Assembly (NCBI GenBank): GCA_003278535.1
Contig: QCEG01000001.1
Location: 124,001 to 188,000, forward strand
Origin: Prochlorococcus sp. AG-355-N18
Lineage (GTDB): Bacteria; Cyanobacteriota; Cyanobacteriia; PCC-6307; Cyanobiaceae
Direction of reading: 5' to 3'
DNA: 64,000 nucleotides
In this document: in pieces, positions 1 through 64,000 of the stretch
How positions within the stretch are numbered: the stretch's first letter is position 1
Layout: each line of letters begins with the position of its first letter
Made by a program: the position numbers and the translations under genes
Notes under the pieces: model-generated
Told to the model about the DNA's origin: nothing
The model's database searches: none
What the model saw: the letters and a program-made list of their open reading frames with translations, nothing else

Positions 1-701
1 AGTTTGAGGTAAATCTTGAAAAAAACTCTAAGGTTTTGTTGACTACCTCTTCAGCTCAAAAAGTATATGGATCAGTTGGAAGATCTAAAATCAATCCAAA
101 AGGAAGTTTTTCAAAGCAAAAGAATCTCATAAGCATTCTTGACAATTCTCATTTAGAGTTTCTTCCCCAAGAAACAATCATCTTTGCAAATGGTTTGTAT
201 GAGCAAATTTTTAAAGTATCTATTTCAGAAACTTCAAGTTTTTTATTTACAGATTTAATAAGACTTGGAAGATCTTCATCCGGAGAATCTATTGAGAATG
301 GAGTTTTTAGGTCTAAATTAGAAATTATGAGAAATAATGATTTACTTGATGATTGGGAATATGTTGATCAGATTGAATTATCTAAGGCAAGTTTTGTGGC
401 TAAGTCGGGCATGGATTACATGCCCGTTTTTGGATCCTTAATTTGGATTTGCGAAAAAGATTTCTCCAAGTCAAAAATAAATAATCTTGTAGGAAATATA
501 AAAAAGATTTTCGATGAAACTAATAATAATTTATCTATTGGAATCCTTGAAAATGGAATCTCTGTAAGATTCCTAGGAAGTTCTTCTCAAGATGCTAGAA
601 AATGTTTTTTTTGTATTTGGAAACAAATTAGGTCTGTTTGTGGATTTTGTGAGCCAAAATATCAAGGTGTATGGCCTTTACAAGATTCTATGAATTATTA
701 A
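1..701 (+). CDS. ureD: Urease accessory protein UreD, 5'-truncated by the window edge
   Basis: UreD acts with UreF and UreG as a chaperone that loads nickel into apo-urease in the cytoplasm. The reading frame is open from base 3 through the ORF-track start, so the TTG at 36 is internal and the true start lies outside the window. The segment [16 protein letters not shown] is typical of the conserved core of UreD. It is followed 50 bases later by ureA, ureB and ureC on the same strand, which fixes the assignment. No ureE, ureF or ureG is visible downstream of ureC, so these must lie upstream, outside the window. Confidence 0.93.
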
Positions 702-751
702 TTATGTTCAGAAAGAACCTTTTTTAAGAATTTATAGATTAAGTTTTTATT

Positions 752-1054
752 ATGCATCTTTCACCTCAAGAAAAAGATAAATTATTGGTTTTTTCTGCTG
801 CGCTCTTAGCTGAAAGAAGGCTCAGTCGAGGTCTTAAGCTTAATTATCCTGAAACAATTGCTTTTTTAAGTTTTCAAATTCTTGAAGGAGCACGAGATGG
901 GAAAAGTGTAAGTCAATTAATGTCAGAGGGAACTACCTGGCTTTCAAAATCACAAGTTATGGAGGGCATTCCTGAAATGGTTGATGAAGTTCAAATAGAA
1001 GCGGTTTTCCCAGATGGGACTAAATTAGTTACTATTCACAATCCGATTAATTAG
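752..1054 (+). CDS. ureA: Urease gamma subunit
   Basis: This is the smallest structural subunit of the nickel urease that splits urea into ammonia and carbamate. Its 100 residues match the usual length of a separate bacterial gamma subunit. The N-terminus ([11 protein letters not shown]) and the internal [21 protein letters not shown] are family hallmarks. It starts with ATG, and its stop lies 2 bases before the ureB start, so translation of the two is probably coupled. Urea is a nitrogen source for oligotrophic marine cyanobacteria. Confidence 0.97.
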
Positions 1055-1056
1055 TT

Positions 1057-1377
1057 ATGAGTAATTTAATTCCTGGCGAAATAATTCCTGAAGAAGGTGA
1101 AATCGAACTAAATCTTAGTAAGCAAGTTAAAACAGTAACGGTCTCTAATTCTGGAGATAGACCTGTGCAAGTTGGATCTCATTATCATTTTTATGAAGCA
1201 AACAAGGCTTTAATTTTTGATCGAGAAATAACAAAAGGAATGCGTCTTGACATTCCTGCTGGAACAGCAATTAGATTTGAACCGGGTGATACGACAGATG
1301 TCAAATTAGTTCCATATACAGGTTTAAGAAATGTATATGGTTTTAATTCATTAATTAATGGTTCTTTAAATAGTTAA
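1057..1377 (+). CDS. ureB: Urease beta subunit
   Basis: This is the beta subunit of the trimeric urease repeat. At 106 residues it has the standard length. It opens with MSNLIPGEI and contains the conserved [16 protein letters not shown] and [16 protein letters not shown] segments of the family. It is separated from ureA by 2 bases and from ureC by 4 bases, consistent with a single ureDABC transcript. Confidence 0.97.
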
Positions 1378-1381
1378 AATT

Positions 1382-3091
1382 ATGTCCTATAAAATTGATA
1401 GAAATACTTATGCTCAAACTTACGGACCCACTATCGGGGATAGAGTAAGGCTTGCTGATACCCAACTTTTTATAGAAGTAGAAAAGGATTTAACTACATA
1501 CGGAGATGAAGTTAAATTCGGAGGAGGTAAAGTTATTCGAGATGGTATGGGACAGTCTCAAGTAACAAGAGGAGATGGAGCTGTAGATACCGTAATAACT
1601 AATGCACTGCTGGTAGATTGGTGGGGAATAATTAAAGCTGATGTGGGTATAAAAGATGGCATGATTTTTGAAATTGGTAAAGCTGGTAATCCAGATATCC
1701 AGGATAATGTAAATATTGTTATAGGTGCATCAACAGAAGTAATAGCTGGAGAGGGCCATATTCTAACTGCAGGTTCTATAGATACTCATATACATTTTAT
1801 TTGTCCCCAGCAAATTGAGACAGCACTAGCCTCCGGAATTACAACCATGCTGGGAGGAGGAACTGGACCTGCAACTGGTACAAATGCCACTACTTGTACT
1901 CCTGGTTCTTTTCATATTTCAAGAATGCTTCAATCTGCAGAAGCATTTCCCATGAATTTAGGTTTTTTTGGAAAAGGAAACTCCACAAACGAGAGCAATC
2001 TTATTGATCAGGTTGAAGCTGGTGCATGTGGATTGAAGCTTCATGAGGATTGGGGAACCACTCCCTCTACAATAAATTCTTGTCTTAATGTTGCAGAAAA
2101 GTTTGACGTACAAGTATGTATTCATACTGATACTTTGAATGAGGCAGGCTTTGTTGAGGATACTATCAACGCTATTGCAGGAAGAACTATTCATACTTTT
2201 CATACCGAAGGAGCAGGAGGAGGTCATGCGCCAGATATTATTAAAATCTGTGGAGAAAAAAATGTTCTTCCAAGTAGTACTAATCCAACAAGACCTTATA
2301 CCAGGAACACATTAGAAGAACATCTTGACATGTTAATGGTTTGTCATCACTTAGATTCTAAAATCCCAGAAGATATTGCATTTGCTGAATCAAGGATCAG
2401 AAGAGAGACTATTGCAGCTGAGGATATCTTGCATGATATTGGTGCCTTTTCAATTATTGCTAGTGATTCTCAAGCTATGGGAAGAGTTGGTGAAGTAATT
2501 ACAAGAACTTTTCAAACAGCTCATAAAATGAAAGTTCAGAGGGGGCCGCTATCGCAGGATTCTGATAGAAACGATAATTACAGAGTAAAGAGATATATTT
2601 CTAAAGTTACAATTAATCCTGCAATAGCTCATGGTATTGATAAGCATGTTGGGTCTATAGAAAAGGGTAAAATTGCCGATTTGGTGTTGTGGAAACCTTC
2701 CTTTTTTGCTGTAAAACCTGAATTAGTTGTTAAAGGAGGATCTATAGTTTGGTCCCAAATGGGCGATGCAAATGCTTCAATTCCTACTCCAGGTCCTGTC
2801 CATGGCCGACCTATGTTTGCAAGTTTTGGCCAATCTCTAATTAAGAGTTCTTTTAGCTTTTTAAGTAAAAATTCAATTGATCAAAATATTCCAAATAAAT
2901 TAGGCTTACAAAAGAAATGTATTGCTGTAGAAAATACTAGAAATATCAATAAATCACACTTAAAACTTAATAGTAAACTACCAAATATTTCAGTTGATCC
3001 TCAAACTTATGAAGTTTTTTCTGATGGAGAACTTCTTACTTGTGAACCACTTGATGAAGTTCCAATGGCTCAGAGATATTTTTTACTTTAG
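1382..3091 (+). CDS. ureC: Urease alpha (catalytic) subunit
   Basis: This is the catalytic urease subunit carrying the bi-nickel centre. The nickel-ligand HIH motif sits near residue 137 ([11 protein letters not shown]). The lysine that becomes carbamylated lies in GLKLHEDWG near residue 219, further ligand histidines in HTDTLNE and [15 protein letters not shown], and the flap with the catalytic histidine in MVCHHLD. The 569-residue length is normal and all key residues are present, so the enzyme should be active once metallated. The last 4 bases overlap the stop of the convergent gpgS gene, with no space for a conventional terminator. Confidence 0.98.
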
Positions 3092-4314
3092 AAGTTTTTA
3101 ATTAATTCTTTTTCACTTGTCTTTATGTCTTTTGATCCAGCAATTGCTAAATCTTCTTGCAGTTTGTTCTCACATGATAGAACTCTTGACCAACTTGGTA
3201 ATTGCAATGTTCTAGGACAAGCCAGATAATCTTCTGTAGCAGGTCTTAATAGTTTCGCAAACTTTTGTACTGATAATTCTTCTTCGTGCCTATCGTATGG
3301 AAGTTGATTAACTGCTGAATCTAATCCAAATTGTTTTACTCGATCTTCTCCAACTCTTTTGTAGAGAACTTCTAAAGTCGCTAGTTGGGTGCTAGTTAAT
3401 GTCTCGGCTTGATGCTCCATGAGTCCTCTTAAAACACTTGAAAGGATTTCTGTACACATTTTTTGCAGTCCTTCTTTAGAAGAATCTCCAATATTCTTAT
3501 GTTTATGATCAAATAAACCTAGGTCAACCTGAGCTATTTTGGAGGTTCTTACGTTTCTATAAACTTCTGATAATAAACCTATCTCTAAACCCCAGTCACA
3601 AGGTATTCTTAAATTCATAGCAAGGTCTTTAGTAAACGCGAACTCACCTGCTAATGGATATCTAAATGATTGAAGATATTGCAAAAACGGACCCTTACCA
3701 ACTAACTGCTCAAGACTTGCTAATAAAGGACCGACGAATAATCTTGTTGCTCTACCTTGCAATTGATTTGTTTCTAGGGATAACCTACTGTAAAAAGCCT
3801 TTACATATGATATTCCATATGATTCATCAAGAAGTGGAAGTATCATTCTTGAAGGATATAAAGGACTAAAAGTTCTTATATCAGCATCAAAAAGAGCAAC
3901 AACTTCTGATTTTCTAGTCGCTACTCCTATGCCTTGCCATACAGCCCATCCTTTACCTGGAGTTCCTAAAAGTTCTAACCCATTTTTTTCTTGGCTTTTT
4001 AACAGTTCAATTACAAAGGGAGAATTAGTCCATTGAACGTGAACAGTGAATGGCATTGAGTCAAAAAATGATTTTGCTGCCTTAACTTGCTCAACAGTTT
4101 TTGCAGAGAGGGCAATTACTAATTCATTTAAGCCTGTGAGGTGTTTTAAAACTTCTCTTATATCTTTTAATGCTGGACGTTCAAACTCTTCATATAAGCA
4201 AGGTATTAAAATGCTAGTTGATCTTTTTTTAAGACTTTTGTTTAATTCTTTAAGTAAATTTCCTGTAACGCCATATTCATGTATTGTTGTGATTAAACCT
4301 TGTTGAAAGTCCAT
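3088..4314 (-). CDS. gpgS: Glucosyl-3-phosphoglycerate synthase (GT81-type)
   Basis: It is predicted to transfer glucose from a nucleotide sugar to 3-phosphoglycerate, giving glucosyl-3-phosphoglycerate, the first step of glucosylglycerate synthesis. The N-terminal half is a GT-A fold: a strand with [13 protein letters not shown], a glycine-rich stretch ([18 protein letters not shown]) and the metal/nucleotide DxD motif in [11 protein letters not shown] near residue 143. The 408-residue length is usual for the family. It is divergent from the phosphorylase-phosphatase-kinase operon across a 50-base promoter gap. Glucosylglycerate is an established compatible solute of marine picocyanobacteria, favoured under nitrogen limitation. 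A related mannosyl-transferring activity cannot be excluded from sequence alone. Confidence 0.88.
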
Positions 4315-4364
4315 TTTCTAATTGATGTGCAGAATGGTATTAATACTTCGATGATTTTCTCAAA

Positions 4365-6125
4365 GTGAAGCAAATTGATCCAGAGAAAAAATTAGATAGA
4401 ATAAAAATTGATAAATTGTTAAAAACAATTTATTCAAATCATACTACAGAAGAAATTAATTTTATTTCAAATCAATTATTACAGATTTTAGATAATTTCT
4501 CAGAGAAATCTGCTTATGAAGAAATAAGAGATAAGGAAAGGTGGAATGAATCTCATTCGGTTTTGATAACGTATGCAGATAGTATTTATAAAAATGGCGA
4601 GGCAACATTAACAACTCTTAGGAAGTTGTTAAGTAAACATTTTGGCAGTCTTTCTAAAGTTGTACATATTCTTCCTTTTTTGAAATCTACAAGCGATGGT
4701 GGTTTCGCAGTCTCAAGTTATGATTCCTTAGAAGAAAAATTTGGTGGTTGGGATGATCTCAAAAGTATTTCTAAAAAACATGATTTGATGGCTGATTTAG
4801 TACTAAACCATGTCTCATCATCTCACCCATGGGTTCAACAATTTATTAAATCCCAAGAGCCGGGCATATCAAATGTTTTTTCACCCAAACAAAATCTTGA
4901 CTGGTCAAATGTGGTTAGGCCTAGAAGTTCCTCTTTGTTTTCTCAAATAAATACTGATGATGGCCCCAAACAAGTTTGGACAACTTTTGGTCCAGATCAA
5001 ATTGATTTGAATTGGCATAATCCAAAAATGACTCTTGAGTTCTTAAATTTAATTATTACTTATTTATCTAATGGAATTAAATGGTTAAGGCTTGATGCTG
5101 TAGGTTTTATTTGGAAGGAGTCAGGGACTACATGCTTACACTTACCTAAAGCACACTCAATTGTGAAACTCTTAAGAGTTCTTTTAAATAATCTTCTTGA
5201 AGAGGGAGTTTTAATAACTGAAACAAATGTTCCTCAGAAGGAAAATCTATCTTATCTGATTCCTAATGATGAAGCACATATGGCATATAATTTTCCATTG
5301 CCTCCTCTTCTTCTAGAGGCAATTATTACTTCAAGAGCTGATATTCTAAACTCATGGATTTTTGATTGGCCCATATTACCTGAAGATACTACTTTATTTA
5401 ATTTCACTGCATCGCACGATGGTGTTGGGCTAAGAGCTCTTGAGGGTTTAATGAATGAGCAGAGAATTAAAGATTTATTAATTAATTGTGAGAAAAGAGG
5501 CGGATTAGTAAGTCATAGACGTTTATCAAATGGTGATGATAAACCTTATGAACTGAATATTAGTTGGTGGAGTGCAATGGAAGACTCTAGTAGAGATGCT
5601 AAAAGATTTCAATATGAGAGATTTATTTTGAGTCAATTACTAGTAATGGCTCTAAAAGGGGTCCCTGCATTTTATTTGCCAGCATTACTAGCTTCAGAAA
5701 ATGATATCAAAAGTTTTTCTATGACTGGTCAAAGGAGAGATCTTAACAGAGAAAAGTTTAAATCAGAAAATCTTTCAGCCGTTTTAAATAATCCTGAATC
5801 TAATGCTAATAAAAACTTAAAATATCTCAGTAATGCTATGGATATCAGATCAGAATTAAAGCAATTTCACCCTTGTTCACAAATGAAATGTTTGTCTAAA
5901 GGTAGAAGTGATATTGTTGTAATCAAAAGAGGTAACGGTCCTGAGGCTGTTTTTGCAATCCATAATATGACTGATAATAAAATTAATTATCAATTGAATG
6001 ATAATGATCTATCAAAAATAATTGATAATGATTTTAATACCTTTGATTTTTTAGCATCCAATAAATACAATTGCAAAAATATTAGTCTTGATCCTTTTCA
6101 AGTAGTTTGGCTTAGTTCTTTATAA
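4365..6125 (+). CDS. GH13 sugar phosphorylase, probably glucosylglycerate phosphorylase (often labelled sucrose phosphorylase)
   Basis: This is an alpha-amylase-family barrel enzyme. The GH13 regions are visible: region I DLVLNHVSSSHPW near residue 147, region II with the nucleophile in WLRLDAVGF near residue 243, region III with the general acid in LITETNVPQKEN near residue 285, and region IV NFTASHDGVGLRALEG near residue 345. The family (GH13 subfamily 18) includes sucrose phosphorylase, sucrose-6-phosphate phosphorylase and glucosylglycerate phosphorylase. The ETNVP acid/base segment differs from what I recall of bifidobacterial sucrose phosphorylase. Its position in an operon with the GpgP-like phosphatase and glycerate kinase, opposite gpgS, argues for phosphorolysis of glucosylglycerate to glucose-1-phosphate and glycerate. 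The start is a GTG; the next gene begins 2 bases after the stop. Confidence 0.8.
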   Translation: MKQIDPEKKLDRIKIDKLLKTIYSNHTTEEINFISNQLLQILDNFSEKSAYEEIRDKERWNESHSVLITYADSIYKNGEATLTTLRKLLSKHFGSLSKVVHILPFLKSTSDGGFAVSSYDSLEEKFGGWDDLKSISKKHDLMADLVLNHVSSSHPWVQQFIKSQEPGISNVFSPKQNLDWSNVVRPRSSSLFSQINTDDGPKQVWTTFGPDQIDLNWHNPKMTLEFLNLIITYLSNGIKWLRLDAVGFIWKESGTTCLHLPKAHSIVKLLRVLLNNLLEEGVLITETNVPQKENLSYLIPNDEAHMAYNFPLPPLLLEAIITSRADILNSWIFDWPILPEDTTLFNFTASHDGVGLRALEGLMNEQRIKDLLINCEKRGGLVSHRRLSNGDDKPYELNISWWSAMEDSSRDAKRFQYERFILSQLLVMALKGVPAFYLPALLASENDIKSFSMTGQRRDLNREKFKSENLSAVLNNPESNANKNLKYLSNAMDIRSELKQFHPCSQMKCLSKGRSDIVVIKRGNGPEAVFAIHNMTDNKINYQLNDNDLSKIIDNDFNTFDFLASNKYNCKNISLDPFQVVWLSSL

Positions 6126-6127
6126 AA

Positions 6128-6925
6128 ATGATAGAGAATTCTTCTGTTTGGGTAGTAAGTGATGTAGATGGTACTTTAATGGATCACTCATATGATTTAT
6201 CACCTGCTAAAGAAACTATAAAAAAACTACAAAAATTATCCATACCCGTAATTCTTTGTACAAGCAAAACCGCTTCTGAAGTAAAAGTTATTAGAAAGGA
6301 ACTTAACTTGACGGATCCTTATATTGTTGAGAATGGTGCGGCAATATATGGTGAATCTCTCAAAAGAGTAAATGGAGAAATCATTCTTGGAATAAAATAC
6401 GAATCTCTTGAAGAAATCTTAAATACTATCTCTAAAGAAATTCATTACAAACTTACTCCTCTTAATAATCTCACTGATCAAGAAGCCACTCAGCTTACAG
6501 GTTTAGAAGGTAACTCACTAAACTTAATGCGAGATAGACACTGGAGCATGCCTTTTTTAAACCCGCCAATTTATTTAGAAGAGAAAATTAATATTTGTTG
6601 TAAAAAATTCAATGTTGATATTTTTAAAGGCAATAGAATGAGCCACCTTCTATCCACAAAATCGAATAAAGGTAAAGCAATAAATACTCTTAAAGAATAT
6701 TCAAATGTCCAAAATATTGAAATCATAGGATTAGGCGATTCTCCAAATGATTTGCCTCTACTTTTAAACTCAGATATTAAAATCGTTATTCCTGGAATAG
6801 ATGGACCTAACTTAAATTTACTAGATCAATTAAAAGATTTGGAATTTACTTTGGCTTCTGAACCAAATGGATATGGTTGGAAAAATGAAATCAATAAATT
6901 GATTAATAAGCGAGAACTAAGTTAG
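6128..6925 (+). CDS. gpgP: HAD phosphatase, mannosyl/glucosyl-3-phosphoglycerate phosphatase family
   Basis: It is predicted to dephosphorylate glucosyl-3-phosphoglycerate to glucosylglycerate. HAD motif I is VSDVDGTLMD at residues 10-19, motif II is LCTSKT near 45, the conserved lysine is in NKGKAINTL, and motif IV is GLGDSPNDLPLL near 205. These features match the Cof/MPGP-type cap subclass. The 265-residue length fits. It is tightly packed between the phosphorylase (2-base gap) and the glycerate kinase (4-base gap). The GpgS partner gene close by makes the glucosyl substrate the best guess; mannosyl-phosphoglycerate is the alternative. Confidence 0.85.
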   Translation: MIENSSVWVVSDVDGTLMDHSYDLSPAKETIKKLQKLSIPVILCTSKTASEVKVIRKELNLTDPYIVENGAAIYGESLKRVNGEIILGIKYESLEEILNTISKEIHYKLTPLNNLTDQEATQLTGLEGNSLNLMRDRHWSMPFLNPPIYLEEKINICCKKFNVDIFKGNRMSHLLSTKSNKGKAINTLKEYSNVQNIEIIGLGDSPNDLPLLLNSDIKIVIPGIDGPNLNLLDQLKDLEFTLASEPNGYGWKNEINKLINKRELS

Positions 6926-6929
6926 AAAG

Positions 6930-7874
6930 ATGAAAGATTTAGATATTAATTTTCCTCTCGATAAATTTGAAAAATTAATTATTGATATTGGTTGGGAATC
7001 CTTGGATGATTGGTTCAATTTTTGGAACAAGAAAAGAAATATTCTTTCAATTGATCAATATTGGAACTATAAAGTAAATGATGACTGGATATGGGGTTTG
7101 GCTTTACCTCTTTTATCTCAGGCTTGTAAATTTCAAAATAATTTTTCTAATAGAAAAATTATTGGAATCTCAGCTTTACCTGGAACAGGTAAAACAACAC
7201 TAGGTAAATGGCTCGAAGCTATATCGTTAAAATTAAACTTCAAAATTGCGGTTATTTCAATTGATGACTTTTATCTCCCATCAAATGAAATGAAATTCGC
7301 AATTAAGAATAACCCTTGGAATGTTTCAAGAGGGTTTCCTGGTAGTCACTCAATAAATTTGATGTATGAAAAATTATTAAATTGGAAGATCAATGGAGTA
7401 TTAAATGTACCAGTTTTCGATAAATCTTTAAGAAATGGTTTAGGAGATAGATCTCATTGGAGATCAGATAAACCTGATGTTTTAATTCTTGAGGGATGGT
7501 TTTTAGGAATTAAACCTTTTTCTAATGTCATAAATGATCGACTCATAAATACAACAAATTTGAGTCTTCATGAATCATCTTATGTATTAAAAATTCAAAA
7601 AAACCTTAATGAATATTTAGATATTTGGACTTTAATAGACAATATTTGGCACTTAAAGCCTTTGAAGATTGAGTATATGAATATATGGAAAACAAATCAG
7701 GAAAAAGAAATGTTTTTACAGAAAGGTAACGCCCTTAAAGATGAAAAATTATCTAATTTCTTGAGAATGCTTAATGTCTCAATACCTCATAAAAGTTTTG
7801 ATGATATAAAATCCTATGCGCTTTTATTAATTGATCAAGAAAGAAATTTAATTGAGGCTGGATTGAATTTGTAG
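6930..7874 (+). CDS. D-glycerate 3-kinase (plant/GLYK-type P-loop kinase)
   Basis: It phosphorylates D-glycerate to 3-phosphoglycerate. It has a P-loop (GISALPGTGKTTLGKWL, near residue 86), a Walker-B-like strand (ISIDDFYLP), the substrate region NVSRGFPGSHS and a VLILEGWFLG strand, all as in plant-type glycerate kinases. It is the last gene of the phosphorylase-phosphatase-kinase operon. Known family members close the photorespiratory cycle; here the kinase would also recover glycerate released from glucosylglycerate. The first 80 residues are Trp- and Asp-rich, as in relatives. Confidence 0.88.
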   Translation: MKDLDINFPLDKFEKLIIDIGWESLDDWFNFWNKKRNILSIDQYWNYKVNDDWIWGLALPLLSQACKFQNNFSNRKIIGISALPGTGKTTLGKWLEAISLKLNFKIAVISIDDFYLPSNEMKFAIKNNPWNVSRGFPGSHSINLMYEKLLNWKINGVLNVPVFDKSLRNGLGDRSHWRSDKPDVLILEGWFLGIKPFSNVINDRLINTTNLSLHESSYVLKIQKNLNEYLDIWTLIDNIWHLKPLKIEYMNIWKTNQEKEMFLQKGNALKDEKLSNFLRMLNVSIPHKSFDDIKSYALLLIDQERNLIEAGLNL

Positions 7875-7966
7875 TAATTTTCTAAATTTCTTTTTTTTCA
7901 GTAATTTTTTATACATTTTTTTCAGCTTTTAATAGTGTTTAATAATTAATATTTTTCTGTATAGGG

Positions 7967-8194
7967 ATGGTTGAGTTTTCTTACAAAAATGAAGGCTGTA
8001 GGATGGTTGTCTTGAGATGTATTGGTCCATCAAATTTTTTCTTAGAGAGAGTTTTATTTCCAACTGACATTCTTACTTTTATGGCCCCTAATGATTCAAG
8101 AGTTGAAATTTGGGGAAATGAATTATATGGCCCTAAGTTGGAAGAGAGAATAAGAATTTCTGCTGATAACGAAGATTCAACTTTGGTGGCATAG
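7967..8194 (+). CDS. DUF1830 family protein
   Basis: A 75-residue cyanobacterial protein with the DUF1830 pattern: a Cys-containing first strand (CRMVVLRCIG), FFLERVLFPTDILTFMAP in the middle and VEIWG towards the end. The family has no assigned biochemical role. It lies alone downstream of the glycerate kinase on the same strand, 92 bases away, with a T-rich tract in the gap that may end the upstream operon. The start is an ATG. Confidence 0.72.
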   Translation: MVEFSYKNEGCRMVVLRCIGPSNFFLERVLFPTDILTFMAPNDSRVEIWGNELYGPKLEERIRISADNEDSTLVA

Positions 8195-8283
8195 AGCAGA
8201 TATTATCTAATTGTCTTCGAGTCAAAATTTTTTACATATAGATAGTTTTTATTGATATTATCAAACTAGTTTTAGTTTTTTAG

Positions 8284-8409
8284 ATGTATTATTTTTCTTC
8301 TTTTGCAATAGGAGGTTTCGTCCCCTCTGCAGCTATCGCTGGAGTTTTACTCTTAGTTGGGTTAGGAGCTTTCTTTTATCTTGGTATTAAAGGACCTACA
8401 GATTATTAA
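8284..8409 (+). CDS. 41-residue single-span membrane protein (below ORF-track cutoff)
   Basis: An ATG-started frame encodes MYYFSSFAIGG...GIKGPTDY. One hydrophobic helix (about residues 15-35, VLLLVGLGAFFYLG) is followed by a short charged tail. Size and composition resemble small photosystem, cytochrome b6f or NDH-1 subunits, but I do not recognise it as any named one. It sits 74 bases upstream of another tiny membrane protein in the same direction. Confidence 0.6.
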   Translation: MYYFSSFAIGGFVPSAAIAGVLLLVGLGAFFYLGIKGPTDY

Positions 8410-8472
8410 ATATGAGTTAATCAACAAATTGTAATTTTAATTTTTCATAATCTTCTTTAATAAGTTAACACT

Positions 8473-8607
8473 ATGGATTTAACAACTATTTTATTTATAT
8501 TAAGCTTACCTTTCGTTTTATTAACAGTTTATTTTGGGACAAAAAATGATTTTTACGAGAGCGAAAACTATAAAGGAGATGGTTGTGCTCACGATGTTAA
8601 AAGGTAA
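8473..8607 (+). CDS. 44-residue single-span membrane protein (below ORF-track cutoff)
   Basis: An ATG-started frame encodes MDLTTILFILSLPFVLLTVYFG, one transmembrane helix, then a hydrophilic tail of about 20 residues (KNDFYESENYKGDGCAHDVKR) with a single Cys-His pair. It is not recognised as a named photosystem subunit. It ends 8 bases before the stop of the convergent secreted-protein gene. The clean frame and hydrophobic-then-polar layout support a real gene. Confidence 0.55.
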   Translation: MDLTTILFILSLPFVLLTVYFGTKNDFYESENYKGDGCAHDVKR

Positions 8608-8615
8608 CTTTATTC

Positions 8616-8888
8616 CTAATCACCTCTAAATACACAGGTCCATCTACTATCAAATTGCCAAACAGGTTTGTATATTTCATTAGTAATTTTTTCGCCTGCC
8701 ATATTACAAGTATCTAAATCTTTCATAGGAATAGAATGTAAAGATGGACTTGTTATTCCACTAACCTCTGGCCTTCCACCAGGACCTTGTCTGTAAGTTC
8801 CAATTATTAACCAATAGTTAGCTTTCGCAGAACCAGAAATGATTAAGGAAAAAAGAAAAAATAATATTAAAATTGATTTTTTTTTCAT
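8616..8888 (-). CDS. Small secreted or periplasmic protein, unknown function
   Basis: A 90-residue protein starting MKKKSILILFFLFSLIISGSAKA, a textbook signal peptide with probable cleavage after AKA near residue 23. The mature part is about 67 residues with two cysteines (LDTCNMAGE and WTCVFRGD) that could form a disulfide. The layout recalls small secreted proteins common in marine picocyanobacteria, for which no function is assigned. It is divergent from uppP. Confidence 0.7.
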   Translation of the reverse strand: MKKKSILILFFLFSLIISGSAKANYWLIIGTYRQGPGGRPEVSGITSPSLHSIPMKDLDTCNMAGEKITNEIYKPVWQFDSRWTCVFRGD

Positions 8889-8957
8889 CTTTATATACTA
8901 GCTTTTATTTTTTAAAATTTAAAATTGCTATTAATTAATTAGGTAATTTAATAATTT

Positions 8958-9758
8958 TTGGAATATTTAAAATTTGTTTTATATGGATTAATTCAAGGGT
9001 TGACGGAATTTATTCCTGTAAGTAGTACAGCTCATTTAAAAGTTTTATCTCTTTTTTTAGGTATTGATGATCCTGGAGCATCTTTGTCCGCAATTATTCA
9101 ATTTGGAAGTGTTCTAGCCATTGCTTGGTATTTTAGGAAGGATATTTTTAATTTTAGAAGTCAATCTTCCAAAAAATTTCTTGAATATCTCTTACATGAA
9201 AGATTATTAAGGTCTATTTTGATTGGTACTATACCAATTGTTTTGCTTGGTGGGAGTATAAAAATATTTATCCCTTCTTTTTTTGAAAACGTTCTTCGTT
9301 CAAATTTATCGATAGCATTGGTCTCATTACTAATGGCTTTTTTTATGTACTTGGCAGATAGTTCGAAGAGAGGTTCTATTAATATTAAAAATCATAATTA
9401 TTCAAATAGTTTTTTGATAGGTTTCTTTCAAGCATTTGCAATTTTTCCTGGTGTTTCTAGATCGGGTGTCACTATTTCTAGCGCTTTAATATCAGGATGG
9501 GAAAGAGGCGATGCTGCGAAATTTTCTTTTCTTTTAGGGATGCCAGCAATTTCTCTTGCTGCAATTGTTGAGTTTATTTCTTCTTTTAATGATTTTTTTT
9601 CACTTGAGTTTCCCACTCTTTTTGTATGTCTTATTACGACATTTTTGTCTTCTTTATTAGCAATAGATTTTTTATTAAAGTATTTTTCTTCACATGGGTT
9701 GAAAATATTTATCATTTATCGGGTAATTTTTGGTGTTGTAATTCTGTTGAATTTATAA
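8958..9758 (+). CDS. uppP: Undecaprenyl-diphosphatase (BacA type)
   Basis: This integral membrane enzyme recycles undecaprenyl diphosphate to the monophosphate carrier used for peptidoglycan and other envelope glycans. Both catalytic motifs are present: GLTEFIPVSSTAHL near residue 14 and FPGVSRSGVTIS near residue 160. About eight hydrophobic segments span its 266 residues, the normal length. The start is TTG (MEYLKFVLYGLIQ); no ATG lies in a suitable place. Confidence 0.95.
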   Translation: MEYLKFVLYGLIQGLTEFIPVSSTAHLKVLSLFLGIDDPGASLSAIIQFGSVLAIAWYFRKDIFNFRSQSSKKFLEYLLHERLLRSILIGTIPIVLLGGSIKIFIPSFFENVLRSNLSIALVSLLMAFFMYLADSSKRGSINIKNHNYSNSFLIGFFQAFAIFPGVSRSGVTISSALISGWERGDAAKFSFLLGMPAISLAAIVEFISSFNDFFSLEFPTLFVCLITTFLSSLLAIDFLLKYFSSHGLKIFIIYRVIFGVVILLNL

Positions 9759-9813
9759 TTAGATGAAAATTTTTTTTTTGCAATTGTGTTAATGTTTTAA
9801 AAAATTCTATCTA

Positions 9814-9966
9814 ATGAACATTTTTATATCTTTCCAATTAGGTGAAGTCGAAGTTTCAAATCTCACTATATTGGTTTTAGCTTTTTTTTCTTCATTTACA
9901 TTCATAGCAGTATGCATAAGTTCTTATAAATTATACAAATCACTTATAAATGAAGATGATAAGTAA
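9814..9966 (+). CDS. 50-residue single-span membrane protein (below ORF-track cutoff)
   Basis: The ATG-started frame encodes MNIFISFQLGEVEVSNLTIL followed by a hydrophobic helix of about 20 residues (residues 17-37, VLAFFSSFTFIAVCISSY) and a short charged tail ending INEDDK. It is not recognised. It follows uppP after 55 bases, and its stop directly abuts the 3' end of the tRNA-Pro gene on the other strand. Confidence 0.6.
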   Translation: MNIFISFQLGEVEVSNLTILVLAFFSSFTFIAVCISSYKLYKSLINEDDK

Positions 9967-10040
9967 TCGGAACGGCGGGATTTGAACCCACGACCCCCAC
10001 TACCCCAAAGTGGTGCGCTACCAAACTGCGCTACGCCCCG
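9967..10040 (-). tRNA. tRNA-Pro (anticodon GGG)
   Basis: Read on the minus strand, a full cloverleaf forms. The acceptor CGGGGCG pairs with CGTTCCG (two G-T pairs), the D stem is GCGC/GCGC, the anticodon stem CCACT/AGTGG encloses the loop TTGGGGT with anticodon GGG, and the T arm is GTGGG-TTCAAAT-CCCGC. The discriminator is A. CCA is not encoded and must be added post-transcriptionally. Confidence 0.96.
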
Positions 10041-10067
10041 TCTCTTTACTATAAAGATTAGATTGAT

Positions 10068-10796
10068 TTAAGTGTTATTCTTTATAGGATTGTTATCAGA
10101 TCTCAATACACATTTGTCAACTTCCCAATTAAAGTTTTCCCATATATGGTCTTCTAATTTATAGTTGCTTCCAGTGAAAACTCCTAACTTAACTTTTGTA
10201 GGTGAAGCTGAACAATACTGCCTGCTTCCAACTGATGCAAGATATTGTTGATGGTATTGTTCCGCAAAAAAATATGAATCAATCTTTTTTATTTCCGTTT
10301 CAATTAAACCAAGATTTTTTTTGCTAAGTTCCGTTTGATATTGTTCCTTACTGGCTAATATGGATTTAATATTATTTTCATTTTTGTAATATATTGCTGA
10401 TCTATATTGTGTTCCCATATCGTTACCTTGCCTGTTTTTTTGAGTAGGGTCATGACATTCCCAAAACATTTTTAATAAATCACTTACATCTATTTCCCTT
10501 TTATCCCATATAACTCTTACAACTTCTGAATGTCCAGTTAAGCCTGAACAGACTTCATAATAAGTTGGATTGTTTTTTTCTCCTCCAGCATAACCTACAG
10601 AAGTTGTGACAACTCCAGGCAGTTTCCAAAAACATTTTTCAGCTCCCCAGAAACAACCACATCCAAAAATTATTTCATCTTCTTCTACACTAGGATCTTT
10701 TTTGATATCTGTTTTTAATATTCTATGTAGTGAATAAGCATCATTTTTTAAATTTACTTCCTCATTATTCATAATCTTTTTCAGGAATTTAAACAT
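10068..10796 (-). CDS. msrA: Peptide methionine-S-sulfoxide reductase A
   Basis: It reduces methionine-S-sulfoxide in oxidised proteins. The catalytic cysteine lies in GCGCFWGAEKCFW near residue 47, followed by the family motifs VGYAGG, YYEVCSGLTGHSEVV, DPTQKNRQGNDMGTQYRSAIYY and AEQYHQQYL. At 242 residues it is somewhat longer than minimal MsrA, with about 40 extra N-terminal residues and a C-terminal tail. It lies downstream of the ABC exporter on the same strand with a 36-base gap. Oxidative-stress repair suits a high-light phototroph. Confidence 0.95.
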   Translation of the reverse strand: MFKFLKKIMNNEEVNLKNDAYSLHRILKTDIKKDPSVEEDEIIFGCGCFWGAEKCFWKLPGVVTTSVGYAGGEKNNPTYYEVCSGLTGHSEVVRVIWDKREIDVSDLLKMFWECHDPTQKNRQGNDMGTQYRSAIYYKNENNIKSILASKEQYQTELSKKNLGLIETEIKKIDSYFFAEQYHQQYLASVGSRQYCSASPTKVKLGVFTGSNYKLEDHIWENFNWEVDKCVLRSDNNPIKNNT

Positions 10797-10832
10797 GATT
10801 AAATCTAATTATTATAAGTAAAAAAATAACTT

Positions 10833-12578
10833 TTAGCTCCTAACAATTCTTGTAGCTAGTTCTCTTTCCCAAAGTTGTTTATATAATCCATTGACTTTTA
10901 CTAAATCTTTATGAGCCCCTTCTTGTACTATTTCTCCTTTATCCATTACTAAAACCCTATCACAGGAAGCTGCAACAGAAAGTTGGTGACTAATCATTAT
11001 GATTGTTTTATTACTTCTATCACTCATTTCATCTATTATTCTTGCTGCAGTTTTATTATCTACGCTTGCTAAAGCATCATCAAGAACAACAATAGGAGTA
11101 TTAACAAGTAGTGCTCTTCCAAGTGCAGTTCTTTGCCTTTGTCCACCACTTAATGTAATACCTCTTTCACCAACAATAGTTTTAAACCTTTGTGGAAAAC
11201 TATTTATATCATCAATTAATCCAGCTTTTGTAGCGCTTTCTTTAACTAAATATTTTGAAGCTTTGGGTTCTCCAAAACTTAGGTTTTCTGAGATTGTAGA
11301 AGTAAATAAGAATGCTTCTTGAGGAACTATTGAAATATTTTTTCTAAGATCGCTTAATTTTAATGTTTTTACATCAATTTCATCTAAAAATAATTGATTG
11401 TCTGGAATTTCAATAGTCCGTCCAAGAGATTTTGCTAGTGTTGTCTTGCCACAACCTACTGGGCCAACTATTGCAATAAGTTCTCCAGGATAAATTTTAA
11501 AATTGAGATTATTTAATGAATTAAATTTTGATCCTGGATACTTTATTGTTAAATTTTTTGCTTCTAAGAAACCTTTAACCTTTCTTTTTAAATATTTAGT
11601 TTCTGCTCTATCTACAATATTTGGATTGTTCTGAAAGATTTCTTCAACACGATCTAAACTTACTTGACCAAGTTGAAAAGTATTTAAGGTAAAACCTAAT
11701 AGAGCTGTTGGGAAGACAAGTCTTTCTACGTAGAGAATTAAAGCTACTAAACCACCTATCGAAATAAATCCACTCTCTAATTGAAAAGTTCCTAATGATA
11801 ATAAAATCAATAATGAAATTGAGGAAATACCTTGTAACAAAGGGAATAAGGTACTCGCTGTTCTTGCAAGTTTTATAGCTGAATTTCGATAGTCATTATT
11901 ATGTATGTTAAATTCTTTTTTCTCAGCACTCTCTTGGGCATAAATTTTAATGGCGCTTATACCAGATAGATCTTCTTGTATTAGATCACTAAGTTTTGAT
12001 AATGATTCTTGTTGAGCTTTTCTTTGTTTAACCATTCTCCCTCCAAATAGACTTACAATCCCGAGGATTAATGGAAATATCATTAAAGCTGATATCGTTA
12101 ACATTTTATTAATCGAAAACATTGAAGGAATAGTGAATGAATAAGCTAAGACAATGTTGCACAAACTTAAAACTGTAAAACCTAAAAGTCTTCTTATGTT
12201 TTCAACATCGCTTGTGGCTCTACTAATAATGTCTCCACTACCTTTTTTTTGAATCCATTCTGGATCCTGAATAAGTAAATGGTCAAAAAGTTTCTGACGA
12301 AGATTTACTTCTACTTTTCTACCTATACCGAAGACAATCTGTCTTGAAAATAATCTTATTAAACCCATACAAGTAGCTAAAAATATTAACCATAAAGATT
12401 TAGAAATAACAAAATCCGAAGAAAACCCATTTTGTAATTGGTCAATTATATTTTTTACTTCTAAGGGTATTACAACACTTAGAATATTTACTAATAGAAG
12501 AGCTAAAGCTCCATATAAGAATTCTTTTTTGTAAGGCCTAAGGTATTTAGATATAACTTTTATCTTTAAATTTTTCAT
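10833..12578 (-). CDS. ABC-type exporter half-transporter (ABCB/MsbA-like)
   Basis: A fused permease-ATPase of 581 residues. The N-terminal 300 residues hold six hydrophobic segments of the type I exporter fold. The ATPase follows with Walker A GPVGCGKTTLAKSL near residue 372, a Q-loop (SIVPQEAFLF), the signature LSGGQRQRTALGRALL, Walker B PIVVLDDALASVD and an H-loop ISHQLS. It would act as a homodimer exporting a lipid or peptide; the substrate cannot be told from sequence. It is divergent from the DUF3288 gene. Confidence 0.9.
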   Translation of the reverse strand: MKNLKIKVISKYLRPYKKEFLYGALALLLVNILSVVIPLEVKNIIDQLQNGFSSDFVISKSLWLIFLATCMGLIRLFSRQIVFGIGRKVEVNLRQKLFDHLLIQDPEWIQKKGSGDIISRATSDVENIRRLLGFTVLSLCNIVLAYSFTIPSMFSINKMLTISALMIFPLILGIVSLFGGRMVKQRKAQQESLSKLSDLIQEDLSGISAIKIYAQESAEKKEFNIHNNDYRNSAIKLARTASTLFPLLQGISSISLLILLSLGTFQLESGFISIGGLVALILYVERLVFPTALLGFTLNTFQLGQVSLDRVEEIFQNNPNIVDRAETKYLKRKVKGFLEAKNLTIKYPGSKFNSLNNLNFKIYPGELIAIVGPVGCGKTTLAKSLGRTIEIPDNQLFLDEIDVKTLKLSDLRKNISIVPQEAFLFTSTISENLSFGEPKASKYLVKESATKAGLIDDINSFPQRFKTIVGERGITLSGGQRQRTALGRALLVNTPIVVLDDALASVDNKTAARIIDEMSDRSNKTIIMISHQLSVAASCDRVLVMDKGEIVQEGAHKDLVKVNGLYKQLWERELATRIVRS

Positions 12579-12658
12579 TTAATTTTGCCGATATGATTAA
12601 GATAATGTTTCATTTTTGAATATGTGAGCTAATTTTATAAATGATTCAGTATTTATTT

Positions 12659-12955
12659 ATGAGTAACGAGCAAACTCATCCATTACATGAAACAGACAAG
12701 AACATTATAGATTCCCTTATCACTAAAAAGACACCAGAAGATCTTGATTATATAAATTTAGCTAGATTAATAAATCGATATGCCAATTTCCCAGGAGAAA
12801 TTGAAATTAAAAACGATATTGAAAAAATTTTAAATTTTTGGAAGATTACTAAAAATGAACTTTTTTCAAAAACAAAAAATATTTGGTCAAAAAGCTTCAG
12901 GCCTTCTAATACAAATAAAGATTTAGTTGGCTCAGGTTTTGACACCTCAAATTGA
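12659..12955 (+). CDS. DUF3288 family protein
   Basis: A soluble cyanobacterial protein of 98 residues from the preferred start. The domain runs from THPLHETDKNIIDSL through LARLINRYANFPG to WKITKNELFSKTK, the conserved order of DUF3288. The ORF track begins at 12641, but MSNEQTHPLHETD at 12659 matches the family N-terminus better. No function is assigned. It sits just upstream of trpD. Confidence 0.75.
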   Translation: MSNEQTHPLHETDKNIIDSLITKKTPEDLDYINLARLINRYANFPGEIEIKNDIEKILNFWKITKNELFSKTKNIWSKSFRPSNTNKDLVGSGFDTSN

Positions 12956-12987
12956 ATTTTATCTTCAAATTTTATTTCTATAAATAA

Positions 12988-14022
12988 ATGTCTTCTAATC
13001 TATCAAACGCTGAAATCCTAAATAATTTATTGGAGGGAAGGGACCTTGATGAATTAACTTCAAGGTCTTTAATGCAAAGATGGCTTAATGATGAAATTTC
13101 AGATGTTGAAACAGGAGCTTTTTTAGGTGCTTTGAGAGCAAAGAGTTCTACAGGTGTCGAATTAAGTTCTATGGCTGAGGAACTCTTAAATGTTTGCGAA
13201 TTGCCAGTAGCAAGACCAAATTTGTATTTGGTAGATACTTGTGGAACAGGGGGTGATGGAGCAAATACATTCAATATTTCAACTGCAGTTGCATTTGTAG
13301 CTGCATCTTGTGGGGTAAAAATTGCAAAACACGGAAATAAAAGTGCTAGTGGAAAAGTTGGCTCTGCTGATGTTTTGTTGAATCTTGGGTTGAATTTAAA
13401 TTGTTCATTAGAGAAAGTAATCAAAGCCGTAAATGAAATTGGAATAACATTTTTGTTCGCACCTGTTTGGCATAAATCCTTAATAAAACTTGCTCCATTA
13501 AGAAAGACCCTTGGCATAAGGACAGTATTTAATCAACTTGGACCATTGGTTAATCCTTTAAGACCAAATGCACAAGTTTTGGGTGTTGCTTCTGAGGATC
13601 TTTTAAAACCTATGGGAAGCGCTCTTTTAAGAATGGGTATGAATCGAGCAATAGTTGTTCATGGGTCTGGTGGTCTTGATGAGGCTTCCCTTCAAGGAGA
13701 AAATAAATTAGTATTTGTTGATAATGGTGAATTACGTTTTTCAGAAATAAATATTTCAGACTTTAACCATGAAAATATATCTAACGAAAAGCTTGTGGTT
13801 TCTGGTCCTGAGTCTAATGAGGAAATATTAAAGTCTGTTTTAAATGGTTCTGGACAAAAATCTCATATTGATGTAGTTGCCTTGAACTCTGCTTTAGTGC
13901 TTTGGGTAGCAGGCATTGAGGATGATTTAAATGAAGGATTTAATAAAGCTTTATTTTCGATAAATCAAGGAGACCCTTGGAAAACTTTTTTACTCTTAAA
14001 AAATTATTTACATACAAATTAA
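12988..14022 (+). CDS. trpD: Anthranilate phosphoribosyltransferase
   Basis: It transfers phosphoribose from PRPP to anthranilate, the second step of tryptophan synthesis. The PRPP-binding motif [17 protein letters not shown] is near residue 83, followed by [18 protein letters not shown] and [14 protein letters not shown]. The 344-residue length is standard. The start is ATG. It ends 14 bases before carA. A long antisense ORF over its first half is a composition shadow. Confidence 0.97.
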
Positions 14023-14036
14023 TTAATTTCAAATTG

Positions 14037-15176
14037 ATGATTAATTCATATAAGAAAAACGCGAAATTGGTTTTAAGTAATGGAATTGTCTTTCCAGGAT
14101 TCTTTTTTGGTGCTTCTGGTACAGCTATTGGTGAAATAGTTTTTAATACGGGAATGACCGGATATCAGGAAGTTATTACTGATCCAAGTTACTATGGACA
14201 AATATTAACATTCACTTATCCTGAGATTGGGAATACTGGTATTAATTTTGAAGATTCAGAATCTAACATTAATGTTAAAGGAATAATTGTTAGAAATTTT
14301 TCATTTAATAGCAGCAATTGGAGATCAAAAAAGAATTTTAATCAATGGTTAGTTGAGAAAAACATAATAGGACTATATGGAATTGATACAAGGGCTCTTG
14401 TTAAAATTTTAAGATCTAATGGTGCGATGAATGGAGTTATTACCTCTCTAGATAACACTGATGAAAGTTGTTTAAAGATAATTTGTGATGCACCTAAGAT
14501 GGAGGGATTAAATTTATCAAATGTTGTTTCAACAAAGCAAAAATATTTATGGAAAAGTCATACGCAAACAATATTTGATTTAAGAAAAAGATATTATGAA
14601 TCTGCTAAAAAGTTAAAAATTGTGGCAATTGATTTTGGAATTAAAAATTCAATTCTAAATAGACTCGTATCCCATGGTTGTGAAGTTTTGGTTTTACCTT
14701 CTCGATCTTCTCTAGATGATGTTCTGTCCAACAAGCCTGATGGTATATTTTTCTCAAATGGGCCAGGCGATCCTTCTTCTGTTTCCGAAGGTATCAATTT
14801 AGCAAAATCTCTCATTAAATATGGTGAAATACCTATGTTTGGTATTTGCCTTGGTCACCAAATATTTGGATTAGCATTAGGAGGTTCAACTTATAAATTA
14901 CCTTTTGGACATCGTGGTTTAAATCATCCGTGTGGTGAAAATAATAAAGTTGAGATAACTAGTCAGAATCATGGTTTTGCTATTGATCCCAATTCTCTCT
15001 CAAAGGACATAGTTAGAATTACTCATTATAACCTTAACGATAATACTGTAGCTGGCCTGGAGGTTTATAATAAGCCTATATTTAGTGTGCAATATCATCC
15101 AGAAGCAGGTCCTGGCCCACATGATTCAGATTATTTATTTAAAAAATTTGTTTCTCTAATGTTAGAAAGATGTTGA
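14037..15176 (+). CDS. carA: Carbamoyl-phosphate synthase small (glutaminase) subunit
   Basis: It hydrolyses glutamine and feeds ammonia to the large subunit for carbamoyl phosphate (arginine and pyrimidine synthesis). The N-terminal domain (LVLSNGIVFPGFFFGASGT, NTGMTGYQEVITDPSYYGQI) leads to a class I glutamine amidotransferase domain with the nucleophile in GICLGHQIFGLALGG and the His/Glu pair in QYHPEAGPGPHD. The ORF-track start at 13977 would overlap trpD; the ATG at 14037 (MINSYKKNAKL) gives a normal 379-residue protein. Confidence 0.96.
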   Translation: MINSYKKNAKLVLSNGIVFPGFFFGASGTAIGEIVFNTGMTGYQEVITDPSYYGQILTFTYPEIGNTGINFEDSESNINVKGIIVRNFSFNSSNWRSKKNFNQWLVEKNIIGLYGIDTRALVKILRSNGAMNGVITSLDNTDESCLKIICDAPKMEGLNLSNVVSTKQKYLWKSHTQTIFDLRKRYYESAKKLKIVAIDFGIKNSILNRLVSHGCEVLVLPSRSSLDDVLSNKPDGIFFSNGPGDPSSVSEGINLAKSLIKYGEIPMFGICLGHQIFGLALGGSTYKLPFGHRGLNHPCGENNKVEITSQNHGFAIDPNSLSKDIVRITHYNLNDNTVAGLEVYNKPIFSVQYHPEAGPGPHDSDYLFKKFVSLMLERC

Positions 15177-15226
15177 CATATTGTTTTCTTTTGATTTGAT
15201 AATTACATTTGATATATTAATTTTTT

Positions 15227-15231
15227 GGAGG
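15227..15231 (+). promoter_or_regulatory. Shine-Dalgarno GGAGG that decides the STAS protein start
   Basis: A perfect GGAGG, rare in this AT-rich sequence, lies 6 bases before ATC 15238 and 9 bases before ATA 15241. It is more than 70 bases from the ATG at 15304, so it supports initiation at one of the two isoleucine codons. Confidence 0.65.
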
Positions 15232-15240
15232 TATTAGATC

Positions 15241-15603
15241 ATAGAAGATTTCCAGAAGTTAACCGTTTCTTTAAGAGGAAACCTTGAGGTTAAAACAAAC
15301 ATTATGGTTTTTACTTTTAAAGGCCAACTTGATGCTTTCTCAGAAAAACAATTTAAGACTTTTGTCACTAATAATTTAAAAAATGACCTTCCATTCGTTA
15401 TTGATCTTACAAAAATAGATTTTTTAGATTCTTCGGGTCTTGGAGCACTTGTTCAAACTGCAAAAGAATGCAAAAAGACGAAACTTGGGTTCTCTGTCGT
15501 TGGCAATTCAAGAGTGTCGCAAACAATTAAACTTGTTCGTTTAGGGGATTTTCTTAATTTGAAGTCAACCCTTGAAGATGCATTAAATTATTTTAAGAAT
15601 TGA
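15241..15603 (+). CDS. STAS-domain anti-sigma factor antagonist, probable non-ATG start
   Basis: A SpoIIAA/RsbV-like protein. The phospho-acceptor loop is FLDSSGLGALVQTA. The ORF track starts at 15304, but that removes the first beta strand. Reading upstream in frame gives EDFQKLTVSLRGNLEVKTN, which is needed for the STAS fold. The frame stays open only to a TAG at 15235. Between that and 15304 there is no ATG, GTG or TTG in frame, yet a strong GGAGG lies at 15227-15231. The start is therefore probably ATA (15241) or ATC (15238). It lies in a run carA, STAS, mrnC, rlmB. Its partner may be the RsbW-type kinase at 39581. Confidence 0.85.
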   Translation: MEDFQKLTVSLRGNLEVKTNIMVFTFKGQLDAFSEKQFKTFVTNNLKNDLPFVIDLTKIDFLDSSGLGALVQTAKECKKTKLGFSVVGNSRVSQTIKLVRLGDFLNLKSTLEDALNYFKN

Positions 15604-15998
15604 ATTATTGGATTCAAAACTTGGTTCCATATGGATCTCCCGAGGATATAGGTGTTATTCAACTTGCTTGGCTTGGAGATTCGGTATGGGAACTCCACCA
15701 AAGACTAAGGCATGTTCATTTCCCTTTAAAATCTAAAGATCTCCATTTATCTGTAGTAAACGAAGTAAAAGCAAAATCTCAGTCAAAATCATTAAGTCAA
15801 ATTGAACATTTATTAAATTCAAATGAAATTGATTTAATTAGGCGTGCTAGAAATAAAACAAAGAGATATCCAAAATCTTCAGACCCCACCATATACTCTA
15901 GAGCAACTGGTTTTGAAACTCTTATTGGTTGGTTATTTTTAAAAGATCCTAAAAGATTATCAACACTTTTTGAATATTTAGAATTAAAAATGAATTGA
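15600..15998 (+). CDS. mrnC: Mini-ribonuclease III
   Basis: A stand-alone RNase III catalytic domain without the double-stranded-RNA-binding domain; the family trims 23S rRNA precursors in bacteria. The signature IQLAWLGDSVWELHQRLR is near residue 20 and the second acidic cluster is TGFETLIGWLFL near residue 105. The 132-residue length fits MrnC. The start is TTG, overlapping the TGA of the STAS gene (TTGA). It is followed 4 bases after its stop by an rRNA methyltransferase, an arrangement like the mrnC-rlmB pair of Bacillus. Confidence 0.88.
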   Translation: MNYWIQNLVPYGSPEDIGVIQLAWLGDSVWELHQRLRHVHFPLKSKDLHLSVVNEVKAKSQSKSLSQIEHLLNSNEIDLIRRARNKTKRYPKSSDPTIYSRATGFETLIGWLFLKDPKRLSTLFEYLELKMN

Positions 15999-16002
15999 AT
16001 CT

Positions 16003-17007
16003 ATGAAAAACTCCTCAAATAAATTTCGCGGAAAAAATAATAAAGAGTATAAAAAAAATTCAGATTTTGTTTTTTACTCAAAAAATACAAATCGTTCAGA
16101 AAAAAATGATAAATCTTTGAATAATTCCGCTAAAAATAAAAAAGTTGAAAATTTAAAAAAAAATGATGAAAATAATACTTTTTCGTCTTTAAAAAGAAGA
16201 AATCCAAGATTTAAATCTAATAGAGAATTTCCTAATAAAAATTCATATATGCATCAAGAGTTTACTAATAAGAGAAATTTTGATGATTGGATATGGGGTA
16301 AACATTCGGTTTATGAGGCTCTTAATAGTGATAGAGCGATTAATAGGATTTGGTGTACTTCGGAAATTTTTTCTTCAGACAAATTCTATATTTTGCTTAA
16401 GGATCTTAAATCAAAAGGAGTTCTTATTGAAGAAGTTTCTTGGAACAGGCTTTCGCAATTGACATATGGTGCTTCACATCAAGGAGTCGCATTGCAGTTA
16501 GCATGCTCTAAAACAATATCCCTAGAACAATTAATTGATTTTTCTAAACACAATTGTCCAAATCCTATAATAGTCGCATTAGACGGTATAACTGATCCAC
16601 ATAATGTTGGTGCGATTATAAGATCAGCAGAAGCATTTGATTGCAAGGGTTTAATTATTCCTCAAAGAAGGTCTGCAGGTTTGACTGGAACAGTCGCCAA
16701 GGTAGCTGCAGGAGCCTTAGAACACCTTCATGTAAGTAGAGTTGTTAACTTAAATAGAGCACTTGACGAACTTAAGAAAAAAGGTTTTCTTGTTGTTGGC
16801 TTATCTGGCGATGGTCAAATATCTATCTCAAATTTTCAAGAAAAAGCACCCTTGGTAGTTGTAGTTGGCTCAGAAGATAAAGGCATTTCTTTGCTTACTC
16901 AAAAAAAATGCGATTTTATATTACATATCTCTCTTAAAGGTAAAACTTCAAGTTTAAATGCCTCTGTTGCTGCCGCCATATCCTTATTTCACTTGACAAG
17001 TAAATAA
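16003..17007 (+). CDS. rlmB: SpoU/TrmH-family rRNA 2'-O-methyltransferase (RlmB-like)
   Basis: A SPOUT methyltransferase, probably of 23S rRNA G2251. After a Lys/Asn/Ser-rich, probably disordered tail of about 85 residues come the substrate-binding domain (GKHSVYEALNS, GASHQGVALQL) and the catalytic SPOUT domain with VALDGITDPHNVGAIIRSAEAF, VVGSEDKGIS and the knot motif ISLKGKTSSLNASVAAAISL. The N-terminal extension is longer than in E. coli RlmB (about 243 residues) and could serve as an RNA tether. The start is ATG. Confidence 0.92.
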   Translation: MKNSSNKFRGKNNKEYKKNSDFVFYSKNTNRSEKNDKSLNNSAKNKKVENLKKNDENNTFSSLKRRNPRFKSNREFPNKNSYMHQEFTNKRNFDDWIWGKHSVYEALNSDRAINRIWCTSEIFSSDKFYILLKDLKSKGVLIEEVSWNRLSQLTYGASHQGVALQLACSKTISLEQLIDFSKHNCPNPIIVALDGITDPHNVGAIIRSAEAFDCKGLIIPQRRSAGLTGTVAKVAAGALEHLHVSRVVNLNRALDELKKKGFLVVGLSGDGQISISNFQEKAPLVVVVGSEDKGISLLTQKKCDFILHISLKGKTSSLNASVAAAISLFHLTSK

Positions 17008-17153
17008 TTTTATTGTCATCAATCACTGTTTTTAAAGACAACTAATATGTTGTTGTTTCAATACATTTTTATGATTAATAAAAATTTATTGAATAATTAC
17101 TACAAAATTGTATAGAATTTAACAAGAATTGATGGTCTAAAAGGCCAAAAAAA

Positions 17154-17369
17154 TTGATTAGAAACTTTGGAAACAAACTCGGCTTAGCCTGGTGGGCTAA
17201 AATTGAAACAGATCAACCTAGTAGTACCTACTGGTTCGGACCATTTATTACTAAGCGTAGTTTAAAAGAAAATATGTCTTCTTTTATTAAAGATCTTTCT
17301 GATGAAGGGTCTAAAAATATTAAACACAGTTTAGTGCGATGCAAAAAAGAAGAACCTTTAACTGTTTGA
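17154..17369 (+). CDS. DUF1816 domain protein
   Basis: A 71-residue cyanobacterial protein with the DUF1816 core: GLAWWAKIETDQPSSTYWFGPF and a following basic helix. The family has some similarity to small phycobilisome-associated proteins, but the function is unknown; Prochlorococcus lacks classical phycobilisomes. It starts at a TTG (MIRNFGNKLG). The 146-base gap upstream of it could hold a promoter, but I see no clear motif. Confidence 0.75.
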   Translation: MIRNFGNKLGLAWWAKIETDQPSSTYWFGPFITKRSLKENMSSFIKDLSDEGSKNIKHSLVRCKKEEPLTV

Positions 17370-17398
17370 TAACTTTGATTTTAAGAAATAAATAAGAT

Positions 17399-18847
17399 AT
17401 GAATTTTAATTCTTTAAGAAAAGAAATTACTAATAATAATATTTCTGTTAAGGAATTAGTTAATGATATCTTTGCAAAAATCGATCAAAAAGATCCTCAA
17501 ATTAACTCTTATATTTGTATTACAAAAGATAATGCTATTGAGCAAGCAGAGAACATTGATAAATTAATTCAAAATAAAGAAAAACTGCCACCTCTCGCTG
17601 GGATTCCAATAGCAATAAAGGATAATATTTGCACCAAAGGAGTTGCAACAACTTGTGCAAGTAAAATGCTCAAAACCTTTGTTGCGCCTTATGAATCCAC
17701 CGCTTCAAGTAAATTATGGTCTTCAGGGGGAATTTGTTTAGGAAAAACAAATCTAGACGAATTTGCAATGGGTAGTTCAACGGAAACTTCTGTATTTGGA
17801 GTCACTTCAAATCCTTGGGATAATAATAGAGTCCCAGGAGGGAGTTCAGGCGGAAGTGCAGCTGCAGTTGCCGCTGGATTTTGTGCAGCGGCTATAGGTT
17901 CTGATACAGGTGGATCAATAAGGCAACCAGCTTCTTTTTGTGGCGTCGTAGGTCTTAAACCTACTTATGGCAGAGTCAGCAGATGGGGACTTGTAGCATT
18001 TGCTAGCTCTCTTGATCAAATTGGCCCAATTACTAATACCGTCTCAGATGCGGCCGAAATTCTTTATTCAATATCTGGTATAGACCCCTTTGACTCAACA
18101 TGTCTTGACAAGCCAGTACCAAATTATTTGACAGACTTAAATAAATCTATAAAGGGTTTAAAAATTGGAATTATTAAAGAATGTTTTGAACACCCAGGTC
18201 TTAATCCAGAAGTTAAGGAATCTGTTCTTTCTGGAGTTGATAGATTCCAAGCTTTAGGAGCTGAAATTATCGAAGTTGAATGTCCTAGATTTAATGATGG
18301 AATTGCCACATATTATGTCATTGCTCCATCCGAAGCCTCTGCAAATTTAGCTAGATATGATGGAGTTAAATATGGCTATAGATCGAATGAAGGTTCAAAT
18401 CTTATAGACATGACTTCAAAAAGTAGAGCTGAAGGTTTTGGAGATGAGGTACAAAGAAGAATTTTGATAGGTACTTATGCTTTGTCAGCCGGATACAGTG
18501 ATGCCTATTATAAGAAGGCACAAAAAGTTAGGACACTTATAAGAAAAGATTTTGATTATGCTTTTAAAAAAGTAGATGTTTTATTAACTCCAACTTGCCC
18601 AACCACTGCTTTTTTAAAGGGAGATTTTGTCAATGATCCACTTTCAATGTATTTGTCTGATCTATTAACTGTTCCTGCTAATTTAGCAGGCCTCCCAGCA
18701 ATCAGTATCCCTTGTGGTTTTGATAATAAAGGATTACCTATAGGAATGCAATTAATAGGCAATGTATTAGAAGAAGATAGAATATTGAATGCCGCAAATA
18801 TCTTTGAAATTGATGCTCAGGTAATTAAGAACAGACCTTTATTTTAA
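17399..18847 (+). CDS. gatA: Asp-tRNA(Asn)/Glu-tRNA(Gln) amidotransferase subunit A
   Basis: This amidase subunit of GatCAB supplies ammonia for transamidating Glu-tRNA(Gln). The Ser-cisSer-Lys triad is readable: Lys in [11 protein letters not shown] near residue 77 and the serines in [15 protein letters not shown] and [15 protein letters not shown] near residues 150-180. The 482-residue length is normal. It starts with ATG, 29 bases after the DUF1816 gene. Confidence 0.98.
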
Positions 18848-18931
18848 ATTTGTATTAATAATTAATTTGTAACCAGAAAGTATAGATCTTTTAAAAATTT
18901 TCTCTATCTTATATATATAAATTATTTGAAT

Positions 18932-21900
18932 ATGGCTTTCGTTCCGCTTCATAATCATAGTGACTACAGCTTGCTTGATGGTGCCAGTCAAATTTCAAAA
19001 ATTGTTGATAGAGCTTGTGATCTTGGAATGGAATCGATAGCTCTTACTGATCATGGAGTTATGTATGGTGTTCTTGATTTGGTCAAGAAGTGTAAAGAGA
19101 AAGGTATAAAACCAATTATTGGCAATGAAATGTATGTGATTAATGGTTCTATTGATGACCCTCAACCAAAAAAAGAAAAAAGATATCATTTGGTGGTGTT
19201 AGCGAAAAATTATACTGGATATAAGAATCTAGTGAAGTTAACAACAATTAGTCACCTAAATGGGATGAGAGGTCGAGGCATTTTTTCTAGACCATGTATT
19301 GATAAATCCCTTTTAAGCAAATATAGTGATGGTTTGATTGTTTCTACAGCTTGTCTTGGTGGAGAGATACCTCAGGCTATTTTAAAAGGTAGATTAGACG
19401 TAGCAGAAGATATAGCTATTTGGTATAAAAAATTATTTGCAGATGACTTTTATCTAGAAATACAAGATCACGGCTCTATTGAGGATAGAATTGTTAACGT
19501 TGAATTAATAAAAATTGGGAAGAAGCATCAAATAAAAGTCATCGCGACCAACGACGCACACTACTTATCTAGTATGGATGTTGAAGCACATGACGCTTTG
19601 CTTTGTGTATTAACAGGAAAACTAATAAGTGATGAAAAAAGATTGAGATATACCGGTACAGAATATATTAAAAGTGAAAGTGAAATGCTTGAACTCTTTA
19701 AAGATCATATTGATGATGAATCTATAATTGAGGCAATTAACAATACAATAGAAATTTCTCAGAAAGTTGAAGAATTTGATTTGTTTGGTAATTATAGAAT
19801 GCCAAAATTCCCTCTTAACGAAGATACTGATTCATTCTCTTTCCTTACAGAATTATCTAATAAAGGTCTTTTAAAAAGACTTAAAAAAAATGATCTTACA
19901 GAAGTTGATGAGAACTATAAAAAAAGACTATCTTCCGAATTAAAAATTATTAAAGATATGGGCTTCCCAGATTATTTTTTGGTTGTTTGGGACTACATCA
20001 AATTTGCTAGAGACAACTCTATACCCGTAGGACCAGGTAGAGGCTCTGCAGCAGGCTCATTAGTAGCTTATGCTCTTCAAATTACAAATATAGATCCTGT
20101 TGAGCATGGATTGTTGTTTGAGAGATTTTTAAATCCAGCAAGAAAGTCAATGCCAGATATTGACACCGACTTTTGTATTGATAGGAGAAATGAAGTTATA
20201 GATTATGTTACTAATCGTTATGGAGAGGATAAAGTTGCGCAAATAATTACTTTCAATAAGATGACCTCTAAGGCGGTTTTGAAAGATGTTGCAAGGGTTT
20301 TAGATATACCATATGGAGAAGCGGACAAATTGGCTAAGTTAATACCGGTAGTAAGAGGGAAACCTTATAAATTAAATGAAATGATTGACAAGAATTCTCC
20401 TAGCAAAGAGTTCAGAGAAAAATATATTAATGATAATAGAGTGAAAAAATGGGTTGATTTGGCTTTGAGAATTGAAGGAACTAATAAAACATATGGGGTT
20501 CATGCTGCTGGAGTGGTTATCGCATCAGATCCTCTTGATGAACTTGTACCTCTTCAAAGAAATAATGAAGGGCAAATAATAACCCAATATTCTATGGACG
20601 ATATCGAATCACTTGGATTATTGAAAATGGATTTTTTAGGTCTTAAGAATCTTACAATGATTGAAAAAACAGTTTCTCTAATTAATCAATCTACTGGAAG
20701 GAAAATAAATATTGATGAGTTACCACAAAATGACGGTAAAACCTTTGATCTTATCGGGAGAGGAGATCTTGAAGGTATTTTTCAACTTGAATCTTCCGGT
20801 ATGAAACAGGTCGTTAGGGATTTCAAACCTAGCTCTCTAGAGGATATTTCTTCCATATTGGCTCTTTATAGACCTGGACCTCTTGATGCAGGCCTTATAC
20901 CTAAATTCATAAATAGAAAAAATGGGAACGAAAAGGTTGATTTCCCTCATCCTTTTATTAAGTCAATCCTCACTGAAACCTATGGAATTATGGTTTACCA
21001 AGAACAAATCATGAAAATTGCTCAAGACCTAGCCGGTTATTCTCTGGGTGATGCTGATTTACTTCGAAGAGCAATGGGGAAAAAGAAAGTTTCTGAAATG
21101 GTAAAGCATAGGAATATTTTTGTAGACGGTTCCATGAAGAAAGGTGTAAATGAAAAATTAGCTAATGATCTTTTTGATCAAATGGTTTTGTTCGCAGAAT
21201 ATTGTTTTAACAAAAGCCACTCAACTGCTTATGGTGCAGTAACTTATCAAACTGCATTTTTGAAGGCTCATTTTCCTGTTGCATATATGGCAGCCCTTTT
21301 AAGCGTTAATTCTGGTTCTAGCGACAAGATGCAAAGATATATTTCTAATTGTTATTCCATGGGAATAGATGTTATTTCACCGAGCATTAATTTTTCTGGT
21401 GTTGATTTCACTATTAAGAATAATCAGATTTTATTCGGGTTATCTGCAATTAAGAATTTAGGAGATTCTGCAATAAGAAATATAATTGAAAACCGAAATA
21501 GTTTTGGAACCTTTAATTCATTATCAGATTTGTGCGACCGTTTGCCTTCTAATGTTCTTAACAAAAGAAGTCTTGAATCTCTAATTCATTGTGGAGCATT
21601 AGATGAGTTTTCTAATGATAATAATAGAGCTCAGTTATTGTCAGATCTTGAACATGTTATTGAGTGGGCCTATTCAAGAAATCGTGATAGATTATCAGGG
21701 CAAGGAAATCTATTTGACTCTGAAGGAGAATTTTCTAATGTCGCTTTTTCAGATTCACAATTAGCTAAGGTTGATGATTATTCACTTATTGAGAAATTAA
21801 AGTTAGAAAAGCAGTTATTAGGCTTTTACTTATCTGACCATCCTCTAAAGCACTTAACTAAACCCGCAAAACTTGTATCACCTATAAGCATTTCACAGTT

Positions 21901-22429
21901 AGAAGAAACAAAAGATAGAACCAAAGTTTCTTTAGTTGGAATGATCCCTGATTTAAAGCAAATTACAACGAGAAAAGGAGATAGGATGGCTATAGTTCAG
22001 CTTGAAGATCTTTCTGGAAGTTGCGAAGCAATAGTTTTTCCAAAAACCTATGTCAGATTATCCGAATTTCTTTTGACTGATACTAGATTATTGGTTTGGG
22101 GAACAATAGATAAAAAAAGTGATAAGACTCAATTAATAATTGATGATTGCAGAGAAATAGATAACCTTAAATTGCTTATTATTAATCTTGAAAGTTCTCA
22201 AGCATCAGATGTAAGAGTACAAAATACTTTAAGAAACTGTTTAACTAAATTTAAACCAGATAAAGATAGATGTGGAATCAAGACTCCAGTTTTAGCTGCA
22301 GTAAGAAATGAGCATAGTGTTACTTACGTTAAATTTGGCGATCAATTCTGTATTGGAGATATCCAAGGAGCATGCAAATTATTAGAAGAAAATTCTTTCC
22401 AAGTTAACTTGAAATCTTTAGTTTCCTAG
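18932..22429 (+). CDS. dnaE: DNA polymerase III alpha subunit
   Basis: The replicative polymerase. The PHP domain opens the protein (FVPLHNHSDYSLLDGASQ, ALTDHGVMYG). The polymerase catalytic region has VGPGRGSAAGSLVAYAL and PDIDTDFCIDRR (catalytic aspartates) near residues 375-415, then YGVHAAGVVI and FNKSHSTAYGAVTYQTAFLKAHFP. An OB-fold near the C-terminus (VSLVGMIPDLKQITTRKGDRMA) follows. The track begins at a TTG (18926); the ATG at 18932 (MAFVPLHNHSDYS) is the better start, giving 1165 residues. Its stop is 1 base from the convergent PAM68 stop. Confidence 0.97.
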   Translation: MAFVPLHNHSDYSLLDGASQISKIVDRACDLGMESIALTDHGVMYGVLDLVKKCKEKGIKPIIGNEMYVINGSIDDPQPKKEKRYHLVVLAKNYTGYKNLVKLTTISHLNGMRGRGIFSRPCIDKSLLSKYSDGLIVSTACLGGEIPQAILKGRLDVAEDIAIWYKKLFADDFYLEIQDHGSIEDRIVNVELIKIGKKHQIKVIATNDAHYLSSMDVEAHDALLCVLTGKLISDEKRLRYTGTEYIKSESEMLELFKDHIDDESIIEAINNTIEISQKVEEFDLFGNYRMPKFPLNEDTDSFSFLTELSNKGLLKRLKKNDLTEVDENYKKRLSSELKIIKDMGFPDYFLVVWDYIKFARDNSIPVGPGRGSAAGSLVAYALQITNIDPVEHGLLFERFLNPARKSMPDIDTDFCIDRRNEVIDYVTNRYGEDKVAQIITFNKMTSKAVLKDVARVLDIPYGEADKLAKLIPVVRGKPYKLNEMIDKNSPSKEFREKYINDNRVKKWVDLALRIEGTNKTYGVHAAGVVIASDPLDELVPLQRNNEGQIITQYSMDDIESLGLLKMDFLGLKNLTMIEKTVSLINQSTGRKINIDELPQNDGKTFDLIGRGDLEGIFQLESSGMKQVVRDFKPSSLEDISSILALYRPGPLDAGLIPKFINRKNGNEKVDFPHPFIKSILTETYGIMVYQEQIMKIAQDLAGYSLGDADLLRRAMGKKKVSEMVKHRNIFVDGSMKKGVNEKLANDLFDQMVLFAEYCFNKSHSTAYGAVTYQTAFLKAHFPVAYMAALLSVNSGSSDKMQRYISNCYSMGIDVISPSINFSGVDFTIKNNQILFGLSAIKNLGDSAIRNIIENRNSFGTFNSLSDLCDRLPSNVLNKRSLESLIHCGALDEFSNDNNRAQLLSDLEHVIEWAYSRNRDRLSGQGNLFDSEGEFSNVAFSDSQLAKVDDYSLIEKLKLEKQLLGFYLSDHPLKHLTKPAKLVSPISISQLEETKDRTKVSLVGMIPDLKQITTRKGDRMAIVQLEDLSGSCEAIVFPKTYVRLSEFLLTDTRLLVWGTIDKKSDKTQLIIDDCREIDNLKLLIINLESSQASDVRVQNTLRNCLTKFKPDKDRCGIKTPVLAAVRNEHSVTYVKFGDQFCIGDIQGACKLLEENSFQVNLKSLVS

Positions 22430-22430
22430 A

Positions 22431-22880
22431 TTAATTTTTATCCTCGAAATTTTGTGTTGCAGGTTTGAAGGCTGCTTTTGCGCGTTGTATGTTCATTGGA
22501 ATATTTTCAATACCAAAAAAAGATCCAGGTTCTTTATCCCAACTAGCTGATAATATTCCAAAACTCAATCCTGCTAGACCTAACAAAAAAAACAATGCTG
22601 AAATTGCAATTGTTGATGAAGGAGGTATTTCAGCAATATTTCTCGTTACTATGATGTAGCTAACAACGAAAACCGACATCCCTAATATTGTGGGAATTCC
22701 TGCTGTAAAAAATATTCTTCTTGCCATTCTATCAGCAACATATTTTGGTATACCAGTTGATGATCTTTTTGGGGTAGTTTCAGTACTTGATGCTTTTTCT
22801 AGATTAGAAAACGCAGTTTTCTCAGAATAATTTTTTTTCTTTTTAAATTGTGTCTTTTTTTTAGATTGCTTTTTTTTCAT
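22431..22880 (-). CDS. PAM68 family protein (DUF3464), photosystem II assembly factor
   Basis: A homologue of plant PAM68, an assembly factor for early photosystem II complexes. It has a Lys-rich N-terminal tail (KKKQSKKKTQFKKKK), the signature IPKYVADRMARRIFFTAGIPT near residue 45, two transmembrane helices and a conserved C-terminal block SASWDKEPGSFFGIENIP. At 149 residues it has the expected size. It is encoded downstream of rpsO with a 9-base gap. Confidence 0.88.
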   Translation of the reverse strand: MKKKQSKKKTQFKKKKNYSEKTAFSNLEKASSTETTPKRSSTGIPKYVADRMARRIFFTAGIPTILGMSVFVVSYIIVTRNIAEIPPSSTIAISALFFLLGLAGLSFGILSASWDKEPGSFFGIENIPMNIQRAKAAFKPATQNFEDKN

Positions 22881-22889
22881 TAATTGAAA

Positions 22890-23159
22890 TCATCCTCTGA
22901 TTCCAATTTTCTTTACTAGCTCTTGATATCTCTGAACGTTTTTGTCTTTTATGAAAGAAAGTAATCTTTTCCTTTTACCAATCATTTTTAATAATCCTTG
23001 CCTAGAAGCGAAATCATGAATGTTTCCCTGGAGGTGGTCACTTAATTTCGATATTCTTTTTGAAAGCAGTGCTACTTGAACTTCGGCTGAACCTGTATCA
23101 GTTGGATGTACTTGATGAGTCTCAATCAGCTTCTGTTTTTCAGCTGTATCTAATGACAT
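22890..23159 (-). CDS. rpsO: 30S ribosomal protein S15
   Basis: It binds 16S rRNA in the central domain. All conserved blocks of S15 are present in 89 residues: [38 protein letters not shown] and [12 protein letters not shown]. The start is ATG. It precedes the PAM68 gene and follows ruvA on the same strand. Confidence 0.98.
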
Positions 23160-23191
23160 AAATTTTATTTCTTTTACTCTATGATACTACG

Positions 23192-23869
23192 TCAGCTAGC
23201 GATATTACTACTTTCCTTATCTAGATAATTCATAGCCAATTTCAATAAATTTTCAAATGATAAATTATTTTCTTTTTTTGCAAGGAAATCTACTTTATTA
23301 ATAATAATTGGCAAAATAGTTTTGATTTCTTTATTTTTGTAATTTAATGATTGAAGAGTTAACTGAAGATCTTCGATCATTTTATTAATTTCTGGATCCT
23401 TAATCTCAAATTCATCTTTTGCTTTTTCTTCTTCAAATTGTATTTCACTTTTAAATTTATTTTTTAGTTCTAAAATTAACCGATCACTCATTTTTTGACC
23501 TACACCAGGTACGGAACAAATTAATTTTTTGTTTTGTGTCTTTATTGCATTGATAACTTCACCGATAGATAATTTATTTAATATCCCCATACCGATTTGA
23601 GATCCAACACCTCTGATACTTAAAATTTCAATAAAGAAATTCTTTTGTTCCTTTGATGTAAAGCCAAATAGTAAATCTGAATCTTCCTTTTTAATATGTT
23701 TTAACCAAAGAGTAATTTTTTTATTAGATATCTGATTTGTTTTTAATTTTAGAAAAAAGGATTCTAGTATTTGTATTTCGTATCCTAATCCTTGACAATT
23801 TATTAAAACAAAAAATTTTTGATTAGTTTGCCATGAGTCAACCAATTCTCCATTTATCCAACTAATCAA
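23192..23869 (-). CDS. ruvA: Holliday junction DNA helicase subunit RuvA
   Basis: It binds four-way junctions and recruits RuvB for branch migration. Domain I is an OB fold (MISWINGELVDSW), the helix-hairpin-helix region is ILSIRGVGSQIGMGIL and CSVPGVGQKMSDRLILELK near residues 95-135, and a flexible acidic linker precedes the short domain III (IEDLQLTLQSLNYKNKEI). The start is TTG, directly after the stop codon of the upstream small-protein gene. The 225-residue length is normal. Confidence 0.95.
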   Translation of the reverse strand: MISWINGELVDSWQTNQKFFVLINCQGLGYEIQILESFFLKLKTNQISNKKITLWLKHIKKEDSDLLFGFTSKEQKNFFIEILSIRGVGSQIGMGILNKLSIGEVINAIKTQNKKLICSVPGVGQKMSDRLILELKNKFKSEIQFEEEKAKDEFEIKDPEINKMIEDLQLTLQSLNYKNKEIKTILPIIINKVDFLAKKENNLSFENLLKLAMNYLDKESSNIAS

Positions 23870-24226
23870 TTAACCACCATCCACCTGACATCCTATTAAT
23901 GCTCCTGCCGTTCCGCCAGCAGGTACTGCCCAAAATCTATCTTTCCCTCTAGAGGAAGATAGTGCTATTCCAGCACCAAGAAGTCCTCCTATAACAGAAC
24001 CTTCACTACAGTCATTATCATCTATTTTTTCAGCTGTGCTTTGACCTCCACAAGGTATTACAACGTCAACCTCATAACTTTTCACGTAGCCAGGATTTGA
24101 TTTGGTTCCAGGAATGTATTCCTCTCTGTATTCAGTTCTTGTGCAAGTTACTGACTTTGGGGTCGTTGCATTAACTTGAACAATAGGAGAAAAACAAAAT
24201 AATAAAGCTAAATAGAAAAATTTCAC
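23870..24226 (-). CDS. Secreted small protein with glycine-rich segment
   Basis: 118 residues with a signal peptide (MKFFYLALLFCFSPIVQVNA, probable cleavage after residue 20). The mature part has an even number of cysteines and a C-terminal glycine-rich region (GGLLGAGIALSS ... PAGGTAGALIG) resembling glycine-zipper envelope proteins. The role is unknown. Its stop codon touches the ruvA start, so the two are probably co-transcribed without a functional link. Confidence 0.7.
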   Translation of the reverse strand: MKFFYLALLFCFSPIVQVNATTPKSVTCTRTEYREEYIPGTKSNPGYVKSYEVDVVIPCGGQSTAEKIDDNDCSEGSVIGGLLGAGIALSSSRGKDRFWAVPAGGTAGALIGCQVDGG

Positions 24227-24250
24227 TTTTTTTTAATTAATAATTATATT

Positions 24251-25141
24251 CTATGTCCTTTTGATTATTTTGGTAGTAGATATAATAGTTCCTAATAATA
24301 CTAGTGAAGCTCCTAATAAAAAATTTATATTTATTATTTCACTAAAAAACAAAATCCCCCAAATTGAACCGAATAAAACTTGCAAATAGTTAATTGTTGA
24401 AGCTTCAGAAGCAGGTAAATTTTTTAATCCTACAGTTAAGAAAGTCTGACCTAATTGAGTAAATAAGCCAATGCCAACTATCCAGACTAATTCATTCCAA
24501 GTTGGGGTAACCCAGTTCATTAATACAATTGGCAATAAAGCTATAAAAGATACAAGTGGAAAATATTCAATAATTACATAAACATCTTCAGTAAATGAAA
24601 GTTTCTTGACTGTAACGTAAGCCAATGCAGTGAAGATTGCCCCAAGAAATGCGATCGAAATCGAAACATTTTCAATTTCAACGTTTATATTTGATAATTG
24701 ACTTGGATTTAATATTACTAATATTCCAATCCAGCCAATAAGTAAAGCAAAAATTATATTCCGAGTTATTTTTTCGTTTATAAATATGCCAGCGAATATA
24801 GATATAAAGATAGGGTATGTGTACTGAATGACAGTAGATATACTGAGGGGCATATTTCTAATAGCATCAAAAATGCAAACTAAAGCTAAAGTTCCTAAAA
24901 CACCTCTTAAGATAAGTAATGGTCTATTGTTGCCCCAAGGATTTATATTTTTTAAATTAATTATGAATAATGTAATAATTAAACTCAACAATGATCTGAA
25001 TAAAACTAATTCGTAAATAGGTATCCTTTTATCAATATTTTTTACGCATAAAGTCATCAAACTAAAGAAGAATGAAGCGAATACCAAATTAAACTTATTC
25101 AAAGAATTAAATTTTTTATCTAATTCTGCAATATTTAACAT
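24251..25141 (-). CDS. EamA/DMT-family transporter
   Basis: An inner membrane protein of 296 residues with ten predicted helices in two five-helix repeats, typical of the drug/metabolite transporter superfamily. Recognisable blocks are YELVLFRSLLSLIITL, LRGVLGTLALVCIFDAI, STVIQYTYPIFISIFAG and ASTINYLQVLFGSIWGILFF. The substrate is unknown; the family includes amino-acid and metabolite exporters. It is divergent from dnaG across about 94 bases. Confidence 0.85.
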   Translation of the reverse strand: MLNIAELDKKFNSLNKFNLVFASFFFSLMTLCVKNIDKRIPIYELVLFRSLLSLIITLFIINLKNINPWGNNRPLLILRGVLGTLALVCIFDAIRNMPLSISTVIQYTYPIFISIFAGIFINEKITRNIIFALLIGWIGILVILNPSQLSNINVEIENVSISIAFLGAIFTALAYVTVKKLSFTEDVYVIIEYFPLVSFIALLPIVLMNWVTPTWNELVWIVGIGLFTQLGQTFLTVGLKNLPASEASTINYLQVLFGSIWGILFFSEIININFLLGASLVLLGTIISTTKIIKRT

Positions 25142-25235
25142 TTAAAAAAATAGTTTAATTGTGAAATTAAGTAGATTCTTATTTGATTTTGACCTATAAC
25201 AAATAAATCATTATTTGTTTTTGATAAAAATCTCA

Positions 25236-27269
25236 ATGGTTCATTCTATACACCCAAGAACTATCCAAGAGGTTAAGGAAAAAGCAGATATTGTTGACGT
25301 TATATCTGAACATATTGTTCTTAAGAAGAAAGGCAAGGAATTTGTTGGAATTTGTCCTTTTCATGATGATACTAAGCCATCTATGACAGTATCTCCAACT
25401 AAACAATTCTATTACTGTTTTTCTTGTGGTGCAGGTGGAAACTCTATTAAATTTTTAATGGAATTTACTCGTGCAAATTTTTCAGATGTTGTACTTTCTC
25501 TTGCTAAAAAAAATAATATTAATGTTGAAAATCTTGAGGGTCCCCAAGTAGAAGCTTATAAAAAACAACTTTCTAGAAAGGAAGAGCTTTATAAAATATT
25601 AAGAGTCACTAAAAATTGGTTTAAATCTCAATTAAATAATTCTCTTGGTTCTGAAGCCATGAAATATTTAAAATCTAAGAGAAACTTGAGTAACAAGATT
25701 ATTGATAACTTTGAACTAGGCTTTGCCCCAAATTCATGGAATGATTTGTTTAATTATCTTTCCAAGGTAGAAAAATTCCCCATTAATTTAATATTAGCTT
25801 CGGGTCTTGCAATTTCTAAAGATAATTCTGACAAGATTTATGATCGTTTTAGAAATAGATTAATTGTTCCAATACATGATATGCAGGGAAGAGTAGTTGC
25901 CTTTGGAGGAAGATCTCTTGATGGTCAGGAACCCAAATATCTTAATTCTCCTGAATCAGAGATATTTGAAAAGGGAAAAATGTTGTTTGCCTTCGAAAAA
26001 GCTTCTAGTGATATTAGAAAAAGAGATAAAGCTATTATTGTTGAAGGCTACTTTGATGTTATTTCTCTTCATTCAAAGGGTATAACTAATTCTGTTGCTT
26101 CTCTTGGTACCGCATTAAACAAGTATCAAATTTCTCAACTATGTAGATGTACAGATAATAAAAATATAATTTTGAATTTTGATTCTGATAATGCAGGAAT
26201 TTTAGCTACAAAAAGAGTAATTAAAGAAGTTGAGACCCTATCCCTTCATGATCAAATTAATCTTAAGATACTTCAACTAAGTCATTTTAAAGATCCTGAC
26301 GAATATTTGAATAGTCATACACCTGAAGATTATTTTAATTTAATTGATAATTCATCCTTTTGGATTGATTGGGAGATTGATCAGATCTTTAAAGATCAAG
26401 ATTTAACTAAGTCTGAAATTTTCCAAAGTGTTATTTCTTCATTGGTAAAATTGTTGAGTAAATTACCTCAATCATCAACCAGAACTCATTATTTACAAAA
26501 AGTTTCCGAACAATTAAGTAAGGGACAAGCTAGGTTAGCAATACAGTTTGAACAAGATTTAAGAAATCAAGTAAAGGGATTTCGTTGGCATGGTAGATCA
26601 AAAAAATTTGAACAGCCAAATGAAATTTCTCGACGGGAAAAAAATGAATCGGAAATAATTTTTTATTATTTACATTGTCCAGATCTTAGGCTATTTATTC
26701 GTGATGAATTTCTCAAAAGAGAAATTAATGGTTTTAATACTAGTTATATTCAAAGCTTATGGGAAGCTATTTCAAAAATTGAACAAAATAATTTAGGTTT
26801 AAATTACTTAAATGATTTAAAACAATCAAATAGTCAAAATCTTCAAAAAGATTTTTCTTCTATTAACTTAATTTCACTTCTGCCTGACTACTTAGCTCTC
26901 AATAATCCTGAATCATCAAATAAAATTAATATTTTTATTAATCCAAATGAGTTGTTTTTAACATTGCTGAGTAATCCTAAAGACAATTTACTAGGAACAT
27001 TATCACTTCTTGAGAAATATAATTCTCTAAAAAGATGTAGACATTTAATAGAATCTTGGGGTTCTCAAAGATTAAAAACTTTAGAAAATTGTATATCTAT
27101 TTTAATTGAAAATCCTTCTTCAGGTTCTTCAAATACAAATAAAGAGATAGATGATCTTTTTAAGGATTTAAACTCAGATGCCATTAAATTTCAGGAATTA
27201 TATTACCTAGAAAGACAACATATAAATTTTTTAGACAAACAACGTTGTGGTAATTTCCTCGCTAGTTAA
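25236..27269 (+). CDS. dnaG: DNA primase
   Basis: It synthesises RNA primers for replication. The N-terminal zinc-binding domain is CPFHDDTKPSMTV...YYCFSCGAGGN (CHC2 pattern) near residues 40-65. The Toprim core shows VEGYFDVISLHSKGI near 275 and LNFDSDNAGILATKRV near 320. The C-terminal third is less conserved and should hold the DnaB-interaction domain. The track start at 25215 (TTG) adds seven residues; the ATG at 25236 (MVHSIHPRTIQEVKEKADIV) fits the family, giving 677 residues. Confidence 0.96.
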   Translation: MVHSIHPRTIQEVKEKADIVDVISEHIVLKKKGKEFVGICPFHDDTKPSMTVSPTKQFYYCFSCGAGGNSIKFLMEFTRANFSDVVLSLAKKNNINVENLEGPQVEAYKKQLSRKEELYKILRVTKNWFKSQLNNSLGSEAMKYLKSKRNLSNKIIDNFELGFAPNSWNDLFNYLSKVEKFPINLILASGLAISKDNSDKIYDRFRNRLIVPIHDMQGRVVAFGGRSLDGQEPKYLNSPESEIFEKGKMLFAFEKASSDIRKRDKAIIVEGYFDVISLHSKGITNSVASLGTALNKYQISQLCRCTDNKNIILNFDSDNAGILATKRVIKEVETLSLHDQINLKILQLSHFKDPDEYLNSHTPEDYFNLIDNSSFWIDWEIDQIFKDQDLTKSEIFQSVISSLVKLLSKLPQSSTRTHYLQKVSEQLSKGQARLAIQFEQDLRNQVKGFRWHGRSKKFEQPNEISRREKNESEIIFYYLHCPDLRLFIRDEFLKREINGFNTSYIQSLWEAISKIEQNNLGLNYLNDLKQSNSQNLQKDFSSINLISLLPDYLALNNPESSNKINIFINPNELFLTLLSNPKDNLLGTLSLLEKYNSLKRCRHLIESWGSQRLKTLENCISILIENPSSGSSNTNKEIDDLFKDLNSDAIKFQELYYLERQHINFLDKQRCGNFLAS

Positions 27270-27285
27270 TATAAAAAGTTTTAAT

Positions 27286-27753
27286 TTATAGGCAGTATTT
27301 TTTAATCAAGTTTTTAACTTTTTTGGGTTTATCTTCAAGAACATAAGCTTCTACTTCTTTCGCATAAGTCCCAGAAAAATTTGAACTAGAGAACTCTAAT
27401 GCTTTTCTTTTACTTTGATGCAATTTGCTTTCTAATTTTTTTATATCCCCTATTGTTTTATTGTCATTACATTTTTGTATCGCATGAGTTGCTTCGTGTC
27501 TTAATGCTTTTCTTACCGCCCTTTCTGTTTTGAAGTTATCTTTATTTGGTTGTTGATTCTTATTTCTAAAATTTGTTTTCCTTTTTGCATTTTCAGTACA
27601 TATTATTATTTTATTTTCTTTAAAATTATGTAGCCCTTTTATTTCTTTGTTTAATAGACATTCAATTTTATTTTCTTCAACTATGTAGTTTGCTTTCATT
27701 AATAAGTTAAGAATCTCTTTATCTAATTTGCTCAAAAATAATATAAATTCCAT
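27286..27753 (-). CDS. Predicted zinc metalloprotease with HExxH motif (M76/ATP23-like)
   Basis: 155 residues with a zincin motif RHEATHAIQKC near residue 90 and a possible third ligand in the downstream KEVEAYVLED. The HEATHAIQKC context resembles the HExxHAxDxC of ATP23-like M76 peptidases, but overall similarity cannot be judged here. No signal peptide is apparent, so it is probably cytoplasmic. It begins 10 bases after the umuC stop on the same strand and likely belongs to the umuDC transcript. Confidence 0.65.
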   Translation of the reverse strand: MEFILFLSKLDKEILNLLMKANYIVEENKIECLLNKEIKGLHNFKENKIIICTENAKRKTNFRNKNQQPNKDNFKTERAVRKALRHEATHAIQKCNDNKTIGDIKKLESKLHQSKRKALEFSSSNFSGTYAKEVEAYVLEDKPKKVKNLIKKYCL

Positions 27754-27763
27754 TCTATTTTGT

Positions 27764-29050
27764 TTACTTCACTATAGTTGGGATTTGTTCTATGTCAGTT
27801 GTAGATGAGCGACTTAAGAAATTCTTATTCATCTTCCAACTTTGTGGATTTTTTGTAATAGCCCATGTAATTGCATTGTTATTAAATCTTTTATTTAATA
27901 AATCAATCGTTTTCATAAGATTTGTTGATTTTTTTAATACTTTCTGAGATTTGTAATTGATAACTGATTGCTGTAAATATTCGCTATTTGTTAAATCCTG
28001 CATTAAAACACCAGCTTTTGAGAATTTATATTCGGGATTATAAATTTCTTTAGATAATTCAACTACTATTTTTAAAATATTGTTTGTGTCATCTGTCGCA
28101 TTTGTAAGTTTTCTATGAGCACTTCTTTGATAATTTTGACTTGAATATTTACTGGTTCTAGCAAATACTCTAATATTAGATGATTGTAAATTCTGACTTC
28201 TCATTTTTTCAGAGGCTTTTATTGCGTGAGTTGCTAGTGCTTGAGTTAAGTCTTCTAATTTTGTGATAGGCGTGCCGAAACTCCTGCTCACCTGAATTTC
28301 TTTTTTTGATTTCTTGTTTTTTTCTATGGGCAGGCATCTATGGCCTTTCAGTTCTAATTGCAGTCTTTTCCCTACGATGCCTAATTTCTTAATGATTTCA
28401 TTTTCTTCCATATCTCTTAGTTCTCTCGCATTTTTAATACCTTTACTTTGTAACCAATTAGAGGTTTGTTTCCCGACTCCCCATATCTTATCTATACTAA
28501 TTCTTTTCAAATAATTATTCTCATTTTCGGTTCTAGCTAAATCAAATATTCCAGCTGAATAATCAATATTTTTAGCTAATTTATTAGCAATTTTTGCTCT
28601 TACTTTATTTTCTCCTATTCCTACTGTTATGGTAATCCCTAGATTCTGATATATTAATGATCTTATGCTTCTTGCCCAAGGATATAGATTTTCATCATTA
28701 GGTCTAGAAATCGAGACGAATGCTTCGTCAATGGAATAAATTTCTATCTGTTCACAGTAGTTTTTCAGTAAATTCATTAGTCTTCTGCTCATATCCCCAT
28801 AAAGCGAGTAGTTTGAGCTTAAGACTGCTACATCTAATTTATTTAGTCTTTCTTTGACCTTGAAATACGGAGTTCCCATTTTAATTTTTAAAGCTCGCGC
28901 TTCAGGGCTTCTTGCAATGATACATCCGTCATTATTAGATAAAATTACTACTGGTTTATTTCTCAAATGAGGATTAATATTTTGTTCACATGACGCGTAA
29001 AAATTATTAGCATCTATAAGAGCTATTGCATCAATATTTGAAATTCTCAT
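27764..29050 (-). CDS. umuC: DNA polymerase V catalytic subunit
   Basis: A Y-family translesion polymerase. It shows ALIDANNFYASCEQ (catalytic Asp), VVILSNNDGCIIARSPEARAL, the YSIDEAFVSI metal-binding motif near residue 105, a helix-hairpin-helix region (ISIDKIWGVGKQTSNWLQSKG) and the little-finger domain (QVSRSFGTPI). Its 428 residues match UmuC length. Its ATG overlaps the umuD stop by 4 bases, a coupled arrangement. It would perform error-prone bypass of UV lesions. Confidence 0.95.
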   Translation of the reverse strand: MRISNIDAIALIDANNFYASCEQNINPHLRNKPVVILSNNDGCIIARSPEARALKIKMGTPYFKVKERLNKLDVAVLSSNYSLYGDMSRRLMNLLKNYCEQIEIYSIDEAFVSISRPNDENLYPWARSIRSLIYQNLGITITVGIGENKVRAKIANKLAKNIDYSAGIFDLARTENENNYLKRISIDKIWGVGKQTSNWLQSKGIKNARELRDMEENEIIKKLGIVGKRLQLELKGHRCLPIEKNKKSKKEIQVSRSFGTPITKLEDLTQALATHAIKASEKMRSQNLQSSNIRVFARTSKYSSQNYQRSAHRKLTNATDDTNNILKIVVELSKEIYNPEYKFSKAGVLMQDLTNSEYLQQSVINYKSQKVLKKSTNLMKTIDLLNKRFNNNAITWAITKNPQSWKMNKNFLSRSSTTDIEQIPTIVK

Positions 29051-29463
29051 AAATAGCTATGTATTGAATAAATAACAACTCCCCATATCTGTACATCAAT
29101 ATGGTTTTTAAATCTAAAATCAGGATAATTATGATTTTCTGATTTTAAATATAATTCATTATTTTTTATAGATAATCTTTTTATTGTAAATTCTCCGTCT
29201 ATCATTGCAATGATGATATTCCCTGGCCTGGCTGTTAAGCTCTTGTCTACTATTATTAAATCTTTATCTTTAATCCCTGCATTTATCATTGAGTCACCTT
29301 TAACTCTAAGAAAAAAAGTGCTAAAAGGATTAGATATTAAATGTTCGTTTAAATCAATACTTTCTTCTGTATAGTCATCTGCAGGAGAAGGAAACCCTGC
29401 TGATACCGAATCAGTTAATAAGGGGATTTTAAATGTTTTAGTAGTTGAATCAAAAGAATCCAA
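29047..29463 (-). CDS. umuD: UmuD, S24-family self-cleaving subunit of DNA polymerase V
   Basis: The cleavage region is SVSAGFPSPADDY (Ala-Gly bond) near residue 21. The catalytic serine lies in VKGDSMINAGI and the lysine in EFTIKRL. The 138 residues match UmuD. RecA-assisted self-cleavage would activate it for translesion synthesis. The start is TTG (no ATG nearby), only about a dozen bases after a -10-like element that is overlapped by a LexA-like box. Confidence 0.94.
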   Translation of the reverse strand: MDSFDSTTKTFKIPLLTDSVSAGFPSPADDYTEESIDLNEHLISNPFSTFFLRVKGDSMINAGIKDKDLIIVDKSLTARPGNIIIAMIDGEFTIKRLSIKNNELYLKSENHNYPDFRFKNHIDVQIWGVVIYSIHSYL

Positions 29464-29473
29464 GATTAAATTA

Positions 29474-29491
29474 ATAGTATATATGTACTAT
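29474..29491 (-). promoter_or_regulatory. Putative LexA (SOS) box overlapping the umuD -10 element
   Basis: On the minus strand the sequence AGTACATATATACT (29476-29489) lies in a longer inverted repeat ATAGTA-N6-TACTAT. It matches the cyanobacterial LexA consensus RGTACNNNDGTWCB at all but one position. A perfect TATACT hexamer lies inside it and ends 12 bases before the TTG start, so repressor binding would block RNA polymerase. This is inferred from pattern only. Confidence 0.6.
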
Positions 29492-29561
29492 ATAGCAAAA
29501 AATCAAAAAATAGTTAGTTATTAAACTTTTATAGATTAATTTTAGATTGAATCTAATCTTT

Positions 29562-29978
29562 TTAAGAACGATGGTAAGGGGAGTTGTTTGATATAGAAAT
29601 AGCTCTATAGATTTGCTCGATTAGGATTAATCTAGCTAATTCATGAGGAAAAGTTAAAGGAGACAGGCTTAGTACAAGATCTGATTTTTCTTTTATATCT
29701 GAACTAACTCCATCAGTATCACCGATTAAGAAATTAATTTTTTCATTTTTAAAATTCAAGAGTAAGGAGCATAGTTCAATTGAATTAAACTGTTTTCCTT
29801 CTTCACTTAGGCAGATAATAATATTGTTATTTGATCTAAAATTATTTAAATTAAAAGTCTTTAACTCATTAATGATAAGTTCAGGCATTCTTTTTTTGTA
29901 TTGATTAATGCCCTCTCTAATCCAAAGTTTCTTTATTTTGCCGATAGCATAAATTGCTAATCTATTACTCTGAATCAT
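29562..29978 (-). CDS. rlmH: 23S rRNA pseudouridine(1915) N3-methyltransferase
   Basis: A small SPOUT methyltransferase acting on the assembled ribosome at helix 69. Diagnostic segments are [17 protein letters not shown] near residue 80, [24 protein letters not shown] and the terminal SPYHRS. Its 138 residues are slightly short of the usual 155 but contain the whole fold. It lies 20 bases downstream of an acidic hypothetical gene. Confidence 0.93.
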
Positions 29979-29998
29979 AAGTAAATATCAAAAACTAA

Positions 29999-30331
29999 TT
30001 ATTCATCAAGAAGATAATTAAATTCATCATATAGTTCCTCTTCGGTTGTTAATTTATTGGAAAAATTATCTTTTTTAGAATTCATATTAAATTGATTAAT
30101 CTCACTTTTTCTTAGTGAATTATTAACGTTAGAAGTCTCTTCTAAAGATTCTGAATTATCAATTAACATATAAAAAATTTTATTGGGATCTTCTGAATTA
30201 AGTGGATTGCTGATTAAATTATCATTATCAGTTATATTTATGAAATTATTTATATTTTTACTTTCGTTATTTAAATTTTTCTTTTTTTTAAATTTATTGA
30301 GTTTATCTAAATTTTTTTTTGATAAGCTCAT
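29999..30331 (-). CDS. Low-complexity hydrophilic hypothetical protein
   Basis: 110 residues rich in Asn, Lys, Ser, Glu and Asp with no recognisable domain. It has a basic N-terminus (KKNLDKLNKFKKKKN) and an acidic C-terminus (TTEEELYDEFNYLLDE), suggesting a mostly disordered protein with one C-terminal helix. It is divergent from rsmA and precedes rlmH. It is supported mainly by its clean start, placement and lack of overlap. Confidence 0.5.
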   Translation of the reverse strand: MSLSKKNLDKLNKFKKKKNLNNESKNINNFINITDNDNLISNPLNSEDPNKIFYMLIDNSESLEETSNVNNSLRKSEINQFNMNSKKDNFSNKLTTEEELYDEFNYLLDE

Positions 30332-30387
30332 GATATAAAGGATTAAATAAATTCATATTTAATTTAAACATATTATTTATCTTTTAG

Positions 30388-31212
30388 ATGAATTCTAAAA
30401 ACTATCATCAAAAAAAAAGATTTGGACAACACTGGTTGGTAAATAAAAAAATATTAGAAAAAATTAAAGAAATTGCTGTTCTTAATGAAAATGACTTTAT
30501 TTTAGAAATTGGTCCTGGTAAAGGAGCTTTAACATCTAAGTTGTTAGATTCAAAAATTAAAAAATTACATGCAATTGAATTAGATAAAGATTTAATAAAT
30601 TTATTAAATGAAAAATTCAATAATAATGATAGGTTTTCACTGCAGCAGGGAGATATTCTTTCTGCAAATTTAGATTCGATTAATAAGAAGATTACAAAAG
30701 TGATTGCAAATATTCCTTACAATATAACTGGCCCAATATTGGATATTTTCATAGGTCGATTGGGCATCATAAGAAACTATAATTACGAAAAAATAATATT
30801 TTTAATGCAGAAAGATGTTGTAGATAGGATTTTGTCAAAAGAAGGTAGTCCTAATTCTGGTGCGCTTAGTATAAGAATGCAACTTTTATCAAAAATAAAA
30901 AGAATATGTGATGTACCTCCTTCATCATTTAGTCCGCCTCCAAAAGTTTTTTCTTCTTTAGTAGTTTTCGAACCAATTAAAAATGATTTAAGATTAGATA
31001 TTAGTCTAGAAAAATATATAGATAAACTTCTTCGAATTTCATTTAATTCAAGAAGAAAAATGCTTAGAAATACACTTAATTCGATACTTTCAAATGAAGA
31101 GATAAATGAATTATCTGAATCTTCAAAAGTTTGTTTTAAATTAAGACCACAAGATATTTCAATTGACCAATGGATTAAGCTTGCAGAAAATTGTATTAAA
31201 ATTAAAAAATAA
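30388..31212 (+). CDS. rsmA: 16S rRNA (adenine1518/1519-N6) dimethyltransferase
   Basis: KsgA dimethylates two adenines near the 3' end of 16S rRNA. It has [16 protein letters not shown] at the N-terminus, SAM motif [17 protein letters not shown] near residue 40, the catalytic [14 protein letters not shown] near residue 105 and a C-terminal helical domain ([13 protein letters not shown]). The 274-residue length is standard. It is followed after 13 bases by ispE when the correct ispE start is used. Confidence 0.97.
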
Positions 31213-31225
31213 AAAATTTAAGTAT

Positions 31226-32161
31226 ATGCAAGATTTTGCTAAAAAGAAAATTAATATAAAATCTCCTGCCAAAATAAATTTGCACCTTGAAGTTATTGGT
31301 AAAAGAGAGGATGGATTTCATGAGTTGGCAATGATTATGCAAAATATCGATCTTGCTGATTATTTAGAATTTGAAATTAATAATAAAGGTTTAATTAAAC
31401 TTGAGTCTGATTGTAATGAATTAAGCCTATCTGATGATAACTTAATTGTTAAATCGGCAAACCTATTAAGGAAAAAATCAAATATAGATTACGGTGCGAA
31501 TATATTTTTAAGAAAAAATATCCCAATTGGCGCAGGATTAGCTGGTGGATCCAGTAATGCAGCAGCAACATTAATTGGTCTTAATAATTTATGGGATTTG
31601 AAATTAGATCAAGAAACTTTATGTTCATTAGCATCAACTTTAGGATCTGATATTCCCTTTTTTATAAATGGTGGTATTCAATTATGTTTTGGAAGAGGCG
31701 AAATTTTGGAGAAATTAGATTCAACCCTTGAATATGGAGCAATTCTTTTAAAAAATCCAAATGTATCAGTATCAACCGCTGAAACTTATAAAAAATATAG
31801 TAATAGATTTTGTGATCAATATATTACTGATAGAGAAATGATTGGAAACATAAGAAAAAATTTAAGAGATAATGGTTTAAATAACTTAAATTTTGATAAT
31901 CCACATTTATCTATTAAAAATGATTTGCAGTTAGTTGTTGAAAATGAAAATGATTCTGTAAAGCAGGCATTATATTTACTTTCTAAATTAGAAAATTGTC
32001 TCACATTTTCAATGAGTGGATCAGGCCCTACATGCTTTGCACTCTTTAAAGATATAGAGACTGCTAAAAAAGAATTAACTGCAAATTCTAAATTATTTAA
32101 AGATAAAGGCTATGATTCATGGGTTTGCACTTTCCTTGAAAAGGGAATAACATTCATTTAA
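31226..32161 (+). CDS. ispE: 4-diphosphocytidyl-2-C-methyl-D-erythritol kinase
   Basis: A GHMP kinase of the MEP isoprenoid pathway, phosphorylating CDP-methylerythritol. It shows SPAKINLHLEVIGKREDGFHEL at the N-terminus, the ATP-binding PIGAGLAGGSSNAAATL near residue 90 and SMSGSGPTCFALF near residue 275. The track start at 31163 overlaps rsmA; the ATG at 31226 (MQDFAKKKINIKSPAK) gives 311 residues and no overlap. The same pathway's first enzyme, dxs, is at 54799. Confidence 0.96.
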   Translation: MQDFAKKKINIKSPAKINLHLEVIGKREDGFHELAMIMQNIDLADYLEFEINNKGLIKLESDCNELSLSDDNLIVKSANLLRKKSNIDYGANIFLRKNIPIGAGLAGGSSNAAATLIGLNNLWDLKLDQETLCSLASTLGSDIPFFINGGIQLCFGRGEILEKLDSTLEYGAILLKNPNVSVSTAETYKKYSNRFCDQYITDREMIGNIRKNLRDNGLNNLNFDNPHLSIKNDLQLVVENENDSVKQALYLLSKLENCLTFSMSGSGPTCFALFKDIETAKKELTANSKLFKDKGYDSWVCTFLEKGITFI

Positions 32162-32185
32162 ATTTTTTTTATGTAAAAATCTATA

Positions 32186-32488
32186 GTGATTGATAATAGT
32201 AATGAGAATATTGAAAAAAATATTCCCGAAAAAGGACCTTTAAATTTTATTGTTGGATCATTAACAAGTTTTTTATTATTTATATTTTTTTATTTTTTAA
32301 GTAATAAAATTGCAATTTATTTTTCAGTACATAAACCATCTAATTCTTCTGAAATAGTCCAAAATATTTCATCTAGTATTAATACTTTAATAATTGGATT
32401 ATTTTTTTTGCTAACTTTTTCTTTTGCTTTTATAGGTATAGGTCTTTTTATTGTATTTATTCGAAGTTTTATTGTGAAGAAAAGTTGA
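32186..32488 (+). CDS. DUF3082 family membrane protein
   Basis: 100 residues with two strong transmembrane segments (LNFIVGSLTSFLLFIFFYFL and LIIGLFFLLTFSFAFIGIGL) separated by a short loop, the layout of cyanobacterial DUF3082 proteins. The start appears to be GTG. The function is unknown. It lies between ispE and pdhB in a co-directional run. Confidence 0.7.
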   Translation: MIDNSNENIEKNIPEKGPLNFIVGSLTSFLLFIFFYFLSNKIAIYFSVHKPSNSSEIVQNISSSINTLIIGLFFLLTFSFAFIGIGLFIVFIRSFIVKKS

Positions 32489-32522
32489 ATTGCCAATATT
32501 ATTAAGAAAACACTTTCTTTGA

Positions 32523-32618
32523 ATGTCTTTACATGACTTAGGCCTTTTAGTCCTTTTGCTTTCGCCAGGAATGATTTTATCAATATTACTACTCATAACC
32601 TTCGCTGAAGGAGGTTGA
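32523..32618 (+). CDS. 31-residue single-helix membrane protein (below ORF-track cutoff)
   Basis: The ATG-started frame encodes a hydrophobic peptide beginning MSLHDLGLLVLLLSPG and ending ITFAEGG, essentially one transmembrane helix with a Pro-Gly kink. Its size resembles the smallest photosynthetic or NDH-1 complex subunits, but I cannot name it. It sits in the otherwise empty 180-base gap between the DUF3082 gene and pdhB, which supports it being real. Confidence 0.6.
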   Translation: MSLHDLGLLVLLLSPGMILSILLLITFAEGG

Positions 32619-32667
32619 ATTATTCAAAGTGGTAGGATTATAAATGTGATTAATTAGGTAATTAATT

Positions 32668-33651
32668 GTGGCTGGAACATTATTATTTAATGCTTTGAAA
32701 GAGGCAATTGATGAAGAAATGGCAAATGATGTAAATGTTTGCGTAATGGGAGAAGATGTTGGTCAATATGGAGGATCTTATAAGGTAACTAAGGATTTAT
32801 ATGAAAAATATGGAGAGTTAAGAGTTTTAGATACTCCAATTGCAGAGAATAGTTTTACGGGTATGGCTGTGGGTGCAGCAATGACTGGCTTAAGACCAAT
32901 AGTGGAAGGAATGAATATGGGTTTTTTGCTTTTAGCATTTAATCAGATATCAAACAATATGGGTATGCTTAGATATACAAGTGGCGGAAATTATAAAATA
33001 CCAGCAGTAGTTCGAGGACCTGGTGGAGTTGGTCGTCAACTTGGTGCTGAGCATAGTCAAAGACTTGAAGCATATTTTCATGCAGTTCCTGGCATAAAGA
33101 TTGTTGCATGTAGTACGCCCACAAATGCTAAAGGTTTAATGAAAGCAGCTATAAGAGATGATAATCCGGTTCTATTTTTCGAACATGTTCTTCTATACAA
33201 TTTGTCTGAAGAATTACCTGAGGGTGATTATACTTGCGCTTTAGATCAGGCTGACGTTGTAAAAGAAGGGCGTGATATTACTTTATTGACTTATTCAAGA
33301 ATGAGACATCACTGCCTTAAAGCTGTTGAAGAATTAGAAAAAAAAGGAATAGATGTTGAGTTAATAGATTTAATAAGTTTAAAACCATTTGATATGGAAA
33401 CCATCTCAAAATCAATAAGAAAAACAAATAAAGTAATTATTGTTGAAGAATGTATGAAGACTGGAGGTATTGGTGCAGAATTAATTGCCTTGATAACAGA
33501 AGAGTGTTTTGATGATCTTGATGCCCGACCAATTAGATTATCTAGTCAGGATATTCCAACTCCCTATAATGGAAATCTTGAGAATTTGACAATAATCCAA
33601 CCACATCAAATAGTTGAAAAAGTTGAACATTTAATTAGTGGGAGTATATAG
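32668..33651 (+). CDS. pdhB: Pyruvate dehydrogenase E1 component, beta subunit
   Basis: Part of the thiamine-diphosphate-dependent E1 enzyme that feeds acetyl units to lipoyl-E2. It has [42 protein letters not shown] (cofactor glutamate region) and a C-terminal transketolase domain ([26 protein letters not shown]). The 327-residue length is normal for a separate beta chain; the alpha subunit is not in this window. The start is GTG. secD begins 3 bases after its stop. Confidence 0.96.
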
Positions 33652-33654
33652 AAA

Positions 33655-35124
33655 ATGAAAAGAAGGCAAGGTTGGCTTTTTTTTATTATATTTCTACTTA
33701 CTTTATCTGTTTATCTATTAATAAATTATCCCTTACAGTTGGGATTGGATTTACAAGGGGGTTCTCAACTTACACTACAAATTATTAAAGAGGAAGGTAA
33801 GGTAACAAGGGATGAACTTGAAGCAGTTAATTCGGTTATAGATAAGCGCGTTAACAATTTAGGAGTTTCTGAGTCTAATTTACAAACCCTCGGTGGAGAT
33901 CAATTGATTTTAGAATTACCAGGCGAACAAAATCCATTAGTTGCATCAAGGGTATTAGGTAAGACTGCTTTATTAGAATTTAGAACCCAAAAAGAGGGAA
34001 CATCTACAGATTTAAAAAACCTGCAACTACAAAGATTAAGTATTAAAGAATTAATTGAACAATATTCCATTGAAGAAAAAAATCAAAATAATGATAATTA
34101 CTTCAAAGTTATTCAAGATGATCTTATAGATATAGAGCAAGAATTGAATTACTCATCTACTAGTAATGATTTATATGGGAAGTTAATTGAAATCAAAAAA
34201 TATGTTGATAAAGAAATTACAAATTTATTTATTAAAACAGATTTATCTGGTAAGGATCTTATTAACGCAGGAAGGAGACAGGAACAAACAAATAGTAATT
34301 GGGAAGTTTTATTAACTTTTAGTAATTCAGGAGGTGAAAAGTTTGCAGAAATTACAAAGTCAATTGCTGGCACTAATCAACTATTGGCTATTATTCTTGA
34401 TGGCGAATCTATAAGTGAAGCTAGTGTTGGTAACCAGTTTGCTAGTACTGGTATTACAGGTGGATCAGCAACAATAAGCGGTAATTTTAGTGCTGAAAAT
34501 GCTAGAGAATTAGAAGTTCAACTTAAAGGAGGCTCATTGCCATTGCCAATTGAAATAGTAGAAACTAACACTATAGGGGCGCTATTGGGATCCAAAAATA
34601 TTTTAAAAAGTCTTTATGCAGCTATTAGTGGATTAATTTTTGTTGGAATATTTATGATTTTTAATTATAGAATTCTAGGTTTCGTTTCAGTTCTATCTCT
34701 AGTACTTTATGGTTTCTTTAACTTAGCCCTATATTCTTTAATTCCTGTAACTTTGACTTTACCTGGAATATCTGGCCTTATACTTAGCATTGGTATGGCT
34801 GTTGATGCAAATATTCTAATATTTGAGAGAATTAGAGAAGAATTATATGACGGCAATACTCTTTCAAGATCTATTGATAGCGGTTTTCAAAGAGCTAATT
34901 CATCTATAGTTGATGGTCATATTACAACCCTTTTAAGTTGTTTTGTATTGTTTTTATTAGGAACAAATTTTGTTAAAGGTTTCGCGGCAACATTAGGTAT
35001 TGGAGTCCTAATAAGCTTGTTTACCTCATTAAATTGTTCTAAAACTATTTTGCGATTTTTTACAACATATCAATCTTTAAGACAAAAAAATCTCTATTTA
35101 CCCAAGAATAATTTTTCAAATTAA
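33655..35124 (+). CDS. secD: Protein translocase subunit SecD
   Basis: An accessory membrane protein that uses the proton gradient to help complete export through SecYEG. It has an N-terminal helix, PLQLGLDLQGGSQLTLQI near residue 25, a large periplasmic region and a C-terminal RND-like membrane domain with GISGLILSIGMAVDANILIFERIREEL (residues about 370-395, including the conserved Asp). The 489 residues are typical. It is coupled to pdhB (3 bases) and secF (21 bases). Confidence 0.96.
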   Translation: MKRRQGWLFFIIFLLTLSVYLLINYPLQLGLDLQGGSQLTLQIIKEEGKVTRDELEAVNSVIDKRVNNLGVSESNLQTLGGDQLILELPGEQNPLVASRVLGKTALLEFRTQKEGTSTDLKNLQLQRLSIKELIEQYSIEEKNQNNDNYFKVIQDDLIDIEQELNYSSTSNDLYGKLIEIKKYVDKEITNLFIKTDLSGKDLINAGRRQEQTNSNWEVLLTFSNSGGEKFAEITKSIAGTNQLLAIILDGESISEASVGNQFASTGITGGSATISGNFSAENARELEVQLKGGSLPLPIEIVETNTIGALLGSKNILKSLYAAISGLIFVGIFMIFNYRILGFVSVLSLVLYGFFNLALYSLIPVTLTLPGISGLILSIGMAVDANILIFERIREELYDGNTLSRSIDSGFQRANSSIVDGHITTLLSCFVLFLLGTNFVKGFAATLGIGVLISLFTSLNCSKTILRFFTTYQSLRQKNLYLPKNNFSN

Positions 35125-35145
35125 ATTTTTTGTTTCTAATTTCCC

Positions 35146-36060
35146 ATGAAATACAATCTTGAACTAATAAAAAATAAAAGAAAGATATTTAGTTTTTCAA
35201 CTTTTCTTATTTTGTTAAGTCTTTTAGGAATTTTATATTCAACTTTTAATACTTCCTATAAGAAACCTATAAATTTAGGGATGGATTTTGTTGGAGGAAA
35301 TGAACTAAGAATAGAAAGAGTTTGTGAAGAAGAATGTTCTAATCTTTCCCCTGATTCAGTTTTAGAAAATTTAAGAGAGATCTCTAGTAATAAAAACTTT
35401 ATAAATAATATAAAGTTACAATTCCAAAATAATAATAAATTAATTTCAATAAGAACACCTTATTTGAGTATCGAAGAATCAAATAATCTTATTACTAATC
35501 TTGATAATATTATTGGACCTCTTAATTATGAGAGTAAAGATTCAAGATTAATAGGTCCAAAGCTTGGGAAAAGATTACTTACCAATTGTGTTACTTCATT
35601 GTTGGTTTCTTTATTTGCAATATCTTTATATATAACTATTAGGTTTGATAAAAAATATGCATTATTTGCATTATTAGCTTTATTCCATGATTTATTAATT
35701 GTTTTCGGTATATTTTCCTGGTTAGGAATTTTATTATCTGTCGAGGTAAATAGTTTATTTGCGGTGTCCTTGTTAACTATTGCTGGTTATTCTGTAAATG
35801 ATACTGTTGTCATTTTTGATAGAATTCGTGAGAATTTAAAATCTAAGGAAGAAGGCTATAACGAAACTATTCAATTATCAGTAAACGAATCATTTAGGAG
35901 AACAACTTTTACCAGTATTACAACCCTTATCCCTTTATTAAGCATAATTTTGTTTGGATCTTACTCTCTGTTTTGGTTTTCTTTGTCCTTATCATTAGGA
36001 ATTATTGTTGGAAGTTATTCAAGTATTTTATTGGCTCCATCCTTGTTGCTTAAAGACTGA
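35146..36060 (+). CDS. secF: Protein translocase subunit SecF
   Basis: Partner of SecD in the translocase. It has PINLGMDFVGGNELRIER near residue 42, then the six-helix membrane domain with LLTIAGYSVNDTVVIFDRIREN near residue 205 and RRTTFTSITTLIPLLSII. Its 304 residues match the family. The gene follows secD closely on the same strand. Confidence 0.96.
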   Translation: MKYNLELIKNKRKIFSFSTFLILLSLLGILYSTFNTSYKKPINLGMDFVGGNELRIERVCEEECSNLSPDSVLENLREISSNKNFINNIKLQFQNNNKLISIRTPYLSIEESNNLITNLDNIIGPLNYESKDSRLIGPKLGKRLLTNCVTSLLVSLFAISLYITIRFDKKYALFALLALFHDLLIVFGIFSWLGILLSVEVNSLFAVSLLTIAGYSVNDTVVIFDRIRENLKSKEEGYNETIQLSVNESFRRTTFTSITTLIPLLSIILFGSYSLFWFSLSLSLGIIVGSYSSILLAPSLLLKD

Positions 36061-36078
36061 GCTTAAGATTCTCATTCC

Positions 36079-36261
36079 ATGAAATTGAATTACTATTTGA
36101 TAATTTTATTTTCTTTAGTTTTAATAGATCTTTCTACTGAGCTAAGAATATTATTTGATCATTTTACTTTTAGTTCTTTATATTTTGCTATGGGTAAACA
36201 TCCCTTGGCTATCTTTATACTTTTTTCATACCCATATTTATATAAAAAATTAATGAAGTAG
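36079..36261 (+). CDS. 60-residue two-span membrane protein, unknown
   Basis: Starts MKLNYYLIILFSLVLIDLST and has a second hydrophobic stretch (HPLAIFILFSYPYLY) before a basic end. No family is recognised. It follows secF after 18 bases and its stop is 3 bases from the convergent PerM-like gene, so it is probably the end of the secDF transcript. Confidence 0.55.
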   Translation: MKLNYYLIILFSLVLIDLSTELRILFDHFTFSSLYFAMGKHPLAIFILFSYPYLYKKLMK

Positions 36262-36264
36262 TTT

Positions 36265-37308
36265 TTAAATATCTTTAAATGATTCTTTGATTAAAACCTG
36301 TATTACTACAGCTAATGGAAGAGATAGTATTAAGCCTAATGGACCAAAAATGAAGGTAAATCCAAATTGTGATATTAATGTCAAACCAGGAAGTAGGTTT
36401 GCTTTTTTTTTCATTATAGATGGCATTATGATGTAGCTTTCAATATTTTGAATGATTACATATGATCCTAAAACTGCCAGTGGTTTCCAAAAATTATCTA
36501 GTAGTGCAATTGAGATTGGAAATATACCACTAATAACTGGACCTATATTCGGAATTATATTAAGAACCATTGCTATTAAAGCATTTGAGACAACGTATTT
36601 GACATCTAATATAGATAAAACTATTAATGATAATAAACCTACTGATAATGAGCTTATGACCATAGAAAAGGTCCAATTTGCTAATGCAATATTGCATTTT
36701 TCCAGAATATTTCTAAATTTATTACGGTAATTTTTTGGTATTAATAGAAGTACATTTTCTTTATATTGTTTTGGTTCAATAGAAATCATCAAACTCACTG
36801 CTAATACGAATATTAATCTCAAAAGACCTGAACCTAGATTCCCCGCAATATTAATTAAATTCTTAAAGCTTTCTTGAATAGCTTTTGCAATAGTTGAGAC
36901 ATCTGGAATGGTAACTACATTATTTATTAAACTGAATATGTCTATAACATTTTCTGATTGTTCGCCATAAAATAAGCTATTAAATTTGTTCAGATTTGTA
37001 TTGATCAATATATTTATTTTTGATAAACCATTTGGAATGTCAACTAGTATTTCATTGAATTCTTTTATAAACGGAGGTAATACAAGAATAAAAATAGTAA
37101 ATATTATTACTGATATGACGGCTAAGACAAGAAACAAAGAAATCGATCGAGGAATTTTCAAACCTTTTTGGATTTGATTAGATAAATTACATACAATATT
37201 TGAAATTACTAAAGAACAAATTATTAATAGGAGAAAATCTCTTAAAGTCCATACTATTAATAAAGTGATTAATATTACTACTAACTTGAAATATGATGAA
37301 CTATTCAA
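36265..37308 (-). CDS. AI-2E family (PerM-like) membrane transporter
   Basis: A 347-residue membrane protein with about eight hydrophobic segments. The family block near the C-terminus is visible as NIIPNIGPVISGIFPISIALL, followed by QNIESYIIMPSIMKKKANLLPGLTLIS. Members export small molecules or act as Na+/H+ antiporters; the substrate here is unknown. The start is TTG. It lies downstream of psb28 on the same strand with a 13-base gap. Confidence 0.88.
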   Translation of the reverse strand: MNSSSYFKLVVILITLLIVWTLRDFLLLIICSLVISNIVCNLSNQIQKGLKIPRSISLFLVLAVISVIIFTIFILVLPPFIKEFNEILVDIPNGLSKINILINTNLNKFNSLFYGEQSENVIDIFSLINNVVTIPDVSTIAKAIQESFKNLINIAGNLGSGLLRLIFVLAVSLMISIEPKQYKENVLLLIPKNYRNKFRNILEKCNIALANWTFSMVISSLSVGLLSLIVLSILDVKYVVSNALIAMVLNIIPNIGPVISGIFPISIALLDNFWKPLAVLGSYVIIQNIESYIIMPSIMKKKANLLPGLTLISQFGFTFIFGPLGLILSLPLAVVIQVLIKESFKDI

Positions 37309-37321
37309 TTTTCATAATACT

Positions 37322-37675
37322 CTACTTCTTTTCAGAATATCCTAACCCATTTGATTTGGCATAACTATTTGCAAATCTCATAAATCTGTCAAAGTCTGGT
37401 GTGTTCTTCCAAATATAAACCGCTTCTAAAAATATTGGTTCTCCATCAACAAACTTTACTTTAACTTCTCTAGTTAATATTTCACCTTCGGAATCTATCA
37501 TCCGCATACCTGTGATTTCACCGTCTGTAATTGAAGATAATGCCTGAGGTTTTTCAAACAAAAATAATGCTTGACCGGTGGTACCATCTTTACTCCTAGT
37601 CAGTCTTATTTCAGGCACTACTGGTTCATCTGTTCCTTCATAAAATTGTATTTTTGCGGTTTTATTTGCTGTCAT
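37322..37675 (-). CDS. psb28: Photosystem II assembly protein Psb28
   Basis: A cytoplasmic-side protein that binds assembly intermediates of photosystem II near CP47. The 117-residue sequence shows the Psb28 core: [48 protein letters not shown] and [16 protein letters not shown]. The start is ATG. It is flanked by mnmH upstream and the PerM-like gene downstream. Confidence 0.96.
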
Positions 37676-37735
37676 AATATTCAGTTAATAATTTTTTATC
37701 TTAGGAAATATTTTTCATATTCGCTTGTAATTATT

Positions 37736-38776
37736 TTATAAAACATTATTTATTAACTCTATAATCCTTTCATCATATTTTTTGTCGGTTAAATCTAATA
37801 CCTTTATATTTGTTTTGCCAATTTTTTCAAAGTCATAACATTTATCGTAATAATCTAGAACTGATCTACAAACTAAGTCCCATTTCTCATTATTAATTGA
37901 TTCCAAAGCTATTTTTGTTCTTTGCGGTCCTAATCTTTTTTTTATCCTTAATACTGATTCTTTGAGTTCTTCTTTCTTAAATACACTATAAGTTTCTATC
38001 AACTCATCTAACCTGTTAGATTCGCTTCTTAAAATTTCAATTCTCCTAGAATGTTTCATCTGATTGAAGAATTCATGAGGAATTTTACATTTACCTATAT
38101 TTGCACTTTCAGCTTCTACAAAAATATTATTAGAACATTTAAAAGAATCTAATTTCTCTGCAATTTTATTTTCAAATTGTTCATTTGAAGGTTGTTCTTT
38201 CATCCCTAAACCTCCAAATGTACTTCCTCTATGACAAGCAAAGCCCTCAAGATCAATAGTTTGATATTGATATTTGTCTAGTAATGATAATAACCTTGTC
38301 TTTCCTGTTCCTGTTTTCCCACTAATAACTACTATATTCAACTTTTTTGAGAAACTATCTAATACCCATCTTCTATATATTTTGTATCCTCCCTTAAGTG
38401 TTATTGGATTTAATTTATATTTTTCTAGTAGCCAAGCAATACTTTGTGAACGCATTCCTCCTCTAGAACAATATATTCTGATAAAGAATTTATTATTTTT
38501 ATTAGGAATAGTTTTATAAGACTCAATACTAATGAATAAATTATCAAGAAGTAATTCCATTTTTTTTTCAAAAAATTTTAATCCCTCTATGACTGCTTTT
38601 TTTCTTCCTTCTTTTTTATAAATCGTGCCAATTATAGTTCTCTCATCATTATCAAATAGTGGAATGTTAATAGAATTAGGCAGGTGTCCTTTATAATATT
38701 CACTCGGGCTTCTAACATCTATAAGTGGCCCTTTAAAACTTCTAAATTTCTCTAGTTCTTTTCTTTTGAAATACAT
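37736..38776 (-). CDS. mnmH: tRNA 2-selenouridine synthase (MnmH/SelU)
   Basis: An N-terminal rhodanese domain (LIDVRSPSEYYKGHLPNSINIPL, with the catalytic cysteine in IRIYCSRGGMRSQSIAWLL near residue 100) is fused to a P-loop domain (VVISGKTGTGKTRLLSLL near residue 155). This matches MnmH, which replaces sulfur with selenium in wobble 2-thiouridine through a geranylated intermediate. The 346-residue length is typical. Selenation needs selenophosphate from SelD, which is not in this window. Confidence 0.93.
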   Translation of the reverse strand: MYFKRKELEKFRSFKGPLIDVRSPSEYYKGHLPNSINIPLFDNDERTIIGTIYKKEGRKKAVIEGLKFFEKKMELLLDNLFISIESYKTIPNKNNKFFIRIYCSRGGMRSQSIAWLLEKYKLNPITLKGGYKIYRRWVLDSFSKKLNIVVISGKTGTGKTRLLSLLDKYQYQTIDLEGFACHRGSTFGGLGMKEQPSNEQFENKIAEKLDSFKCSNNIFVEAESANIGKCKIPHEFFNQMKHSRRIEILRSESNRLDELIETYSVFKKEELKESVLRIKKRLGPQRTKIALESINNEKWDLVCRSVLDYYDKCYDFEKIGKTNIKVLDLTDKKYDERIIELINNVL

Positions 38777-38812
38777 GGATAGTTTTTTAATTTTTTAGAT
38801 TGATTTTTTAAA

Positions 38813-39532
38813 ATGAATAACAAAGAAAAAGATAACTATAATAATGCTACATTAGATCTGATAAAAAAATTTGTAGATTCCAATCAACGAAAAAGAATAA
38901 ATTCATTAACCCAAATAGAATCTGAAGTCGAAAATATTTTTAATATTGCCCCTTCACTTTTTGATATCTTTGATAAAGATGGAGATGATTGGGCTGCTGG
39001 TTGGATATTGCAAGTTTTAAAAAAATTTAAACCCGAATTCTTTGAAAACTCTAAATACAATAATTGGTTTAATACATATTCAGATATTGATATTAATTAT
39101 GAAGATTTGCAATTGATGTTGGTTGAGCAAAACTTTGAAGAGGCAGATAGATTAACAAGTTCATACTTACGGAAATTAGCTGGAAAATTAGCTGAAAAAC
39201 GTGGCTATGTTTTCTATAGTGAAGTTAAGAATATGTCAGGTAAAGATTTACAAACAATAGATAGATTATGGAATATTTATTCTACTGGTAGATTTGGATT
39301 CTCAATTCAAGCTAAGATATTAAAATCAGTAGGGAAAAAATATGAATTATTGTGGCCGAAAATAGGTTGGAAAAAAGAGGGATTATGGACTAGATATCCC
39401 GGATCATTTCGTTGGTCTTTGGAGGCCCCTGATGGACATATGCCTTTAATAAATCAATTAAGAGGAGTAAGACTTATGGACTCTATCCTAAGGCATCCTG
39501 CTATTGCAGAGAGACATAATAATATTCTTTAA
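38813..39532 (+). CDS. gun4: GUN4-domain protein, Mg-chelatase regulator
   Basis: GUN4 binds protoporphyrin IX and Mg-protoporphyrin and stimulates magnesium chelatase in chlorophyll synthesis. The N-terminal half is an alpha-helical domain (DWAAGWILQVLKKF). The GUN4 core follows from LQLMLVEQNFEEADRLTSSYL through LWNIYSTGRFGFSIQAKIL, GWKKEGLWTRYPGSFRWSLEAPDGHMP to RLMDSILRHPAI. Its 239 residues match cyanobacterial GUN4. Confidence 0.94.
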   Translation: MNNKEKDNYNNATLDLIKKFVDSNQRKRINSLTQIESEVENIFNIAPSLFDIFDKDGDDWAAGWILQVLKKFKPEFFENSKYNNWFNTYSDIDINYEDLQLMLVEQNFEEADRLTSSYLRKLAGKLAEKRGYVFYSEVKNMSGKDLQTIDRLWNIYSTGRFGFSIQAKILKSVGKKYELLWPKIGWKKEGLWTRYPGSFRWSLEAPDGHMPLINQLRGVRLMDSILRHPAIAERHNNIL

Positions 39533-39580
39533 ATTGAGGTATTTAGTAAGTTAAAATTAAGAGAGTATCAAAATATTAAT

Positions 39581-40015
39581 ATGTCCTTACTTCGGGGCAA
39601 AAATATTTTTAAAAAATTTTTTAAAAGACCAAAGATTAACTGGTCAAACTACGAATTTGAATCATCATTACAGTTAAATGAATTTGTCGATAAATTATTA
39701 GAACCTATTGAAAATTCTCAATCAAGCTATCTTATAAAGCTTGGTTTACATGAAGCTTTAGTTAACGCAGTAAAACACGGAAATAAATTAGATCCTAAAA
39801 AAAATATTAGAGTAAGAAGAATAATTACTCCCAATTGGTGTGTTTGGCAAATTCAAGATCAAGGTAATGGTTTAGAAATAAAAAAAAGAGATTACAAATT
39901 ACCAAAAAAAATAAGTAGTGTAAATGGACGTGGTCTATACATTATTAATGAATGTTTTGATGACATTAGATGGAGTAGTAAAGGTAATAGGCTTCAGTTG
40001 GCTTTAAAAAGGTGA
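39581..40015 (+). CDS. RsbW-type anti-sigma factor/serine kinase (HATPase_c)
   Basis: A 144-residue GHKL ATPase domain. The N-box is LGLHEALVNAVKHGNKLD near residue 64, the G1 region IQDQGNGLEI and the G2 region VNGRGLYIINECFDDIRW. Single-domain proteins of this kind bind and phosphorylate STAS antagonists and sequester sigma factors. The only STAS protein in the window is 24 kb away at 15241. The last 12 bases overlap the convergent DUF6439-like gene. Confidence 0.85.
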   Translation: MSLLRGKNIFKKFFKRPKINWSNYEFESSLQLNEFVDKLLEPIENSQSSYLIKLGLHEALVNAVKHGNKLDPKKNIRVRRIITPNWCVWQIQDQGNGLEIKKRDYKLPKKISSVNGRGLYIINECFDDIRWSSKGNRLQLALKR

Positions 40016-40255
40016 TTTTCTAGGGCAAGGTTTATCTACGTTAATTTCTTTTAACCATTTAATACTTTCTTCTATATACTCAATAGTTTCCTTCTCATTA
40101 CAAGAAATAATTAAATGACATAATCCCGCTGAAATTAATTCTGCAGATCGTTTAAATTTATTACCTTTATCTTTATGCCATTTAGAATGATCAATTTTTA
40201 ATTTGTCATTAAGACTTTGAACAAGTTGAATAGTATCTTTATCCCAATAGTTCAT
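40004..40255 (-). CDS. Small conserved cyanobacterial protein (DUF6439-like)
   Basis: 83 residues, soluble and mainly helical, with DHSKWHKDKGNKFKRSAELISAGLCHLI and a CP-containing tail (VDKPCPRKSPF). The pattern resembles a small cyanobacterial family I associate with DUF6439, but that naming is tentative. No function is known. It starts 12 bases after the methyltransferase stop on the same strand. Confidence 0.6.
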   Translation of the reverse strand: MNYWDKDTIQLVQSLNDKLKIDHSKWHKDKGNKFKRSAELISAGLCHLIISCNEKETIEYIEESIKWLKEINVDKPCPRKSPF

Positions 40256-40267
40256 AGAAGTTTTTAT

Positions 40268-41323
40268 CTACTTTACAGCAGACCATACTTTGGTCATAAA
40301 AAAGGAATTTGATTTTACATCTTTAAACCCTACATCCTCAATTTTAGAATCTATATCCTCTTTTATGTAATCACAATAAAAAGGTTCATGAAAAGATTTA
40401 TAGAAGCTTTCCATTATGGAAGTAAAGTCAGGAGAATCACTTATTTGAATTGAATCAGCTAAAACTAATATCCCTCCAGGTTCAAGAACTCTAAAAAATT
40501 CATTTAGTACTTTAGCTCTTATTGTTCGAGGTAATTCATGAAATAAGTAAACACAAGAAATGCATTGAAAACTATCATTTTTAAAAGGTAATTCTTCAGC
40601 ATTACCTTTTATTAACTGAATTAAATCTCCATCTAAATCTGAAATATATCTACTTGCCTCTTTTAGATATGAATCAGATAAATCAATTCCTGTAATTTTT
40701 TCTTTAGGAAAGGCACTTCTTAATTGTTTTAATGTTCTTCCTGATCCTGTAGCCACATCAAGTATTTTTATAGAACTTTTTTTTCTATTGCTAAAAATTT
40801 CAAGACCTTCTTTTATTGGCTTAATTATTCTTCTCCTCATTGAGTCAGCACTTCCATTGAAGAGTATCTCTACTTGTAGGTCATAAATACTAGCTGAAAA
40901 ATCTGATAAATAACCATCTGTTTGATGATGAAAATTCCTCAAATAATATTGAGGATAATTATCTTTATCAATTGATTTTGGAAGATCATCAAAGTTTTGT
41001 TTTCTGCGTCTATCCCATGTATTAGGCATATCGAGCCAAATTTTAGGATATTGAGTTAGATACCTAAGCCATGGTTCGTCGAATAATAATTTTTTTGGAT
41101 ATATATTTTTTTCTGCATCATTCCAGTCTTCTTCTCTTAATAAATCCATTGAATTTTGGATTTGCATTAATAGATCCTTGTCTATATCAAAATTTTCAAG
41201 CTTTGAATCGGGAAGAATAAAATTCATTAATCTTGAACTGATCTGCTTGTGAGCAAAACCTGCAATGCTTTTACTTTGTTGTAGCGTTTTATATGCAATT
41301 TTTGAAATGGATTCCCTAGACAT
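40268..41323 (-). CDS. Class I SAM-dependent methyltransferase, UbiE-like
   Basis: A 351-residue protein with a unique N-terminal helical region of about 170 residues and then a methyltransferase domain: motif I ILDVATGSGRTLKQLR near residue 187, motif II ITGIDLSDSYLKEA, motif III DSFQCISCVYLFHELPR and a post-motif GGILVLADSIQ. The substrate is unknown; UbiE-like enzymes methylate quinones, tocopherol precursors or lipids. A strong terminator for glnA lies just upstream. Confidence 0.83.
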   Translation of the reverse strand: MSRESISKIAYKTLQQSKSIAGFAHKQISSRLMNFILPDSKLENFDIDKDLLMQIQNSMDLLREEDWNDAEKNIYPKKLLFDEPWLRYLTQYPKIWLDMPNTWDRRRKQNFDDLPKSIDKDNYPQYYLRNFHHQTDGYLSDFSASIYDLQVEILFNGSADSMRRRIIKPIKEGLEIFSNRKKSSIKILDVATGSGRTLKQLRSAFPKEKITGIDLSDSYLKEASRYISDLDGDLIQLIKGNAEELPFKNDSFQCISCVYLFHELPRTIRAKVLNEFFRVLEPGGILVLADSIQISDSPDFTSIMESFYKSFHEPFYCDYIKEDIDSKIEDVGFKDVKSNSFFMTKVWSAVK

Positions 41324-41349
41324 TTTTCAATTTATATACCTATATTCCA

Positions 41350-41400
41350 ACAAAAAAAAAATCAATTTGAGAATATTTTGTGATATTTCTCAAATTGATT
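41350..41400 (-). terminator. Rho-independent terminator of glnA
   Basis: On the minus strand a perfect 14-bp stem, AATCAATTTGAGAA with TTCTCAAATTGATT, encloses a 13-base loop and runs directly into ten T residues. It lies 25 bases after the glnA stop. It is by far the clearest intrinsic terminator in the window. Confidence 0.9.
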
Positions 41401-41425
41401 AATTTTAGCTAATTAGTTCTTTTAA

Positions 41426-42847
41426 TTATGCGTCGTAATACATGAAGAATTCATGTGGATGAGGCCTTTGTCTTAGTTGCTGTACCTCTTCGTATTTTAT
41501 ATCGATAAAGTTATCAATAAAATCTTCAGTAAATACTCCACCAGCTAATAAATAATCCTTATCTGCTTTTAACGCATTAAGAGAATCATTTAGAGATGAA
41601 GGTACTGTATCAATTTTTGCAAGTTCATCAGCTGGAAGTTCAAATAAATCTACATCTACTCCATCACCAGGATCAATTTGATTTTTAATTCCATCAATAC
41701 CAGCAAGCATCATTACAGAAAATGCTAAGTAAGGATTTGCAAGTGCGTCACCTGATCTGAATTCTAATCTTTTAGCTTTAGGGCTTGGACCTGTTAAAGG
41801 TATTCTTACTGCAGCTGATCTATTACCTTCAGAATAAACTAGATTTACAGGTGCTTCGAATCCCGGAACCAATCGTTTATAACTATTTGTAGTTGGGTTA
41901 GTAAATGCTAAGAATGATGGAGCATGTTTAAGTATGCCTCCGATATACCACCTTGCTGTTTGAGATAAGTTTGCATATGCTCCTTCACCAAAGAAAAGTG
42001 GCTGACCACTCTTCCATAAACTTTGGTGAACATGCATCCCTGTTCCATTATCGTTAAATACAGGCTTGGGCATAAAAGTTGCAGTTTTCCCATATTTTTT
42101 AGCTACATTCCTGACAACGTATTTATAAGTCATTACGTTATCGGCAGAATTTATTAATGAATCAAATTTCATTCCAAGTTCATGTTGTCCGGCACCAGCA
42201 ACTTCATGGTGATGCTTTTCTGTAGGAATGCCTAATTCACCCATTAAAAGTAGCATTTCAGATCTGATATCTTGCGCAGTATCATTTGGAGATACTGGAA
42301 AATAACCTTCTTTGTATTGAATCTTGTATCCTAAATTTCCACCTTCTTCAATTCTTCCAGTGTTCCATGGAGCTTCAATTGTATCTACGCTATAAAAGCA
42401 GGAACCTTCTTTTGAGTCGTATCTCACGTCATCAAATAAGAAGAATTCTGGTTCAGGTCCAAAAAATGCTGTATCAGCAATCCCAGTTGATTCTAAGTAC
42501 TTTAAAGCCTTTTGAGCTAATGATCTTGGGCATCTATCATAAGGCTCCCCACTTCTAGGCTCTTGGATAGAGCAAATCATACTTAGAGTTTTATGTTTAT
42601 AAAAAGGATCTATCCATGCTGTACTTGCATCAGGAACCATCGACATATCGGAGGCATTAATTGCTTTCCAACCTCTTATTGATGAACCATCAAATGCTAG
42701 ACCTTCCGTAAATGAGTCCTCTTCAATCATGTCTGATGTAAGAGTTAAATGTTGCCATTTACCATGGATATCTGTGAATTTTAAATCGATGAGTTCAATT
42801 CCTTCGTCTTTAATTTGACTTAAAACATCTTGTGGAGACTTAGACAT
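41426..42847 (-). CDS. glnA: Glutamine synthetase type I
   Basis: It assimilates ammonium into glutamine, the entry point of nitrogen into metabolism. Conserved blocks are [12 protein letters not shown] near residue 54, [53 protein letters not shown] and RSAAVRIP. At the position where enterobacterial GS carries the adenylylated tyrosine, this protein has phenylalanine ([14 protein letters not shown]), so adenylylation control is unlikely. The track start at 42904 adds 19 residues; the ATG at 42847 ([16 protein letters not shown]) gives the usual 473 residues. An NtcA-type promoter lies upstream. Confidence 0.97.
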
Positions 42848-42869
42848 AACTTTTGAGATACCTTCTATG

Positions 42870-42911
42870 AAATTAATAACTTGATGATTCTTATTATGTA
42901 TCAAACGTAAC
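42870..42911 (-). promoter_or_regulatory. Candidate NtcA-activated promoter of glnA
   Basis: On the minus strand GTTACGTTTGATAC (42898-42911) matches the NtcA consensus GTAN8TAC with one change and satisfies GTN10AC. Exactly 22 bases later comes TAATTT (42870-42875), which fits the TAN3T -10 box at the spacing typical of NtcA-activated promoters. This implies a short leader of roughly 15 bases ahead of the ATG. It was identified by eye. Confidence 0.6.
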
Positions 42912-43010
42912 TTTTTTCAACACTAGATGTCTTCTTTCAGTGTTTCAAGTCATAACTTTAATAATTATTTACTTAATTATTTAAATTGAATTAATTTCTA
43001 TAAAAAAATA

Positions 43011-43022
43011 TCGCTTAAGCGA
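43011..43022. promoter_or_regulatory. Perfect 12-bp palindrome upstream of the aminotransferase gene
   Basis: TCGCTTAAGCGA is its own reverse complement and is unusually GC-rich for this region. It lies about 40 bases before the aminotransferase start, in the 214-base divergent gap with glnA. It could be an operator or the base of a small hairpin; no regulator is recognised. Confidence 0.35.
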
Positions 43023-43061
43023 CGAAATTAGATTAATTTAAAAGTAACCGAATCTAATTCT

Positions 43062-44246
43062 TTGACAGAAGCAAAACTTATTCCGGCTTTAAATAAAGAG
43101 AATTTTTCTCATCTTTCAAAGACTTATGTTCCCTCAAGACTTTTATTAGGACCTGGACCTTCAAATGCACATCCAGAAGTCTTAAATGCTCTTTCTTTGA
43201 ATCCTATTGGTCATTTAGATGAAGCATATATTTCATTGATGTCTGATGTTCAACAACTTCTAAGATATACCTGGCAATGTAATAATCGTCTGACTCTTCC
43301 AATGAGTGGTACTGGAAGTGCAGCTATGGAAGCATCAATAGCTAATTTTATAGAGGTAGGAGAAAAAATTCTTATTGCTAAAAAAGGATATTTTGGAGAC
43401 AGACTTGTTGATATGGCAACAAGATATAAAGCAGATGTATCTGTTATTGAAAAACCCTGGGGTGAATCTTTTTCTTATGAAGAAATCAAGTATGAAATAG
43501 AAACTAAAAAACCAGCAATTTTTGCTATTGTCCATGCTGAAACATCAAGTGGTGTTTTACAACCTCTTGATGGTATTGGTGATGTATGTAGAAAAAATAA
43601 CTGCTTGTTTTTAGTTGATGCAGTTACTTCTCTTGGAGCTCTAGAACTATTGATTGACGAATGGAAAATTGATCTAGCATACAGTTGTAGTCAAAAGGGA
43701 TTAAGTTGTCCCCCAGGATTAAGCCCTTTTACGATGAATAAAAGAGCTGAAGAAAAACTAAGTTTAAGAAAAACAAAAGTACCTAACTGGTATTTAGATT
43801 TATCTCTACTAAATAAATATTGGGGTTCTGATCGTGTTTACCATCATACTGCCCCTGTAAATATGAATTTTGCTATTCGAGAAGGTTTACGATTAATTGC
43901 AAATGAAGGTTTAGAGAATGTTTGGTATAGGCATAATACTAATGCAAAGAAACTTTGGAAAGGTTTAGAAAGTCTAGGAATGGAATTACATGTATCAGAA
44001 GAATATCGATTGCCAACTCTTACAACAGTTAAGATACCACCTGCAGTTGATGGAGATGGTTTTAGAAATCATCTTTTAAGAAACTTTGGAATAGAAATAG
44101 GAAATGGACTTGGAGAGTTGTCAGGTAAGGTATGGCGCATAGGATTAATGGGCTTTAACTCAAGTGATGAGAATGTCGACAGATTATTAAACCTATTTGA
44201 TACTGAGTTAAAAAAATATTCTATTTTTGAGTCCTCAACTTTTTAA
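43062..44246 (+). CDS. Class V aminotransferase, alanine/serine-glyoxylate aminotransferase type
   Basis: A PLP enzyme of the family that transaminates glyoxylate to glycine in photorespiration. It has RLLLGPGPSNAHPEVLNAL at the N-terminus, PMSGTGSAAMEASIANF, FLVDAVTSLGALEL (PLP-binding Asp) and the Schiff-base lysine in YSCSQKGLSCPPGLSPF near residue 207. Its 394 residues are typical. The start appears to be TTG. The 3' end overlaps tadA on the other strand by 26 bases. Older annotations call some relatives soluble hydrogenase subunit, which the PLP motifs argue against. Confidence 0.9.
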   Translation: MTEAKLIPALNKENFSHLSKTYVPSRLLLGPGPSNAHPEVLNALSLNPIGHLDEAYISLMSDVQQLLRYTWQCNNRLTLPMSGTGSAAMEASIANFIEVGEKILIAKKGYFGDRLVDMATRYKADVSVIEKPWGESFSYEEIKYEIETKKPAIFAIVHAETSSGVLQPLDGIGDVCRKNNCLFLVDAVTSLGALELLIDEWKIDLAYSCSQKGLSCPPGLSPFTMNKRAEEKLSLRKTKVPNWYLDLSLLNKYWGSDRVYHHTAPVNMNFAIREGLRLIANEGLENVWYRHNTNAKKLWKGLESLGMELHVSEEYRLPTLTTVKIPPAVDGDGFRNHLLRNFGIEIGNGLGELSGKVWRIGLMGFNSSDENVDRLLNLFDTELKKYSIFESSTF

Positions 44247-44736
44247 ACCATAATTGTAAAATTTTACTGCATTCCTCTTCTAAAATACCTCCCACGATTT
44301 CCATTTTGTGATGAGAACTTTTATGCTTTGATAAGTCAATTGAGCCGCCCAATCCCCCTCTTTTCTTATCATAGGCACCAAAAACAACTTTACCCATCCT
44401 TGCTTGAATAAGCGCTGATGCACACATGGTACATGGTTCTAAATTTGTGATGATAATACATTCATTAAATCTCCAATCATTTTTTATTAGAGATGCCTGC
44501 CTTAGTGCCATAATTTCAGCATGACCTAATGGATCATTATTTATATTTCTCCTGTTAACCCCTCTTCCAATACATCTTCCTCTCTCATCTAAAATTATAG
44601 AACAGATTGGTAACTCAACTTTTCCAATTTCTACTGATCTTCTTAAAATAAAGTCCATCCATTTTGTGTATTTTAAAAAATTTATTCCTTTCTGTTCATC
44701 ATAATTACTATTTACATTTTCAAAAATATACCTCAT
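44221..44736 (-). CDS. tadA: tRNA-specific adenosine deaminase
   Basis: It converts wobble A34 to inosine in tRNA-Arg(ACG). The zinc site and catalytic glutamate are GHAEIMALRQASL near residue 86 and LEPCTMCASALIQARMG near residue 120. The 171-residue protein has about 20 extra N-terminal residues compared with the minimal enzyme. The overlap with the convergent aminotransferase covers its last eight codons. Confidence 0.93.
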   Translation of the reverse strand: MRYIFENVNSNYDEQKGINFLKYTKWMDFILRRSVEIGKVELPICSIILDERGRCIGRGVNRRNINNDPLGHAEIMALRQASLIKNDWRFNECIIITNLEPCTMCASALIQARMGKVVFGAYDKKRGGLGGSIDLSKHKSSHHKMEIVGGILEEECSKILQLWFKKLRTQK

Positions 44737-44779
44737 TTACAAATATTAAGAATAAACTTATTAATAGATATCTTATCTG

Positions 44780-46165
44780 ATGACTGAAGATTTAATTAAT
44801 AAAAAAGATATATACTTCCCATCGTATTTAGGGACTAATGATAACTTAATTACTCTCCTAAATAAAACGACTCAAATTCTTTGTGACTGGTTCTCTAAAG
44901 CCGATAAATATGGTCCATTACCATTTGATGAGAATTTCAAGTGCTTAATGCCTAATGAGGATGGTAATTCTACAGAAGATTTGTTTTCTGATATTCAATC
45001 CCTTCTAAATAATTCTTTTAATCCTGTTCATCCCGGCTCATTAGCTCATCTGGATCCCCCACCTTTGATTTTTTCTATTTTAGGCGATTTAATTGCTGCT
45101 GGTTTAAATAATAATCTTCTTGCTTACGAGTTATCTCCAAGTATTACTTTGCTTGAGGAATCATTATGCAAATGGTTTGCAAAGAAAATAGGGTTTAATG
45201 ATTCTTCAGGAGGCATAGCAGCTAGCGGAGGTACTCTGAGTAATTTGAATGCACTTATAGCAGCTAGACATAATTCTGGATTAGGTTCAGATCCCAATTC
45301 TGTATTACTTGTTAGTGAAGATGCTCATTCCTCATTTATTAAATGTATAAGAATAATGGGTCTTGATGAAGCAAATCTTATCAGGATTAAAACTGATAAT
45401 AACGGCAGTATTGATATACAAAATCTTAGAAAAACTATAGATAGATGTTTTATTGATAAAAAAAAAATATTCGCTATTGTTTCCACGCTAGGCACAACTG
45501 TAAGAGGAGCAATCGATCCTATTAAAGACATAAGTGAAATATGCAAAGAAAGAAATATATGGCTTCATATCGATGGCTCCATTGGAGGAATTTTTGCAAT
45601 AACTTCTATTCCAATAGAAGGTTTAAATAATATTAATCAGGCTAATTCCATAACAATAAATCCTCAAAAAATAATTGGCATTACAAAGACATCATCTTTG
45701 TTATTAGTTTCAGAAATGAGTACTTTAGAAAATACATTTTCTACTGGACTTCCTTACCTATCATCTAATGAAGATATTATTAATAGAGGAGAAATAGGCA
45801 TACAAGGTTCTAGACCTGCTGAGGTTATCAAACTATGGCTTGGGTTACGTTTTTTAGGTCTGAATGGAATAGAAAATATATTAAAATCATCAATTAAAAG
45901 AAAAGATTTTTTTATAAAAAATATTAGTAAAAATAAATTCGATATATATTCAGGTCCTCTTCATATTGTATCATTCTTACCAAAGAAACTTGAGCCAAAA
46001 GATTCTGATGCATGGACTCAAACTAAAGTTAAAGAACTAATTAACAATAATTTTATGCTTTCTAGACCAAAATTTAAAGGTAAATATTTTTTACGGGTTG
46101 TCATGGGAAATTTCAATACAAAAGAATCTCATATTGAAGAACTTTTAAGACTTTTAGATGCTTAA
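44780..46165 (+). CDS. Group II PLP-dependent amino acid decarboxylase
   Basis: Similar to glutamate, 2,4-diaminobutyrate and aspartate decarboxylases. Visible features are HPGSLAHLDPPPL, IAASGGTLSNLNALIAAR, the PLP aspartate in IWLHIDGSIGGIFAI near residue 264 and a probable Schiff-base lysine in ITINPQKIIGI near residue 295. Its 461 residues are normal for the group. The substrate is unclear; aspartate (giving beta-alanine for pantothenate) and diaminobutyrate are both possible. It stands alone, divergent from tadA. Confidence 0.8.
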   Translation: MTEDLINKKDIYFPSYLGTNDNLITLLNKTTQILCDWFSKADKYGPLPFDENFKCLMPNEDGNSTEDLFSDIQSLLNNSFNPVHPGSLAHLDPPPLIFSILGDLIAAGLNNNLLAYELSPSITLLEESLCKWFAKKIGFNDSSGGIAASGGTLSNLNALIAARHNSGLGSDPNSVLLVSEDAHSSFIKCIRIMGLDEANLIRIKTDNNGSIDIQNLRKTIDRCFIDKKKIFAIVSTLGTTVRGAIDPIKDISEICKERNIWLHIDGSIGGIFAITSIPIEGLNNINQANSITINPQKIIGITKTSSLLLVSEMSTLENTFSTGLPYLSSNEDIINRGEIGIQGSRPAEVIKLWLGLRFLGLNGIENILKSSIKRKDFFIKNISKNKFDIYSGPLHIVSFLPKKLEPKDSDAWTQTKVKELINNNFMLSRPKFKGKYFLRVVMGNFNTKESHIEELLRLLDA

Positions 46166-46168
46166 CTA

Positions 46169-46306
46169 ATGAATATGGGTAGACCAAAAATTATTGCATT
46201 AGTAACAGGGTTTATATCTATAGCTATTTGTATTGCTTACTTACTCTTAATAACTATATTTGATTTCAGAACTTATCTAAATGATCAATTATCCAATTTT
46301 ACATAG
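46169..46306 (+). CDS. 45-residue single-span membrane protein (below ORF-track cutoff)
   Basis: Starts MNMGRPKIIALVTGFISIAI, with one transmembrane helix (residues about 9-31) and a polar tail (FDFRTYLNDQLSNFT). It begins 3 bases after the decarboxylase stop, and its own stop overlaps the convergent GTPase gene by 8 bases. No family name is known to me. An alternative start is the ATG at 46175. Confidence 0.6.
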   Translation: MNMGRPKIIALVTGFISIAICIAYLLLITIFDFRTYLNDQLSNFT

Positions 46307-47798
46307 TAAATGGAGGCAAACTTTTATTTGTTTTAAAATACTTTTTCATTTCAATTTTTGAAATAGCTTCTTTTACGAAGTTGTTTAAAATGTCCTCTCT
46401 TTTACTTATTCTATAAATCTTATCTACTACTTCTTGAATTCCTCCATCTCCCCAATCTTGCCCATTTTTAAAATATTCAATCAAACTTAGTCCTACTATT
46501 CTTATTAACCAACCTGCGGTAACTGATTGTATAGATTTAGATAATATTATTTTAGTCAAGCTTGTAGCTAAAGTAGTAGAAATAATGGCGAGACCCCCTT
46601 TTAATATACCTTGTTTAGCCAATGCGCTTAGCAGTGATGTTGCCAAATCTTTTGCATCTTTTTTTGTAAGCTTTATTTCATATATTTTTGATAATTCCAT
46701 TATCATTTGTAGGTTTACGGACGTAGTAGTTAGGAAATCAACAGCTGGTAGTGGATTAACTAGAATTACCCCTCCTGTTATCCACATATATTTATTAATC
46801 ACTTTATTTGACATTAAATATCTTTGTTCTTGCACGAAATTTTTACTTTTAATACCTAACTTATTTGAGCGAAAAAGAATATTATCTGCCAATAATTCTT
46901 CACCATTATTATCGAGCGTTTCAATTATTTCTCTAAATAAACTTCCTACCTCTGGGACTAAATTTAAAGTATCTGAATTTACATAAGGAGATTGTTGAGA
47001 TACCGCAATTGTTTGAACAACTGAAATTCTATTTTTTCTAGCGGAAGTTATATAAATTATATTTTCTTTGATGAGGTTATTTTCATCTCTAGACCTCAAA
47101 TCACATTTATTTAAAACTACTATTATTTTTTTTCCTATTTTTAATAATTCTTTAATTAAATAGTTTTCGTATTTATTTATGTCCTGATCTAAGACAAAAA
47201 GAACTAAATCAGAATTTGATGCTTGTAAAATAGTTTCTTTTTCTCTTTCTTCACCTAATTTAGATGGTTCGAATAAACCCGGGGTATCAACAATATTAAT
47301 GTTTCTTTTTAAGATTGGGATGCGAATTTTATAGCTATTAATTTGCTTTGTTGTACCTATTTTTGCTGAAGTTTGTCCGACAATATTTTTCAATAAAGAT
47401 CTTGCTATGGATGTTTTTCCTGAGGAACCTGCCCCAAAAAGAGTAACGTTATAATCTCCTGTTTTTAATTGGGCCTCTAGTTTATTTTTTTGGTAATTTA
47501 ACAATTCAACTTTTACTTTATCGTTAATTTTTTTATTAATTTTCTCGACCCCTTCCAAACTTATCTTGGCAGCACCATATGTATTTTTGAATGAAAGCGT
47601 ATTTTTTTTATTTTTATAAATAACTTTATAAACTAATTTTTTAAAAAGTTTTTTATCAATGTTGTAAAAGATATACATAATTATTATTAAAAATAAAATT
47701 GTATAAATATTTACTGTTCTTATTAATATCGATAATAAAATATACAGAAATAAAATAAAAATAATATATTTTATATATTTGTATTTCAAGTAATTCAT
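46299..47798 (-). CDS. Era-like GTPase with DUF697 domain, membrane-associated
   Basis: The N-terminus is a very hydrophobic segment with two predicted helices (KYIIFILFLYILLSILI and YTILFLIIIMYIFY). Then come the GTPase motifs: G1 LFGAGSSGKTSIARSLL, G3 VDTPGLFEP and G4 VVLNKCDLR. The C-terminal half matches DUF697 (GGVILVNPLPAVDFLTTTSVNLQMI). This layout is common in cyanobacteria and their plastid relatives but lacks a defined role. The track start at 47849 overlaps lspA; the ATG at 47798, one base after the lspA stop, is preferred and gives 499 residues. Confidence 0.85.
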   Translation of the reverse strand: MNYLKYKYIKYIIFILFLYILLSILIRTVNIYTILFLIIIMYIFYNIDKKLFKKLVYKVIYKNKKNTLSFKNTYGAAKISLEGVEKINKKINDKVKVELLNYQKNKLEAQLKTGDYNVTLFGAGSSGKTSIARSLLKNIVGQTSAKIGTTKQINSYKIRIPILKRNINIVDTPGLFEPSKLGEEREKETILQASNSDLVLFVLDQDINKYENYLIKELLKIGKKIIVVLNKCDLRSRDENNLIKENIIYITSARKNRISVVQTIAVSQQSPYVNSDTLNLVPEVGSLFREIIETLDNNGEELLADNILFRSNKLGIKSKNFVQEQRYLMSNKVINKYMWITGGVILVNPLPAVDFLTTTSVNLQMIMELSKIYEIKLTKKDAKDLATSLLSALAKQGILKGGLAIISTTLATSLTKIILSKSIQSVTAGWLIRIVGLSLIEYFKNGQDWGDGGIQEVVDKIYRISKREDILNNFVKEAISKIEMKKYFKTNKSLPPFTM

Positions 47799-47799
47799 A

Positions 47800-48258
47800 T
47801 TATTGTTTGTTTTTAAAAATTCTATAAAGTAAAAAAATAAACCCAACATTTATAGATATATCAGCAATATTAAATACCGGAAAATTTATAATATTTAAAT
47901 TTATAAAATCAATTACAAAACCTTTTAAAATTCTATCTATTCCATTACCAATAGTTCCGCCTAGAATAAAGCTATAAGAAAGTAGGTCAAATTGATTTAG
48001 AGTATTTTTCCTTAATATTAAATAAATAAGTAGTATTGAAAAAATAATACTTATTAATGATAAAAATATTCTATTACCACTAAGTATGTTAAATGCTGCT
48101 CCATAATTTTTTACAAAGTCTAATCTAAATAAAAGAAAATCTATATTTATAAATTTTTTATAATTATTAAATATTAAATATTTTGTAAATTGATCTATTA
48201 GAATAATAAAAATACTTAAGGATAAAAAATATAACTTTGTTTGTATTTTAGTAATCAT
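47800..48258 (-). CDS. lspA: Lipoprotein signal peptidase
   Basis: Signal peptidase II, which cleaves prolipoproteins after lipidation. Four hydrophobic segments occur in 152 residues. The catalytic aspartates lie in the conserved blocks ILGGTIGNGIDRILKGFVIDFI and FNIADISINVGFI. The early motif LIDQFTKYL is also present. Its ATG overlaps the bioY stop (TAATG), and the DUF697 GTPase follows 1 base after its stop. Confidence 0.94.
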   Translation of the reverse strand: MITKIQTKLYFLSLSIFIILIDQFTKYLIFNNYKKFINIDFLLFRLDFVKNYGAAFNILSGNRIFLSLISIIFSILLIYLILRKNTLNQFDLLSYSFILGGTIGNGIDRILKGFVIDFINLNIINFPVFNIADISINVGFIFLLYRIFKNKQ

Positions 48259-48827
48259 TATTTGCTATGTTTTAAACTTTTGATAGGTTTAATAAGTAGT
48301 AATAATGGGAAAAGCGTTAAAAAATGATATCCAATTTTACCTACAGAGTATTTCCCTAAATTATATAAAAACATATTAAATTGACTGTAAAATATAACTT
48401 GTAAAAGGTTGTAAAATATTCCAGTCACATGCATAGCACATATTGCTATAAATCCATTTCTTAAAATGTTGCCAACATTTATTTTATTTCTTGTATTTAA
48501 ATTATCAATTATTTTGATTAATGGATATATACCTAGTAAATAACCAAAATTTGGAGTGAGTAAATATCCTATTGAGCCTCCCTGATGAAAGACTGGGGCT
48601 ATAAATAACCCTAAAATTATGTATATAGAAAATGCTCTGAAAACTACTTTTTTATGAAATATAATTGTCAATAAAATTATAGTTGGAATTTGCCATGTGA
48701 TAGGCATCTCATAAGTATTATTAACTTCATCGACAAATGGTAGTGGAATATAAACAGGTAGCATTGTTGATATTACTAGTGATTGAAGACTCACCAGTAT
48801 CTCAATTAATTTATAAAAATTGAGCAT
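48258..48827 (-). CDS. bioY: BioY-family biotin transporter
   Basis: The substrate-binding S component of an ECF-type biotin transporter, also able to act alone in some bacteria. Its 189 residues contain about six hydrophobic segments and the family block SIYIILGLFIAPVFHQGGSIGYLLTPNFGYLLGIYPL near residues 70-105. No bioM or bioN is nearby. It is translationally coupled to lspA and starts 14 bases after the MacB-like permease stop. Confidence 0.85.
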   Translation of the reverse strand: MLNFYKLIEILVSLQSLVISTMLPVYIPLPFVDEVNNTYEMPITWQIPTIILLTIIFHKKVVFRAFSIYIILGLFIAPVFHQGGSIGYLLTPNFGYLLGIYPLIKIIDNLNTRNKINVGNILRNGFIAICAMHVTGIFYNLLQVIFYSQFNMFLYNLGKYSVGKIGYHFLTLFPLLLLIKPIKSLKHSK

Positions 48828-48841
48828 TATTTAAAATATTT

Positions 48842-50074
48842 TTATAAACTTCTCAAGGCAACAATGGGATCTAGTTTAGAAGCTCTTTTTGCAGGTAAAA
48901 CGCCAAAGATTAAACCAATTGATCCTGAAATGATCATGGTGGAAAATGTTGTTGTAACTCCTACAGATGCAGGAAGTGGAGTTATCAAAGACAAAAGAAA
49001 AACACCTGATAATCCTGTTGTTGTTCCTATTAATCCTCCAATCGTAGATAAAATCAATGCCTCAATTAAAAATTGAATTAATATATCTGACTGTTTAGCT
49101 CCTATTGCTTTTCTAAGACCTATCTCTTCAGTTCTTTCACTAACAGAAACTAGCATAATATTCATGATTCCTATTCCACCAACAACTAAAGACACCGCCC
49201 CAATACCCGCCAATAAAAAAGTTAACCCACTTGTTATGTTGGTAACTATATTCAATGCATCTTCTTGCGACCTAACTGCAAAGTCATCATCTCTTATTAT
49301 TTTATGTCTTTGCCTTAATAAGTTTGTAATTTGGAATTTTGCGGCACTAGTTGCATTTTTATTTATCGCTTCCACACTAATGAAGCTTAAACTTACACCA
49401 TAAGTAGGATCCTTCCCAGTAATTCTATTTACCATGGTGGTTAATGGTATATAAGCATTTTTGTCTTGATTACTTCCAAATACAGCACCTTTTGGTTTTA
49501 ATATTCCGATAATTTCATAAGTATGATCTTTAATTCTGATTTTTTTTCCAAGTGAAGAAGTTTTATCTTTGAAAAATTCGTCTTTAAGATCAGGACCTAT
49601 TACAACATAACTTCTAGCACTATTAACATCACTTTTAGATAAAAATCTTCCCTTATCTACTTCAAAGCTTCTTACTTCAAGAAATTCAGGAGTGACTCCA
49701 GCAATTGATATATTAAGGCTTTTAGAATTTGATTGTACTATCTCGTTAGCAGAGATTTGAGGGGCAACTTTTTTAACTGTTGGGACTTGATTGCTTATTG
49801 CTACTGCATCTTCTAAAACAAGGTTTTTAGGAAATGAAATACCTCTTCTTCTTGTGTCATTATTTCCAGGAACAATGAATAAAACATTTGCACCTAAATT
49901 ACTTAATTGGTTTTTTGCTAATGTTTGAGCACCTCTTCCAAGTCCAACAAGTGTAATAACTGATGCATTTCCGATAATAATCCCAAGCATTGTTAACGAA
50001 CTTCTCAATTTGTTCGAAACTAAGGTTTTGGTGGCCATGCCTAAGGCTTCTTTTATTGAGATATTCCTAGACAT
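48842..50074 (-). CDS. ABC transporter permease, MacB/FtsX type
   Basis: A four-helix permease with a large periplasmic domain. The N-terminal block LVSNKLRSSLTMLGIIIGNASVI, the MacB periplasmic core region and the FtsX block GAVSLVVGGIGIMNIMLVSVSERTEEIGLRKAIGAK near residues 290-330 are clear. The 410-residue length fits the permease half of MacAB-type systems. The ATPase partner and membrane-fusion protein are not adjacent. It overlaps the 3' end of pyk by 8 bases. Confidence 0.9.
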   Translation of the reverse strand: MSRNISIKEALGMATKTLVSNKLRSSLTMLGIIIGNASVITLVGLGRGAQTLAKNQLSNLGANVLFIVPGNNDTRRRGISFPKNLVLEDAVAISNQVPTVKKVAPQISANEIVQSNSKSLNISIAGVTPEFLEVRSFEVDKGRFLSKSDVNSARSYVVIGPDLKDEFFKDKTSSLGKKIRIKDHTYEIIGILKPKGAVFGSNQDKNAYIPLTTMVNRITGKDPTYGVSLSFISVEAINKNATSAAKFQITNLLRQRHKIIRDDDFAVRSQEDALNIVTNITSGLTFLLAGIGAVSLVVGGIGIMNIMLVSVSERTEEIGLRKAIGAKQSDILIQFLIEALILSTIGGLIGTTTGLSGVFLLSLITPLPASVGVTTTFSTMIISGSIGLIFGVLPAKRASKLDPIVALRSL

Positions 50075-51857
50075 ATTTATATTTATCTAATGCATCATCA
50101 TCTTCAATTTGCCCCATGTATATAACACCTTCATTTAGCTGCAGTGTAATAAGGTCGCCATTGCTAATTTGATGATCATCCATATTTTCTAAGTTACATA
50201 TTGTAGAAATCTTTTTATTATTTTTGTTAAACAAAGCATAAACATCATTTACATTTTGGTTTGTAACAATGCCCGCAATATTTTTGCTAAGTGGGATATT
50301 TTTCATTAATTCTTCTGGAACAAATAATATTTCTCCTGGGCAAATTAATGACATATCTAGATTATTTTTTATTATTCTTGCTTTACCTGTAACACCGATT
50401 TCACCTATTGAAATTCCTCTTGATACAATCTTTCTTACTAAACCGACTTTTATTAAATCTGTAGAACCACTTATTCCAGTAAATGTGCCTGCAGTTTGAA
50501 CTACTAAATCTCCTTGATTCAGGATCCCCATTTCCTGAGCAATTTGCATAGCTAAACTAAAAGTTTTTGCAGTTCTTTCATCATTTTTAACTACTATCGG
50601 AGTTACTCCCCAAACAAGTTGTAATCTTCTCGCTACACTTCTTTCTGTAGTTGTTGCCAAGATAGGTGTTGGTGGTCTGAACTTACTTACATTTCGAGCG
50701 GTAGAGCCAGATTTTGTTAAAGGGATAATAGCTCCTGCATCAAGTTGTCTAGCTATATTACTTACTGCTGCACTAATAGCATTTGGGATGGTACTTGGTA
50801 AGTGGCTCTCAATAGCTTTTAGTGGATAATCCCTTTCAATTCTTCTCGCTATGGTTGCCATCGTTTCAACTGCCTCTACAGGATAATCTCCAACTGCAGT
50901 TTCATTTGAAAGCATTACAGCATCTGTACCATCCAGAATTGCATTTGCGACATCACTAACTTCAGCCCTAGTTGGTCTTGGGTTAGAAGCCATAGAATCA
51001 AGCATTTGAGTCGCTGTAATTATTGGGATACCTAACGAATTAGCTTTTCTTATTAACTGCTTTTGTAAAAGAGGAACTTCTTCAGCAGGCATTTCTACTC
51101 CCAAATCACCTCTTGCAACCATAACCCCATCACATAAGGGTAATACTGTATCGATCTGATCAATTGCTTCAAATTTTTCTATTTTTGCGACTACAGGAGT
51201 TGAATGCCCATTTTTGTTTATTAAATCTTTTATCTCATTTATATCGGATGGATTTCTTACGAAACTTAGTGCTATCCAATCAACTCCTTCAGATAGACCG
51301 AATTTTAAATCCTCTTTATCTTTTTCTGTTAATGCTTTTACTGATAATTGAACATCAGGAAAATTAACACCTTTATTGTTTGAAAGAACCCCTCCTACAG
51401 TTACCATGCACTCCAAATTATTAGCTTTTTTATCAGCTTTTTCTACAATCATTTCTATTTTTCCATCATCTAAAAGTATTCTTTTCCCTTCGCTAACTTC
51501 TTTAGAAAGTTTGTCGTAGGTTACATTTGCAATAGTATTTGTACATTCGACTTCATTTGATGTTAGTGTGAATTTATCGCCTTTTTTAACTTTTACTGGC
51601 CCATCTTTAAAGCGCCCTAATCGTATTTTAGGTCCTTGAAGATCTTGCAATATTCCAATATCTATATCTAACTTTTTTGATACTTTCCTTATGGTTTTTA
51701 TTCTCTCAGCATGATCTTTATGATCTCCATGTGAGAAATTTAATCTGAATGTTGTTACTCCAGCTTTAATTAAATTTGTAATTATCTCTTCAGATTGAGT
51801 TGCAGGACCAATAGTTGCTACTATTTTTGTTCTTCTTTTTAAATCAATATTCGACAT
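50067..51857 (-). CDS. pyk: Pyruvate kinase with C-terminal PEP-utilizer-like domain
   Basis: It makes pyruvate and ATP from phosphoenolpyruvate. It has RTKIVATIGPATQSEEII, RLNFSHGDH, the active-site DGVMVARGDLGVEMPAEEVPLLQKQLI near residue 240, TATQMLDSM and PTRAEVSDVANAILDGTDAVMLS. At 596 residues it exceeds the E. coli enzymes (about 470-480) by a C-terminal extra domain (GEIGVTGKARIIKN, ICPGEILFVPEEL), as in cyanobacterial and Bacillus-type enzymes. The start is ATG. Confidence 0.96.
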   Translation of the reverse strand: MSNIDLKRRTKIVATIGPATQSEEIITNLIKAGVTTFRLNFSHGDHKDHAERIKTIRKVSKKLDIDIGILQDLQGPKIRLGRFKDGPVKVKKGDKFTLTSNEVECTNTIANVTYDKLSKEVSEGKRILLDDGKIEMIVEKADKKANNLECMVTVGGVLSNNKGVNFPDVQLSVKALTEKDKEDLKFGLSEGVDWIALSFVRNPSDINEIKDLINKNGHSTPVVAKIEKFEAIDQIDTVLPLCDGVMVARGDLGVEMPAEEVPLLQKQLIRKANSLGIPIITATQMLDSMASNPRPTRAEVSDVANAILDGTDAVMLSNETAVGDYPVEAVETMATIARRIERDYPLKAIESHLPSTIPNAISAAVSNIARQLDAGAIIPLTKSGSTARNVSKFRPPTPILATTTERSVARRLQLVWGVTPIVVKNDERTAKTFSLAMQIAQEMGILNQGDLVVQTAGTFTGISGSTDLIKVGLVRKIVSRGISIGEIGVTGKARIIKNNLDMSLICPGEILFVPEELMKNIPLSKNIAGIVTNQNVNDVYALFNKNNKKISTICNLENMDDHQISNGDLITLQLNEGVIYMGQIEDDDALDKYKYV

Positions 51858-51918
51858 ATATAAATAATATTGCTAGATATAAATAAATTTACCATACCCA
51901 AAGTTAGTTATTTAAGTC

Positions 51919-52248
51919 ATGGATTTTAAAACTTATCAGAAAAAAGCTAGAGAGACGGCACAATATCCAGATTTAGGTTCAAATAATATTTATCCAACTC
52001 TTGGTTTAGTGGGAGAGGCTGGTGAGGTGGCAGAAAAAGTGAAAAAGGTTATAAGAGATAAAGATGGAATATTTGATAACGAATCAAAATTAGGTATTAA
52101 AAAAGAGTTAGGAGATGTTTTGTGGTATGTATCAAATCTTTGTACAGAATTAAATTTCAATTTAGAGGATGTTGCATTACAAAACCTTGAAAAATTAAAA
52201 TTAAGAGCTGCTAAAGGCAAGATAAGAGGTTCTGGAGATGATAGATAA
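51919..52248 (+). CDS. MazG-like nucleotide pyrophosphohydrolase
   Basis: An all-alpha NTP pyrophosphatase of 109 residues with the metal-binding motifs LVGEAGEVAEKVKKVIRD (ExxE) near residue 33 and KKELGDVLWYVSNL (ExxD) near residue 63. Single-domain MazG-like proteins hydrolyse non-canonical or dNTP nucleotides. It is divergent from pyk and convergent with yggT (2-base gap). Confidence 0.88.
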   Translation: MDFKTYQKKARETAQYPDLGSNNIYPTLGLVGEAGEVAEKVKKVIRDKDGIFDNESKLGIKKELGDVLWYVSNLCTELNFNLEDVALQNLEKLKLRAAKGKIRGSGDDR

Positions 52249-52250
52249 AT

Positions 52251-52529
52251 TCAGCTATAACCTAAACTTGCATACTGGAGATTTGTAATTAAATTTTGAA
52301 TAACATTTAAAAGTAAAAAAGCTAACAAAGATGAAATATCAAATCCTCCTATTGGAGGGATAATACCTCTAAAAATGTTTAAGTAAGGATCTGTGATAGA
52401 AGTTAATGCAGATAAAACACCGTTACTCCAATCAATACCTGGAAACCATGTAAGTAAAATTCTTATTATCAAAATGAAAGAATAAATTGATAAAGTTTGG
52501 CCCAGAACTGCAAAAATCTCAGATAACAT
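52251..52529 (-). CDS. YggT family membrane protein
   Basis: 92 residues with two hydrophobic segments around the family motif ILLTWFPGIDWSNGVLSALTSITDPYLNIFRGIIPPIGGFDISSLL, of which the PYLNIFRGIIPPIGG part is diagnostic. Cyanobacterial and plastid relatives (YlmG/YCF19-like) have been linked to nucleoid and thylakoid organisation. It lies 38 bases downstream of scpB. Confidence 0.88.
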   Translation of the reverse strand: MLSEIFAVLGQTLSIYSFILIIRILLTWFPGIDWSNGVLSALTSITDPYLNIFRGIIPPIGGFDISSLLAFLLLNVIQNLITNLQYASLGYS

Positions 52530-52567
52530 TATCTTGTCGTAATTTAATACATCCTAACATTTACTTA

Positions 52568-53104
52568 TTATTGCTGCTTATTGTTACCGCTTCCTATATT
52601 TGAGAGATATTCATTACTTACAGCAAAAGTTTGAAAAAACTTTTCTGATAATGATAGCCAATATGATCTACCATCTTTTTGCTTCCTTTTGATAATGAAT
52701 TTCTTTTCTAATAATTCTTTAATGTGATCATAAGCACCTGAACCTCGAAGAAGTATAAGATCTGATTGCAGAATCTTTTTTTTGATCGCAATAGTCGCCA
52801 ATGTCCTTAATTCGGATGTTTTCAAATCAGAAGGAAGTAACTCATCGACGAATTCATTAAGACTAGATTTTAGTTCGAGTGAAAAACTGTTATTAACAAC
52901 ATTTAATTCAATAGCTGAGCTGGGATTTGAGTATTTATTTTTTAGATCTTTAATTGCATCATTTATTGAGTTTATATCAGAATTAGTAATTTCTGAAAGA
53001 TCCTTTTTTGTTATTGGTCTGCCTTTCAAATATAGAACAGCTTCAACTTTAGTAACTAGATCTATATCAGATATTGGCGTGGTATTTAGATCAGATTGAT
53101 TGAT
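52568..53104 (-). CDS. scpB: Segregation and condensation protein B, start uncertain
   Basis: ScpB joins ScpA and SMC in the condensin complex. The winged-helix repeats are visible: LKGRPITKKDLSEI, LKTSELRTLATIAIKKKILQSDLILLRGSGAYDHIKELLEKKFI. The track starts at a TTG (53029), which cuts the family's first helix. Reading upstream in frame gives LVTKVEAVLY joined to LKGRPI, clearly coding, and the frame stays open to 53134. No ATG or GTG occurs in any frame between ilvA and 53029. I place the start tentatively at ATC 53104, but ATC 53110, ATT 53119 or ATA codons are equally possible. Confidence 0.85.
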   Translation of the reverse strand: MNQSDLNTTPISDIDLVTKVEAVLYLKGRPITKKDLSEITNSDINSINDAIKDLKNKYSNPSSAIELNVVNNSFSLELKSSLNEFVDELLPSDLKTSELRTLATIAIKKKILQSDLILLRGSGAYDHIKELLEKKFIIKRKQKDGRSYWLSLSEKFFQTFAVSNEYLSNIGSGNNKQQ

Positions 53105-53140
53105 TTTGATTACCGAAATCTTTTCTAATTTACCTTAAAT

Positions 53141-54682
53141 TTAATCTGATGCACCAAGGAATAATCTATATGTATCGTTTTGAGTTTCATCCCAGAATTT
53201 ATAGCCTAGAATTTTTACAAATTTATTCCACTCTAAAATCTCGTTTTTATCGATCAAAACTCCAATAACAATCTTCCCTATATCAGCTCCATGATTCCTG
53301 TAGTGAAATACGCTTATAGACCAATTAGATTTCATATTATTTAAGAAGTTTATTAATGCGCCAGGCCTTTCTGGAAACTCAAATCTGTATAAAAGTTCAA
53401 TAAAGTTTCTATATTCCATCTCTTTAAAATCCATTGGTAATCTTCCCCCTACCATATGTCTGAGATGATTTTTAGATAATTCATCATCACTTATATCAAT
53501 AAATGAGTACTCAGAATTTTTAAATACATTTAATAGATTTTTTTTATCATTTAAACCATAGACTTGAACCCCTACAAAGATCTGTGCATTATTAGAATTC
53601 GACATCCTATAGCTAAATTCAGTTAAATTTCTATTATCAAGTAACTTACAAAAATCAATTAGACTACCAGCACGTTCAGGAATTTCAACAGCCATCATTA
53701 CTTCTTTACACTCTCCAAGTTCTGCTCTTTCTGCTACAAATCTAAGTCTCTCAAAATTCATATTCGCACCACATGCAATCGCAACCATTTTTCTATTTGA
53801 ATGATTCGAATTTAAAATATCTTTTTTCATTCCCGCTATTGATAAGGCACCTGCAGGCTCTAGTATTGATCTGGTATCCTCAAATACATCTTTTATAGCA
53901 GCACAGATTTCGTCAGTATTAACCCTAATCATCTTATCTATATATTTTCTACAAATGTCAAAAGTATTTTTACCAATTTTTTTAACCGCCACTCCATCTG
54001 CAAATTGACCTACAGAAGATAATTCCACAATTTTTTCTTCTTCCAAAGATTTCGTCATAGCGTCAGCATCTTCTGGTTCTACACCAATTATTTTTACTTC
54101 AGGCCATATTTTTTTAACGTATAAGGATATTCCTGATATCAATCCCCCACCACCTACAGCAATATAAATTGCATAAGGTTTTTCCTTAAGCTGCTGTTCA
54201 ATTTCTATAGCTATAGTTCCTTGTCCTGCTATTACTTCTGGATCATCAAAGGGATGAATAAAGCATAAATTTCTTTCTTGGCTAATCCTTATTGCCTCTT
54301 TGTAAGTTTCATCATAGTTATCGCCATATAATATAACTTTTGCTTTTAAATTTTTTACTGCATTAACTTTTACTATAGGTGTGGTAATGGGCATTAATAT
54401 GGTTGCTTGGCAATTTAACTTAAGGGCACTAAGTGCAACTCCTTGAGCATGATTACCAGCACTAGAAGTAATTACTCCCTGAGCAAGCTGTGAATTAGTG
54501 AGCTTACTCATTTTGTTATAGGCACCTCTTATTTTGAATGAAAATACATCCTGAAGATCTTCTCTTTTTAGAAAAATTTCATTATCAAGTGTATTACTTA
54601 AGTTATGAGCTTTCTCTAGAGGAGTTTTTTTTGCTACTTCATAGACTTCAGCTTGAAGTATTTTTTCAAAATAATCATTCAT
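53141..54682 (-). CDS. ilvA: Threonine ammonia-lyase, biosynthetic (with two ACT-like domains)
   Basis: It deaminates threonine to 2-oxobutyrate, the first step to isoleucine. The PLP lysine is in VFSFKIRGAYNKM near residue 49, with SSAGNHAQGVALSA and the glycine-rich phosphate loop YIAVGGGGLISGI near residue 178. The C-terminal 190 residues form the regulatory region, with repeated IPERAGSLIDF and FPERPGALINF motifs, and should bind isoleucine and valine. The 513-residue length is normal. Confidence 0.96.
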   Translation of the reverse strand: MNDYFEKILQAEVYEVAKKTPLEKAHNLSNTLDNEIFLKREDLQDVFSFKIRGAYNKMSKLTNSQLAQGVITSSAGNHAQGVALSALKLNCQATILMPITTPIVKVNAVKNLKAKVILYGDNYDETYKEAIRISQERNLCFIHPFDDPEVIAGQGTIAIEIEQQLKEKPYAIYIAVGGGGLISGISLYVKKIWPEVKIIGVEPEDADAMTKSLEEEKIVELSSVGQFADGVAVKKIGKNTFDICRKYIDKMIRVNTDEICAAIKDVFEDTRSILEPAGALSIAGMKKDILNSNHSNRKMVAIACGANMNFERLRFVAERAELGECKEVMMAVEIPERAGSLIDFCKLLDNRNLTEFSYRMSNSNNAQIFVGVQVYGLNDKKNLLNVFKNSEYSFIDISDDELSKNHLRHMVGGRLPMDFKEMEYRNFIELLYRFEFPERPGALINFLNNMKSNWSISVFHYRNHGADIGKIVIGVLIDKNEILEWNKFVKILGYKFWDETQNDTYRLFLGASD

Positions 54683-54798
54683 ATATATATTTTTAGCATT
54701 AATTATTAATCTAATAAAACATTACATGATCTATTTAAAAAAAAATACTCATTTTGCACCTCGGCGTTTTAGATTATATAGATACCAATTTTTGTTAA

Positions 54799-56688
54799 AT
54801 GCTTTTAAGTGAGTTAAGTCATCCAAATCAACTTCATGGCTTAACAGTTTCACAATTAGAAGAAATTGCTTGTCAAATTAGGGAAAGACATCTTCAAGTA
54901 GTATCTACTAGTGGTGGACATCTTGGCCCTGGCTTAGGTGTAGTTGAACTGACATTAGCTTTATATCAGACTCTTGATCTTGATTTAGACAAAGTTGTTT
55001 GGGATGTAGGCCATCAAGGTTATCCTCATAAATTAATCACAGGACGGTTCAGTCAATTTGATTCCCTTAGACAACAAAATGGAGTAGCTGGATATTTGAA
55101 AAGAAGTGAAAGTAAATTTGATCATTTTGGTGCTGGACATGCAAGTACTTCTATTTCTGCTGCCTTAGGAATGGCAATAGCAAGAGATAGAAAAGGTGAA
55201 AATTATAAATGTGTTGCCGTTATTGGAGATGGAGCACTAACTGGAGGAATGGCATTAGAAGCTATAAATCATGCAGGACACTTACCAAATACTCCTTTAG
55301 TTGTAGTATTAAACGATAATGATATGTCTATTTCACCTCCAGTTGGAGCTCTATCATCTTACTTAAATAAAGTAAGAGTTAGTCCACCATTGCAGTTTTT
55401 GTCCGATAGTGTTCAAGAAAGTGTAAAAAATATCCCCTTAATTGGTAAGGATTTACCAGAAGAATTAAAAAATATTAAAGGAAGTGTTAGACGATTAGCT
55501 GTACCTAAGGTTGGAGCTGTCTTTGAAGAACTTGGATTTACATATATGGGTCCAATTGACGGTCATGATATTGGAAATTTAGTTAATACTTTTAACGCTG
55601 CTCATAAACTTAAAAAACCTGTACTTGTACATGTTGTCACAACAAAAGGGAAGGGTTACCCATATGCAGAAGCTGATCAGGTTGGATATCATGCACAGTC
55701 TGCATTTGATCTGACAACTGGGAAATCTATTCCATCAAAGAAACCTAAGCCTGTTAGTTATAGTAAAATATTTGGTCAAACCTTATTGAAAATATGTGAA
55801 CAAGATAGCAGAGTAGTTGGCATTACAGCTGCAATGGCTACAGGTACTGGATTAGATATATTGCAAAGAAATATTCCAGATCAATATATCGATGTAGGAA
55901 TAGCAGAACAACATGCAGTTACTCTTGCTGCAGGAATGTCGTGTGATGGTCTTAAACCTGTTGTAGCTATTTATAGTACTTTTCTTCAACGTGCTTTCGA
56001 TCAATTAATTCATGATGTAGGTATTCAAAATTTGTCTGTATCATTCGTACTTGATAGAGCTGGAATAGTTGGAGCTGACGGTCCTACTCACCAAGGTCAG
56101 TACGATATCAGTTATATGAGATCTATACCTAATTTTGTATTGATGGCGCCAAAAGATGAGTCTGAATTACAGAGAATGTTAATAACTTCAATAAACCACA
56201 ACGGTCCAACAGCACTAAGAATACCCAGAGGCTCAGGATTAGGAGTGGCTGTAATGGATGAAGGTTGGGAACCTTTGAATATAGGTGAAGCAGAAATACT
56301 TGAACAAGGAGAGGATATTTTAATTATTGCCTATGGTTCAATGGTTGCATCAGCTATGGAAACAGCAAAGATACTAAAAAATATGAACATTAATGCTTGT
56401 CTTATTAATGCAAGATTTGTGAAACCTCTAGATGAAAATCTTATTATGCCTTTAGCAAGTAGGATTCAAAAAGTTGTAACTATGGAAGAAGGAACCCTAA
56501 TAGGTGGATTTGGTTCCGCCATAGTTGAATTATTAAACGATAATGGAATAAACATTCCTGTATACAGAATAGGCATACCTGATGTTTTAGTTGATCATGC
56601 TTCACCTGACCAGAGTAAAGAAAAATTAGGACTTATGCCTGATCAGATGGCAGATAAAATTATTAAGAAATTTAAATTAGATAATTAA
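54799..56688 (+). CDS. dxs: 1-deoxy-D-xylulose-5-phosphate synthase
   Basis: A thiamine-diphosphate enzyme that starts the MEP isoprenoid pathway, needed for carotenoids, phytol and quinones. It has [22 protein letters not shown] and [15 protein letters not shown], the cofactor motif [20 protein letters not shown] near residue 145, [14 protein letters not shown], and the transketolase domain with [17 protein letters not shown]. The 629 residues are typical. It is divergent from ilvA across a 116-base gap. Confidence 0.97.
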
Positions 56689-56707
56689 AAATTTAATAAA
56701 AAAATTT

Positions 56708-56971
56708 TTATAAAACACCACGTGAGGCTAATCCTAGGATTGCTCCAATGCCAAAAATATGACCTAGGCAATTTGCACCTACAACTGATGCGTGACTTAA
56801 ACCACCATAGAATTTTGAATTTGGTATTTCAAAACCTTCATTAGGTTTTCTGATAGTTGCTCTTGCAATTGCATAAGCAAAAACATTACATGCAATCATA
56901 ACAATGGCACACTTTGGTGACCATTCGAATGTTGCTGGAGCAGAAGCAGCTGCAAATAATGTAGTAAACAT
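56708..56971 (-). CDS. psaK: Photosystem I subunit PsaK
   Basis: A peripheral two-helix subunit of photosystem I. 87 residues with KCAIVMIACNVFAYAIARATI as helix 1, the conserved loop PNEGFEIPNSKFYGGLSHASVVGANCLGHIFGIGAILGL as loop plus helix 2. It converges with dxs across a 19-base AT-only gap that contains an imperfect AAAAATTT/AAATTTTT hairpin. Confidence 0.93.
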   Translation of the reverse strand: MFTTLFAAASAPATFEWSPKCAIVMIACNVFAYAIARATIRKPNEGFEIPNSKFYGGLSHASVVGANCLGHIFGIGAILGLASRGVL

Positions 56972-57037
56972 AAAAAATCGTTATTTTCATATATTCTCTA
57001 ATACTTTGACCTAAAAAACACAAAATTGTAAAAGGTC

Positions 57038-57373
57038 TTAAGAGTTGTTTACTTCTAAGCTATTTAACAACTTTATAAATCCAAACAGAATAACAAAATC
57101 ACTTATAGTTAAGAAAGATTCTGCAAAGCCATGCAGTAAGTCAACCTCAACAAGAGTTTTATTATAGTAATTTAGTGTGAATATAGATACCAATATAGTT
57201 ATGAATACAAATAAAACAGTTAAGGAAAATCCTGTTTTTATAAAAATATTAACAGATTTGATTTTATATAAGTAAAACAAAAATATAGCATATGGAATTA
57301 TTGATACTGCGAACAATAATGTGTTATCAATCGAACCTAATTTTTCTATAAATTTAAAAAATAAATCATTCAT
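57038..57373 (-). CDS. DUF3593 family membrane protein
   Basis: 111 residues with three predicted helices. The family pattern LFAVSIIPYAIFLFYLYKI at the start and VDLLHGFAESFLTISDFVILFGF near the end is clear. Its ATG overlaps the end of the DUF2499 gene by 8 bases, and the two families are commonly neighbours in cyanobacteria. The function is not established; thylakoid association is plausible because plant plastids also carry relatives. Confidence 0.78.
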   Translation of the reverse strand: MNDLFFKFIEKLGSIDNTLLFAVSIIPYAIFLFYLYKIKSVNIFIKTGFSLTVLFVFITILVSIFTLNYYNKTLVEVDLLHGFAESFLTISDFVILFGFIKLLNSLEVNNS

Positions 57374-57668
57374 AATTCTCTTTTCCTTTAAAAATTATTA
57401 TTGCAGCTAAGGCTAATGTTGAATTTCCTATAAATGTAAATATTCCTTGAAGTGATACTAGACCGTAAAGATTTTCATGGTTGTCATAAATATGCCAGGT
57501 GATCGCACACATTGCACCTATTAAATTTGGGACCATAGCGAGGCTTAACCAAAAAAATAAATTATATTTTTTATATGTAGAAATTTTGTTTATGACTAAT
57601 ATGGCAAAAATCCATTCTATTACTGATGAGATATGTATTAACCAAGTTCCAAATGATAATTCGTGCAA
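57366..57668 (-). CDS. DUF2499 family membrane protein
   Basis: 100 residues with three predicted helices, starting MHELSFGTWLIHISSVIEWIF. The middle carries the conserved VPNLIGAMCAITWHIYDNHENL and the end VSLQGIFTFIGNSTLALAA. It is translationally coupled to the DUF3593 gene and follows the peroxiredoxin gene by 4 bases. Its function is unknown. Confidence 0.78.
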   Translation of the reverse strand: MHELSFGTWLIHISSVIEWIFAILVINKISTYKKYNLFFWLSLAMVPNLIGAMCAITWHIYDNHENLYGLVSLQGIFTFIGNSTLALAAIIIFKGKENYE

Positions 57669-57672
57669 AATT

Positions 57673-58209
57673 TTATATTTTTTTCTTTAAAACGTTGAGA
57701 ACTTCTTTAGCATGATTTATAGGTAAAACACTTATCCATCTATAAGAAATTTTCCCATCTGGAGAAATCAAAAAAGTATTTCTATCTGAGAATGGAGGAA
57801 TCCAGGAGCCATATTTATCACTAATAATTCCGTCAGGATCAGATAATAAAGTGTAGTTTATGGATTTCTCACTGCAGAAACTTTCATGAGAATCTTGCTT
57901 ATCAGCGCTAATGCCAACAATTTGTGCATTATATTTTGAAAAATCTTTTTTTGATTCCGAAAAACCTTTAGCTTCAAGAGTGCAACCTGCTGTAAAGTCT
58001 TTTGGATAAAAATACATAACTAGCCACTGACCTTCAAAATCACTTAGTTCCCATGTTTTTTTTGTTTTTATGTTTTTATTAAAACCTTCTAACTGAAAGT
58101 TAGGAGCATAATCACCAACTTCAGGAGCAAAATCAAAAGAAAATGCTGAATTACAATTAAATAAAAAAATAAATGGTATTAATAAACTTACAACTAAATT
58201 TCTCATCAA
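57673..58209 (-). CDS. Peroxiredoxin, BCP/PrxQ type, exported
   Basis: A thiol peroxidase. A signal peptide (VSLLIPFIFLFNCNSAFS, cleaved near residue 24) is followed by the thioredoxin fold with YFYPKDFTAGCTLEAKGFSE. In this the peroxidatic cysteine is GCTLEA near residue 77. The 178-residue precursor leaves a mature enzyme of about 154 residues, probably in the thylakoid lumen or periplasm. It lies 2 bases after rpmB. Confidence 0.92.
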   Translation of the reverse strand: MMRNLVVSLLIPFIFLFNCNSAFSFDFAPEVGDYAPNFQLEGFNKNIKTKKTWELSDFEGQWLVMYFYPKDFTAGCTLEAKGFSESKKDFSKYNAQIVGISADKQDSHESFCSEKSINYTLLSDPDGIISDKYGSWIPPFSDRNTFLISPDGKISYRWISVLPINHAKEVLNVLKKKI

Positions 58210-58211
58210 AT

Positions 58212-58448
58212 TTAGAATTTTTTTAAATCAACTCCATTTGATTTGGCAAATTTATCTAAACCTACTTTTTGTATAGACTTTAGGGCTTTAGTACTTACTT
58301 TTATATTTACCCATTTTTTGCCCTCTTCCCACCATAGTCTCCTTTTTTGGAGATTAACTTGTTGCAATTTTTTTGTACGAATATGTGAGTGACTCACTGC
58401 CATCCCGTTATTAGCTTTTGCACCGGTCAGTTCGCAAACTCTTGACAT
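58212..58448 (-). CDS. rpmB: 50S ribosomal protein L28
   Basis: 78 residues containing the L28 pattern: [52 protein letters not shown]. The start is ATG, and the protein has the normal size. It lies between htpG and the peroxiredoxin gene on the same strand. Confidence 0.97.
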
Positions 58449-58487
58449 ATTTATTGAGTTATATCTATAAAAATTCTAACACATGAC

Positions 58488-60392
58488 TCAATTTGTTGAA
58501 TTAAGTAATTCTGAAATTAATTCGGCATTATTATTTTGTAAATTAATTATCTGTTTTTGATCTAATCCACCAACGGAAAGCTTAGCCATATTGTAAACAT
58601 GATTTGCAATTTTTGATGCCAATGGATTCTCAATAGAATCTTTTTCATCAATAATTATTTTGTTGCCTGTAATTTTATTAAGACCAACAATAAGTGGATG
58701 TTCTTTGTTAATTAAGAGCACATGATATTCAGGTAATCCCGGCATCTTTTGTTCCATATAAGCTCCCATATCATTAATTCTTCTCATTTGTTCTGGAAGC
58801 AAGATCATCGCTGGCGGAGCATCTTTACTCGAAAGTGACTGCACTTTAACTGTTACTTTCTCATTGTTAAGGGCCTTAACTATCGTATCTCTAAGATTAT
58901 CTGTATTTGATTTGCCATCCTTATCTACAATTTCTTTTGATTCTTTATCTTCTAATTCATTTATTTCTGAATCTACTCTTTGGAATTGATAATCTTCATT
59001 TTTACTTTCCAGCCATGGAAGAAATTGTGCGTCAATCAAGGGATCTGATTTAATAACTTCTTTATTATCAGATAAACAGATATTTAATGCACTAGATTGC
59101 GCAATCAAATCTGAACAGTAAATTATTTTTTTAGAATCAGTTAATTTATTTCGCTCTTTGTAATTTGCGAGAGTTGTATAATATTTATCTTTGGACTTGA
59201 TGAGGGATTTTTTTTCTATTTCTTTAGTTACGTCTTTTTCTGAACTTATTATTGTTTCGAAAATTATACTGTTATTGACCAAATCAGCAAATTTTTCATC
59301 TTCGATAGCACCAATTTTAATAAAAGCAGAGATTGAATCCCAGATTTCTGCATAAAATTCTGGAGAATTTTTTATCAAATCCTTTAGTTTATTAGCTATT
59401 TTTTTTGAAATAAATGATGATATAGATCTTACTTTTCTATCTGTTTGTAATGCACTTCTACTAACATTTAGAGGTATATCTGTAGAGTCAATAACTCCTC
59501 TTAGAGGTAGAAGGTATTTTGGTACTATCTCTTTAATTGAATCGCTTACGAATACTTGATTGCAAAATAGTTTTATTTCTCCCTTTTCCCAATCAGCTCT
59601 ACCTGACAATTTCGGAAAATACAATATCCCTTGTATGTCATATGGATAATCTGTATTTAGATGAATCCATAACAGTGGATCTCCCTGGAAAGGATAAAGG
59701 TATTTATATAACTCAATATAATCTTCATCTTTTAATTCACTAGGTTGTTTTCTCCAAGGAGGATTTTTTTTATTAATTGTCTCTCCTTCTAATAAGACAT
59801 CTATTGGCATAAAATCACAATATTTTTTTATTAGTGATTTAATCCTTTCAGGCTCGATAAACTCTTTTTCTTCTTCAAGTAGGTGAAGAATAATATCTGT
59901 ACCAATTGTTTCTCTTTCTGATTCCTCTAAAGTAAAATTTGGCGATCCATCACAAGACCATTTGAAAGCTTTTGATTCCCCAATTGCCGACTTAGTTAAT
60001 ATATCAACTCTATCTGCCACCATGAAACTTGAATAAAAACCTAGTCCAAAATGACCTATGAATTCATCATTATCTTTTTTGTATTTAGTTAGGAATTCTT
60101 CAGCACTGGAAAATGCAACTTGATTTATATACTTCTTAATTTCTTCATCATTCATTCCAATTCCGTTATCGGAAATTGTTAACGTATTTTTTTCACGGTT
60201 AATTGTTATTTTTACTTGAGCCTCCTCAGTATTCTCGCAATCACCTGCCATAGAGGCCATTCTTCTTTTACTAATTGCGTCAACGCCATTACTAACAAGT
60301 TCTCTTAAAAAAATTTCATGGTCAGAATATACCGCCTTCTTGATAATTGGGAAAATATTTTCGGTATTAATACGAATTTCACCTTTTTCCAT
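58488..60392 (-). CDS. htpG: Chaperone HtpG (Hsp90 family)
   Basis: An ATP-dependent dimeric chaperone. The N-terminal ATPase has EIFLRELVSNGVDAISKRR, DNGIGMNDEEI and GHFGLGFYSSFMVAD. The middle domain has PLNVSRSALQTDRKVRSI with the conserved arginine. The ATP-binding helix reads SNGVDAIS in place of the more usual SNASDAL, a cyanobacterial-style variant. The 634-residue length is normal. In cyanobacteria HtpG supports heat and light stress tolerance. Confidence 0.96.
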   Translation of the reverse strand: MEKGEIRINTENIFPIIKKAVYSDHEIFLRELVSNGVDAISKRRMASMAGDCENTEEAQVKITINREKNTLTISDNGIGMNDEEIKKYINQVAFSSAEEFLTKYKKDNDEFIGHFGLGFYSSFMVADRVDILTKSAIGESKAFKWSCDGSPNFTLEESERETIGTDIILHLLEEEKEFIEPERIKSLIKKYCDFMPIDVLLEGETINKKNPPWRKQPSELKDEDYIELYKYLYPFQGDPLLWIHLNTDYPYDIQGILYFPKLSGRADWEKGEIKLFCNQVFVSDSIKEIVPKYLLPLRGVIDSTDIPLNVSRSALQTDRKVRSISSFISKKIANKLKDLIKNSPEFYAEIWDSISAFIKIGAIEDEKFADLVNNSIIFETIISSEKDVTKEIEKKSLIKSKDKYYTTLANYKERNKLTDSKKIIYCSDLIAQSSALNICLSDNKEVIKSDPLIDAQFLPWLESKNEDYQFQRVDSEINELEDKESKEIVDKDGKSNTDNLRDTIVKALNNEKVTVKVQSLSSKDAPPAMILLPEQMRRINDMGAYMEQKMPGLPEYHVLLINKEHPLIVGLNKITGNKIIIDEKDSIENPLASKIANHVYNMAKLSVGGLDQKQIINLQNNNAELISELLNSTN

Positions 60393-60507
60393 TTAAAAAA
60401 ATCAAATATTATAAATCTTATTTCGTAAAAACTAGTTAATCAAGTTTAATTAGGAGTATTGTCCGAACAATATATGAATTTAAAAGTTAAATTAATTTTT
60501 AAAAGGT

Positions 60508-61659
60508 TTATTTAACCCACAAAATCTCACTACAATTATTTTCTATCATAATTTGATTGGCTTTAGCCAACTCATCACATGAATTTAGGTGTAAGATAGC
60601 GATATTTCCCTTTTTCTGTTGTACTTTTTGTTCATTCATAGCTTTTTCTAACAAATAAGAATCTTTAAACATCAATAAAATCCTTTTTTTATCTTTCTCT
60701 TCTTCTTTAATTAAATTTCTTAAAATGTCTACTGAAATTGTAAATCCAATCCCATTAAATATTTTCTCATTAGGACTAAATGATCTTACTAACTCATCAT
60801 ATCTTCCGCCTTTTGCAATGACGCTTTTATTTTTACCATTATCCCCTATTAGTTGAAAAACTATTCCTTCATATAAATTTAAGTGAGGTTGAAAAGTGGG
60901 ATCAAGTTGTAATTTCACACTATATTTATTTGATATTTTGGATAATGTTTCAAATAAAAAATTTAAGTCATCTAATGTTTTACTAGTACCAAATATAGTT
61001 TTTAATTTTTTTAATATTGCAATTGGCTCTCCTCGTGTGAATAAAAGATCTTTAAGAATATATTTATCATCTTCATCTATTCCTAATTTAGATAAATTAT
61101 CTTGATCAAAATTAACCAGACTTTTCTTAATTTCTTCAAAATTATTACTTTCATATTTATTTAAGATTAAATCCATTATTTTCGTGGTGCTTACTAGTAG
61201 AAATAAATTACAACCATCCTTCAAATTAATATTATCGATTGAATCAAACAAAATATTAATAACTTCAATTTCTGGGTATTTTGTATCATATCCAATTAAT
61301 TCAATTCCACTTTGCAATTTTTCTTGTAACTTAAATGAATTTTTATTATTTTGTTTTTTATCAAAAACCATTCCATTGGTGAAAAATCTTATAGGTCTTT
61401 TCTTATTTATTAATCTTGTAGATGACAATTTAACAATTGATGTTGTCATTTCTGGTCTAAGACATAATGAATTATTACTTACTATTCCTACAACCTGATT
61501 TTCGTCAATAACGCCACGCCCTTTAATGGTCTCTAAAGTATTTATAAATGAGGGTGAAACTTCTTCATATCCCCATAATTTATAAATACTATTTAAATTA
61601 TTTATGATGTTTGAGTTATTTTTTACATCGACTAATTTAATTTCCTTTATATCGGTCAT
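60508..61659 (-). CDS. hisZ: ATP phosphoribosyltransferase regulatory subunit HisZ
   Basis: A histidyl-tRNA-synthetase-like protein without aminoacylation activity that pairs with short-form HisG in histidine synthesis. It shows LYKLWGYEEVSPSFINT-type opening, CLRPEMTTSIVKLSSTRL and IAKGGRYDELVRSFSP near residue 290. At 383 residues it is shorter than HisRS because the anticodon domain is missing. It lies upstream of htpG with a 115-base gap and downstream of the IMPase gene by 18 bases. Confidence 0.9.
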   Translation of the reverse strand: MTDIKEIKLVDVKNNSNIINNLNSIYKLWGYEEVSPSFINTLETIKGRGVIDENQVVGIVSNNSLCLRPEMTTSIVKLSSTRLINKKRPIRFFTNGMVFDKKQNNKNSFKLQEKLQSGIELIGYDTKYPEIEVINILFDSIDNINLKDGCNLFLLVSTTKIMDLILNKYESNNFEEIKKSLVNFDQDNLSKLGIDEDDKYILKDLLFTRGEPIAILKKLKTIFGTSKTLDDLNFLFETLSKISNKYSVKLQLDPTFQPHLNLYEGIVFQLIGDNGKNKSVIAKGGRYDELVRSFSPNEKIFNGIGFTISVDILRNLIKEEEKDKKRILLMFKDSYLLEKAMNEQKVQQKKGNIAILHLNSCDELAKANQIMIENNCSEILWVK

Positions 61660-61677
61660 TTTAATATTTAACTAATT

Positions 61678-62526
61678 TTAGGTATAGAGATTTTTTTTAA
61701 ATGGAATGACTTTATTGAGTTCATTTTTTAATTCATTCTCAAGGCTGGGAGAACAAGCTAAAATTCTTCCTGAACTTAAATTAAATTCGCCTGATGGATA
61801 ATCAGAAATAATCCCACCAGCCTCTTTAACAATAATAGCACCGGCCGCTAGGTCCCATACCTCCAATCCTCTTTCCCAATATCCATCTACCTTACCTGCC
61901 GCAACAAATGCTAGATCAACTGCTGCTGCACCTCCTCTTCTAACACCTCTAGTTTTATGTGTTAAGTAACAAAATTCAGCATAATTATTATCCTCTGTCT
62001 CAAATCTGTCATAAGAGAAACCAGTTACAAGTAGACTATCTGAAAGATTAGAGGGATTCGATACTTTAAGTTCACTATCATTGCAGAATGAGCCTAAACC
62101 TATACAGGCTGAATATAGTTCATTTAAATAAGGTACTGATATAGCGCCTATTATTGGCTTGTTTTTATATAAAAGACCAATAGAAGTCCCAAAAAAAGGA
62201 TATCCATGGGAATAATTTGTTGTACCGTCTAATGGGTCAATACACCACGTTAAATCCGAAGATTTGGTTAATTTACCCGATTCCTCCGCATTTATAGATA
62301 TGTTTGGTGTCTCTTCTAATAAATATTCTTTTATTTTATTTTCAACTTCCAAATCTACATTGGTAACTAGATCACCCTTCCTACCCTTTGATGATATTTT
62401 CTGAATTTTATTGTAATTAACTTTTAATATCTCATTACCCATTTGAGCGGAATTCTTGGCTATTTCATACAAAATGGATAAGTTTACTTGATTTGCAAGT
62501 TCCTCTATTTCACTTAATTCAAACAT
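61678..62526 (-). CDS. Inositol monophosphatase family protein
   Basis: A lithium-sensitive, Mg-dependent sugar phosphatase. Metal-binding motifs are INAEESGK near residue 78, WCIDPLDGTTNYSHGYPFFG near residue 93 and GYWERGLEVWDLAAGAIIVKEAGG near residue 215. Its 282 residues are typical. The substrate may be inositol monophosphate, histidinol phosphate or another sugar phosphate. Its adjacency to hisZ makes histidinol-phosphatase activity worth testing, but this is only inference. Confidence 0.88.
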   Translation of the reverse strand: MFELSEIEELANQVNLSILYEIAKNSAQMGNEILKVNYNKIQKISSKGRKGDLVTNVDLEVENKIKEYLLEETPNISINAEESGKLTKSSDLTWCIDPLDGTTNYSHGYPFFGTSIGLLYKNKPIIGAISVPYLNELYSACIGLGSFCNDSELKVSNPSNLSDSLLVTGFSYDRFETEDNNYAEFCYLTHKTRGVRRGGAAAVDLAFVAAGKVDGYWERGLEVWDLAAGAIIVKEAGGIISDYPSGEFNLSSGRILACSPSLENELKNELNKVIPFKKNLYT

Positions 62527-62531
62527 GATAG

Positions 62532-62906
62532 TTAATCTTCCTCAAATTCCCAAGGTGGCGCAACTCTTGTATTTCCCCTCCCAAAATATTGTCCAAATTG
62601 TAAATCGTAAACTTCATCTTCATATGTAGTTTCTACCTCAAGATCTGAAGTTGCTTTAGCGACACAAAGAAGTGCATAACCTTTGTCTTTTAATGCCTGA
62701 GATACACCCATAGCTTCAGGTTGTTGTAAGGTGCCAGATTTAATTTTAACTGCACAACTTGTACAGCAACCATTTCTACATGAAAATGCAAGTTTGAAAC
62801 CTTTTTTTTCAAATTCCTTAAGTATATACTCGTCGCTATTAACCTGCTCTTGGTAGACCTTTCCGGTTTCTTTATTTTTAATCGTGACTGTGAAAGTCTT
62901 TTTCAA
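62532..62906 (-). CDS. [2Fe-2S] ferredoxin, FdC2-like with C-terminal extension
   Basis: A plant-type ferredoxin of 124 residues. The cluster ligands are in SCRNGCCTSCAVKI (Cys spacing C-X4-C-X2-C, with one extra cysteine) and in YALLCVAKATS near residue 85. A C-terminal extension of about 30 residues (YEDEVYDLQFGQYFGRGNTRVAPPWEFEED) is absent from photosynthetic PetF and resembles plant FdC2. The start appears to be TTG. It is 5 bases ahead of the IMPase gene. Confidence 0.88.
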   Translation of the reverse strand: MKKTFTVTIKNKETGKVYQEQVNSDEYILKEFEKKGFKLAFSCRNGCCTSCAVKIKSGTLQQPEAMGVSQALKDKGYALLCVAKATSDLEVETTYEDEVYDLQFGQYFGRGNTRVAPPWEFEED

Positions 62907-62955
62907 ATAACTTTCCTCAAAAATGGGATGAAAAGGGGTTAAAATGATTATCTTG

Positions 62956-63042
62956 GGAGAGGTGGCCGAGTGGTTGAAGGCGCAGCACTGGAAATGCTGT
63001 ATAAGGGCAACTTTATCGAGGGTTCGAATCCCTCTCTCTCCG
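62956..63042 (+). tRNA. tRNA-Ser (anticodon GGA)
   Basis: A complete class II cloverleaf. The acceptor GGAGAGG pairs with TCTCTCC, the anticodon stem CAGCA/TGCTG encloses the loop CTGGAAA (anticodon GGA), a long variable arm ATAAGGGCAACTTTAT follows, and the T arm is GAGGG-TTCGAAT-CCCTC. The discriminator is G, as in tRNA-Ser. CCA is not encoded. Confidence 0.96.
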
Positions 63043-63254
63043 TTTTATATTAGTTTATTTTGGTTAGCTACATCAACAACTTTGTCTTTATGAAATTTTT
63101 AAAATTGATAGTAATCTTTTTAACAAGTTATAAATAATCTTATTTATTTAAATTAAGTTGAAAATATTTGATTTTTACTATTATATAAAGATATCTAAGA
63201 TAAAAATTAATTAAATTATTAGTAAATTTTGCTTTAATTTAGCGATCTAAAATC

Positions 63255-64000
63255 ATGGGGCAAATAGTTGGAATTGATTTAGGTACTACTAACTCTGTTG
63301 TGGGAGTTATAGAAGCTGGTCGTCCAATTGTTATTGCTAATTCTGAAGGTTCTAGAACTACACCTTCAATAATTGGATTTACAAAAGACAAAGAAATAGT
63401 AATAGGAGACCAAGCTAGAAGACAACTTGTTCTAAATCCCAAGAATACCTTTTATAACCTAAAAAGATTTATTGGTAGTGACTGGGATGAATTAGATGAG
63501 AATAGTATTTCTGTTCCTTACAACGTAAAGGCTAATAATACTGGAAGCGTTAGAGTTCTTAGTCCAAATACAGAAAGAGAGTATGCACCAGAAGAGTTAG
63601 TGAGCTCATTAATTAGAAAATTAATTAATGATGCTGAAACATACCTTGGAGATACTGTTGACTCTGCAGTTATTACAGTTCCTGCTTACTTTAATGAATC
63701 TCAAAGGCAAGCTACAAAAGATTCTGCAATATTAGCTGGTATCAAGGTAGATAGAATTCTAAATGAACCTACTGCTGCTGCTCTAGCTTATGGTTTTGAA
63801 AAAAGTTCTTCTAATAATGTTTTGGTTTTTGATTTAGGAGGAGGAACATTTGATGTTTCATTATTAAAAATATCTAATGGTGTATTTGATGTTAAAGCCA
63901 CTTGCGGCGATACACAGTTGGGAGGAAACAATTTTGATTCAAAAATAGTTGATTGGCTTGCAGAAAAATTTCTAGCTAAACATGATATTGATCTAAGAAG
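63255..64000 (+). CDS. dnaK: Molecular chaperone DnaK (Hsp70), 3'-truncated by the window edge
   Basis: The ATG at 63255 opens [20 protein letters not shown], the Hsp70 phosphate-1 motif. Further Hsp70 signatures follow: [36 protein letters not shown] and [14 protein letters not shown]. The frame runs off the end at about residue 248, within the ATPase domain, so the ORF track lacks it. Cyanobacteria carry several DnaK paralogues and I cannot tell which this is. Confidence 0.93.

Follow-up and report, generated by a model that had tools for sequence, protein, structure and literature searches.

A predicted glucosylglycerate phosphorylase gene beside the synthesis genes for its solute in Prochlorococcus sp. 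AG-355-N18

Introduction

Which glucoside is cleaved by the GH13 enzyme that is encoded next to glucosylglycerate genes in Prochlorococcus sp. AG-355-N18? An initial annotation, made from the sequence alone, had proposed that the gene was probably mis-labelled as a sucrose phosphorylase. To answer this question, we analysed the gene and its surroundings in a 64,000-nucleotide stretch (hereafter the window), which is part of a small, AT-rich draft genome of 1.66 Mb in 49 contigs. The open reading frame (ORF) at positions 4365-6125 (+) has 586 codons and zero internal stops, and its GTG start is common to all 24 same-genus loci compared. We documented the sequence of the gene, its signatures, its kinship and the gene order with its conservation. 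With a probability of about 0.93, the product is a retaining GH13_18 glucosylglycerate phosphorylase (GGaP, EC 2.4.1.352) that recycles a compatible solute beside its synthesis by GpgS and GpgP. We therefore call the gene ggaP.

Table 1. Features of the ggaP cluster and of the predicted enzyme, with positions in the window.
Feature	Position	Strand	Evidence
gpgS, glucosyl-3-phosphoglycerate synthase, divergent from ggaP	3088..4314	-	GpgS_Meth 399 bits, below 700 cut-off (NCBIfam); PDB GpgS chains
gpgS-ggaP gap, 50 bp between start codons	4315..4364		sequence
ggaP, predicted GH13_18 glucosylglycerate phosphorylase	4365..6125	+	586 aa, GTG start; signatures, YcjM similarity, tree, AlphaFold model, GH13 fold
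D244, catalytic nucleophile (BaSP D192)	5094..5096	+	alignment
LITETNVPQKEN, residues 283-294: (T/S)ETN signature, general acid/base E286 (BaSP E232)	5211..5246	+	alignment; PMC7178133
NFTASHDGVGL, residues 346-356: region IV, transition-state stabiliser D352 (BaSP D290)	5400..5432	+	alignment
PYE, residues 394-396, loop A: E396 for sucrose phosphorylase Gln345	5544..5552	+	alignment; PMC7178133, PMC6720575
gpgP, glucosyl(mannosyl)-3-phosphoglycerate phosphatase, HAD-IIB family	6128..6925	+	NCBIfam NF001215 571 bits, cut-off 488; PDB MPGP chains
glyK, D-glycerate 3-kinase	6930..7874	+	PDB D-glycerate 3-kinases 6ckg, 7xpc, E about 1e-17 to 1e-16

Active-site signatures

We compared the ggaP protein with the sucrose phosphorylase of Bifidobacterium adolescentis (BaSP, 1R7A). 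Where the ggaP protein reads LITETNVPQKEN and NFTASHDGVGL, the aligned positions of BaSP read LIEVHSYYKK and TVLDTHDGIGV, which bears out the earlier remark that these two motifs differ from the bifidobacterial enzyme. Both are invariant or nearly so among the related proteins of Cyanobacteriota, Pseudomonadota and Planctomycetota that we compared, and are therefore not a product of chance. All eight subsite -1 and catalytic residues of BaSP are conserved: D111, H149, R242, D244, E286, H351, D352 and R458 correspond to BaSP D50, H88, R190, D192, E232, H289, D290 and R399, and the two proteins are alike in fold, subsite -1 residues and mechanism. The acceptor-side residues, in contrast, differ from 1R7A, in loop A (Gln345 versus Glu396) as well as in the strand-5 loop.

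Reviews of GH13_18, from which we took the signature definitions, give two marks of a GGaP: (T/S)ETN at the strand-5 tip and a loop-A glutamate in place of glutamine (PMC7178133, PMC6720575). TETN forms residues 285-288 of the ggaP protein, and is present in all GGaP-like rows of the alignment and in none of the sucrose phosphorylase (SP), sucrose 6F-phosphate phosphorylase (SPP) or glucosylglycerol phosphorylase (GGoP) rows. E396 is aligned with BaSP Q345 and with E382 of E. coli YcjM. Every aligned GGaP-like row has both marks, whereas none of the SP, SPP or GGoP anchors has either. The GGaPs of E. coli (YcjM), Meiothermus silvanus and Spirochaeta thermophila have TETN and the loop-A glutamate in common with the ggaP protein, together with the catalytic triad and an N-terminal extension. 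SPP and GGoP (6S9V, 7XDQ) are also GH13_18 retaining phosphorylases but lack TETN and carry GFDVHQ or VGAIYQ in loop A. Loop A of the ggaP protein, NGDDKPYELN, contains neither the N(L/V)D(I/L/V)YQ motif of sucrose phosphorylases, nor GFDVHQ or KXXYYQ of SPP, nor VGAIYQ of GGoP (PMC7178133). Finally, 93 positions are invariant in 34 other GGaPs. At 77 of these, both signatures included, the genus shows no variation either, and at seven every genus row differs from the other GGaPs.

Similarity, phylogeny and fold

The similarity to YcjM, a characterised GGaP (PMC8950772), extends over the full length of the protein (333 bits, 575 aligned columns), yet the identity is only 33%. Bit scores against the ggaP protein ranged from 333 to 426 for twelve GGaP-type proteins and from 147 to 163 for seven SP, SPP and GGoP anchors, with which it shares about 26-28% identity. 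Two trees split the SP, SPP and GGoP side from the GGaP side at 100/100 and placed the ggaP protein on the GGaP side together with YcjM, the sole characterised GGaP in these trees, as a scan of genome contigs yielded no Meiothermus, Spirochaeta or Xylanimonas anchor. Clustering within the true sucrose phosphorylases, which the initial annotation had named as the outcome that would speak against it, did not occur. In the best tree, the picocyanobacterial family is nested on a long branch next to the GGaPs of other cyanobacteria, but an AU test did not reject the alternative in which the family is sister to all other GGaPs (p 0.39). Loop A, the strand-5 motif, the tree and the scores led us to reject identities as sucrose, sucrose-6-phosphate or glucosylglycerol phosphorylase.

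The best NCBIfam match is TIGR03852 (sucrose phosphorylase), for which the ggaP ORF is the only match in the genome. Its score of 169 bits lies below the cut-off of 334, and TIGR03852 would therefore not name the product sucrose phosphorylase. Pfam detected only the GH13 catalytic domain. The AlphaFold model (pLDDT 88.4, pTM 0.90) has the GH13 (beta/alpha)8 fold; its Foldseek TM-scores against structures of SP, SPP and GGoP were 0.77-0.85 (by target). Amylosucrases came top by E-value, so that the fold fixes the GH13 family but not the subfamily.

The gene cluster and its conservation

The genes that flank ggaP are gpgS, gpgP and a glycerate kinase gene, in agreement with the earlier statement that the neighbours act on glucosylglycerate and glycerate. 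All genus loci of sufficient length have these genes in the same order around ggaP, and the intergenic gap between gpgS and ggaP hardly changed across 24 genus loci. This gap must contain or adjoin the promoters of both genes; given the short distance between the divergent starts, both promoters must overlap the genes or one another. The next larger gene beyond the cluster is uppP. Between glyK and uppP, positions 8616-8888 (-) encode a conserved hypothetical protein of 90 aa that probably has a signal peptide and recurs in several relatives within the genus. In a phage search, all contigs returned were labelled Listeria or Enterococcus phages or fecal 'Bacteriophage sp.', and none exceeded 60% identity.

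To assess the arrangement more widely, we sampled the family with 151 genomes, of which 150 have a completeness of 90% or more. A strong ggaP match was found in 71 genomes, and in all 71 gpgS adjoins ggaP in divergent orientation with a gap of 49-296 bp. Because neighbouring genes are inherited along with orthologues, such counts of gene order do not amount to independent events. Only four of the 151 had a match resembling gpgS but no ggaP. Two side cases come from family genomes that lack ggaP: in G114 the gpgS match is full-length but contains one internal stop (C8:39496-40683), and in G073 only a broken, partial gpgS is present (C10:51565-52350). Both are possible losses of the glucosylglycerate pathway. 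Of 80 distant homologues from other cyanobacteria, Pseudomonadota and one planctomycete, 62 have gpgS and 59 have gpgP at a distance of at most 5 kb, and no E. coli GarK-type glycerate kinase was found near any of the 80. One alphaproteobacterial plasmid carries, behind the GGaP homologue, genes for a glycosyl transferase and an HAD-IIB hydrolase as well as galU.

Several loci depart from this arrangement. Of the 16 loci from other genera of the family (L127-L142), only 6 have the glycerate 3-kinase gene inside the cluster, and the place of this gene in the operon is therefore lineage-specific. A group of filamentous and further cyanobacteria, among them Geitlerinema, Nodosilinea and Oscillatoria (L046, L048-L056), have a GGaP-like gene with no gpgS or gpgP within 5 kb. 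In relative G025, a second, inverted ggaP-gpgP-glyK copy with a truncated ggaP lies on the same contig (L040, 4524-7641 (-) and 15607-19108 (+)), and is likely an assembly artefact.

Proposed function and alternatives

Based on characterised homologues, we predict the substrate, the products and the direction of the reaction in the cell as follows. GpgS would make the precursor, from which GpgP would then yield glucosylglycerate. In GGaP, D244 would attack 2-O-alpha-D-glucosyl-D-glycerate at its anomeric carbon as E286 donates a proton to the departing glycerate; the glucosyl group would then pass to phosphate, which would give alpha-glucose 1-phosphate and D-glycerate. Phosphorolysis would preserve the energy of the glycosidic bond as glucose 1-phosphate. 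The glyK kinase would convert glycerate to 3-phosphoglycerate, which is the acceptor of GpgS; the cluster would therefore combine synthesis (GpgS, GpgP) with recycling (GGaP, GLYK). Synthesis and recycling of one compatible solute would thereby be arranged around a shared divergent intergenic region.

A true sucrose phosphorylase, which converts sucrose to glucose 1-phosphate and fructose, belongs to the same GH13_18 subfamily, TIGR03852 is the best NCBIfam match, and picocyanobacteria accumulate sucrose (PMC6753628). The sub-threshold TIGR03852 score, the PYE loop A together with the TETN signature, and the position in the tree all argue against this identity, and make it extremely improbable. 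In addition, the cluster contains no sucrose genes. Sucrose is dealt with away from ggaP: sucrose-phosphate synthase is encoded on contig C9, a GH100 invertase on contig C2 and a PfkB-family sugar kinase, possibly a fructokinase, on contig C6. The SPP_plant-cyano model had zero matches in the genome, which agrees with the reported absence of separate spp genes from Prochlorococcus (PMC11505929). Signature residues, the match to YcjM over its full length, tree and gene context thus all point to GGaP and support the earlier view that the enzyme is not a sucrose phosphorylase.

Use of water rather than phosphate as the acceptor would make the product a glucosylglycerate hydrolase. This would suit the name gmgG, a glucosidase, under which the gene between gpgS and gpgP appears in papers on picocyanobacteria (PMC9361551, PMC7522525), but all characterised GH13_18 enzymes named in reviews are phosphorylases (PMC7178133, PMC8950772). 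Moreover, the phosphate contacts of IcSPP (loop-B Arg, Glu, Asp and Tyr) are kept as R187, E286, D352 and Y395; a further phosphate-contact Gln of IcSPP is Glu in the ggaP protein and likewise in YcjM. We therefore regard hydrolysis as very unlikely. It is just as improbable as a sucrose phosphorylase that the enzyme drifted within the GGaP type to glucosyl-3-phosphoglycerate or another glycerate glucoside. The long family branch, the seven changed invariant positions and the AU result for a basal placement would be compatible with such drift; the conservation of 77 of the 93 GGaP-invariant positions, with both signatures among them, speaks against it, and the adjoining glycerate kinase fits free glycerate as a product. 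There is a small chance, slightly above that of a hydrolase, that the picocyanobacterial branch forms a type of its own next to the other GGaPs and has changed in substrate or direction; examples would be glucosyl-3-phosphoglycerate as the substrate, or mainly solute synthesis from stored glucose 1-phosphate.

Relation to known systems and naming

The specificity of GGaP is established (PMC7178133, PMC11009771). The E. coli ycjM gene is clustered with genes for an ABC transporter and kojibiose phosphorylase, whereas ggaP in the window lies with those for GpgS, GpgP and glycerate 3-kinase. An identical gene order is known from the gpgS-gmgG-gpgP clusters of Prochlorococcus NATL2A and of Synechococcus (SYNPCC7002_A2021-A2023; SYNW2434-2436), for which recycling has been proposed (PMC11631117, PMC10873239, PMC7522525, PMC2874817). 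From the gene order, we infer that gmgG is the same gene as ggaP. The WH8102 gene SYNW2435, between gpgS and gpgP, was tied to the glucosylglycerate pathway in 2010 (PMC2874817), and the homologue between GPGS and GPGP of Synechococcus PCC 7002 already appears under the name GGAP (PMC10873239). A 2024 paper describes how glucosylglycerate is recycled through the NATL2A operon to yield glucose 1-phosphate and 3-phosphoglycerate, and gives transcript changes (PMC11631117). The NATL2A cluster has an adjoining putative transporter (PMC11631117), whereas we recognised none beside the cluster in the window.

Since GGaP and the recycling in NATL2A were already published, the identity proposed in the initial annotation is right but ordinary: both the kind of enzyme and its role in Prochlorococcus have been described, and we report a correct annotation call, not a discovery. 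The complaint about a wrong label, with its premise that annotation pipelines tend to name every GH13_18 member sucrose phosphorylase, was only partly right. The window itself carries no label, and TIGR03852 would not have supplied one. NCBI calls an alphaproteobacterial homologue 'sugar phosphorylase' and the E. coli protein 'glucosylglycerate phosphorylase'. The complaint fits the names 'glucosidase' and 'sugar phosphorylase' better than 'sucrose phosphorylase'. Our results support ggaP as the name in Prochlorococcus-type genomes, in place of all three. In expression data, ggaP transcripts would report glucosylglycerate recycling rather than sucrose use, and the cluster offers a compact, conserved target for studying the turnover of a nitrogen-free solute in abundant ocean phototrophs. 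A separate observation concerns the gene called gpgP in table 4 of PMC9606707 (PMM0515, NATL1_05721), which lies apart from gpgS (PMM0962, NATL1_09131) by locus number and is therefore probably different from the HAD phosphatase gene of the cluster.

Follow-up and report, generated by a model that had tools for sequence, protein, structure and literature searches.

Where does translation begin in the STAS-domain gene that is flanked by carA (ending at 15176) and by a mini-RNase III-like gene (starting at 15600)? The question is raised by a window of 64,000 nucleotides from Prochlorococcus sp. AG-355-N18, in which ATC (15238-15240) and then ATA (15241-15243) lie directly 3' of an in-frame TAG (15235-15237), and the earliest in-frame ATG, GTG or TTG past this stop is the ATG at 15304, codon 22 if the ATA is counted as codon 1. 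The ATA is followed by GAA GAT TTC CAG AAG TTA ACC GTT TCT TTA AGA GGA (EDFQKLTVSLRG). A first-pass annotation, made from the letters alone, had described the frame as closed at 15235 and without a canonical start until 15304, with a perfect GGAGG 6 nt ahead of ATC 15238 and 9 nt ahead of ATA 15241; the window sequence bears out these positions exactly. The features of the locus are collected in Table 1.

Table 1. Position of the STAS gene, its inferred start and associated features in the window.
Feature	Position	Strand	Basis or remark
GGAGG, Shine-Dalgarno (SD) motif	15227..15231	+	Sequence; 9 nt ahead of ATA 15241
TAG, in-frame stop closing the frame upstream	15235..15237	+	Sequence; stop here in 93/119 Prochlorococcus loci
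AUA, inferred start codon	15241..15243	+	Invariant in Prochlorococcus; AUA/AUC/AUU in 230/231 cyanobacterial loci
Predicted STAS-only anti-sigma-factor antagonist, 120 aa, Ssr1600 ortholog, TGA stop	15241..15603	+	Pfam, TIGR00377, AlphaFold, PDB matches
ATG that gene finders would choose; not the inferred start	15304..15306	+	ATG in 31/119 Prochlorococcus loci; after strand 1
Mini-RNase III-like gene, TTG start overlapping the STAS stop (TTGA)	15600..15998	+	Ribonuclease_3 domain, 2.8e-21
Stand-alone RsbW-like kinase, likely partner, ATG start	39581..40015	+	HATPase_c_2, 1.7e-14

The encoded protein matched Pfam STAS (2.3e-18) and TIGR00377 (7.6e-18), both above cut-off, and the STAS domain covered the whole protein with a SpoIIAA-like fold, as is required for membership of this group. 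An AlphaFold model built with 14 homologs had a pLDDT of 92, and Foldseek comparison of this model with the PDB gave matches to SpoIIAA and RsbV (1th8, 6m36) with TM scores of about 0.75-0.8. The phosphorylatable serine motif DSSGLG expected of such an antagonist (D63, S64, S65, G66, L67 and G68) was invariant in the alignment. A search of the class with our profile A1 returned one clear ortholog, with E values of about 1e-34 to 1e-43, as against about 1e-12 for other STAS proteins, and the gene order STAS, mini-RNase III, rlmB, DUF1816 recurred in distant families. By its sequence, the gene is a STAS-only anti-sigma-factor antagonist of the RsbV/SpoIIAA type and the ortholog of Ssr1600 of Synechocystis, with no biochemistry to support anti-sigma binding in Prochlorococcus.

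The genome that carries the window has one STAS gene of the Ssr1600 type, one RsbW-like kinase with an ordinary ATG (the only HATPase_c_2 match of its type) and one match to an RsbU-like (SpoIIE-type PP2C) phosphatase. Both the cognate kinase and the phosphatase that a partner switch calls for are present, without physical evidence of interaction. No STAS match was seen in the genomes searched from one genus of Cyanobiaceae, g9 (G207, G261, G288, G310, G329, G344 and G358), and an RsbW-like kinase was also missing from 7/7 of these genomes, which are 95-99% complete. The module seemingly has been lost in this one lineage; the joint absence is probably a single shared loss, and fits a partnership between the STAS protein and the kinase.

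Orthologs were gathered by searches of the genus, of named Prochlorococcus assemblies, of the family and of the class, and the DNA at the start was extracted. Within Cyanobiaceae, the STAS gene was obtained from 49 of the 59 GTDB genera sampled. After identical sequences had been dropped, 231 distinct loci were aligned from all 29 GTDB cyanobacterial families yielding an ortholog, three of them (L198, L252 and L282) by hand around short indels; these are phylogenetically related sequences and not independent events. The start position was occupied by ATH (ATA, ATC or ATT) in 230 loci and by CTG in one, and ATG, GTG or TTG was found there in none of the 231 distinct cyanobacterial loci. An alignment over many Prochlorococcus genomes had been suggested as a check on the first-pass annotation, and it gave ATA in 119/119 distinct loci with no ATG at the start position; in a 120th Prochlorococcus locus (L198) the codon is likewise ATA if a 2-codon deletion is taken into account. 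The 59 loci from other Cyanobiaceae had ATC (28), ATA (24) or ATT (7), and the 52 loci from the 28 other families had ATT (47, including L252 and L282), ATC (2), ATA (2) or CTG (1), so that the third base drifts by lineage. The sole locus without ATH, L255 from genome G628, has its CTG behind AAGGAGG and an in-frame ATG 30 nt upstream.

A GGAGG motif (once GGGGG) was found 8-10 nt ahead of the ATA in Prochlorococcus. In nearly all of the remaining Cyanobiaceae a purine-rich SD precedes the ATH by 8-9 nt; in other families the distance is mostly 5 nt. This difference in spacing, 9 nt (8-9) in Cyanobiaceae versus 5 nt in most other families, is unexplained. Bases -2 and -1 of the start are pyrimidines nearly throughout the 231-locus set. 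No canonical start occurred from the upstream in-frame stop to codon 40 in 68 loci, and codons 2-14 were conserved as protein. The gene meets the definition of a near-cognate start, namely no usable ATG, GTG or TTG and a conserved near-cognate codon behind an SD. The ATH cannot be read as a conserved internal isoleucine codon, because the upstream frame is closed without any NTG in 164/230 loci, the sequence upstream carries 1-nt indels and the SD lies just before the ATH. We infer from the alignment, with high confidence, that translation of the STAS gene starts at AUH. That residue 1 is fMet is likewise an inference, with no peptide, ribosome-profiling or reporter evidence.

What might such a start be for? 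The initiator fMet-tRNA would pair imperfectly with AUH, and IF3 would disfavour such complexes, so that even a good ribosome-binding site may give only modest, IF3-sensitive translation of the STAS gene. Unphosphorylated antagonist would be kept scarce relative to the kinase/anti-sigma factor, and the alternative sigma factor would stay off until the phosphatase acts. Work on Synechocystis has identified Ssr1600 as an anti-SigC antagonist; when unphosphorylated, it binds Slr1861, the anti-SigC factor, and SigC is released (New Phytol 2025, PMC12329169). The ratio of Ssr1600 to Slr1861 was critical, and extra Ssr1600 slowed growth in high CO2 (PMC12329169). We count this critical ratio and the harm from overproduction as support for dose limitation. 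ATH at 230/231 loci across the class, with an SD at a fixed distance, is counted as support for the dose-limited explanation, as are the precedent of sigR in Streptomyces (discussed below) and the co-absence of kinase and STAS gene. Counted against scarcity is the observation that Ssr1600 was readily detectable on western blots, where it was mostly phosphorylated (PMC12329169), indicating that the protein is not vanishingly rare. On balance we consider it likely that an AUH start, initiation disfavoured by IF3 and a limited dose of antagonist together make up the explanation. Taken on its own, dose limitation as the reason for AUH is an inference that we hold to be fairly probable, and the near-cognate start probably keeps this sigma-switch protein scarce. 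For IF3 as the discriminator in vivo the inference is only slightly better than even, and it has no experimental support from cyanobacteria.

AUH could also be the real start and have no regulatory meaning, as a historical accident in a gene for which low expression is tolerated. No expression has been measured, and the drift of the third base by lineage is compatible with such an accident. However, AUG is a single substitution away and was found in 0/231 loci, although drift alone should often have produced canonical starts, and an excess of Ssr1600 does harm in high CO2. We regard an accident as improbable but still a serious contender to dose limitation.

Translation could instead begin at a downstream canonical codon, which would be the ATG at 15304 in the window and, as published, a TTG at codon 7 in Synechocystis. 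This follows the logic of gene finders, and in the Synechocystis study the TTG was taken as the initiation codon and recombinant protein made from it was active (PMC12329169). The same study named ten residues of Ssr1600 (L24, D25, F27, R33, G43, D58, S59, S60, L62 and G63) and the antibody epitope LHNSLAEAIAATTEG (PMC12329169), which allowed its numbering to be placed on the AUU-started frame. The epitope matched 15/15 at the A1 hit in genomes G558 and G575, and the link of these genomes to Synechocystis rests on this match. All ten residues fit when the numbering of Ssr1600 starts at codon 7 of the AUU-started frame. In these close relatives, however, codon 7 is CTG (G558) or CTA (G575), and GAGGAGG and ATT are kept in both. 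Because codon 7 is not a canonical start in the relatives and the ten residues fit, the published start of Ssr1600 is very probably six codons too late, as far as can be judged without protein data. A discussion of the start codon was not found in PMC12329169.

The downstream codons also fail elsewhere. Depending on the genome, the first in-frame ATG, GTG or TTG after the ATH can be as early as codon 4 or as late as codon 108. At codon 22, only 31 of the 119 Prochlorococcus loci have ATG, and 74 have ATT. In the AlphaFold model the first strand comprises residues 11-18, in agreement with the earlier proposal that this strand is encoded upstream of ATG 15304, and a start at that ATG would remove it. 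Codons 2-14 are kept as protein, and the SD is placed for the ATH. ATG 15304 and the TTG at codon 7 were both rejected as starts, since neither is conserved and 68 loci lack any canonical start before codon 40; very little room remains for a downstream start.

The first-pass annotation had left the choice between AUA and AUC undecided. ATC 15238 lies 6 nt from GGAGG, nearer the usual optimum, and is ATC in 108/119 Prochlorococcus loci. It is GTC, ACC or AAC in the other 11, and CCC or GCC in most other Cyanobiaceae, while the ATH at 15241 stays. AUC 15238 was rejected because the codon varies and the ATH at 15241 does not, and AUA 15241 is, on this comparison, near certain as the start in the window; the chance that initiation occurs at the AUC is as small as that of a downstream start.

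Smaller still is the likelihood that translation comes from an upstream canonical codon by readthrough, by frameshift or through an open frame. In-frame NTG codons do occur upstream in 49/111 loci outside Prochlorococcus, and within Cyanobiaceae other than Prochlorococcus roughly half of the loci carry such a codon, at varying positions. These NTG codons lie at unrelated distances, the SD is 3' of them, the frame is shut without any NTG in 164/230 loci, and the upstream sequence shows 1-nt indels and relatively few synonymous changes; an upstream start was rejected on the closed frames and the scattered NTG codons. An error of one base at 15238-15243, in sequencing or in assembly, was named as the dull alternative when the locus was first described; it is excluded because isolate, single-cell and metagenome assemblies give the same reading in hundreds of separately assembled genomes, genus- and class-wide, and no support for an error was found.

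No Rfam match was found in 14900-15700, and folding revealed no marked RNA structure over the start (no shuffle control was made). Promoter-like elements, TTGATT and an extended -10 (TG-TATATT) separated by a 16-nt spacer, occupy 15191-15218 and stop 8 bases short of the SD. This sequence shows good conservation in Prochlorococcus and would, if it is a real promoter, leave the STAS mRNA with a leader of only about 16 nt. The total from the scan with this promoter pattern was near chance (5 found, 3.0 expected). At the other end of the gene, the TTGA overlap of the STAS stop with the start of mini-RNase III was present in the Prochlorococcus loci reaching that point and in many other Cyanobiaceae, which suggests, by inference, that mini-RNase III is translationally coupled to the AUA-started STAS gene.

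If the AUH start is correct, the starts of Ssr1600 and its orthologs would be corrected, and gene callers limited to ATG, GTG and TTG must choose a wrong codon for them. The overexpression construct, in which the presumed TTG was swapped for ATG (PMC12329169), would by the same token have lost six residues as well as the native start, and the Ssr1600 dose experiments may need re-reading. A near-cognate start conserved across the class in a sigma switch would open IF3-limited dosing of a regulator to direct tests in model cyanobacteria. In the open-licence literature we found no paper pairing 'non-canonical start codon' with Synechocystis and nothing relevant on 'AUU start codon' in cyanobacteria; reports elsewhere are possible.

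To our knowledge, very few bacterial genes use a near-cognate start. The textbook case is infC, and the first-pass annotation had accordingly hinted at autoregulation. In E. coli infC starts with AUU and in Streptomyces with ATC (reviewed in PMC5472188). As in the STAS gene, an AUH start has been kept in infC over long evolutionary time in a good ribosome-binding context. IF3 autoregulation demands that the gene with the near-cognate start encode IF3, and this is not so here: infC encodes IF3 and the STAS gene does not, so IF3 would not be controlling its own gene. There is also nothing to connect the STAS protein with regulation of its own translation, and autoregulation is not supported. We tried infC as a near-cognate positive control in Cyanobiaceae, and it failed, since the start of infC in the members examined is an ATG directly after an in-frame stop. 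In loci L301-L303, L337, L343, L344, L346 and L347 this ATG comes right after an in-frame TGA, with no evident SD. Outside Cyanobiaceae ordinary ATG or GTG codons are on offer, and the true start of infC is not settled.

A tentative idea, and one that we think doubtful, is that in cyanobacteria it is the gene for the anti-sigma antagonist, and not infC, that has the IF3-sensitive start, such that the state of initiation tunes the sigma switch. Were this true, the level or activity of IF3, the initiator tRNA and free 30S subunits would set the dose of antagonist, and the sigma switch, which adjusts growth to carbon and light, would be tied to translation initiation class-wide; in Cyanobiaceae, the TTGA overlap could bring mini-RNase III under this control as well.

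Among systems related by protein, SpoIIAA and RsbV of Bacillus share the STAS fold and the DSSGLG phosphoserine motif with the cyanobacterial protein, and we know of no near-cognate start in either. Ssr1600 shares orthology, but the start given for it in the literature is a TTG that lies six codons 3' of the conserved AUU. By analogy, a dose-limiting near-cognate start of the sigR type appears to be a better precedent than autoregulation of infC. The sigR gene of Streptomyces starts with GTC and is repressed by IF3, and its replacement by ATG unbalances the switch (mBio 2017, PMC5472188). Like the STAS gene, sigR encodes a partner in a sigma/anti-sigma switch and has a near-cognate start that gene callers missed; this start is conserved in the genus, and the balance with the anti-sigma partner is critical, as it is for Ssr1600. 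The two differ in that sigR encodes the sigma factor itself and uses GTC within Streptomyces, whereas the cyanobacterial gene encodes an anti-sigma antagonist and uses AUH across a class, and in that repression by IF3 has been shown for sigR but is only inferred for the cyanobacterial STAS gene.
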